From Fidelibacterota bacterium (GTDB lineage: Bacteria > Fidelibacterota > UBA2242), in contig JAUVYH010000013.1 of the NCBI GenBank assembly GCA_030603165.1, forward strand, positions 1 through 34,179: a stretch of DNA of 34,179 bases, written 5' to 3'. Of this stretch, positions 1 to 34,179 are shown piece by piece (the stretch's first letter is position 1; each line of letters begins with the position of its first letter). The notes below the pieces were generated by a model, which saw only the letters and a list, made by a program, of their open reading frames with translations, did no database searches and had not been told where the DNA came from. The position numbers and the translations under genes were made by a program.

Positions 1-41
1 AGGTATTCGTACTTACCTGATCTCTTGATGCGTGTGAACAT
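1..41 (-). CDS. IS1634/IS4-type transposase, N-terminal start only (partial)
   Basis: Only 13 complete codons lie inside the window; the gene runs off the left edge. They read MFTRIKRSGKYEY, and the next codon begins CT (Leu-like). This matches what I recall of the conserved N-terminus of IS1634-family transposases (MF.R.KKSGKYEYLQ). A strong ribosome site, AAAGGAGATGTC, sits directly before the ATG on the minus strand. The right end of the element should therefore lie between 42 and 168, but I could not recognise a terminal inverted repeat without the other end. The family call rests on recalled similarity over few residues. Confidence 0.6.
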   Translation of the reverse strand, partial: MFTRIKRSGKYEY

Positions 42-168
42 GACATCTCCTTTCATTAGTCATTACAATATTAGTAACTAACACGACCAGAGTCAAGCCT
101 TAATATCAATTATTGTGGCACTACATATTTGAACTTATTCAGACGTTTATCGCCGTAAGTGCTTGTTT

Positions 169-957
169 TTATTGAATAATACATTTTGAAACATCAATTA
201 AGTGTAGAAGAAAAGCAATACTATTTTGACCAATACGCCAATCAACACTCTGTTTTCGCATACGACTACGGGTTGCTATGAACGATAATGTGTTGGCGAT
301 CTCCGGCAAACCATAATGACGGTATCCGACCTTAATATCCCAATCATAGGACAAATCTCCCTGTCCACCCTCACCTTTTAGCTTCCATTCTACCCGATAC
401 CAGTTTGATTGAACGAAGCAATTGTCAAACAGTTGATACCAGCCGCCGGTAAGCACCAATCCGCTGAATCCCGTAGCAGCCACAGCCAGGTCTTCCTGAT
501 CGTTCATTGTCAGGAAAGATGCCAGTTGACCGGTAAAAAGACTTATTGAAAAGGGCTCCTGATATCCCCCGCCTATACTTTCAATCAGGTTAATATCTTT
601 GTACACTGTAAATGCATTAAAAAAATCCTGGCGCTCACGCTCAACCCATGCGGAGAATGTTGCCGTAGGATAGACGGTAAATTCAAGCAATCCATAACCC
701 GGTTTATACGATCTCAGTAAAAGATCCTTATACAACTTAAACTCATTTTCCTGCCAGATATAAATTCCCTGGTTTTTCTTTAATTGATAAAACAGGCTTC
801 CGTAACTGTGATAAGGTCCAATAGTAACCGACGTTCCTAAATCACGTTCAAACAAAGTCCAGTGTTGACTCCACTGAGCATTTCCCGTTCCGGACACAGT
901 GAAAATTATCAGAATTATTGTGATAACAGGGCTGTGATTTTTAATATACCGGAACAT
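169..957 (-). CDS. secreted hypothetical protein, possible outer-membrane beta-barrel
   Basis: The 262-residue product starts with a clear Sec signal peptide: a basic start, a hydrophobic core ending in FTVSGTG, and a likely cut before Gln28 in NAQW. The mature part is rich in Tyr, Trp and Phe in alternating patterns with Gly turns, as expected for a surface or barrel protein. I recognise no family. The end is odd: after an amphipathic strand (IAFLLHLI) it finishes with the polar stretch DVSKCIIQ rather than the terminal aromatic residue usual for barrels. The gene ends only about 130 bp from the start of an IS transposase, so it may have been cut short by that insertion. It has no close same-strand partner. 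Confidence 0.6.
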   Translation of the reverse strand: MFRYIKNHSPVITIILIIFTVSGTGNAQWSQHWTLFERDLGTSVTIGPYHSYGSLFYQLKKNQGIYIWQENEFKLYKDLLLRSYKPGYGLLEFTVYPTATFSAWVERERQDFFNAFTVYKDINLIESIGGGYQEPFSISLFTGQLASFLTMNDQEDLAVAATGFSGLVLTGGWYQLFDNCFVQSNWYRVEWKLKGEGGQGDLSYDWDIKVGYRHYGLPEIANTLSFIATRSRMRKQSVDWRIGQNSIAFLLHLIDVSKCIIQ

Positions 958-969
958 CTCTATTTTGTT

Positions 970-1155
970 TTACTGTAAATTACGATTATGTCTTCTATTT
1001 GAAAAACCAATTTTCGTTAAAAAATGTTTTCAGATTAATATCAGACTAATATATGAGGCAACGTAAACAACTCATTCCTAAGCCTTTAGGACGTGAAATC
1101 TTTTTCTTATTTCACTGTCCCCAGCTTGGGAATGCAATTAATCTTAATCAAAATA
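970..1155. other. intergenic stretch without a gene
   Basis: AT-rich spacer between two divergent genes. It contains a short palindrome-like GTCCCCAGCTTGGGA near 1117-1131 but no supported open frame. Confidence 0.4.
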
Positions 1156-1183
1156 TTGACTTAAGCTGTTATTGTGCTAAATT
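1156..1183 (+). promoter_or_regulatory. candidate sigma-70-like promoter of hicBA
   Basis: TTGACT (1156-1161) is followed after 16 bp by TAAATT (1178-1183), about 30 bp before the hicB start. The -35 hexamer differs from consensus at one base, while the -10 is weak. Position and orientation fit hicBA transcription. Some FCB bacteria use a different promoter consensus, so this is tentative. Confidence 0.4.
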
Positions 1184-1213
1184 TCGACAGTAAGAAAAAT
1201 TGGGGAGCATAAG

Positions 1214-1420
1214 ATGAAAATACAAATTATTTTAGAGCCAAGCGATGAAGGCGGTTATACCGTAACTGTTCCCTCCTTACCGGGCTGTATTAGCGAGGGT
1301 GATACAAAAGAAGAGGCTATTAATAATATTAAAGAGGCAATCGAGCTTTACCTTGAACCTGTTGAAGATGATTTTGTATCAGATAAAGTGCATTCACAAA
1401 TATTCGAACTGGCAATATGA
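1214..1420 (+). CDS. hicB: HicB-family antitoxin
   Basis: A 68-residue protein with the compact HicB fold signature: an N-terminal strand, then the segment GGYTVTVPSLPGCISEGDT, then the helix EEAINNIKEAIELYLE. It is the short form of HicB, without a recognisable C-terminal DNA-binding domain. A GGGAG ribosome site lies about 6 bp before the ATG. It overlaps the downstream hicA by 4 bp (ATGA), so translation is probably coupled, which is normal for this pair. In the family, HicB binds and masks the HicA ribonuclease. Confidence 0.93.
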   Translation: MKIQIILEPSDEGGYTVTVPSLPGCISEGDTKEEAINNIKEAIELYLEPVEDDFVSDKVHSQIFELAI

Positions 1421-1644
1421 CCAAAATACCAAGCCTCAATTATGAAAAAGTAATTAAAGCATTACAACGCAATGGATGGGTTATTGTAAGACAGAAAGGC
1501 AGCCATATCAGATTACAAAAACATACTATTGATAAGACATTCAAACTTACTGTCCCCGCTCATAAACCAATAAAGCGTTCAACTTTATCACATATTTTAA
1601 AACAAGCGGATTTATCTATACAACAATTTTTAGAGTTGTTGTAA
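1417..1644 (+). CDS. hicA: HicA-family mRNA interferase toxin
   Basis: A 75-residue basic protein with the double-stranded-RNA-binding-like HicA fold. It has an N-terminal helix (KVIKALQRNGW), a strand, and the motif RQKGSH with the expected catalytic His at residue 30, followed by HKPIKRSTLSHILKQADLS. Family members cleave mRNA and tmRNA when freed from HicB. Length and all key motifs look intact, so it is probably a working toxin. It starts inside the last codons of hicB. The gene order is antitoxin first. Confidence 0.93.
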   Translation: MTKIPSLNYEKVIKALQRNGWVIVRQKGSHIRLQKHTIDKTFKLTVPAHKPIKRSTLSHILKQADLSIQQFLELL

Positions 1645-1671
1645 CTTTTATATATACTAAATCGCCTTAAT

Positions 1672-1728
1672 GAGACCGCCTCCGCGCATACAGCTACGTC
1701 TGCCACTCCTTTCACCTCTATCCATGTC
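1672..1728 (-). pseudogene. degenerate copy of the Gly/Arg-rich lipoprotein tail
   Basis: The plus-strand sequence here resembles 3662-3720, which encodes the Gly/Arg-rich tail of the minus-strand lipoprotein at 3583-4419. Shared blocks include CCTCCG, CGCATAC, ACGT and CACCTC in the same order. On the minus strand this remnant would still read MRGGG-like residues. It lies in an otherwise featureless 240-bp gap, and I see no intact reading frame around it. Confidence 0.4.
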
Positions 1729-1885
1729 TTAAAAGATACATAAAAACGTAAATGGAGGGGAAAATAATTGTTAGCAGTTGTCTATTATGATAAATGCGTT
1801 CAGTTTGTGACTTCCATCAATCCCTATTATGAATAAATATGTTAACAATATCAATGTAACTAATTAACGAAAGAAGGAGTAGAAA

Positions 1886-3469
1886 ATGACAAAAATTAAA
1901 ATTCCGGCATTAATTATCTTTTTGCTTATAGTGTTACCTCCAGTCCACAGCATTTATGCTCAAATTAGAACAATGGAACCGGTAATTCTTACGGGAACAG
2001 ATTTATCCGCAATTACGGGAATACCTGTTGATCAAGTTCATTTATTTGTATATAAAGATAGTCTATGGAAGGAAATTCCTATGCAAATTGATGAAAGGTC
2101 CATTAACGGTTCCCTGTTTGAAAGTGATGATGAAATTTGGGATGATAATGATGAATTAATTTTTCAACCCCAGGATGGCGGGATGAGTGTTTCTCCTGAA
2201 ATTTGGATAAATAATGATGATTCAAAAAATTATTCCAGGCTAAAAATGCTGCTATATGATCCTGTGGAAAATGATTCTAATGTAGTATATCTATATCGTT
2301 CAAGTACGATTGGCGATACAATTTCAACAACTTACATTACATATTACTCAGAAAATGATGAGATATTTACTACAAATTATAAAATGGGTTTTGATAGTGA
2401 TAAAAAGTTCTGGGATGAATTGAGGATCAATGAAGATGGTAGTTATTCTAATGATTTGATTGATCGCCAAAAAACAAGAATCAAGGGAAAGATTGGGTTT
2501 TCTTCCTATTCACTAACAGAAAACGATTATAATCTAACCGATTTTTTCTATAAAGCTGGTAAAATTAGAGTTAGTATAAAAACTGAGGGTGAATTTTCAG
2601 TTTTAGGGGTTTCTCAACAGGTGACCGGAATTGGACAATTTTATAAATCCTTTTTTGCTGCGCCTGATAACGAAATAGATATTCACTATTCAGTTTCAAT
2701 GCTTCGTAATTCAATTGATTTAACAGCAGATGCAATTGGATCAATCGTATCCGATGAAAACAATGATTCTCTTAGTGTGGATGGTAGTTCTGATCCTGTA
2801 GTAAATGATGATATAAGTGTATCTCGGACTTCTAACTATTGGGTTAAAATGAAATTTTCAAACAGCTCTTTAGTTACTGTAGGTAACTTTTCCGGAATAT
2901 CAAATACAAATAAATTGTATTATTATGACAATTCTTCAGGTGGAGCCGGAGATGAAACATCGGACACAGGTGATATGGTTTCGTATGGGGATATAGGATT
3001 GATGTTTGATAATCCAGCCAGCGGCAGTCATAATACAATATCAAAAACTTATGCCGGCATCGATGTGGACTTATCGGGATTAGCCTGTCAGTTATATTTC
3101 GATAATCCTCTGGAAACAACAATCAGTTCTGAAACTTTTGTACAAACGAAGATTGAAGAAGACGCCATTTTTACACCATCATCGTATAATTTATTACAGA
3201 ACTTTCCAAATCCCTTCAATCCAAGCACAAGTATAATTTATAGCCTGCCGGCTAAGAGTAAAGTTGACATAAAGATATTTGATCTTCTCGGAAAAGAAGT
3301 AGTAACATTAGTAAATGATAATCAGGAAGCAAAACATTATAAAGTCATCTGGGACGCTAAAGACAGGTTTGGAAACAGTGTTCCCAGCGGAATGTATCTA
3401 TACAGAATTGTGGCAAAATCCGGTAATAAGACATTCGTAAAAACCAGAAAACTTTTATTAATGCGATAA
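1886..3469 (+). CDS. T9SS-exported surface protein of unknown function
   Basis: The 527-residue product opens with a signal peptide ending near IYAQ (residues 1-26). The first part of the mature protein contains a very acidic segment (ESDDEIWDDNDELIF, about residues 77-91) that could bind calcium. The central region is predicted to be mostly beta and I recognise no enzyme family. The last ~90 residues form a type IX secretion sorting domain: LLQNFPNPFNPSTS, then an FDLLGKEVVTLV strand, the IWDAKDRFG turn and GMYLYRI near the end. Such domains are removed or anchored at the outer membrane after export. A strong AGAAGGAG ribosome site lies 6 bp before the ATG. The gene is monocistronic. Confidence 0.85.
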   Translation: MTKIKIPALIIFLLIVLPPVHSIYAQIRTMEPVILTGTDLSAITGIPVDQVHLFVYKDSLWKEIPMQIDERSINGSLFESDDEIWDDNDELIFQPQDGGMSVSPEIWINNDDSKNYSRLKMLLYDPVENDSNVVYLYRSSTIGDTISTTYITYYSENDEIFTTNYKMGFDSDKKFWDELRINEDGSYSNDLIDRQKTRIKGKIGFSSYSLTENDYNLTDFFYKAGKIRVSIKTEGEFSVLGVSQQVTGIGQFYKSFFAAPDNEIDIHYSVSMLRNSIDLTADAIGSIVSDENNDSLSVDGSSDPVVNDDISVSRTSNYWVKMKFSNSSLVTVGNFSGISNTNKLYYYDNSSGGAGDETSDTGDMVSYGDIGLMFDNPASGSHNTISKTYAGIDVDLSGLACQLYFDNPLETTISSETFVQTKIEEDAIFTPSSYNLLQNFPNPFNPSTSIIYSLPAKSKVDIKIFDLLGKEVVTLVNDNQEAKHYKVIWDAKDRFGNSVPSGMYLYRIVAKSGNKTFVKTRKLLLMR

Positions 3470-3491
3470 AATAATGAAAGCGATTACGAGA

Positions 3492-3521
3492 TCCCTTTGG
3501 GACGAAAACTATTATTACTAC
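3492..3521. repeat. dispersed GTCCCTTTGGGAC-type palindromic repeat, copy 1
   Basis: TCCCTTTGGGACGA followed shortly by TATTATTACT lies just after the stop of the preceding T9SS gene. The same arrangement occurs at 23949-23978, just after the end of the minus-strand amidase gene. The palindrome is short (TCCC/GGGA), so a terminator role is possible but not shown. Confidence 0.5.
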
Positions 3522-3582
3522 CCGGTAAAAATATCCGGCATGATTAAAAGCAGTAAGAACACCTGGGTATGATTGCACAGCG

Positions 3583-4419
3583 TTATTCAGGTCTTGCTAA
3601 TGCAACCTTCGTACGGAATTCAAAACTTTCCAGCAATGGTTTTTGCATACCCTGACCGCCCGGACGACCTCCGCCGCGCATACTGCCACGTTGACCTCCT
3701 CTTCCACCTCCGGTCATGCCTCCCGGGCGTTCACCCGGCATTCCACCCATATCAGTGCGCGAACGCATGGCGGCAATATCGAGTTCGGCAGTCTTGAATG
3801 TTACGATCAGATCCGATTGTAAATTGAATTTATCAGTTTGCCAATAGTCTTTCATCAGTTTAAAGGGTATTTTTGTTTCATAGACGAGTTGACGCCGGGT
3901 TCGGCTGATTTTGATTTCTACACCATAATCGTTTTCGAGCAGAACAATTTGCCGGTCTTCCTTTCCGGGTCCTATTAGAATAAACTCCGTATGGATATCA
4001 TCAAACCGGAGCCGGGTATCCTGATCAAATCCCGGCGTTCTTTTACTCTGTTGATTTCTGCCGAATTGAGAAAAATCAAGATCACTAACACCGGTTGGAT
4101 AGTTAATCCCGAATTGCCGTCTTTTTGCGCCCGGAATGTCTATATCGAGGATAAATCCGCGAAACACTACCTGGCGCATCAATTGTTGATCCGAAGACAT
4201 CAGGCAGATATATAGATTACTCGAATCGTTGGCAAAACCGATCCCGATATTGCTCTTTTCATTGAACGTTAATCCCGGTTGCCAATCCGAATAACGACCA
4301 TCGATGAAAATATTGCCGTCGTTCCATTTGCTCTGCATAGTTTTTTGTTTGCAGCCGCTGAGCAAGATTGTAATCGATAATGCTCCGAACAAAAGATGTT
4401 GAAATTTGAAATTGTACAT
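3583..4419 (-). CDS. lipoprotein with CBM9/DOMON-like beta domain and Gly/Arg-rich tail
   Basis: The start is set at the ATG preceded by AAGGAGATCTC, which gives 278 residues beginning MYNFKFQ. The signal peptide ends in a lipobox (ILLSGC, Cys near residue 23), so it is probably lipid-anchored. Residues ~35-150 (IFIDGRYSDWQ..., FANDSSNLYICLMSSDQQ) resemble carbohydrate-binding module 9/DOMON-like beta sandwiches, in which a small target-of-measurement domain follows a D-x-W start. A low-complexity tail (GMTGGGRGGQRGSMRGGG) lies about 30-50 residues before the end. The function is unknown. It stands alone on its strand, between a T9SS gene and a broken dehydrogenase gene. Confidence 0.7.
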   Translation of the reverse strand: MYNFKFQHLLFGALSITILLSGCKQKTMQSKWNDGNIFIDGRYSDWQPGLTFNEKSNIGIGFANDSSNLYICLMSSDQQLMRQVVFRGFILDIDIPGAKRRQFGINYPTGVSDLDFSQFGRNQQSKRTPGFDQDTRLRFDDIHTEFILIGPGKEDRQIVLLENDYGVEIKISRTRRQLVYETKIPFKLMKDYWQTDKFNLQSDLIVTFKTAELDIAAMRSRTDMGGMPGERPGGMTGGGRGGQRGSMRGGGRPGGQGMQKPLLESFEFRTKVALARPE

Positions 4420-4506
4420 GAGATCTCCTTGATTCATAGAATTAATTAGACATAGCTATAATCAAAATAGTTAAATGAAACAGGATGTGTGAAAATGCGC
4501 GCTTAA

Positions 4507-4535
4507 AATGAACTACCCCGCCGCAAGCATCGGGG
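4507..4535. repeat. dispersed hairpin repeat (CCCCGCCGCAAGCA.CGGGG), copy 1
   Basis: AATGAAC plus two bases is followed by CCCCGCCGCAAGCATCGGGG. The same unit with one base changed in the loop occurs at 23210-23239. CCCCG and CGGGG can pair as a stem. This copy abuts the point where homology to xanthine dehydrogenase begins (about 4540), so the repeat may mark the deletion or recombination point that truncated that gene. Confidence 0.65.
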
Positions 4536-4544
4536 AATTCTTTG

Positions 4545-5213
4545 ATTAAGGACCAGATTCTCAATATTGCTGCTGAAATTTCAAAACAGTCAGTTAAATC
4601 TTTAAAAATTAATGATAAAAAAGTTATATGGAATAATGGCACAATAAATTATAACGATATATGTGCCTATGCTATGTATCAGGAAAACTAATTTCAGATA
4701 CAGGCAGTTGGCTCATATTTTTCTAATGTTCCTCCACCTCCTTTTTCTGCCCATTTTGTAGAAGTTGAAATTGATACCGAAACCGGTGATTTAAAAATTG
4801 TGAAATATGTTACAGCAGTTGACCGTGGCACGGCTATTAATCCAAAATTGGCGGAAGGTCAGATCGAGGGTTCTGTCTTAAACGGAATTAGTTGGGCATT
4901 AACCGAAGAATATCGCTTCAATAAAAAAGGCGCAATGATAAATGCCGATTTAGGAAGATACAAACTATTCACAGCAACAGATATTCCTGAAATGAAAATA
5001 ATTCTTATTCCAACTAATGAACCTACTGGACCCTACGGGGCAAAATCAGTTGGAGAAGTAGCGATAAACGGACCCGCACCGGCGATCGCAAATGCTATTT
5101 ATGATGCGATTGGGATAAGGTTTTATTCGTTACCAATAACGGCAGACAAGATTTTTCAAAGATTATCTAACTCAGATTTTCACAAAAGAACACAGAATTG
5201 CCATAGAAGCTAA
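4545..5213 (+). pseudogene. xanthine dehydrogenase molybdopterin-binding subunit, 3' remnant
   Basis: One frame encodes the C-terminal ~220 residues of a XdhA/PucD-type molybdenum hydroxylase large subunit. It begins IKDQILNIAAE, carries an in-frame TAA at 4689-4691 after MYQEN, then continues QAVGSYFSN, PPPPFSAHFVEVEIDTETG, AINPKLAEGQIEG, GPYGAKSVGEVAINGPAPAI and NAIYDAIG. The motifs (AHF.EVE.D..TG, NP.LAEGQ.EG, GAKSVGE) are those of the family. The intact protein is usually over 700 residues, so most of the 5' end is missing. No [2Fe-2S] or FAD subunit lies nearby. The stop codon and truncation make this a pseudogene. An internal GTG at 4800 could in principle restart a 137-residue piece, but that piece could not form an active site. 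Confidence 0.88.
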
Positions 5214-5441
5214 ATTTCGTAGCATGATAAGAGAAGAGTGATATTAATTGTATGACATCAAAACAAAGTTTAATAGAAATTCAACTCGGATATGTTAATT
5301 GACTGATAGGAATAAGACGAAGAAAGGAGAGGGGTCTGAAGCGAGCAAAATAAAACTGCACAATTAAAATTTTGCATTGTATTTATAATAGCTTTGATTT
5401 AAATTAATTATTAAGAGATAAACAAGATCGTAGGAGGATTT

Positions 5442-5621
5442 ATTGAAACGTTAAAACAAGATGCAATAAATGTCATTTCTAAGTTGCCCAATACAGCTGA
5501 TATTGACGCAATTATGTATAGACTTTATGTCATTGATAAAGTGCGAAAGGGGAAAGAGGCGATTGAACGGGACGAAGTCATATCCATTGAAGATTTAGAG
5601 AAAGAAATCGAGAAATGGTAA
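5442..5621 (+). CDS. small antitoxin-like protein with ATT in place of the start codon
   Basis: A 59-codon frame follows a strong ribosome site (TAGGAGGATTT) but opens with ATT, not ATG, GTG or TTG: (ATT)ETLKQDAINVISKLPNTADID, then IMYRLYVIDKVRKGKEAIERDE and VISIEDLEKEIEKW. This closely fits small antitoxins found before RelE/ParE-type toxins, with the typical C-terminal helix ISxEDLxxEIEKW. Its last codons overlap an ATG (5614) that would start a toxin-like frame, but that frame ends after 23 codons. Either it is translated weakly from ATT or it has died through loss of its start. It lies between the two xanthine dehydrogenase remnants. Confidence 0.5.
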   Translation: METLKQDAINVISKLPNTADIDAIMYRLYVIDKVRKGKEAIERDEVISIEDLEKEIEKW

Positions 5622-5685
5622 GGTGTTTAAAAGATGAAAAATATTATCTTCCTTACAGAATAAACCATTCAAGCTTTATGACATA
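5614..5685 (+). pseudogene. possible truncated toxin frame after the antitoxin-like gene
   Basis: The ATG at 5614 overlaps the end of the antitoxin-like gene (ATGGTAAG), exactly where RelE/ParE toxin genes normally begin. It reads only 23 residues, starting MVRCLKDEKYYLPYRI, before a stop. RelE-type toxins are about 85-100 residues, so at best this is a fragment. Nothing else in it is recognisable. Confidence 0.3.
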
Positions 5686-5729
5686 AAATTATTAGTGAAA
5701 TTGCAAATAGTAGACTATCAACAGTTATC

Positions 5730-5798
5730 ACAAATGTTATTTATGATGAGATCGGGATAAGGTTCAATTCGTTACCAATAACGGCAGATAAGATTTTT
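5730..5798 (+). repeat. second copy of the xanthine dehydrogenase 3' end
   Basis: This 69-bp segment matches 5088-5156 with about 7 mismatches. It covers the segment encoding NAIYDAIGIRF and LPITADKIF of the first remnant. The rest of the gene is absent, so it is a fragment left by duplication or by a second homologous gene. The antitoxin-like gene sits between the two copies. Confidence 0.8.
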
Positions 5799-5897
5799 AT
5801 CGCCATATCTTAAGCAACAAATATTTAACAATATTGCTTAGTTTTTTAATATTCGTTCACTATGAGATTTGGAAATCATAAGTAATTTAGAATTAAA

Positions 5898-8738
5898 ATG
5901 AATTTTTTTAAACATGTCCCATTTAGTAAAATTTTGAACTGTGGTTATTTATTTTTTTTAATTTTATTACTACCTGTTATTTTTTATACCAAGATAATAG
6001 AAGCCCAAACAATTGCACAGGACTCTCTTGCTCTGATTTCTCTATATCATAGTACTAATGGAGAAAATTGGCGGAATAAAGACAACTGGCTAACAGATCA
6101 ACCTCTATCCTCGTGGTATGGTGTTACTATCTCAGATGGTTTTGATGAACCAGATAATTGTGTAACCCAACTGAATTTACGCTCTAATAATTTAACAGGG
6201 CAGATTTCTGCGAAGTTTTGTAACCTTTCTAAATTGAAATCTTTGGTTTTAATAGGTAACAAGATATCTGGCTCAATTCCACCTGAGTTTGGTAATTTGT
6301 CAAATTTAGAAGGAGTATGGCTACAATTGAATCAAATAACAAGTATTCCGCCCGAATTCGGTAACCTTTCTAAATTAGAAATATTGAATCTTGGTGACAA
6401 CAATATCACAACTCTTCCACTCGAATTTTGGAATCTTACAAATTTAGAATATTTGTATTTTTACGACAATCAACTATCAGGTCCAATTCCACATGAAGTA
6501 GGAAATATATTAAAATTAAGAAATATATGCTTTAATAGAAATCAAATTACAGGTGAAATTCCTTCCGAATTGGGAAATTTGCCATATCTTTATGTGTTAG
6601 ACCTTTCAGAGAATATGATCACAGGAACTATTCCTCCTGAGTTGGGAAATCTGAATAATTTATACACTTTATCTTTTTCTAATAACCAAATTACGGGATA
6701 TATTCCCTCTACCCTTGGTTATCTGTCTAATTTGAGAAAATTTGATTTAAGCAACAATCAATTAATCGGTACTATTCCCTCTGAATTTGAGAATTTATCA
6801 CGTTTGAAGACATTGAATCTTAGTCATAATCGACTTTCTTCAATTCCATTAGAGCTGGGAAATTTATTGATTATAGAAGAGCTTATACTTAATCACAACG
6901 AACTTTCATATATTCCACCTGAATTAAAGAATTTGACAAATTTAACAATTTTGAATATTAGTGATAATCAACTTACAACGATTCCCTCGGAGTTGGGATG
7001 TTTAACAAATTTGCATAATCTGGATATAGGACACAATGAATTTACCATTATCCCACCAGAATTAGGAAATCTGCTAAATTTGGAAACAATGAATATTAGT
7101 TATAACCAGCTCACATTAATTCCACCAGAAGTAGGAAATCTGTCGAATTTGCAAGAGATGGATCTAAGTGAGAATAAACTTACTTATATTCCAACTGAAA
7201 TGAAAAACTTATTGAATTTATCAATATTGAATATTGGAAGTAACCAACTTACATCAATTCCATCAGAGCTTGTGAATTTGTCAAATTTGCAAGAGCTATA
7301 TCTCAACAACAATAAATTAAATGACATACCTGATTTCACTTCTCTCACAAATTTAGATTTATTCAATATAAATAATAATGAATTCACTTTTGAAGATATA
7401 GAGCCTTACGTTGGTCTGGTAAATAATTTTTATTATTCACCACAGGATTCTGTTGGAGTCGAACAGGATACAACTCTTATTATGGGATTAAGCTATACAA
7501 TATCAGTTTCCGTTGGTGGAACTGCAAACAAATATCAATGGATAAAAGATTGGTTTGCAATTCCAGATGCCATAGATAGTTCATTTACCCTAGACTCTAT
7601 CACTATCTCCGATGCAGGTGGATATAACTGTATGATCACAAACTCAATAGCAACAAAGTTAACTCTTTATAGCAGACCAGTTACAATATCTTTTCCTCAA
7701 CAGGATTCTGTTGCCCTTGTTGCATTCTACAACAGAACAAATGGCAATAACTGGACTAAAAAAGATAATTGGCTATCCGAGCATCCAATTTCCACCTGGT
7801 ATGGTGTAAAAGTTTCAGAGGAACGTGTCGTTGAATTAAATTTGAATAATAATCATTTGTCTGGTTCTTTGATAAACGAATTGGGTCTTCTAACAAAACT
7901 ACAAATATTGAAACTCACTGATAATCAAATTATCGGTTCCATCCCTTACAGTTTAGGAAAATTAACAAATTTAAAAGTATTGGACCTTAGCAAAAATCTA
8001 TTAACTGATCGTGTACCATACTTCTTTGTGTTTTTGATAGATTTACAAGATTTGATTCTTAATGCTAATTATTTAACGAATTTACCAAATCTCTCACCCC
8101 TTAAGAACTTGAATACTTTGTGTATTCAGGATAACATGTTCTATTTTTGGGATATTGAGCAAAATATTGATGTTGCATCTAATTTTACTTATTCACCACA
8201 GGACTCAGTCGGTTGTAGAAAATATATAACTCTAAGAGCAGGGTCAAATTACACATTTCGAAGTTATATAGATGGAAGCGCAAATCAGTATCAATGGCAT
8301 AAAGATGGAATACCAATACCAGGAGCTGATAATAGGTCTTATGTGTTAAACTCGGTTGATACTTTAGATTCAGGCGTTTACACTTATGTTGTTACAAATA
8401 ATATTGCAAACGAATTAACGCTTTATAGCAGATCAATGAGGTTAAAAGTACTAATTCCTGATAAGATTATCCTTCATCAGAATTACCCAAACCCTTTTAA
8501 CCAACATACAATTATCAAGTATGAAATATCAAAGGAAGATGATGTGACGCTCGAAATATTTGATATGAAGGGGAGAAAAGTAGCAACTATTGTTAATGAA
8601 AGGCAAAAAGCAAGGTGGTACGAAGTTAATTGGAATGCTCAAAATGATAATGGTATTCCCTTGAGTAGTGGAATATATCTCTACAGAATAAAGGTTGGAT
8701 ATTTTAAATCAGTTAAAAAAATGATTTATATTAAATGA
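5898..8738 (+). CDS. leucine-rich-repeat/Ig-like T9SS surface protein
   Basis: The 946-residue product starts with a long signal peptide (about residues 1-38, ending IIEAQ). Architecture: LRR cap (QDSLALISLYHSTNGENW), about 17 leucine-rich repeats of plant-type and Ras-type pattern (LTGxIPxELGNLxxLxxLxLSxNxL), and an Ig-like domain (~515-600: YQWIKD...DAGGYNCMITN). Then a second, shorter round: cap (QDSVALVAFYNRTNGNNW), 3-4 repeats, and a second Ig-like domain (~765-850: YQWHKDGIPIPGAD, LDSGVYTYVVTN). The T9SS sorting domain closes it (ILHQNYPNPFNQHTI to SGIYLYRI). LRR proteins of this kind usually mediate adhesion or protein binding at the surface. The gene is AT-rich and has no obvious ribosome site. 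It stands alone. Confidence 0.9.
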   Translation: MNFFKHVPFSKILNCGYLFFLILLLPVIFYTKIIEAQTIAQDSLALISLYHSTNGENWRNKDNWLTDQPLSSWYGVTISDGFDEPDNCVTQLNLRSNNLTGQISAKFCNLSKLKSLVLIGNKISGSIPPEFGNLSNLEGVWLQLNQITSIPPEFGNLSKLEILNLGDNNITTLPLEFWNLTNLEYLYFYDNQLSGPIPHEVGNILKLRNICFNRNQITGEIPSELGNLPYLYVLDLSENMITGTIPPELGNLNNLYTLSFSNNQITGYIPSTLGYLSNLRKFDLSNNQLIGTIPSEFENLSRLKTLNLSHNRLSSIPLELGNLLIIEELILNHNELSYIPPELKNLTNLTILNISDNQLTTIPSELGCLTNLHNLDIGHNEFTIIPPELGNLLNLETMNISYNQLTLIPPEVGNLSNLQEMDLSENKLTYIPTEMKNLLNLSILNIGSNQLTSIPSELVNLSNLQELYLNNNKLNDIPDFTSLTNLDLFNINNNEFTFEDIEPYVGLVNNFYYSPQDSVGVEQDTTLIMGLSYTISVSVGGTANKYQWIKDWFAIPDAIDSSFTLDSITISDAGGYNCMITNSIATKLTLYSRPVTISFPQQDSVALVAFYNRTNGNNWTKKDNWLSEHPISTWYGVKVSEERVVELNLNNNHLSGSLINELGLLTKLQILKLTDNQIIGSIPYSLGKLTNLKVLDLSKNLLTDRVPYFFVFLIDLQDLILNANYLTNLPNLSPLKNLNTLCIQDNMFYFWDIEQNIDVASNFTYSPQDSVGCRKYITLRAGSNYTFRSYIDGSANQYQWHKDGIPIPGADNRSYVLNSVDTLDSGVYTYVVTNNIANELTLYSRSMRLKVLIPDKIILHQNYPNPFNQHTIIKYEISKEDDVTLEIFDMKGRKVATIVNERQKARWYEVNWNAQNDNGIPLSSGIYLYRIKVGYFKSVKKMIYIK

Positions 8739-9115
8739 ATACTCGTAATAAATAAAACGGGTTGAGTTTCTTGTAATTTTGTAAGTTCGTTAAACGTTTA
8801 AATCCGCTCATACGCCTAAATATTTTTTGTAAAATTGCAGTTATTTCTAATTCGCCCGTCTCTACGCTCCGGCGTTGAGACAGGAAAAATCTCATGTTGC
8901 CATCAACGCAGGAGTATAGACGCCAATTAGCAACGAACTTGGCGGAGCTGCTCCATTAGCTTAAATTTCCTTGATTTACATACTGTATAAACATATATTG
9001 AAGCGATGGAAATTCAACCAAATAATCTCTGTGTTTTAATAAATATTAAGGCTACACGTGGAATATTTTGACTGCTAAGGCTGATATAATGGGAATATTT
9101 ACAAGGAGTTAAAAA
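8739..9115. other. intergenic region with hairpin and short repeat
   Basis: 377 bp without a supported gene. It contains the hairpin at 8858-8881 and, at about 8881-8899, the sequence CAGGAAAAATCTCATGTTG, which recurs at about 9345-9363 near the start of the next intergenic gap. A clear AAGGAG ribosome site for the following gene lies at 9103-9108. Confidence 0.5.
8858..8881. repeat. strong short hairpin
   Basis: GTCTCTACGC and GCGTTGAGAC form ten-base arms with one mismatch around a TCCG loop. No T-run follows on either strand, so it is not an ordinary terminator. It lies 120 bp after a T9SS gene. Confidence 0.6.
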
Positions 9116-9322
9116 ATGGGAATAATTGAATGGGCGAACCTGAAAGTTAAAGCTCAGAATATCTGGGATATTGGAATTCTCAAGATTTTCTGCACGATTG
9201 TCGGAATTATTTTAGGAGCCTATATTTCAAATTTTGTCATACAATACGTTTGGTGGTTTGTATTAATTGCCGTTGTTCTGTTCATTTGGCTTATGTACCG
9301 GTTTCTAAAAGTTAAAGTGTAA
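9116..9322 (+). CDS. small two-helix membrane protein
   Basis: A 68-residue protein that starts after a good AAGGAG site 6 bp upstream. Residues ~20-42 (IGILKIFCTIVGIILGAYIS) and ~44-64 (VIQYVWWFVLIAVVLFIWLMY) are membrane helices. The tail is basic (RFLKVKV). I recognise no family. It converges on another small membrane protein gene on the minus strand 53 bp away. Confidence 0.65.
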   Translation: MGIIEWANLKVKAQNIWDIGILKIFCTIVGIILGAYISNFVIQYVWWFVLIAVVLFIWLMYRFLKVKV

Positions 9323-9375
9323 ATTTCGTTAAGAGAAACAGAACAGGAAAAATCTCATGTTGTCGGTTTATTTTA

Positions 9376-9573
9376 TTACCGCCTGCTCACTCGCAGAGAC
9401 ATGCTCCATATAAACAACACCGCTGCAACAGCAATCATGGCAACGCCCACAACAGCGCTGCCCTGTAATAATTCACCTACACCAAAAAACACAAAAAATG
9501 GACAGACAAGCATAAATAGAATTTTAAAGATTTTATTCCTGAGCCGTTGTCTATGTTTTTTTTTATGGGACAT
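9376..9573 (-). CDS. small two-helix membrane protein
   Basis: A 65-residue product from the start chosen at MSHKKKHRQRLRNK. An upstream in-frame ATG (9606) lacks a ribosome site and would add 11 residues. A strongly basic head (KKKHRQRLRNK) is followed by two hydrophobic helices (KILFMLVCPFFVFFGVGE and AVVGVAMIAVAAVLFIWSM), suggesting an N-in inner-membrane hairpin. No family is recognised. The opposite strand also has an open frame, but its composition is unlike a protein. Confidence 0.55.
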   Translation of the reverse strand: MSHKKKHRQRLRNKIFKILFMLVCPFFVFFGVGELLQGSAVVGVAMIAVAAVLFIWSMSLRVSRR

Positions 9574-9910
9574 GATACTTTTTATCCACTTAACATTAAA
9601 ATACATATTCGGGCGATAACAATCAAATCAAATATGAACATTTCTCACTTTAGCCTATCATATAAATTCCAACGGTTATGTTGGTCTCTTAGTGTCTTGT
9701 CAATTTTGTAAAGTCGGACAAGGTCTCTTTGGTTTAATTTGAGCATCATAGAAATAATCAGATTAATTCCGGAATCCACGCTTTACAAGGCTCTCTAAAA
9801 TTCCGACAATGTATCTCAGCTTCTGATTGCCGAGGGAATCAACTAAAATATTTTTCTGGAATATCTCGAAATTTTCCCTTATAATAATAGTACAAATAAG
9901 GAGGGTTCAC
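9574..9910. other. intergenic stretch without a gene
   Basis: About 340 bp between divergently oriented small genes. I see no tRNA-like, repeat or coding signal apart from the AAGGAGGG ribosome site at 9898-9905 for the next gene. Confidence 0.4.
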
Positions 9911-10105
9911 ATGTATCAAAAAGTGCTGTTTCCTTTGTTTTACTACCTTGGCATCGCCAGCGTGGTTATGGGAATTTTGTCAAAACTCTTTAGTTTCATG
10001 ATCTTCGATCTGAAACCATCCCGCTATCTTATGTTCGCCGGTATCTGTGTATTGTACGCTATCGCTACACTACTTTATGACAGGTTTTGTAAGGATAAAT
10101 CCTAA
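9911..10105 (+). CDS. small two-helix membrane protein
   Basis: A 64-residue product from the ATG preceded by AAGGAGGGTTCAC, a clear ribosome site. A longer frame from 9827 has none and its extra residues look random. The helices are at ~5-28 (VLFPLFYYLGIASVVMGILS) and ~37-57 (YLMFAGICVLYAIATLLYD), with a charged tail (RFCKDKS). It has no recognised family. It converges with rlmN, the gap being 26 bp. Confidence 0.65.
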   Translation: MYQKVLFPLFYYLGIASVVMGILSKLFSFMIFDLKPSRYLMFAGICVLYAIATLLYDRFCKDKS

Positions 10106-10131
10106 CATCAAAAAGTTATAAACCTGTTTTA

Positions 10132-11160
10132 TTATCCTTGATGTGCCCGGACATATAACTGCCCGCAAGCCGCTGATATATCCTGACCTTTGCTTCTCCT
10201 GACTGTGATCGCGAAGGGAGCGCGGTACAAATGTTTTAAAAATTGTTCCAACCTGGCTTCTGATGGAGATTTGTAGGGTAAAAATTCATTCTGATTAAAT
10301 GGTATTACATTTACCTTGCAGGGAATCTGTCCCAGCATTTTTATTAATCGCCTGGCGTCCTGTTCGGAGTCGTTAAAGTCATTAATCAAAACATATTCAA
10401 ACGTTACCCGGCGTCTGGATTTTTTCGTATAATACCGAACAGCCGATAATAGATTCCGAAGAGGATATTTTTTATTGACAGGAATCAGTTCATCACGTTG
10501 TGTATCCGTAGTGGCATTCAGTGAAATCGCTAATTTGAAGCGATGTCCTTCATCGGCATAGCGGTAGATCTCCGGCACTATACCAGCCGTGGAAATAATA
10601 ATCCGGCGGGCGGCGATTTCAGGACCCATTTCGCTGTTCAAAATCGACGCCGCCTTAATCACATTATCATAATTCAGAAAAGGTTCTCCCATACCCATGA
10701 AAACGATATTAGTGACTACGGATTGCCGATCCCGTTGAATGAATAATAGCTGGTCGATAATCTCACCGGTCGTCAGATTTCGTTTAAAGCCCATAATTCC
10801 GGTTGCGCAACAGGGACAGGCAATCGGACATCCCACCATAGTTGACAGGCAAACCGTTGTGCGCTTTCCTTCTACCATATAGACGGCTTCGACCGCCTGT
10901 TCATCGGGTAGTCGGAAAAGATATTTGACGCTTTGATCGATTTTCGACTGCATTCTACTGGAAACTCCGAGCAGAGACAGCGTGGCAAGTTTTGATAATT
11001 TGATCTGTAATTCTTTCGATAGATCGGACATTTCCTCAAATGAACGGGCGTTTTTCTTATACATCCAGCGGTAAATTTGTTTTGCACGGAAGGGCTTTTC
11101 GCCAATTTCGGAAACCCAATGCTCCAATTCCGGTAATGTTAATCCTTTAATGTTTGTCAT
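10132..11160 (-). CDS. rlmN: dual-specificity RNA methyltransferase RlmN
   Basis: A radical SAM enzyme that methylates C2 of A2503 in 23S rRNA and of A37 in some tRNAs. The start is set at MTNIKGLTLPELEHWV, giving 342 residues, the usual length; an upstream TTG at 11196 would add 12 unlikely residues. The iron-sulfur cluster motif is C111-PIA-C115-PC-C118 (CX3CX2C). The two conserved methyl-transfer cysteines are visible as Cys104 (TTVC) and Cys332 (SAACGQL). The N-terminal KPFRAKQIYRWMY and the segment FMGMGEPFLNYDNV (the family GEPL-like motif, here GEPF) are also typical. It appears intact and monocistronic, converging with a small membrane-protein gene. Confidence 0.96.
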   Translation of the reverse strand: MTNIKGLTLPELEHWVSEIGEKPFRAKQIYRWMYKKNARSFEEMSDLSKELQIKLSKLATLSLLGVSSRMQSKIDQSVKYLFRLPDEQAVEAVYMVEGKRTTVCLSTMVGCPIACPCCATGIMGFKRNLTTGEIIDQLLFIQRDRQSVVTNIVFMGMGEPFLNYDNVIKAASILNSEMGPEIAARRIIISTAGIVPEIYRYADEGHRFKLAISLNATTDTQRDELIPVNKKYPLRNLLSAVRYYTKKSRRRVTFEYVLINDFNDSEQDARRLIKMLGQIPCKVNVIPFNQNEFLPYKSPSEARLEQFLKHLYRAPFAITVRRSKGQDISAACGQLYVRAHQG

Positions 11161-11273
11161 ACTCGCTCTAATACATCTTTTTAAAATCGTATCCAAATTA
11201 ATTCATTTCATTATCAATTTAAAAGAAATAAAACAACCATAGTCCTTTACCAGTCATTTTCTTGTTTTTTTAT

Positions 11274-11308
11274 CCAGTAACCAGTAACCAGTAACCAGCA
11301 ACTAGTAA
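11274..11308. repeat. heptanucleotide tandem repeat (CCAGTAA x5, last units imperfect)
   Basis: Three exact CCAGTAA units are followed by CCAGCAA and CTAGTAA, 46 bp before the next gene and between divergent rlmN and the secreted protein gene. Such a repeat can expand or contract by slippage, but no promoter spacing effect can be shown here. Confidence 0.8.
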
Positions 11309-11353
11309 ATCGACATTGACATTGATAACGACTCCCAATAAATTAACAGCCGA

Positions 11354-12547
11354 ATGAATGTACTAAAACGCCCCGGAATACTTTGCATTTTCTTAATATT
11401 CTCAATCCTTCGGGGACAGGGTTTTTCCGTCGTGCATGAATATCCATCCGAACAGGGATTGCTCAATGTTCTTGTTGAGACAGACTCCAGCCGGGTTGTC
11501 CCCGTAACCTTTATTTATTCAGAATCGTTCAGCGGCATACAGTTAGGCGCTCCATCAATAAAGTTAACAGGCTCACCGGTTTTATTTATTTCTCAGAAGA
11601 ACCGGCTGCTTGGGGTGTTGACGCCGGGGAAATTGCCCGCCAATCCTACCGAGCCGCAGAAATTAGAACTTAGCGTTTATACTCAGGCAGATCACCCGCT
11701 TTCTAAAATTGAAGACAAGGTCATTAACACCGGTAAACTTCCCCTGTTTTTAATATCAGACGCCAAACATGCCCCTATCCAAATATCTCCCAACGGAGAC
11801 CGGCTGAAATTTTATGATAATCACGGGAGATTTCTCCGGGAAAAACGATTTTCCCAGAATGTCCCGCATAATTATGAACCGCCAACCGGTCTGTTCAACG
11901 ATGAAGGCAATCGCTTTATTTTCTATACGCGGAAATTTGATATGGAAAACGATCAAATGTTGCCTTTTCTTTATATGCTTTCTCCCATTGGCGAGGAAAT
12001 TTGGAAATATCAACTCATCCTCAATCGTCTAAATGCGATCACAATTTCCCGAACAGGCAATCATGTGGCGGTATCGGGTCAGACACTTAACCCGGCAAAA
12101 CCACAGGCGCTTTATCAGACGATTGTTTTCGATAGCTTAGGTATTATCAAAAACAGTTTTCCATATCGAGCCACTCAAATAGCATTTAATCCGACTGAAA
12201 ACAGCCTGCTAATCCGGGAGGAGCAATCGTTCAAACTGATCGATCTCAACACCGCAGGAATTACTCTGCTTCAGCAGCCTGGTTCGGGACGAAAAATTAT
12301 TTCAGACATTGTTTTTCTGAATGATACGACGTTTGCCGTTGTCCTCGGAACCGAGAAATATCTTGACGGACAGCGCATCTATGATAATCCGGAAATTGAT
12401 ATATATTTAACTTCCGGCGACCGCATTTCACATAGCCGGTTCGATCAGGACTATTCATACAGCGGAAAATTATTATCAAGTTTATCCGGAGAGCAGCTGG
12501 GTTTCATTCTGCAGAACCGTTTTGTGGTACTCCAGCGCGAGCAATAA
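11354..12547 (+). CDS. secreted propeller-like hypothetical protein
   Basis: The 397-residue product has a signal peptide (about 1-22, ILCIFLIFSILRGQG). The mature region shows repeated short strand blocks with recurring patterns such as ISPNGDRLKFYDNHGRFL, FNDEGNRFIFYTR, ISRTGNHVAVSG and FNPTENSLLIRE. This suggests a beta-propeller, as in WD40/PD40-like proteins, but no canonical repeat is exact. The function is unknown. Forty-seven bp separate it from spmA on the same strand, so the three genes 11354-13837 may form an operon. Confidence 0.6.
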   Translation: MNVLKRPGILCIFLIFSILRGQGFSVVHEYPSEQGLLNVLVETDSSRVVPVTFIYSESFSGIQLGAPSIKLTGSPVLFISQKNRLLGVLTPGKLPANPTEPQKLELSVYTQADHPLSKIEDKVINTGKLPLFLISDAKHAPIQISPNGDRLKFYDNHGRFLREKRFSQNVPHNYEPPTGLFNDEGNRFIFYTRKFDMENDQMLPFLYMLSPIGEEIWKYQLILNRLNAITISRTGNHVAVSGQTLNPAKPQALYQTIVFDSLGIIKNSFPYRATQIAFNPTENSLLIREEQSFKLIDLNTAGITLLQQPGSGRKIISDIVFLNDTTFAVVLGTEKYLDGQRIYDNPEIDIYLTSGDRISHSRFDQDYSYSGKLLSSLSGEQLGFILQNRFVVLQREQ

Positions 12548-12594
12548 TCGATCTCTGAAATAATCACAACGATAAATAGACAGGAGCTACATCT

Positions 12595-13230
12595 ATGAAT
12601 TATATCTGGTTAGCGCTTATGATAATCTCACTGGTTGTCGGCGCCATTAACGGACAACTGGAAGCCGTCACCAAAGCCGCAATAGAGTACGCTGGTGTCG
12701 CAGTGGACATTTCCCTGGGGCTTATCGGCATCATGGCATTCTGGCTGGGAATTATGAAAATTGCCGAAGAGGGTGGCATTATCAGACTTCTCTCCCGGGC
12801 AATCCGTCCCATTGCGAAATTTCTGTTCCCCGATATTCCTCCCGACCATCCGGCGATCGGAACCATGCTGATGAATATCATCGCAAACTGGCTGGGACTT
12901 GGGAATGCCGCTACTCCACTGGGATTGAAAGCCATGAAAGAGTTGCAAAAACTAAATAAATCCAAAGATACCGCTACTAACGCCATGGTCGTTTTCCTGG
13001 CGCTGAATACCGCCAGTATCACCTTTATCCCTATGACGGTCATCGCGGTGCGGTCAAAACTCGGGTCATCCAATCCTTTTGAGATAATCAGCACCGCCGT
13101 TTTTGCTTCTACTTGTGCGACAATCGCTGCCGTGACTGCCGCAAAACTCATCCAGCGCCTCCCCAATATCCGCAAATCGGATCCAAACCGCCTTGCTGAT
13201 AAGAAAGAGAAAGGGGGCGGCGATGTTTGA
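12595..13230 (+). CDS. spmA: SpmA-like nucleoside-recognition (GATE) domain membrane protein
   Basis: A 211-residue multi-pass membrane protein. It carries family features: an N-terminal helix (IWLALMIISLVVGAING), FWLGIMKIAEEGGI, the conserved GTMLMNIIANWLGLGNAATPLG segment (given here in parts as MNIIANWLGLGN and AATPLGLKAMKEL), and FIPMTVIAVRS. In spore formers SpmA is needed for spore core dehydration. Non-sporulating bacteria also have it, with unknown role, probably transport. An AGGAG ribosome site lies 9 bp before the ATG. It overlaps the following spmB by 8 bp, so they are probably co-translated. Confidence 0.88.
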   Translation: MNYIWLALMIISLVVGAINGQLEAVTKAAIEYAGVAVDISLGLIGIMAFWLGIMKIAEEGGIIRLLSRAIRPIAKFLFPDIPPDHPAIGTMLMNIIANWLGLGNAATPLGLKAMKELQKLNKSKDTATNAMVVFLALNTASITFIPMTVIAVRSKLGSSNPFEIISTAVFASTCATIAAVTAAKLIQRLPNIRKSDPNRLADKKEKGGGDV

Positions 13231-13837
13231 TTCATTAGCAGCTGCCACAATGGATACTGTTCAACAGGTAGCCCAGGCGACCGCCGGCACAACTGACTCT
13301 TTATTCGTCGCGATTATGAAAGGCTTTTCAAACCTGGCGATTCCGGTCATCTTATTTGTCGTCGTGGTTCTGGGATTTATCAAAAAAATTAAGGTATATG
13401 AAACTTTTGTTGATGGCGCCAAAGAGGGTTTTTCCGTTGCGGTAAACATTATTCCCTACCTCGTCGCAATTCTCGTTGCCATCGGTATGTTCCGAGCCTC
13501 CGGCGCGATGGACTTCTTTATCAAAATCCTGTCGCCCCTGACGAATATGATCGGAATGCCGGCGGAAACACTTCCGGTCGCGCTGATGCGTCCCCTGTCC
13601 GGCAGCGGTTCACTCGGACTTGTAACCGAATTAATGAATCAGCACGGACCCGATTCCTTCATCGGCAGACTGGCATCTACTATGTTTGGCAGCACGGAAA
13701 CGACCTTTTATGTGATTGCGGTTTATTTTGGCTCTGTAGGAATTCGCAAGTCCCGCCATGCTATCGCATCAGGACTTATCGGCGATCTTGCCGGTTTGCT
13801 GATGGCGGTCTTTATCTGCCAGATCGTTTTTGGGTGA
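13223..13837 (+). CDS. spmB: SpmB-like nucleoside-recognition (GATE) domain membrane protein
   Basis: The start is set at the ATG at 13223, which follows a strong AAAGGGGGCGGCG site; an upstream TTG (13193) would add ten charged residues from the end of spmA. The 204-residue product carries SpmB features: KGFSNLAIPVILFVVVVLGF, VYETFVDGAKEGF, IIPYLVAILVAIGMFRASG, PVALMRPLSGSGSLG and MFGSTETTFYVIAVYFGSVG. It is the partner of SpmA. Both are membrane proteins of the same superfamily, thought to form a transporter-like pair. Confidence 0.88.
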   Translation: MFDSLAAATMDTVQQVAQATAGTTDSLFVAIMKGFSNLAIPVILFVVVVLGFIKKIKVYETFVDGAKEGFSVAVNIIPYLVAILVAIGMFRASGAMDFFIKILSPLTNMIGMPAETLPVALMRPLSGSGSLGLVTELMNQHGPDSFIGRLASTMFGSTETTFYVIAVYFGSVGIRKSRHAIASGLIGDLAGLLMAVFICQIVFG

Positions 13838-14140
13838 GGAACAATCCGTAGAATATAAGAAGACCTTCTGCCGTCGAAAAAAGAAACCGTCCTAAATCTG
13901 TCTGAATTCCGTTCGTATTAGAAAACACTTTTTCTATGAATCGTTTCCTGTTCCGCTAACTTTTTAGTATCACGCACGGACCTTTTTTTATCATCTTCTC
14001 TTTCAATGCTAGGACAAACATGAGGTGCGTTGGTGTAATTGCATATATCTTCAATTTTTCAAAAAATCTTTCCAAAAACTTTCAAAAGTCACGGCGGGTA
14101 AGCGTCACCTCAATGTAATGTTATAATTTAATCTTCTCTT
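13838..14140. other. intergenic stretch without a gene
   Basis: About 300 bp between the convergent spmB and yoeB genes. There are short T-runs near 13980-13990 but no convincing stem before them. No gene, repeat or RNA is supported. Confidence 0.4.
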
Positions 14141-14395
14141 TTAATAGTGATATCTTAACTGAGCAATATATATGATATCTTTCTCAATCTTATATACTAA
14201 TCTGTGGTTGCTATTTATTCTACGAGACCAATAACCTGACAAATTATGCTTTAATGGTTCAGGTTTTCCCAAACCTTGATATTTATTTCGCTGAATATCT
14301 TTTATAAGTTTATTTACACGGATTAACGTTTTTTTATCTGTTTTTTGCCAGTAAAGATAATCTTCCCATGAATGATCTGAAAATAATATTTTCAC
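14141..14395 (-). CDS. yoeB: YoeB-family mRNA interferase toxin
   Basis: An 84-residue Txe/YoeB toxin that cleaves mRNA on the ribosome. Family residues are present at their usual positions: Glu46 (KPEPLKHNLSGYWSRRI), Arg65 (NSNHRLVYKI), and the C-terminal His83 and Tyr84 (LRYHY). It appears complete. The start codon is GTG, overlapping the yefM stop as GTGA, so its translation depends on yefM. Confidence 0.95.
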   Translation of the reverse strand: MKILFSDHSWEDYLYWQKTDKKTLIRVNKLIKDIQRNKYQGLGKPEPLKHNLSGYWSRRINSNHRLVYKIEKDIIYIAQLRYHY

Positions 14396-14643
14396 TCTAT
14401 CAGATCTCGTTCAAATCCACTTCCAGTTTCAAGTTGTTCAATAGATTCAAATAAGTATTTAGCATTTTTTGAACTTTGTAAAAGATAGGCTGTCTCGTTT
14501 AAAGATTCATAATCTTCTAGAGAAAGCATTACTACCGCTTCATTATTTTTTCGAGTAATAATGATAGGATTATGATCTTCACAGACTTTTTTCATGTTTT
14601 TTGCTAAATTTGCTCTTACACTTGTATAAGAAATTGCTTGCAT
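14392..14643 (-). CDS. yefM: YefM/Phd-family antitoxin
   Basis: The 83-residue product starts at the ATG preceded by AAAAAGGAG. The N-terminal DNA-binding part reads MQAISYTSVRANLAKNMKKV, with IIITRKNNEAVVMLSLEDYESL typical of YefM/Phd folds. The C-terminal segment (AYLLQSSKNAKYLFESIEQLE) wraps the toxin in known complexes. It heads the two-gene yefM-yoeB operon and overlaps yoeB by 4 bp. In the family the antitoxin represses the operon together with the toxin through palindromes carrying a TGTACA core, and one such site lies just upstream here. Confidence 0.93.
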   Translation of the reverse strand: MQAISYTSVRANLAKNMKKVCEDHNPIIITRKNNEAVVMLSLEDYESLNETAYLLQSSKNAKYLFESIEQLETGSGFERDLIE

Positions 14644-14661
14644 AAAAGACTCCTTTTTAAA

Positions 14662-14684
14662 GTACATGTACAATATAATGTACG
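14662..14684 (-). promoter_or_regulatory. candidate YefM operator (palindrome with TGTACA core)
   Basis: GTACATGTAC (14662-14671) is a perfect palindrome. It overlaps TGTACA (14667-14672), and a second ATGTAC lies at 14678-14683. The known E. coli YefM operator has TGTACA cores in palindromes. The site lies 19 bp before the yefM start. A TTGACT (minus strand, about 14689-14694) could be a -35 element, but no well-spaced -10 is seen. Confidence 0.6.
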
Positions 14685-14826
14685 ATTAAGTCAAATGCAA
14701 GAAAATGTTAATGTTCTAACAATTTAATTCTAACGACAACCTCCGCAAAGCGTTATTTCGCTTACCTTTCACTTTTTTCCAGAAGTGATTCGTTAGGCAT
14801 TGTTTTTTTAATATATTCCTCAATAA

Positions 14827-14979
14827 TCAAAAAAGATTGAATCGAACTCCATCACTCCAATAAGAGAAAGTGACAGGACGATATCCACGGTAGAAATCCT
14901 TTAATTCATGTTCCTTCCGGTAATCAATGAAGAAACTTATTGGTTTGTTCCGTAGAAAATCACACCCTGCACCAATCAT
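14827..14979 (-). pseudogene. C-terminal fragment resembling an outer-membrane beta-barrel protein
   Basis: A 50-residue frame reads MIGAGCDFLRNKPISFFIDY, then RKEHELKDFYRGYRPVTFSY, then WSDGVRFNLF. Alternating aromatic residues and the ending VRFNLF resemble the final strands of an outer-membrane barrel. There is no signal peptide, and an in-frame stop lies just upstream at 14998-15000. This is probably the surviving 3' end of a longer gene. Confidence 0.4.
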
Positions 14980-15020
14980 GGTAACACCCTTACTATTTCA
15001 AATTAAAACAAATTTGGGTT

Positions 15021-15212
15021 TTACTTCAGAATTATAAGAGTCTCATCACCGGAAATATTTCTGATCTTCATCCGTACCGGCTTTTTATCACTTAGGATTT
15101 TTCCATCCCAAAATTCTTTAGTCTTAGCGCCATTTATCCTAAAATAACCAAAAAATAAAACTATTTGGTCATGTTCCGGAGTGCAACCCCGGAACAAAGT
15201 GGAAGGCGACAA
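15021..15212 (-). CDS. doubtful small ORF
   Basis: A 63-residue frame with a TTG start begins 5 bp after the preceding E2-type gene on the same strand. The second half (KTKEFWDGKILSDKKPVR, MKIRNISGDETLIILK) has protein-like composition. The first half covers a hairpin and looks random. It may be the 3' fragment of a lost gene rather than a working one. No family is recognised. Confidence 0.25.
   Translation of the reverse strand: MSPSTLFRGCTPEHDQIVLFFGYFRINGAKTKEFWDGKILSDKKPVRMKIRNISGDETLIILK
15174..15196 (-). terminator. possible terminator hairpin after the E2-type gene
   Basis: GTTCCGG and CCGGAAC form perfect seven-base arms around a 9-base loop, about 20 bp after the stop of the minus-strand acyltransferase gene. 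On that strand a T-rich stretch (TTTTATTTTTT) follows, but 12 bases later, which is too far for a classical intrinsic terminator. Confidence 0.35.
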
Positions 15213-15216
15213 TAAT

Positions 15217-16041
15217 TTATTCAGATTCAGTCTCGTGCGGATTGGGACTATCCAGTTCCCCGGGATTTTTCAATTGCCGGACAATTCCATTTGCTAACGC
15301 GCCTCCCTGGGCGCCGTCCACAATGCGATGATCGAAAGTGCCTGTCAGGGGCAGCATCTTGCGGATTTTTATCTCTCCGTCAATCACTACCGGTTTCTCC
15401 TCAATCTTTCCCATGGTGATAACAGCTGGAATCTTACCGATCGGAAAAAGAGCCACCATTCCATAGGAAAGCCCGAAAGTGCCGATATTGGTGATCATTA
15501 TACTGCCAAAAGGATCTGCGGGAATTTTCAGGAATGGAAATGGCAGTCCCAGATCGAAAATCCAACATTTAATAAGCACAAAGATCATTCTTCGAAAGGG
15601 CCACGGAATTTTGGAAATTATTCCTTTGGACGCAAAGGCGCCGGATTCCTTGCCTTCCCGTTTTTTCTGAGCCTCCTTCGAGATTATCTCTGAAATCTCA
15701 CCAACTGAAAGATCCTGGGCTTTACGCACGATCAGTCCGGACATATCCTTGCCTTTGCCCACTGAAACGGTAACAAAGACGTCGGCGTCCTTCCGAAACA
15801 CTACATGACCTCGTCTCACAAAGCAGTTGATGTCGGGCAAATCCTCATAAAGAGTCCGCGCAACAGCGGAGGTCACAAAATGAGTGATAGTCAGTTTACG
15901 ACCCTTTTTTTTCTGTTCTTTGATGTAATCTACAATATGTGTCACATCGACGTCAAAGATACCATAAATCCGGCTATCAACCGGTTGCTTATAGACCGCG
16001 ATGGCGACTTTCCTCCAGGATGTTGTATATTGATCTTCCAA
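15217..16041 (-). CDS. stand-alone 2-oxoacid dehydrogenase acyltransferase (E2) catalytic domain protein
   Basis: The 274-residue product is only the E2 catalytic (chloramphenicol-acetyltransferase-like) domain. Lipoyl and subunit-binding domains are absent. The active-site motif FDHRIVDGAQGG gives His238 and Asp242. Other family segments are RKVAIAVYKQPVDSRIYGIFDVD and MITNIGTFGLSYGMVALFPIGKIPA (quoted here as MITNIGTFGLSYG). It lacks a nearby E1 or E3, so the substrate is unclear; such free domains are known but uncharacterised. The start appears to be TTG with AGAGG 7-8 bp upstream; no in-frame ATG exists near it. It is transcribed divergently from the DUF1460-like gene. Confidence 0.8.
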   Translation of the reverse strand: MEDQYTTSWRKVAIAVYKQPVDSRIYGIFDVDVTHIVDYIKEQKKKGRKLTITHFVTSAVARTLYEDLPDINCFVRRGHVVFRKDADVFVTVSVGKGKDMSGLIVRKAQDLSVGEISEIISKEAQKKREGKESGAFASKGIISKIPWPFRRMIFVLIKCWIFDLGLPFPFLKIPADPFGSIMITNIGTFGLSYGMVALFPIGKIPAVITMGKIEEKPVVIDGEIKIRKMLPLTGTFDHRIVDGAQGGALANGIVRQLKNPGELDSPNPHETESE

Positions 16042-16209
16042 ATTATGCCTCTACATTTATTAATTTGATTGTAATTTAGACATATACATTAAAAAATCGA
16101 CAATTTTCCTGATATTTCCTCTCACTGCATTTCAGGAATTTTTCCATAGACATCTATATCAACTTTCACTATTTTAATGTGGCATTAATTGAAGAGTCAG
16201 GAGTACGGA

Positions 16210-17103
16210 ATGGTTAAAAAAATTCTCACGGTCATGTTGATCGTTTTCATCACCCGAATTAGCTGCAGCGAGGAAGTCTTACCATCGAAACCGGTCTATG
16301 AAATGAGCAGATTGGAAATCGATCAATTATTAACAGACGTCAGTCATAAATCCCTGACAATATCGGAGCGCATCAACTATTACTCGGAACTGTTTTTAGG
16401 CATGCCGTATAAATTAGCCTGTTCCGGCGATGGTCCCTATGCGCTATACGAAACCTGCCCGTTGGTTAATTTTGAGGAAACCAACTGTATGGTCTTTTGC
16501 GAACACGTTCTGGCGCTTTCCATTTCCGACAGCTGGGACAATTTTTTCAATAACCTGCAGCAAATCCGCTACCGCTACGGTATTATCGGTATGAGAACCC
16601 GCAATCACTATACTATGGCTGACTGGCTGCCGGAAAACAGCTGGCTGTTAGATGACGTTTCCCGAAAAGTAGGCGAAAAATATACAAAGACCGTAACCCG
16701 CACCATATCGCATACGGATTTTTTTAAGAATAAAGGTATTACGGATTTACGATATGTGCTGCCGGATCGGGAATTGACTATAGATTACGTTCCTACAGAA
16801 GATTTGTTGAAGATTAAAGATAATGCCCGCACAGGAGATATTCTGGCGCTAATTTTTGCCAACAAAACTGATATCTTTTCTGCCCATATGCTCATGATTG
16901 CCGAAAAGAACGGCGAAAAATATATCCGTGAATCTTCAAGTAGTAAAATGACCACTTTTGATACGCCCTACGATGAGTGGGTTCAAAAAATAAAAGGCTC
17001 GGATCGCTATATCGGTTTATGCTTTATGAGAATTCGTGAAAATCTTGACAGGAAAGGTAAAATCATCCTGCCCTGGGAAATCTCCCGGCTTAAAAACCGA
17101 TAA
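16210..17103 (+). CDS. DUF1460-like secreted Cys-hydrolase (NlpC/P60-like fold)
   Basis: The 297-residue product starts at the ATG preceded by CAGGAG. A signal peptide covers about residues 1-20 (MVKKILTVMLIVFITRISCS). It resembles the DUF1460/amidase-like family in the NlpC/P60 superfamily: LFLGMPYKLA, then the nucleophile block TNCMVFCEHVLALS with Cys93 (usual form DCxTFxE), QIRYRYG, RNHYTMADW, and a later His in FSAHMLMIAEKNG. Family members are thought to act on peptidoglycan peptides. Here the first motif residue is Asn instead of Asp and a second Cys (97) is added, so activity is not certain. The stop codon lies within the left copy of the 60-bp direct repeat. Confidence 0.7.
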   Translation: MVKKILTVMLIVFITRISCSEEVLPSKPVYEMSRLEIDQLLTDVSHKSLTISERINYYSELFLGMPYKLACSGDGPYALYETCPLVNFEETNCMVFCEHVLALSISDSWDNFFNNLQQIRYRYGIIGMRTRNHYTMADWLPENSWLLDDVSRKVGEKYTKTVTRTISHTDFFKNKGITDLRYVLPDRELTIDYVPTEDLLKIKDNARTGDILALIFANKTDIFSAHMLMIAEKNGEKYIRESSSSKMTTFDTPYDEWVQKIKGSDRYIGLCFMRIRENLDRKGKIILPWEISRLKNR

Positions 17104-17157
17104 CCGAAACTTGATTTAAGAATTCCCATACGAAAAAAGAGGGAGATTTGGAGCAAT
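17098..17157. repeat. 60-bp direct repeat, left copy, flanking the six-gene block
   Basis: This matches 21547-21606. The first 43 bp are identical (beginning CGATAACCGAAACTTG and passing through AATTCCCATACG), followed by three mismatches in the last 17. The left copy begins at the last codon of the DUF1460-like gene. Homology stops abruptly on both sides. Confidence 0.92.
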
Positions 17158-17239
17158 GGAGCGATGGAGAATTGTATTTAAAAACCTGAGCGGGTGGATT
17201 TGTTGTTATTGCATTTTCCAATACTCCACTACTCCAAAT
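17146..17239. repeat. imperfect inverted repeat (large hairpin)
   Basis: The arm ATTTGGAGCAATGGAGCGATGG (17146-17167) pairs with the reverse complement of 17218-17239, which reads ATTTGGAGTAGTGGAGTATTGG on the other strand; 17 of 22 positions match. About 50 bp separate the arms. It overlaps the end of the left direct repeat. It resembles a small non-coding interspersed element. Confidence 0.6.
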
Positions 17240-17468
17240 CTATCAACTGAAATATGGCAGGCTGATTATGTGAAATAGCATCACTATTAATGTTGATAGA
17301 ATACAAACTTGAAAATGGAACAATGAAGCATTAGATTATCTATAGAATGGCCAAATTTGTAGATAATAAAAAAGACCCCTCCTATAAGAAATTTCAATAT
17401 TTCTCAATGGATAAATAAAAAATTGACGATATGCGCTGATTAATAACGAGTTAGGACTTATAAAATTG
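17240..17468. other. AT-rich leader before the six-gene block
   Basis: With the hairpin element this makes a 365-bp stretch without a gene. No convincing promoter hexamer pair is found. TTGACG occurs at about 17423-17428 but has no good -10 partner. Confidence 0.35.
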
Positions 17469-17798
17469 ATGAGTATTAAAAATTTTATTATCAGATTATT
17501 TGAAAAAGAAATAATTTCTTGTACTGATAAAGATATTGATCCAATGATGGGTGCTTCTTTATATAAATTAATAAAAGCTAAAGAGGGATATTTTTTTCAT
17601 AAAAAGATTTTTATTATTCAACATATACATTTGGGATATTATAAATGTGAATGTGGTATTCTTGATGAGAAAAAATTAACTGATTTTTCATTAGAACGGG
17701 CAATTTCTGAATTTAAGAAATATCTTAAAAATCATATTGGGAAAAACTATTTATCAAAACTCGATTGGGAGAGAGGAAAGGAGTATTTTGTTAATTAG
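17469..17798 (+). CDS. small hypothetical protein, first gene of the accessory block
   Basis: A 109-residue, lysine-rich and very AT-rich gene product; a TTG directly before the ATG is an alternative start. No strong ribosome site is seen. The middle has FHKKIFIIQHIHLGYYKCEC, where a CEC motif could bind metal, then a C-terminal helix (FSLERAISEFKKYLKNHIG). There is no signal peptide or membrane helix. No family is recognised. It is 67 bp before the next gene, on the same strand. Confidence 0.55.
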   Translation: MSIKNFIIRLFEKEIISCTDKDIDPMMGASLYKLIKAKEGYFFHKKIFIIQHIHLGYYKCECGILDEKKLTDFSLERAISEFKKYLKNHIGKNYLSKLDWERGKEYFVN

Positions 17799-17865
17799 TT
17801 ATCAAGTTTTTGTCTTGATTTTAAGTAATTTCAAAATTAAAATAATTTAACAGAAAGGCAATATT

Positions 17866-18258
17866 ATGGAATTCACAATGTCTCTTGAAGAATTAAAAGA
17901 AAAAGCCCATTTAATAACTAAGTGGGTAGTAATAGGTTATTCAGAAATTCAGTTTAAAGATCCATGGATTGGATATAAATTTGGAAAAATAAGTTTCGAT
18001 AAAATAAGACTCAATGTTAATAAACAGGTATTAGATGTCTCTGGTTCCCTGAAATGGCTACTTAGAAGCAGTGCAAAAAATAAATTAAAAAAGTATCAAT
18101 GGGTTAATGCGATTAGTATTGATGAATCTGATATCGTAATTAATATTGATATTAACATGATTAAGAAAATTTTTAATATCCCACCACCATTCAAAGAATA
18201 TAGCGTAAATAGATTCAGTCTATCAAATGATGGATTAACAATTGAATTAGGAGGATAA
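17866..18258 (+). CDS. hypothetical beta-rich protein A of the accessory block
   Basis: A 130-residue cytosolic-looking protein with a GAAAGG ribosome site. After an N-terminal helix (MSLEELKEKAHLITKW) it shows a beta pattern: IGYKFGKISFDKIRLNVNK, WVNAISIDESDIVINIDIN, then YSVNRFSLSNDGLTIEL at the end. The end pattern (hydrophobic strand, turn, IxIxL strand, short loop, final strand with NDGLTIE) resembles the C-terminal half of the next gene's central domain, so the two may be distant paralogues. No family is recognised. Lipid-binding (TULIP/LmeA-like) folds show such strand patterns, but this is only a guess. It lies 5 bp before the next gene. Confidence 0.55.
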   Translation: MEFTMSLEELKEKAHLITKWVVIGYSEIQFKDPWIGYKFGKISFDKIRLNVNKQVLDVSGSLKWLLRSSAKNKLKKYQWVNAISIDESDIVINIDINMIKKIFNIPPPFKEYSVNRFSLSNDGLTIELGG

Positions 18259-18263
18259 AACAA

Positions 18264-18917
18264 ATGGCAAGATTAACAATAACATTAGATGAGGTTGTGG
18301 AATTTATTAAGCAAAAGCCACTTAATAAAATTAAGCACTTGAATTCCAGTGGAAATAAATTAAAACTCGATTATCATTTCGATACTCCATCTTTGTTTCC
18401 AGATATTGATGTGCCTTTTACGTTAAAATTCGCAAGGTTCTCGAATAACACTGTTTATCTTAAATGGTCGCTGAATGTTAACAAATTAATTGATAAATTT
18501 CTTAATAAAATATTAGAGAGCTTTGCAGATATATTATCCAATTTGGGCAAGAGAATAAATTTTGTAGATGGAATCTCTCGTGATGGAGATAAAATTATAA
18601 TCAGACTTCAGAAGGTTGTAAATGGCATTCAAATAAGTAATATACAAGTAAGAAATGGTACGGTAATTATAGAGGGGGAAAAAGCAAGACCTTCAAGTGG
18701 AAATGGGCCTAACACGAAAAGATATGCTGAATATTATTCTGCAAAACATAAATTCACACATAGATTTGATAATTTTCAGGATTTTGAAAATCATTTTGTT
18801 GCAGCAAAACCTATTGCGTATCACAAGAATTATTATCGTTTTTATCCTTCTTGTGAAAATATACCCATTGGTGATATTGATTCAATTGCTGATTTAAAAA
18901 CGCATTGGAAAACCTGA
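18264..18917 (+). CDS. hypothetical beta-rich protein B with Tyr/His-rich tail
   Basis: A 217-residue protein with a strong TTAGGAGG ribosome site. Residues 1-150 are mixed: LTITLDEVVEFIKQKPLNK, strands LKLDYHFDTP and FTLKFARFSNNTVYLKW, a helix (LNVNKLIDKFLNKILESF), then VDGISRDGDKIIIRLQKVV and ISNIQVRNGTVIIEGEK. The last strands parallel the end of protein A. A linker (ARPSSGNGPN) leads to a separate ~65-residue C-terminal part rich in Tyr, His and Phe (YAEYYSAKHKFTHRF, AYHKNYYRFYPSCENI). There is no signal peptide or clear membrane helix. No family is recognised. Confidence 0.6.
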   Translation: MARLTITLDEVVEFIKQKPLNKIKHLNSSGNKLKLDYHFDTPSLFPDIDVPFTLKFARFSNNTVYLKWSLNVNKLIDKFLNKILESFADILSNLGKRINFVDGISRDGDKIIIRLQKVVNGIQISNIQVRNGTVIIEGEKARPSSGNGPNTKRYAEYYSAKHKFTHRFDNFQDFENHFVAAKPIAYHKNYYRFYPSCENIPIGDIDSIADLKTHWKT

Positions 18918-18969
18918 TCAGTACCGTTTTAGCTACTTGTTTAAATAAGAATGATCACAAGGGAAAAAG

Positions 18970-20268
18970 ATGGCGAAAGATAAAAATATTGATGAAAAGC
19001 AATTCGCATTAGAAAATATTGAGCGCAATATGAATTCTAACACGAAAGTCAACAATCTTATAGTCACCGCCATCACTAATTCTATTTGGAAATACATACA
19101 GGAAGGTGATGTCAAAGAGTCAGATCTTTTGAGATTTATAGAAACTGAAATAACTGGCATTTTCACAAAATATGGAAATGTACATCCATATTACAGCCAT
19201 ATTAAAAGAATGTCCAAATCCATGTCCGAATTTATTCTGAATCAATATGAATCTTTTAATAAACCGAAAGTGGGATTGACAGCAGGCTCAGTTTTCAGGT
19301 GGTTCTCAATAGGTATTTTGGGGTCATTAAGTATCAAGGAAAAAGAAGTTCTAAAGGAGAAGTTTTTCCAAGAATTTGAACAATATGTTCGAAAATTATA
19401 TGCTGAGATTCCAAAAGAACGCTATAAAAAAGATTCAGAAAGAACATTGTCTGGCGAAGAATTATTTAAACAAGTCAAACCATCTGTAGTGGGAATAGCT
19501 ACTGAGGTAGTATCTGGCAGTGGTGTCTTCTATAAACCGGACGGGATTATTGTCACAAACAGACATGTGGTTGGAAATGCAACAGAAGTTACTGTCCGTT
19601 TGCATAATTCTGAAGAATTTCCCGGTAAGGTTATGCACTCCTTCAGAGATATCGATCTTGCGCTTGTAAAAGTATTTATACATGGAGTAAAGATCCTCTA
19701 TCCAAAAACATCCGATGTCACAGAGGAAGGGCAAACGATTTATGCGATTGGTCATCCGGACGAGCTGACAAACACCATAACAAAAGGAACAATAAGCTCA
19801 GTCGGTCGAATAATGGATAAAGTGAAGTATATTCAGCATGATGCAGCAGTAAACCCAGGCAACAGTGGTGGACCATTATTCAATGAAAATGCAAAACTGA
19901 TCGGGATAAATACTTTGGAGCGTGTCAAGATGGATGGAATTGGATTCGCGCTACCAATCAAGATGGATGGAATTGGATTCGCGCTACCAACAAAGTACAT
20001 ATCTGAAAAGTATGCAATATATCAAAACCTACCAGGTGACCCTAATAATAGGGAGTATTGCCCGGTTTGCGGACATTCTTCTGTGGAGCATTCAAAATAT
20101 TGTGAAAATTGTGGTGTGAACTTGGAGCAGTACAAAGAATCGAGCGGTACTAAAACTACAGCGTTTGTCTTAAGAGATATCTGCTCCTGTGGACAAGCGC
20201 GGAGCGCTAATGAGAAATACTGCGAAAATTGTGGGCAGAATTTATCGATTCAAAAAACGGAGGAATAA
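18970..20268 (+). CDS. trypsin-like (S1C/DegP-type) protease with two C-terminal zinc ribbons
   Basis: The 432-residue product has three parts. Residues 1-160 are helical, charged and not recognised. Residues ~165-350 are a chymotrypsin-fold protease with the triad His199 (TNRHVVG), Asp229 (DIDLALVK) and Ser299 (NPGNSGGPL). Two zinc ribbons follow: Cys364/367/378/381 and Cys405/407/418/421, the second with a CxC first knuckle. No signal peptide or PDZ domain is present, so it probably acts in the cytosol or on membrane partners. An 11-residue exact-like tandem duplication (320-330 and 331-341, KMDGIGFALP) lies in the strand after the catalytic Ser, near the substrate pocket. The stop overlaps the next start (TAATG). 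Confidence 0.9.
   Translation: MAKDKNIDEKQFALENIERNMNSNTKVNNLIVTAITNSIWKYIQEGDVKESDLLRFIETEITGIFTKYGNVHPYYSHIKRMSKSMSEFILNQYESFNKPKVGLTAGSVFRWFSIGILGSLSIKEKEVLKEKFFQEFEQYVRKLYAEIPKERYKKDSERTLSGEELFKQVKPSVVGIATEVVSGSGVFYKPDGIIVTNRHVVGNATEVTVRLHNSEEFPGKVMHSFRDIDLALVKVFIHGVKILYPKTSDVTEEGQTIYAIGHPDELTNTITKGTISSVGRIMDKVKYIQHDAAVNPGNSGGPLFNENAKLIGINTLERVKMDGIGFALPIKMDGIGFALPTKYISEKYAIYQNLPGDPNNREYCPVCGHSSVEHSKYCENCGVNLEQYKESSGTKTTAFVLRDICSCGQARSANEKYCENCGQNLSIQKTEE
19925..19990 (+). repeat. perfect 33-bp tandem duplication inside the protease gene
   Basis: 19925-19957 and 19958-19990 are identical, duplicating KMDGIGFALP in frame. The base identity shows that it is recent compared with divergence elsewhere in the block. 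Confidence 0.93.
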
Positions 20269-20720
20269 TGAAATTCTGGCAAAAAAAACCGACAACTGTG
20301 AATAACATCGTTAAATGGCTAGATTCCATTTTTCAAAAAATGGGTTTTATTCTATCTGATCATGAAATAGAAGGTACTAATATTAAAACATGGGAGATAA
20401 TGTACGATCAAATACCATTTTTTATCAGAATAGATGAAATTGAATCTGATATTATTTTTTTCGAATTACGTTCTATGCTATGTGAAATACCCCGGCAAAA
20501 TATTCTTCCATTTTATAGGAAATGTTTGGAATTAAATTATGATTTATTTGGTGGAACCATCATACTCGCTGAAACAAAAGTCTGTTATGTTCAAAAAAGA
20601 CAAATTGGATATATTACAGAAGAAGAGCTACTCGGAATGGTTGGTAATCATCTTTATGCAGCTACAGAGCTCTTGAGCAATCTATCGGGGGAATTCGATA
20701 TATTAAAAATAAATGACTAA
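20268..20720 (+). CDS. YbjN-like protein (secretion-chaperone-like fold)
   Basis: A 150-residue protein starting at the ATG overlapping the protease stop by one base, with GGAGG upstream, so translation is coupled. It fits the YbjN family (related to type III secretion chaperones): WEIMYDQIPFFIRIDEIE, IIFFELRSMLCEIPRQN, ILPFYRKCLELNYDL, FGGTIILAETKVCYVQ, then ITEEELLGMVGNHLYAATEL. Family members usually bind partner proteins rather than catalyse. The coupling suggests that the protease is its partner. Confidence 0.75.
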   Translation: MKFWQKKPTTVNNIVKWLDSIFQKMGFILSDHEIEGTNIKTWEIMYDQIPFFIRIDEIESDIIFFELRSMLCEIPRQNILPFYRKCLELNYDLFGGTIILAETKVCYVQKRQIGYITEEELLGMVGNHLYAATELLSNLSGEFDILKIND

Positions 20721-20752
20721 TTTGAAGAAATTAATTGGTACTGTGAGAAAAG

Positions 20753-21373
20753 ATGAGTGAAAATGAATCAAAATATACATTTTTAATGAGAAAAATGGGT
20801 GAAGGAATGATGAAAGGTATTGACTTGGCAACTGGAAAAGATGTTGAGTCAATTAAAAAATTTGTTAATCAACAGAAAACACTTCATCCAAATTTAGTAG
20901 ATTCCCCCGGAGAGTTGTCTGATAGAATTTTAAAAAAGAAAAACTGGTATGCAGCAGCTGTAAGTTTTTGTTATGGTCTCGGAGGTGCAGTCACAATTGC
21001 ACCCAATTTAGCCCATATATGGAGGATACACGGACGCTTAGTTCTTACAGTTGCTTATATTTACGGTTATGATTTAAATGACCCTGAAAGGAGAGAGGAG
21101 ATTGCTCTTTGTTTTGCTTTAAGTAGTGGGAATGAAGCTTTGAAAAAGTTATTAAAAGAAGCTGGTTTAGTGGGTGCTAAAAAAGCCCTTCTCACCCAAG
21201 CCTCGAAAGAAATAATAAAAAAACTGCCAAACAAAATTATTACCATTGCTGGGAAGAAAAGTTTAGTAAATGTGACAAAGGTAGTTCCTGTCGCTGGAGG
21301 TATTATATGTGGAATAATGGATTTTTTTTCAACCAAAGGTATAGGAAAAGCTGCCAAAGCATATTATTCATAA
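20753..21373 (+). CDS. EcsC-family protein
   Basis: The 206-residue product matches EcsC-family features: DSPGELSDRILKKKNWYAAA, then the block GGAVTIAPNLAHIWRIHGRL, VLTVAYIYGYDLNDPERR (IYGYDL at 103-108) and the C-terminal VVPVAGGIICGIMDFFSTKG with IGKAAKAYY. The C-terminal part contains Gly-rich hydrophobic segments that may associate with membrane. EcsC proteins are found in many bacteria; the role is poorly known. It is the last gene of the accessory block and 32 bp after the YbjN-like gene. Confidence 0.82.
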   Translation: MSENESKYTFLMRKMGEGMMKGIDLATGKDVESIKKFVNQQKTLHPNLVDSPGELSDRILKKKNWYAAAVSFCYGLGGAVTIAPNLAHIWRIHGRLVLTVAYIYGYDLNDPERREEIALCFALSSGNEALKKLLKEAGLVGAKKALLTQASKEIIKKLPNKIITIAGKKSLVNVTKVVPVAGGIICGIMDFFSTKGIGKAAKAYYS

Positions 21374-21427
21374 TTAAGGTATGTATTTGCTAACGAACCA
21401 TTTATAGATAGTAAAGTCAAGAATATA

Positions 21428-21457
21428 TTTCACCGTAACCACGACGGTTGAAATTTT
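21428..21457 (+). terminator. possible terminator after the six-gene block
   Basis: TTTCACCGT and ACGGTTGAAA pair with a one-base bulge, and TTTT follows directly (21454-21457). It lies 55 bp after the EcsC-family stop. The stem is modest and the T-run short. Confidence 0.4.
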
Positions 21458-21534
21458 ACTAAAGTCGCACCGCCTAATTTCACAGAGGATGTTTCAAGTT
21501 TTAAAACACAACAGGTATTTCTAACCAATCGTAC

Positions 21535-21552
21535 CTGACGCCATAACGATAA
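21535..21552. repeat. 18-bp repeat CTGACGCCATAACGATAA, left of the AbiE module
   Basis: Near-identical to 23855-23872 (CTGACGCCAATACGATAA, a TA/AT swap). The two flank abiE and the palindrome field. The last bases overlap the right copy of the 60-bp direct repeat. Confidence 0.55.
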
Positions 21553-21606
21553 CCGAAACTTGATTTAAGAATTCCCATACGAAAAAAGACGGAGAATTGG
21601 AGTAAT
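21547..21606. repeat. 60-bp direct repeat, right copy
   Basis: Matches 17098-17157, 57 of 60 positions, with the first 43 identical. The two copies bracket about 4.4 kb containing the six accessory genes and nothing else. Confidence 0.92.
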
Positions 21607-21611
21607 AAAAT

Positions 21612-21633
21612 TGAACTATAAAAATATGGTTCA
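21612..21633. promoter_or_regulatory. candidate AbiEi operator (inverted repeat)
   Basis: TGAACTATA and TATGGTTCA form nine-base arms with one mismatch around AAAA, about 50 bp before abiEi. AbiEi antitoxins are known to repress their own operon through inverted repeats. The match to any known operator sequence is untested. Confidence 0.45.
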
Positions 21634-21681
21634 TTATTTCTGTAAATGTATTATATTAACAGAAAAATGGAACCGGGGCTT

Positions 21682-22281
21682 ATGGAAACAATTATTCAAT
21701 ATTTTAAAAATCACAGTGGCTATGCGAGGATGAAAGAACTGAAAGCAGCATCTTTTCATACCCGTGATATCGCCAATCTGGTTGAAAGCGGTATTATTGA
21801 GAAAATCAAACCCGGTCTTTATCGTTTGGTAGATATGCCTGAATCAAGCAGCATTCCTGACAGTTATATTGATGTCATGCAGGCAATACCCAAGGGGGTA
21901 ATATGTCTGCTCTCCGCTCTTGACTATTATCACCTGACCACCTACAATCCCTCTGAAATTTATGTAGCTATTCCCATGTCTGAAAAATTTCCATCCATCC
22001 AATATCCTCCTATACGTAAATATTTCTTTCCTGAACGATTTTACTCTGCCGGGATTAATACGGTAAAATCCGGAAAACATATTATTCGTATTTATAATCG
22101 AGAAAAGACGATCGCCGATATGTTTCGCTATCGTAAAAAACTTGGTGATGACCTGGCGCTGGAAGCCCTGAAAACTTATCTAAAACGGAAAGATGCAAAC
22201 ATTAATCGCCTGCGTGAATATGCTGAAATTTGCCAGGTAAAAACCATTATGCTGCCATATCTTAAAGCTCTGGTTGGTTAA
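21682..22281 (+). CDS. abiEi: AbiEi-family antitoxin/transcriptional regulator
   Basis: The 199-residue product from the chosen start METIIQYFKNHSGYARM has the N-terminal winged-helix part (MKELKAASFHTRDIANLVES) and GIIEKIKPGLYRLV of AbiEi antitoxins. The C-terminal part includes ICLLSALDYYHLTTYNPSEI and IRIYNREKTIADMFRYRKKL. Upstream in-frame ATGs (21646, 21667) have no ribosome site; the chosen one has only a weak GGGG, so the exact start is uncertain. It overlaps abiEii by one base (TAATG), the usual order for this type IV system, which can act in phage defence. Confidence 0.88.
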   Translation: METIIQYFKNHSGYARMKELKAASFHTRDIANLVESGIIEKIKPGLYRLVDMPESSSIPDSYIDVMQAIPKGVICLLSALDYYHLTTYNPSEIYVAIPMSEKFPSIQYPPIRKYFFPERFYSAGINTVKSGKHIIRIYNREKTIADMFRYRKKLGDDLALEALKTYLKRKDANINRLREYAEICQVKTIMLPYLKALVG

Positions 22282-23204
22282 TGAGAAATAAGAAAAATCA
22301 TACAAAAGATCTGGCTGCATCCATAAGAGCGCGATTGCTGAATATTGCAAAAATAAATCAGCAGGATTTCAATGCAGTATTGCTTCAATATTTCCAGGAA
22401 CGATTTCTACACCGATTATCAGTTTCACCTTATAAAGACAACATGATTCTAAAGGGTGCGCTACTATTTCTGATAAATCAGATACCTCGCTTGCGTCCGA
22501 CCAAAGATATTGATTTTCTCGGAGTTGCCATAACTAATGACCAAGACAATGTAGAGGGTATTATCCGGAATATACTCATTATAAAAGCCGATGATGGTGT
22601 AATATTTGACCCTGATTCGGTTTCATCTGAAATCATTACTGAGCAGGCGGAATATCCTGGGATAAGAGTTTATTTTGAATGTTCTTTAACTACAGCTCAA
22701 AAGCGCCTCCGGCTCGACATCGGTTTTGGGGATGAAATAATTCCTCATCCCGTCACAATGGATTTTCCCGTTCTTTTAGATGATCAAGCCATTCCTTCGG
22801 TTTTAACATATTCGCTTGAATCCTCGATTGCTGAAAAATTTGAAGCAATAGTTAAGTACAATTTTTTAACCAGCCGAATGAAAGATTTTTATGATATCTG
22901 GTATATTTCGAATAATTCCGAATTCAATTATCAGCAGCTGAAAGCCGCAATATTTACGACCTTTAAAAATCGTTCAACACTTCTCATGGACTATGAAATT
23001 ATTTTTAGTGCTGATTATAAATTGGACGAGTCAAAGAATGTGCAATGGAAAGCATTTTTAAATCGTAATAAAATTGATTGTCATTTATCTTTTTCGGAAA
23101 TCGTGGAGAAATTGGAGAGGTTCCTTCTGCCTATTTGTATATTGGAAAAAGAAGAAAAATATCCGGTAATTTGGGACCCGACATATAATCATTGGATTGA
23201 ATAA
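22281..23204 (+). CDS. abiEii: AbiEii-family nucleotidyltransferase toxin
   Basis: A 307-residue DNA-polymerase-beta-type nucleotidyltransferase. The N-terminal helical part leads into ILKGALLFLI and the acidic pair in RPTKDIDF (Asp76, Asp78). Further family motifs are LRLDIGFGDEI, ESSIAEKFEAIVKY and SRMKDFYDIWYI. Related AbiEii/MenT enzymes transfer nucleotides to tRNA ends and stop growth. The motif order and length suggest an intact toxin. A GSxxxD-type Gly is present as KG in LKGALL, the common form in this family. Confidence 0.9.
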   Translation: MRNKKNHTKDLAASIRARLLNIAKINQQDFNAVLLQYFQERFLHRLSVSPYKDNMILKGALLFLINQIPRLRPTKDIDFLGVAITNDQDNVEGIIRNILIIKADDGVIFDPDSVSSEIITEQAEYPGIRVYFECSLTTAQKRLRLDIGFGDEIIPHPVTMDFPVLLDDQAIPSVLTYSLESSIAEKFEAIVKYNFLTSRMKDFYDIWYISNNSEFNYQQLKAAIFTTFKNRSTLLMDYEIIFSADYKLDESKNVQWKAFLNRNKIDCHLSFSEIVEKLERFLLPICILEKEEKYPVIWDPTYNHWIE

Positions 23205-23209
23205 AGATT

Positions 23210-23239
23210 AAATGAACAGCCCCGCCGCAAGCAACGGGG
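23210..23239. repeat. dispersed hairpin repeat (CCCCGCCGCAAGCA.CGGGG), copy 2
   Basis: Same unit as at 4507-4535, including the AATGAAC before it. It lies just after abiEii. Confidence 0.65.
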
Positions 23240-23348
23240 TACCTTAGATGAGTTTGAATGATCGAAATGACCCAAGGGTCGGGAAATTGAACCCATCTGG
23301 GATTAAATCAGCAGAGGTGATGGCTTATGTCACAATATTTTAACCGGT

Positions 23349-23391
23349 TTCAAACTTTTGGGGCATGTAAAAATGCATATCAAAGTTTGAA
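23349..23391. repeat. 43-bp hairpin before a lipoprotein fragment
   Basis: TTCAAACTTT and AAAGTTTGAA are perfect ten-base arms, with a smaller GCAT/ATGC pairing inside. It ends immediately before an AAAGGAAAATACA ribosome-site-like sequence, so it was perhaps an operator or leader hairpin of the now broken gene that follows. Confidence 0.6.
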
Positions 23392-23400
23392 AGGAAAATA

Positions 23401-23534
23401 CAACTGCTAAAAAAATACCAATCCTTTTTGCAATTATTATCGGTATGCAAATCGCCTGCACAGGTGAAAAAGAAACTCCGAAACCACTATACAAAATGAC
23501 AAGTGATTATATTTGTCCGGCAGCTGCCGGATGA
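23401..23534 (+). pseudogene. broken lipoprotein 5' end
   Basis: The frame reads AKKIPILFAIIIGMQIACTG, then EKETPKPLYKMTSDYICP, a clear lipoprotein signal peptide with lipobox MQIAC. The expected ATG before the Lys residues is missing (the sequence there is ACAACTGCT). The frame stops at 23532-23534 after running into a GC palindrome (CCGGCAGCTGCCGG). Start and most of the body are lost. Confidence 0.6.
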
Positions 23535-23854
23535 GCGAAGCCCCGATAAATCGCATAGGCGCCAGATTAAGGATTAGATAGTTATTTGAACTATTATTTA
23601 ACACCAAATATGTTGGTGAAATTAATGAATTTGACTATCGAGACATCTATTTCTAAAATAGAATATAGAAACTCCGTAGGGAGTTGGCTAAAAAGATAGA
23701 AGTGGCAAATACGTTTACCCGGAATACGATATAAGGTATGTTTTTGATTAGGGAGCAAATAGCGAACCCCTATCGGGGTTTGAGGTTGTCGAGTTTGTTG
23801 GATTTAGCTACAAATAGTAAACCCCTGCCGGGGTTAATACTGAGATTGCTTAAT

Positions 23855-23872
23855 CTGACGCCAATACGATAA
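23855..23872. repeat. 18-bp repeat, right of the AbiE module
   Basis: CTGACGCCAATACGATAA, matching 21535-21552 except for two swapped bases. Confidence 0.55.
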
Positions 23873-23948
23873 GTCGGGGTACCTCGTTCATCTCATAAGA
23901 GAACTCTTCGAGGGAATGACAGATTTGATACTTTTTATCTCAAAGAGG

Positions 23949-23978
23949 TCCCTTTGGGACGATTCCATTATTATTACT
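23949..23978. repeat. dispersed GTCCCTTTGGGAC-type palindromic repeat, copy 2
   Basis: TCCCTTTGGGACGA followed by TATTATTACT, as at 3492-3521. It overlaps the end of the minus-strand amidase gene. Confidence 0.5.
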
Positions 23979-26900
23979 TTTTTAAATAATTCAGAATTGC
24001 CTGCATCACTTCGTCCCTTTTCCCTTGATCCGGGATGGTCTCGAAAGGGAATCCAAAAGCAACCACGTTGTAATCTCCTTTAAAGCCGACAGCCGCGCTT
24101 GTATTGTTTTCCCTGTATCGGAGGATTGTAACGGCGGTTGAATCCGCCGGTTCGATCGCGTCCGGCGATTCCGCAGCATACAGACTCGGGTTTAGCAGGG
24201 TGTTGAACTCAAAAGAATTGCCAAACGGCATAAATAGTGAATCAACAGAATAGACGCCTCCGGTTTTAACCGCATGGTCAGTCCGCCATTTGTATTTTAA
24301 GTTGTTTTGAACAAAGTTGATCGATACAGAATCGTCCCGAACATTAACAAAGGGATCCGTTCCGATGTATGCCCCCGAAATGAATATACTGCCGCCTGAT
24401 TGACAGTATGTTTTCAGTGATTCCTGTAATGGAACGGGAAAAACCTCAAACTGTTTCTCCAGAAAAGGTTTGGGGCCTCCGGTAAGCTTTTCTTCTCCCA
24501 TAATAATGTCCACAATATCATATCTTGCCAGTTTTACCGCGCCGTCCATTACGGCTTCATCGCTGACAGAAACAAAACCGTATCCGGCAGCGACAATCGA
24601 TTTGCCATGATTAATGACAAAATCATGGGTGTTTCCCGCAACAACTGTACATTCATAATCGGCATTACTGGCGCCGTGTCCCGGTGAATCATCGTCCAGC
24701 CAGGGAGAATCCGCTGAAAGATCATACTGGTCGCCGGTAAACGCCAGCTCATAACCGTCCGCAACACCCTGGTCCCAGAAATTGGCAAAACCCAGGTATT
24801 CATCAGTTTCTAATGTTGCCGGAGGCGCAACCCGGTCAAATCCATTAACAATGCAGACCGGCTTTTCACTACCGTCAAGATAGCAAACCGACAGTATCTC
24901 CGATGGAAAACTTTCACCTCCGTCATTAACCGCGGTCACCCTAAAACTGTAAATCACTCCCGGTTGAATATTCCGCAAGGTAACATTATTTCTATTTACC
25001 AATTTCCCGTTATCAAAATCCTTATCGTCTAATCGAGTATAAAGGATATACTTATCCGTCATAGCGGTAATTTCCAAAGGGTCAATCGTCGGTTTCCAGC
25101 GTAACGCTATATTGTTACCGTTTACAAGCTCAGCCTGAAAATGGCTTACCGGCAGCGGCTGGACAACATAATCGGTTTGATATTGGGTTGCCATAAACCG
25201 TAAAAAGGCTTTATAAATTGCCCGGCTGGCGTCAAAACGAAAGCGGGGATCGTTCCCGAATTTCATATCCAGAAAATTATGATGCGATAACAACTCCAGC
25301 AGGACCGATGGCACATTGGGGCGCCATGCTTCACTGTATCCACGGTCCCATAGCGCCCGGCGATTCCACAGGGGATCATACTTTGCCTGAATATCATCAA
25401 CGATCTGAGTTTGCAGAATGTCGGCGAGATCACGATTTGCCAGACGCGACTGACCATCGGGAAATTTTAACGTGCTATCCGCTCCGTCGGTATTATAAAT
25501 CGAGAGTGTTCCAATCACAATCCCGGTGCGGGTTCTGCCGGCGTCGGTATGAAAGGCGAAGCTCAGATCAACCGGAATTCCCAGACCTTTTTCATCACGC
25601 TTTTTATTCGGTCCAAAAGGCGCTCCCCTTAAATAATTCACCCACTCTCCGCGGCATTGATAGTCATCGGCATAATCAATTGAATCGCCATTCAGATTAT
25701 AGACCAGCGTGTCGGGCATACCGGCATACTGCAAATAATAGCGGGCGCCTTCGACATATCGTGGTCGTCCGCTGATCTGACCTTCCCGGGAAATATTGCC
25801 CATTCCCCCTCCGAAACGCACAGCGTCGGCGGTGACGATTGTTTCCGTCTGCCGGCTCCGGTTAGTCAATACAACTTTGCCGATTTCCGGATTACTGCCG
25901 GCACGGAACTGAAACTTTCCCAGAAATATCCAGGTCCCGCCGCCGATCTGCTGGTTGACCAGAAATTCCGTTTTCCCACCGAGATGATATACCGTATAAT
26001 GAGCATCATCGACACTGTTCTCTAAAGACTTATAAGCGATAGTTACCGCATAATAGCCATCTTCCGGAATTTCGGGTATAAACTGAATTTCAGCCGTAGC
26101 AGTCGCGTCCGATGCAATATATCGATATGAACCCTGTCGAAAGGGATTGACGCCGGTTTCATAGGGAGGATTTCCGATTGCAAATCCCGATGAGTCGGGC
26201 GCCGATTGAAATGTGATGCTTGTATCCGATGAGATTTCAAAATAGCTATCAGACGGGCTTGATGAATCATTATCTACAATGACTTCATGAGTCTGAAGAT
26301 CCCGCTCTCTGGGGATAAACACATTAGCGCCGGCATTTTCCAGCATGGGAACCAGGTAGGGAACGGTAAACGACATTGGAAACAGGTCTTCAACGGTTTG
26401 AAAAACCCGGGCGCGCTGCCACTCCCAGCGCCGCAATTTATTTTCATAATACCAGCCGTGACTGTGCCAGAGAGCGATATTGCGCTGATTGAGCCCTTTT
26501 GTCGGCGTCCGGGGCTTGCTGATATTTCGCACAACCGGCAAAGGACGTTCATAATTAACAGGCAGACGCGATGTGTCCCAATCCGATTTTTGAGGACGAA
26601 AATAATTAGGGACCAACTCTTCAACAGGAAAATTTTTGGAATATATCGTGAGGTCATAATTACGATAGCGCCATCCTAATTGTTTGCGCATGGTTTTATA
26701 AACCTTTTTTATCTTTTCTGATCGATATGGAATATATCCCAGAACCTGGTTATAATAAATATGGATCTGCCGCTCTTGTTTACTTACCCGAACACTATCG
26801 ACCCGCAGCCACCGTGACATCTGAACCGGTTCTTCTTTCCTGATGCATTTCCGGGCAAAAGATTCGGCTTTTTTATGAATTGTTTTTGTCTTTCGATCCA

Positions 26901-27015
26901 TACCGGAATAATCGTATCGTGGTTTCTGGATCGACATCATGGCGCAACCCGTAATAAACAGACCGGCTAATATAAAACCAGTTACTTTTATAGCGGCTCT
27001 AATGCTTTTTTTCAT
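23974..27015 (-). CDS. lipoprotein: N-acetylmuramoyl-L-alanine amidase-like with golvesin-type and Fn3 domains
   Basis: The start at MKKSIRAAIK, preceded by GGAG, gives 1013 residues; a longer frame adds 49 unlikely residues. The lipobox is LFITGC (Cys24). An amidase_3-like zinc domain is split: the first metal-ligand region lies at LWHSHGWYYE (His184 or His186), and later parts are SFAFHTDAG (His489) and VLLELLSHHN (Glu574). Between them sits a golvesin C-terminal-like beta domain (~270-403: GNPPYETG, YIASDATATAEI, TADAVRFGGG). A fibronectin type III domain follows (~620-710: ALRWKPTIDP, YSFRVTAVNDGGESFPSE). The ~300-residue tail resembles a flavodoxin/GATase-like fold. It probably trims cell-wall peptides or is a polysaccharide-associated surface enzyme, as in related FCB proteins. 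Confidence 0.82.
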   Translation of the reverse strand: MKKSIRAAIKVTGFILAGLFITGCAMMSIQKPRYDYSGMDRKTKTIHKKAESFARKCIRKEEPVQMSRWLRVDSVRVSKQERQIHIYYNQVLGYIPYRSEKIKKVYKTMRKQLGWRYRNYDLTIYSKNFPVEELVPNYFRPQKSDWDTSRLPVNYERPLPVVRNISKPRTPTKGLNQRNIALWHSHGWYYENKLRRWEWQRARVFQTVEDLFPMSFTVPYLVPMLENAGANVFIPRERDLQTHEVIVDNDSSSPSDSYFEISSDTSITFQSAPDSSGFAIGNPPYETGVNPFRQGSYRYIASDATATAEIQFIPEIPEDGYYAVTIAYKSLENSVDDAHYTVYHLGGKTEFLVNQQIGGGTWIFLGKFQFRAGSNPEIGKVVLTNRSRQTETIVTADAVRFGGGMGNISREGQISGRPRYVEGARYYLQYAGMPDTLVYNLNGDSIDYADDYQCRGEWVNYLRGAPFGPNKKRDEKGLGIPVDLSFAFHTDAGRTRTGIVIGTLSIYNTDGADSTLKFPDGQSRLANRDLADILQTQIVDDIQAKYDPLWNRRALWDRGYSEAWRPNVPSVLLELLSHHNFLDMKFGNDPRFRFDASRAIYKAFLRFMATQYQTDYVVQPLPVSHFQAELVNGNNIALRWKPTIDPLEITAMTDKYILYTRLDDKDFDNGKLVNRNNVTLRNIQPGVIYSFRVTAVNDGGESFPSEILSVCYLDGSEKPVCIVNGFDRVAPPATLETDEYLGFANFWDQGVADGYELAFTGDQYDLSADSPWLDDDSPGHGASNADYECTVVAGNTHDFVINHGKSIVAAGYGFVSVSDEAVMDGAVKLARYDIVDIIMGEEKLTGGPKPFLEKQFEVFPVPLQESLKTYCQSGGSIFISGAYIGTDPFVNVRDDSVSINFVQNNLKYKWRTDHAVKTGGVYSVDSLFMPFGNSFEFNTLLNPSLYAAESPDAIEPADSTAVTILRYRENNTSAAVGFKGDYNVVAFGFPFETIPDQGKRDEVMQAILNYLKK

Positions 27016-27219
27016 AAAATACTCCAAAACAAAATTAACGACACGGCTTAAACGTCTAAAGTTAAGACGATTTGGATTCAGGATAAAGGATAAATGCCAA
27101 TATAATTTTCGAGTCATCGAAAATGAATTGGACAAATAGTTCAAGCGTACATAAATATTCAATTTTTAAAACGGGATAATCCTGAAAAAATCGTTTAAAC
27201 AGCCCTGACGCAATTTCAC

Positions 27220-27248
27220 TTGACAAAATCAGACCTTTGTATTATAAT
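27220..27248 (+). promoter_or_regulatory. perfect-consensus sigma-70 promoter
   Basis: TTGACA (27220-27225), a 17-bp spacer and TATAAT (27243-27248): both hexamers and the spacing are ideal. It reads toward the PD40 lipoprotein gene, with a predicted start near 27255 and therefore an untranslated leader of about 170 bases that includes a copy of that gene's own 3' end. Confidence 0.75.
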
Positions 27249-27286
27249 TAACATAGTATTGTATAAGTGTGACAGATAGTATTTTT

Positions 27287-27390
27287 AGGATGGAAGTGAC
27301 AAAACATCTATAACACAGCCTGCTCCGGATGATTATTTTGAGGAACAAGGTCAATATTTATCACCAGCATGATTTCTGATAGAGAAGTGG
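27287..27390 (+). repeat. copy of the PD40 gene's 3' end (copy A, upstream)
   Basis: Aligns base for base with 28307-28410 at an offset of 1020, with few mismatches. It covers the coding end (SDKT.ITQPAPDDYFEEQG region) and about 18 bp after the stop. No start lies before it, so it is a leftover gene tail. Confidence 0.9.
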
Positions 27391-27423
27391 ATTGACGATA
27401 AAAATTTATTAATGGGGTATCCT

Positions 27424-28392
27424 ATGTCTTATAATAGAAAGAATATTTTTTTAAGCTTAATCATCAAAACTGCAACGCTATTACTGTTCATCTTCTTTAA
27501 TTCATGCGAAGACAATGATCAGAATTCAGATGATGGAGTGTCATTTATTAAAGATTCTTATCCTACCTGGTCTCCAGATGGTGAAAAAATAGCCTATACA
27601 CACGGTGGTAAGATTCTGGAAGCAGGTATTTATCTGATAAATCCTGATGGCAGCGATAATGAAATGCTAATTAAAAGCAATGATGCTTATCAAGCCGATT
27701 GGTCACCTGATGGTAAATGGCTTGTTTTTACTGCTTTCGATCAAATATGGAAATACAATATTGAATCTGATTCAATTGTTCAATTAACCAATACTCCCGG
27801 AGGGAATTTCTATCCTGATTGGAGTCCTGATGGAAAACGAATTCTGTACTGGAAGTCAATGGAACTCGGTGGTTACAAACGTGGAATACGAATGATAAAT
27901 AGTAACGGTGATAATGATACTTTAGTAGTTCGTTATTCTGAGGATCCAAATTTTGAACGAGATGGATTATCTTTTGTGTATTCGGATTGGCCTGAAGATG
28001 AGAGACAAGGATTTCGTGAAACAGAAATTTATCGATATAAATTTTCTGATAGCAGCAAAACAAGGCTAACAAATATGCCGAAGAATTGCAAAAATCCTGC
28101 CGCATCACCTGATGGTAAATATATTGTGTTTGAACATGTTATAGGTGATAATGGCGGTTTTGCGGATATACACAGGATAGATAGCGATGGTTCAAAAGAA
28201 AAATTATTAGTAAAGCACGCTAGGTGGCCAGCGTGGTCTCCTGATGGTGAATGGATTGTGTATACAAGTTCGGAGCCAAGAGACGGAAGACTCTGGAAGA
28301 TGCGTAAGGATGGAAGTGATAAAACACCTATTACGCAGCCTGCTCCGGATGATTATTTTGAGGAACAAGGTCAATATTTATCACCAGCCTGA
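27424..28392 (+). CDS. PD40/TolB-like beta-propeller lipoprotein
   Basis: From the ATG with GGGG 6 bp upstream the product is 322 residues; an ATG four codons earlier is possible. The signal peptide ends in FFNSC, a likely lipobox. The mature part is a beta-propeller with at least five PD40 repeats: SYPTWSPDGEKIAYTHGG, QADWSPDGKWLVFTAF, YPDWSPDGKRILYWKS, NPAASPDGKYIVFEHV and WPAWSPDGEWIVYTSS. Propellers of this type bind proteins or ligands in the periplasm. No peptidase domain is fused. Its 3' end is present in two further copies around it. Confidence 0.85.
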   Translation: MSYNRKNIFLSLIIKTATLLLFIFFNSCEDNDQNSDDGVSFIKDSYPTWSPDGEKIAYTHGGKILEAGIYLINPDGSDNEMLIKSNDAYQADWSPDGKWLVFTAFDQIWKYNIESDSIVQLTNTPGGNFYPDWSPDGKRILYWKSMELGGYKRGIRMINSNGDNDTLVVRYSEDPNFERDGLSFVYSDWPEDERQGFRETEIYRYKFSDSSKTRLTNMPKNCKNPAASPDGKYIVFEHVIGDNGGFADIHRIDSDGSKEKLLVKHARWPAWSPDGEWIVYTSSEPRDGRLWKMRKDGSDKTPITQPAPDDYFEEQGQYLSPA

Positions 28393-28415
28393 TCTTTGAT
28401 AGAGAATAGATTGAG

Positions 28416-28530
28416 AATACAAGTCAGGAGCCATAAGACAGAAAATTCTGAAATATGCGTAAAGGTGAATGATGAAATGCCCATTACTTCGATTGCTCCA
28501 TAGGATTACTTTGAAGATCAATATTTATTA
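28416..28530 (+). pseudogene. degenerate third copy of the PD40 gene's 3' end (copy C)
   Basis: Compared with 28261-28384 it keeps ACAAGT, GGAGCCA, ATGCGTAA, GATTACTTTGA and CAATATTTAT in order, but with indels and stops. It lies directly before the ribosome site of the subtilisin-like gene. Confidence 0.75.
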
Positions 28531-28548
28531 ACAAATTAGGAGGTTATC

Positions 28549-31500
28549 ATGAAATTCAAGTTAACTTTGCTCGTTTCTTTTTTGGCGCTTTTTAGTGTTT
28601 CAAATTTGTCTGGCAGTGATAAGAAATTATTAAACAGAGTCACTGTGTATCTTAAGAAACCGGTGATCGAATTACCGGCAAGTCGTGGTATTCACCATAT
28701 TGAAAATGCTGCTATTCGGAATAATGCCTTACAGAAAGCTTTTAAGAATGCAGGAGTTTTAAAAATTAAACGAACAGTTCCCTCATTCAATCCTGCCGAT
28801 ACACTCAAAACATTAAAGAATGGCGCTCAGGTGCGTCTTTCAGACCTTTCCCGTTTTTATACAATTGAACTACCTGATACATCTACAATAAAAGAAATAA
28901 AAAAATCATTTGAAAAATTGGATGTGGTTAAGCATGCGGAATTTGTTTATAAGTTTATTAATACTGACGAATCTGATGTATTTCCTGATGATCCCGATTT
29001 TATGTTCGAGGATGATAATGGCAATGGGCAATTTGATCCTGGTGAGACTCCAGGAAAACAGTGGGCATATTTTGATTTCCTTAATCAAAGTAATCCACAG
29101 GATAGAGCAGACATAAATCTGCCGGAAGCCTGGGGGTATACTACTGGTGCTTCTGATATTATAATAGGTATGGTTGAAGAGACCGGAGCATATTTTTATT
29201 CAATAGATCCTGATCCATTAACTGAACTGGAAGGACGTGGAACAGGGCTTAATAAGGCTTTTACGGGAGACGCCGGTCACTCTATTGCTACTGCCGGTGT
29301 CTGTGTTGCAAACACAAACAATAATAACCTGTTGGCTGGTGTTGATTGGAATGCAAGATTTTTTTCATCACCGCATTCATCAAGTTCTGATTATTTTGCG
29401 GAAGCAGTTTGGGCTTGTGTTGAAAATGATTGTAGAATTATAAATAACAGTTGGTCTTCAGAGTATGGTGAAGATGGTTCATATTCAACATTATTAGCTG
29501 TTAGAAATGCTTATTTATGTGGGGCTTTAGTTGTAGCAGCTATGGGAAATCACGAGGGAAATCAAGATCGTTTCCCCGCTTGTTATTCAGATTTAGTTTT
29601 ATCAATTGCAGCTTCCAATCGTGTTAATGCCTGGCCATATTTCTCAAACTACAATTACTACGTGGATCTTACAGCTCCCGGAGGAAGCGATGATGGTAAT
29701 TTAAGCCATGATATACTTGTTCTAAAAAACGGAGGATGTGGTACACGGTATTTGTTTGGCACATCTTTTTCGACTCCAATGGTTTCCGGCGTTGCCAGCT
29801 TGATGATGAGCATGCGAGATGATATTCGAGCTGAGGATGTGGAAGCGATACTTAAAGCGACAGCTATTGATATTAAAGATCCAGGCTGGGATAAATATAC
29901 AGGCTTTGGAAAGATAAACGCAGGCGATGCAGTAAAGAGGCTATCTTCAGCTTATACATTGGAGCGAAATACTGCTGCAGGTGGAACCTCAATTCAAATG
30001 GATAGTGATTGGCTGACCTGGTCGTTTTTACCCAGTTTTGCTGTATATGGTGTCAAGAGATATAGAATTGAGAAAAATGTTACTTTTGAGGAAACTTATG
30101 TTAGCGCCCCTTTGGTGTGGGGAAATATTTCAGGAACGCAAGGGTTTCACGCATCTAACCCACATTATGAAGTACCATGGTGTGGTCCAAAAGAAGGAAC
30201 AATTACTACTAGTGGAGCTACATTACAAACTTATGTTTTTCGAGTACTTAATCTCTATTATCCCTATAATCAATTTTGGTATCCATGTGCACCATCGGAA
30301 GTCGAGTTTGCTTATACTGTTTTGGGGAAGGCCCCGACAACTTCCGGGACGCTAAATGAAGATGAAACCTGGATTGACATAGTCAATATCACCGGAGATG
30401 TCACCGTACCTTACGGTATTACCCTCACGATCGTTCCCGGCACTATGGTTAAATTTGGCTCCGGTAAAAAACTCACCATCAATGGCACTTTAGATGCCCA
30501 GGGAACCGCGGATAATCATATTGTATTCACGCGTTCAAATACAAGCAGTACCAGCAGAACCTATTGGAAACAAATAAATCTAACAAGCGGCTCGAGTTGG
30601 AGTTTTGATTATATTGAGATGTACGGAGCCTCGTATGGCATCAGAGTAGATTATGCTTCCGGTTTAATACAGCGATCCTTTTTTGAAGAGAATGGCATCC
30701 CGATATATCTGTATCACTCAGACAATGTTTATATTAAAGATTGTCAGTTTTCTAATTCCAACTATGGAATTGCCGGTCTGTATTCTGACGGAGTGGCTAT
30801 ACATAATAACATCATTAATAACTGCTACTATCATGGCATTTATCTTTACAAATCTTCGGCAAATATAAAGGGGACAACTATTGAAAATACAACAAAATAT
30901 GACGGGATATCGTTATCTACTTACAGCGATATTGATATGAATAAAGTAATTGCCTATCCGAATGCCGAGTTAAATAATAGGATTGCCGATAATAAGCGAT
31001 ATGGTGTTTATATCACTTCTACTGCTTCGGCGGATTTGGGTCATTTACTCTATATGCAGATGCCGTATATGAGGGGTGGTTTCAATCAATTCGATCATGG
31101 CAGTGGTACATACGATGTGAAGAATTCCAGTTCAAACAAGATTTACGCGGAGTTGAACTGGTGGAACAATCAAGCGTTATACGGCTCTTTTTATACGTCT
31201 CCCACTGCTGATGCATACGGCTTCCAGCTTCCCAAAGCCACCGGTGCGGATGAGTCCGGCCAGGTATATCAATTGATCGCAGAGGCATGGGAATTTGAGT
31301 ATATAGACAGTACATATACGAAAGCGATAAACGTTCTGAACCGGGCAGCCGAGTTGGCTCCCGACGATTCCGTTGACTATCGTATCTTGTGCGGTCTAGC
31401 CCGTCTGTATAATAAAACCGACGATAAACAGGGGTTACTGGAAAACCTGGATCAATTGTATGCGACGTACAGCGATCAACTGTTGGGCAAGATAGCCCTT

Positions 31501-32094
31501 GACTATTCCGTAAAAGTCAGCGCCGGTTTAAGAGATTTCGATGAAGCTCTCGAACGTTCCGAAGAAATTATCGCGATATGGTCGTTCGAGCCCAATTCTC
31601 AAGAAGCTTTGGCTTCTGCGTTATTCGACCAAGGTATGTTGTACCTGAATATGAATAATAATTCCGAGGGATTGGAAAAATCTACTTCCGAAAACGCTAC
31701 CAATAATTTTTGCAAAATAATTAACAATTATCCGGATACTGAAGCGGCCTGGCTTGTATCGGAACTTTTCGGCTTAGAGAAATCCGTTGACTCCGAAGAG
31801 ACGACGCTTCCCGAAGTATATGCCCTTCGCCAGAATTATCCAAATCCCTTTAATCCGACAACAACCATCGCCTATGACCTACCGGAGCAATCGCACGTAA
31901 TACTAATAATTTATAATATTAGCGGTCGGGAAGTAGTCAAACTTGTTGATGGAAATCTTCACGAAGGATTTCGCCATGCCATCTGGGATGGGAAAGATAA
32001 ATCCGGGATCCAGGTATCCAGCGGGATTTATCTATATTCCATCAGGACTTCCTCGGGTTTTAATGCCACCAAGAAGATGGTATTAGTTCGGTGA
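28549..32094 (+). CDS. mosaic subtilisin-like (S8) T9SS surface protein with Glu at the catalytic Asp position
   Basis: The 1181-residue product starts after TTAGGAGG. Parts: signal peptide (~1-22); prodomain-like region; an EF-hand/dockerin-like loop (DDNGNGQFDPGE, ~155-166); S8 domain (~195-460); a linker; a right-handed beta-helix region (~600-790: GTMVKFGSGKKLTINGTLDA, NNIINNCYYHGIYLYKSS); a helical TPR-like region (~910-1070); and a T9SS sorting domain (LRQNYPNPFNPTTTI). His244 (AGHSIATAG), Asn334 (MGNHEGN) and Ser406 (GTSFSTP) of the S8 site are present. The place of Asp reads Glu211 (MVEETG). Base composition changes sharply near 30330, between the S8 and beta-helix parts. Confidence 0.87.
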   Translation: MKFKLTLLVSFLALFSVSNLSGSDKKLLNRVTVYLKKPVIELPASRGIHHIENAAIRNNALQKAFKNAGVLKIKRTVPSFNPADTLKTLKNGAQVRLSDLSRFYTIELPDTSTIKEIKKSFEKLDVVKHAEFVYKFINTDESDVFPDDPDFMFEDDNGNGQFDPGETPGKQWAYFDFLNQSNPQDRADINLPEAWGYTTGASDIIIGMVEETGAYFYSIDPDPLTELEGRGTGLNKAFTGDAGHSIATAGVCVANTNNNNLLAGVDWNARFFSSPHSSSSDYFAEAVWACVENDCRIINNSWSSEYGEDGSYSTLLAVRNAYLCGALVVAAMGNHEGNQDRFPACYSDLVLSIAASNRVNAWPYFSNYNYYVDLTAPGGSDDGNLSHDILVLKNGGCGTRYLFGTSFSTPMVSGVASLMMSMRDDIRAEDVEAILKATAIDIKDPGWDKYTGFGKINAGDAVKRLSSAYTLERNTAAGGTSIQMDSDWLTWSFLPSFAVYGVKRYRIEKNVTFEETYVSAPLVWGNISGTQGFHASNPHYEVPWCGPKEGTITTSGATLQTYVFRVLNLYYPYNQFWYPCAPSEVEFAYTVLGKAPTTSGTLNEDETWIDIVNITGDVTVPYGITLTIVPGTMVKFGSGKKLTINGTLDAQGTADNHIVFTRSNTSSTSRTYWKQINLTSGSSWSFDYIEMYGASYGIRVDYASGLIQRSFFEENGIPIYLYHSDNVYIKDCQFSNSNYGIAGLYSDGVAIHNNIINNCYYHGIYLYKSSANIKGTTIENTTKYDGISLSTYSDIDMNKVIAYPNAELNNRIADNKRYGVYITSTASADLGHLLYMQMPYMRGGFNQFDHGSGTYDVKNSSSNKIYAELNWWNNQALYGSFYTSPTADAYGFQLPKATGADESGQVYQLIAEAWEFEYIDSTYTKAINVLNRAAELAPDDSVDYRILCGLARLYNKTDDKQGLLENLDQLYATYSDQLLGKIALDYSVKVSAGLRDFDEALERSEEIIAIWSFEPNSQEALASALFDQGMLYLNMNNNSEGLEKSTSENATNNFCKIINNYPDTEAAWLVSELFGLEKSVDSEETTLPEVYALRQNYPNPFNPTTTIAYDLPEQSHVILIIYNISGREVVKLVDGNLHEGFRHAIWDGKDKSGIQVSSGIYLYSIRTSSGFNATKKMVLVR

Positions 32095-32116
32095 ACTGAT
32101 AGAAATTGCTAATAGT

Positions 32117-32152
32117 GGGCTGTTTACTATCCATAATCAGCCCATATTTTTA
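32117..32152 (+). terminator. probable intrinsic terminator after the S8 gene
   Basis: GGGCTG (32117-32122) and CAGCCC (32138-32143) form a six-base GC-rich stem with a 15-base loop, followed by ATATTTTTATAG. It is 22 bp after the stop codon. Confidence 0.6.
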
Positions 32153-32561
32153 TAGACATAATGTTGATGATATTCAGGAATTAATGATCAGCCTGAAAAA
32201 AACAGAAAATACATTCCTGCTGTTAATATTGGGTATTACACCACTGCTATTCTGTAATCAGATGTAGTATAACTTCCATACGCCGAGGTACTTATTCATG
32301 CAGTTTGCGGTCTTTTTCGCAATTGCGATCATTCTGCTTAGGAAACACATCTTGATCCAAATCAACTTCCTGGATAGCCTGGCGCTGTTCCGATTGCTGT
32401 GGTTCATTCCACTGGCTTTTATGACCGATAGATATGCCAACTTATTTGATAAAATTGATATTTTCGCCTAAACAATAAATGTATCATTTAGGTAAAACTT
32501 TTGAATGATTTCGATTTAGTATGAAGGGATAAATAAGCTGGTGTTTTGGATTTATTCGATG
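32153..32561. other. intergenic stretch without a supported gene
   Basis: Short open frames exist on both strands across 32258-32470 but overlap one another and have no ribosome site or known motif. One minus-strand frame (VDLDQDVFPKQNDRNCEKDR) has protein-like composition and could be debris of a lost gene. Confidence 0.35.
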
Positions 32562-33371
32562 TTAAAATGAAATTGTTAAGGACATCGATGCCGGAAATGG
32601 ATTAAAAGACAGCAATACCGGAGACGTTTTTTTAGAGACATTATCCGAAGATTCACTTTTGGATATGCAGTTATTTTGATAATGATAAACAAGCGCAGAG
32701 ACCGTACTGCCAATCAGTCCACCCGCTATAACATCGGATACAAAGTGTCGGTTGTCAGTGACCCGCGTATATCCGACATAAGCGGCAAGAACATGACTGC
32801 CGGTCAGGTAAAGCAGTTTCCCGGCTTTATCCACATTCCTATCCCAATGACCTATGTGGTCAAACACGTACAGGGTACTATATGTCGCCAGCGCAAAAGA
32901 AATAGAAGTGTGCCCGGAAGGAAAGGACTTATCTGCATCTACGAGATCTGTATCAGGATAATCATCAAAGCTGGGTCGTTTGCGCCCAACAATATTTTTC
33001 GTCACATTTGTCACAAGATAAGTCGCTGACAAAGCCTCGACAATTCCCTTACTGTGCCGATAATTTGATTCCTTTAACCAGCCGGCGTTATTTGGAATAA
33101 AACCGATCCCAAGCGCCGCTACTCCCGCTGCGGCATACAGTTTTGAGCTGGAAATTGTATTTTCATGAAATGAGCTGTCTGTTGTTCCCTTCGAAGACGA
33201 TAGAGAGGTCCATACAGACATATCATCAATTTTACGGGCAGTATAGAACACTACGGCGGTTAAACCCCATTCACCCAACTCAGGCGCCAGTTTTAGAGAC
33301 TCTCCCGCATTTGCATTTGTAAAAGTGCAAAAACTGATAGTTACAATTGTCAGAATTAATTTATTAAACAT
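32562..33371 (-). CDS. secreted PAP2-family phosphatase
   Basis: The 269-residue product from the ATG at 33371 starts with a signal peptide (MFNKLILTIVTISFCTFTNANAG). The three phosphatidic-acid-phosphatase motifs are complete: KNIVGRKRP (125-133), PSGH (151-154, catalytic His154) and R203-x5-H209-x3-D213 in YTRVTDNRHFVSDV. Family members remove phosphate from lipids such as undecaprenyl pyrophosphate or phosphatidic acid on the periplasmic side. A GTG at 33389 is an alternative start. The ATG overlaps the end of a small upstream signal-peptide ORF by 8 bp, so translation may be coupled. Confidence 0.88.
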   Translation of the reverse strand: MFNKLILTIVTISFCTFTNANAGESLKLAPELGEWGLTAVVFYTARKIDDMSVWTSLSSSKGTTDSSFHENTISSSKLYAAAGVAALGIGFIPNNAGWLKESNYRHSKGIVEALSATYLVTNVTKNIVGRKRPSFDDYPDTDLVDADKSFPSGHTSISFALATYSTLYVFDHIGHWDRNVDKAGKLLYLTGSHVLAAYVGYTRVTDNRHFVSDVIAGGLIGSTVSALVYHYQNNCISKSESSDNVSKKTSPVLLSFNPFPASMSLTISF

Positions 33372-33525
33372 AACTCCCTGATAGCACACCTTCCGGAAAT
33401 AGAACCTTTAAGGAAGAAATGGAATCAAGAAAACTATGACTCCACTGTCCACTTTGTGAAAAAGAAACAACTGGCAGTAAAAGTAAAAAAATATAAAAAA
33501 ATAACAGACTTGCCTTTTTATCCAT
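33364..33525 (-). CDS. 53-residue predicted secreted peptide, overlapping the PAP2 gene
   Basis: The frame reads MDKKASLLFFYIFLLLLPVV, then SFSQSGQWSHSFLDSISSLK and VLFPEGVLSGSYV. Residues 1-24 are a textbook signal peptide with a likely cut after SFSQ or SFS. The ATG lies 3 bp after the stop of the upstream gene and its end overlaps the PAP2 start by 8 bp, forming a compact three-gene chain. No family is recognised. It may be a real small secreted protein, a leader for coupled translation, or the 5' relic of a frameshifted gene. Confidence 0.5.
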   Translation of the reverse strand: MDKKASLLFFYIFLLLLPVVSFSQSGQWSHSFLDSISSLKVLFPEGVLSGSYV

Positions 33526-33527
33526 TA

Positions 33528-34178
33528 TTACGAACCAATAACCTGATAAACGGATTTATAAATATCTATATGTTTCTCGACAGATGATTCATCAATAGTC
33601 AAAACAAAATCTTTATATTTATTGTAATTATACGATATATCTTGATCATCGAAGATTTCTTTTATCTTTTCAACGGATTCTTCATTTCTCACTCTAAACG
33701 ATAGATAAGATTTGGGACTTCCTTTTTTAGAAAAATAGAAAATGTTATGTCCATCTTCACATATTGCGATATAACTTTTCACATACTTTAATTTTAAAAT
33801 ATTTGTTTCGGGATTAATAAGTGAAAGAAATTTACTTGCAGTATTTAATGTCCATTTTGCTGAATTATTCCAGTCTTTTGCAGTGACCTCAGCTGTTTCT
33901 TCAATATCTTCTGGCTCTTCATAAATATCTAAAACTTTAGTAAAATTCAGATAATAATCATCATTAATTTTTAACAATTCTACCTGAATAGCGATAATTG
34001 GAATATTTAAACTTAGAAGTTGAATGACATTGAAAAACCTTCGTGTAATACTCTCAGCAATTAATACGGCAAAGTGTTGTCTTTGTGGATATCGTCGTGT
34101 TTCTATTTCCCAATACTCAATAGTACGAATTATGTGACTTTCATAGGTATCACCTAACATAACTTCAATTTCGTACAT
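33528..34178 (-). CDS. hypothetical protein, possible PD-(D/E)XK nuclease-like (partial at window edge)
   Basis: At least 216 residues; the frame is open to the window's right edge, and I expect the true start to lie beyond it. The visible part begins YEIEVMLGDTYESHIIRTIE and YWEIETRRYPQRQHFAVLIA, then ESITRRFFNVIQLLSLNIP and IIAIQVELLKI. As I recall it, this layout (EVxLG, IIRTIEYWxIERRRYP, AVIVAE..T.RFFNVI) occurs in a family of uncharacterised bacterial proteins. The EVxLG and IIAIQ strands would fit a restriction-enzyme-like fold. The C-terminal ~90 residues (FYFSKKGSPKSYLSFRVRN) look like a separate small domain. It heads the chain with the 53-codon ORF and PAP2. Confidence 0.6.
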   Translation of the reverse strand: MYEIEVMLGDTYESHIIRTIEYWEIETRRYPQRQHFAVLIAESITRRFFNVIQLLSLNIPIIAIQVELLKINDDYYLNFTKVLDIYEEPEDIEETAEVTAKDWNNSAKWTLNTASKFLSLINPETNILKLKYVKSYIAICEDGHNIFYFSKKGSPKSYLSFRVRNEESVEKIKEIFDDQDISYNYNKYKDFVLTIDESSVEKHIDIYKSVYQVIGS

Positions 34179-34179
34179 T

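Follow-up and report, generated by a model that had tools for sequence, protein, structure and literature searches.

In Hachiman and AVAST, a pro-effector encoded next door is activated by a trypsin-like protease (PMC12799240), and proteases of this type recur in conflict systems together with dedicated partner genes such as Trypco (PMC7159879). EcsC proteins are common proteins of unknown function that have been listed as phage-defence candidates; one such candidate of the EcsC family, the single-gene PDC-S29 catalogued in PADLOC, is among those listed for a Streptococcus thermophilus strain (PMC11514479). The YbjN family has been linked to stress (PMC5398634, PMC3181261). Here we describe a locus from a Fidelibacterota genome in which an EcsC gene closes a run of genes that also encodes a trypsin-like protease and a weakly YbjN-like protein. 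The window is the whole stretch of DNA analysed (34,179 nucleotides), and all coordinates refer to it unless another locus is named.

The ORF listing placed six genes on the + strand between positions 17469 and 21373, with products of 109/110, 130, 217, 432, 150 and 206 residues. Their sizes, order and strand agreed with the first-pass annotation, as did the TAATG sequence (20266-20270) that couples gene 5 to gene 4, its start overlapping the stop of gene 4. Gene 1 (17469..17798, +; 109 aa) matched no family. Gene 2 (17866..18258, +; 130 aa) and gene 3 (18264..18917, +; 217 aa) are orphans, predicted to be beta-rich and possibly paralogous. Gene 4 (18970..20268, +; 432 aa) encodes an HtrA-type Trypsin_2 protease with a double zinc ribbon, gene 5 (20268..20720, +; 150 aa) a protein with weak likeness to YbjN and type III secretion chaperones, and gene 6 (20753..21373, +; 206 aa) an EcsC-family protein matching the PADLOC candidate PDC-S29. 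Ribosome-binding-like sequences were found 5' of genes 2 to 5, that of gene 3 (AGGAGG) lying within the 3' end of gene 2. A search of positions 17000 to 21800 revealed no terminator-like site; both observations fit a single transcript. There was no Rfam match.

The block had been described as AT-rich relative to its neighbours. This held for overall composition (G+C 0.326, against 0.387 in the remainder of the window) and for third codon positions (GC3 0.16-0.34 in the six genes, against 0.44-0.56 in spmA, spmB, rlmN, the amiA-like gene and other core neighbours), with the caveat that abiE, yefM-yoeB and an LRR gene in the same window are AT-rich as well, so that low G+C is here a general mark of accessory genes. 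Within the block, gene 1 is far more AT-rich than gene 4 (GC3 0.16 versus 0.34). This difference speaks for a block composed of unrelated cargo, in which a hotspot has gathered a cassette-type EcsC gene, a pair of protease and chaperone genes and several orphans that share a strand but no function. The short gaps, the placement of the ribosome-binding-like sequence of gene 3 within gene 2, the TAATG overlap between genes 4 and 5 and the lack of a terminator-like site are operon-like and argue against such a composite, as does the enclosure of the whole gene set by both copies of a direct repeat.

On its left the block follows an AmiA-like core gene (16189..17103, +; PF07313, Pfam E 8e-27), whose place is conserved in relatives; the gene itself is conserved in the family, and its orthologues in same-genus genomes are 91-92% identical. 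On its right lies an AbiEi-AbiEii type IV toxin-antitoxin, or abortive infection, pair (21646..23204, +; Pfam and PADLOC). In the same-genus genome G221, a single contig carries the amiA-like gene, about 160 bp of spacer and then the same abiEi (89-91% DNA identity), and the block is absent. The G221 spacer contains sequence related to both the left side (17314-17374) and the right junction (21597 onward). In G220, of the same genus, some 2.4 kb of other sequence separates the amiA-like gene from a 1062-aa gene that corresponds to 23974-27162 of the window, with neither abiE nor the block. Since the block is absent from G221 and both block and abiE are absent from G220, the amiA-like and 1062-aa genes enclose a variable slot. 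Presence or absence in relatives had been proposed as a check, and it came out in favour of acquisition: its absence from a genome of the same genus, its foreign composition, the flanking repeat unique to this site and the kinship of the EcsC gene with cassettes from another phylum together indicate that the block is an accessory insert, horizontally acquired, beside the AbiE pair. An assembly chimera is unlikely, both flanks being syntenic at ~90-93% with same-genus contigs.

The surroundings of the slot showed further variation. A YefM-YoeB toxin-antitoxin pair (14141-14673) marks a second variable slot to the left of the amiA-like gene and is missing there in G220. An intergenic stretch of about 122 bp (23382-23502) shares ~80% identity with DNA next to the amiA-like gene of two other genomes (G214 and G215) and is perhaps a dispersed intergenic repeat. 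Sequence resembling TGGAGTAATGGAGTGATGG forms the basis of an inverted intergenic repeat at 17144-17241 and 14846-14861, which is present in the G221 spacer too.

The block had also been described as exactly bracketed by a 60-bp direct repeat. The repeat is real, and it is absent from the rest of the 3.3-Mb genome; the bracketing is looser than claimed, as the two copies (17098..17157 and 21547..21606, both +) are identical at 57 of 60 positions and stand 311 bp ahead of gene 1 and 173 bp beyond gene 6, respectively. The left copy begins at the final codon of this AmiA-like gene, 6 nt ahead of the gene end, and sits where the spacer after this gene lies. Sixty base pairs exceed the length of a usual target-site duplication, and the block has no recombinase: searches of the six genes against Pfam, PHROG and NCBIfam returned no transposase, recombinase or integrase. 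A transposon or prophage was rejected for want of a recombinase, the sole informative PHROG match being the protease (phrog_11383). The repeats probably arose by duplication of part of the spacer downstream of amiA; on the simplest reading, the incoming DNA would have brought a second copy of this spacer or gained one through recombination. Recombination between the copies would excise the block and leave an empty site with one copy.

Gene 6 is the member of the block with the clearest relatives. It matched Pfam EcsC (E 9e-12; 45.6 bits, cut-off 30.4) and, over residues 32-203, PADLOC PDC-S29 (E 1.3e-28, 98 bits, above cut-off), and by these profile matches it belongs to PDC-S29, a phage-defence candidate. 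Matches to designed armadillo repeats in the PDB span merely a short helical stretch and were set aside. Genome scans for EcsC used an alignment of gene 6 with artificial variants, which widened the search patterns, and tblastn with the actual gene 6 product confirmed the matches. The GTDB-wide scan identified a protein 75% identical to gene 6 in a Desulfosporosinus MAG (Bacillota; locus L042), and a search of the class of this MAG identified a second, 74% identical, in another Desulfosporosinus genome (L058). Each of these genes is followed by an imperfect hairpin of 70-80 bp with TAAC-type and GTTA-type ends; a perfect GTTAGGT core occurs among them, and successive sites show complementarity between the R' end of the first and the R'' end of the second. 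A structural attC scan detected three sites at L042 and one at L058, compared with 0.1 and 0.05 in shuffled sequence. Both EcsC genes thus lie in integron cassette arrays (L042:7861-9687 and L058:9853-12774), where a zinc-ribbon/HEPN-like protein and unknown proteins are the products of the adjacent cassettes, and genes 1 to 5 are absent. The L058 array begins directly after pyrE, with no integrase within the 13.6 kb read. An identity of 74-75% across phyla, together with single-gene attC cassettes, indicates that this type of EcsC gene moves between phyla alone, and its mobility as an integron cassette is the strongest new fact of this study.

These cassettes bear on two alternative explanations. 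The block itself could be an integron cassette array, with the 60-bp repeats as attC sites; its nearest EcsC relatives are cassettes, and the host genome carries an integron integrase above the curated cut-off (contig C17, positions 9431-10408, our locus L070). The structural scan found no attC site between 16900 and 21800, although the same scan detected those of both Desulfosporosinus loci, and the 60-bp repeat showed no stable single-strand fold and folded no better than its shuffles. We therefore rejected an array, a reading already contradicted by these results and now very improbable. Integrases above the same cut-off also occur in 6 of 15 family relatives. The composite of unrelated cargo gains from the same loci, because EcsC stands there as a cassette in two genomes without the other five genes, and also from the variability of the slot, which holds abiE as well. 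Despite the operon-like layout, we regard this composite as a serious possibility that falls a little short of an even chance, and as serious as an operon in which protease and EcsC act together.

More distant relatives of gene 6 were found close to conflict genes; whether homologues sit in defence islands was a check that the first-pass annotation had proposed. An EcsC/PDC-S29 gene lies directly downstream of the type I restriction gene hsdR (L060:6543-10826), and another is located 46 bp upstream of csm6 in the CRISPR region of an Allochromatium plasmid (L035:5980-7785). Distant EcsC relatives adjoin a double-GTPase (DO-GTPase) gene at L043 and TerY-P genes on Klebsiella plasmids.

Gene 4 contains a Trypsin_2 domain (residues 183-313, E 4e-31) and a C-terminal double zinc ribbon (DZR), above the Pfam cut-off, and matches HtrA in NCBIfam. 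The catalytic His, Asp and Ser of the HtrA trypsin domain are present, in the motifs TNRHVV, DIDLALV and GNSGGP, which align to HhoA in the PDB. Pfam returned no PDZ domain, the DZR standing in its stead, and no relative of the N-terminal ~165 residues was found. The zinc ribbons of the earlier proposal were borne out by the DZR match; as to the proposed cytosolic location, the protein, judged from hydropathy, has no evident signal peptide: the N-terminus is hydrophilic (mean hydropathy -1.33 over 25 residues), and there is no strong membrane segment on the same measure. A perfect 33-bp in-frame tandem duplication (19925..19990, +) repeats the KMDGIGFALP strand, 11 residues within the catalytic domain; it reflects either recent slippage or an assembly error, and may have damaged the protease. 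The catalytic domain is closest to HtrA/HhoA/DegP, and the longer plasmid matches to gene 4 include trypsin-like proteases of heat-resistance islands. Given also the stress link of the YbjN family (PMC5398634, PMC3181261), the block could serve protein quality control, with a cytosolic HtrA-like protease, its YbjN-like chaperone and an EcsC protein at the membrane jointly handling envelope or heat stress. However, the plasmid proteases match gene 4 only from residue 108 on, gene 4 differs from DegP/HtrA in having neither PDZ nor an evident signal peptide, and patchy presence in a single genome beside abiE better suits defence or mobile cargo. We consider a quality-control role unlikely.

The family assignments of the first-pass annotation stood for Trypsin_2, DZR and EcsC, all above cut-off, and fell short for YbjN. 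Gene 5 scored 19.7 bits against Pfam YbjN, below the cut-off of 22 and hence under the family threshold; the only other support for the likeness is a match to PDB 2plg (E 0.003). Genes 4 and 5 are coupled in a manner reminiscent of cargo-chaperone pairs, which suggests that the product of gene 5 may control the protease. Genes 1 to 3 matched no family profile in Pfam, PADLOC, PHROG or NCBIfam. Structure models of genes 2 and 3 had low confidence (pLDDT 43 and 39), too poor for a fold search. Both products are predicted to be beta-rich, and a paralogous relationship is weakly suggested by their alignment, whose score was reached by 11-17 of 500 shuffles. Matches of gene 3 to Vibrio filamentous phage proteins were not significant (E 0.2-0.5).

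Searches for a conserved six-gene system did not find one; they covered the phylum with genes 1, 2, 3, 5 and 6 plus the N-terminal part of the protease, and GTDB species with gene 3 and EcsC. The protease was represented in the phylum-wide search by its N-terminal part only, since HtrA-type domains occur everywhere. Among 244 other genomes of the phylum there was no convincing relative of any block gene, save one EcsC gene in a single genome at 26% identity; two weak matches to gene 2 (L077 and L078) look unrelated. Genes 1 to 3, gene 5 and the protease N-terminus had no relative in any collection searched, with single-sequence scans that detect only close relatives, and no second example of protease, YbjN-like and EcsC genes together was found. 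The earlier idea that the six genes travel as one module was not supported, as the two nearest EcsC loci are without the other five genes and the block carries no mobility machinery. As for a six-gene system, the searches of 244 phylum genomes and the two close EcsC loci neither demonstrate nor exclude it.

The analysis shows the gene order, the domains, the insertion and the transfer of EcsC; every protein interaction in the following working model is inferred. By analogy with trypsin-like proteases encoded with effector or partner genes elsewhere, the protease may be held by the product of gene 5 and may have EcsC or the beta-rich proteins as its targets. The HtrA-type zinc-ribbon protease would be the active enzyme, kept inactive by the YbjN-like protein bound to its N-terminal helical part. 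Stress or infection would free the protease, which would then cleave or activate membrane-associated EcsC or the beta-rich partners, and growth would be halted or the membrane protected. An acquired stress or defence operon of this kind, in which a YbjN-like-held protease acts with a membrane-active EcsC effector, is a tentative proposal that we rate slightly below even. It is favoured by the insertion relative to G221 and G220, the low GC3, the PDC-S29 match, the EcsC relatives near conflict genes, the closeness of EcsC to Desulfosporosinus as against a lone 26% relative in its own phylum, the complete set of catalytic motifs, the coupling of protease and YbjN-like genes and the Hachiman and AVAST precedent. 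Counting against it, no second locus combining protease, YbjN-like and EcsC genes was found, genes 1 to 3 have neither relatives nor confident structures, the YbjN match is sub-threshold, the block lacks the customary nuclease or sensor domains, the 33-bp duplication may have harmed the protease, and EcsC, solitary as a cassette elsewhere, may be an independent passenger here. A fuller version, in which the six genes form a complete undescribed defence or stress operon with a cytosolic protease held by a coupled YbjN-like inhibitor, a PDC-S29 membrane effector that the activated protease processes, and two paralogous beta-rich sensors or targets, seems improbable to us.

The locus differs from mobile elements already described: an integron gene cassette is followed by attC and a transposon or integrative element encodes a transposase, recombinase or integrase, none of which the block has. 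It shares with defence trypsin-like proteases (PMC12799240, PMC7159879) the position of the protease gene beside candidate effector or regulator genes. Pfam and PADLOC matched no MBL nuclease, Trypco, vWA-MoxR or STAND component in the block, and it thus differs from the Hachiman/AVAST nuclease-protease pair, having no MBL-fold or other nuclease domain. Gene 4 shares its catalytic domain and the GNSGGP and GIGFALP motifs with HtrA/DegP/HhoA; unlike these, it has an unrelated N-terminal part and a C-terminal double zinc ribbon, with no PDZ and no evident signal peptide. Gene 5 resembles YbjN/type III secretion chaperone-like proteins (DR1245, AmyR) in its weak profile likeness and as a small protein beside a possible client, but it scores under the Pfam cut-off, and the client is putative. 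The Desulfosporosinus cassettes encode the closest EcsC proteins (74-75% identity), and differ in being single genes with attC sites and HEPN-like or unknown neighbours, with no protease, YbjN-like gene or genes 1 to 3. Gene 6 matches the single-gene candidate PDC-S29 over most of its length and likewise has relatives near defence genes; here, in contrast, EcsC is the last gene of an operon-like block with a protease and a YbjN-like gene. Its association with protease and chaperone-like genes, along with the cross-phylum cassettes, provides a handle on EcsC function and its possible proteolytic control.
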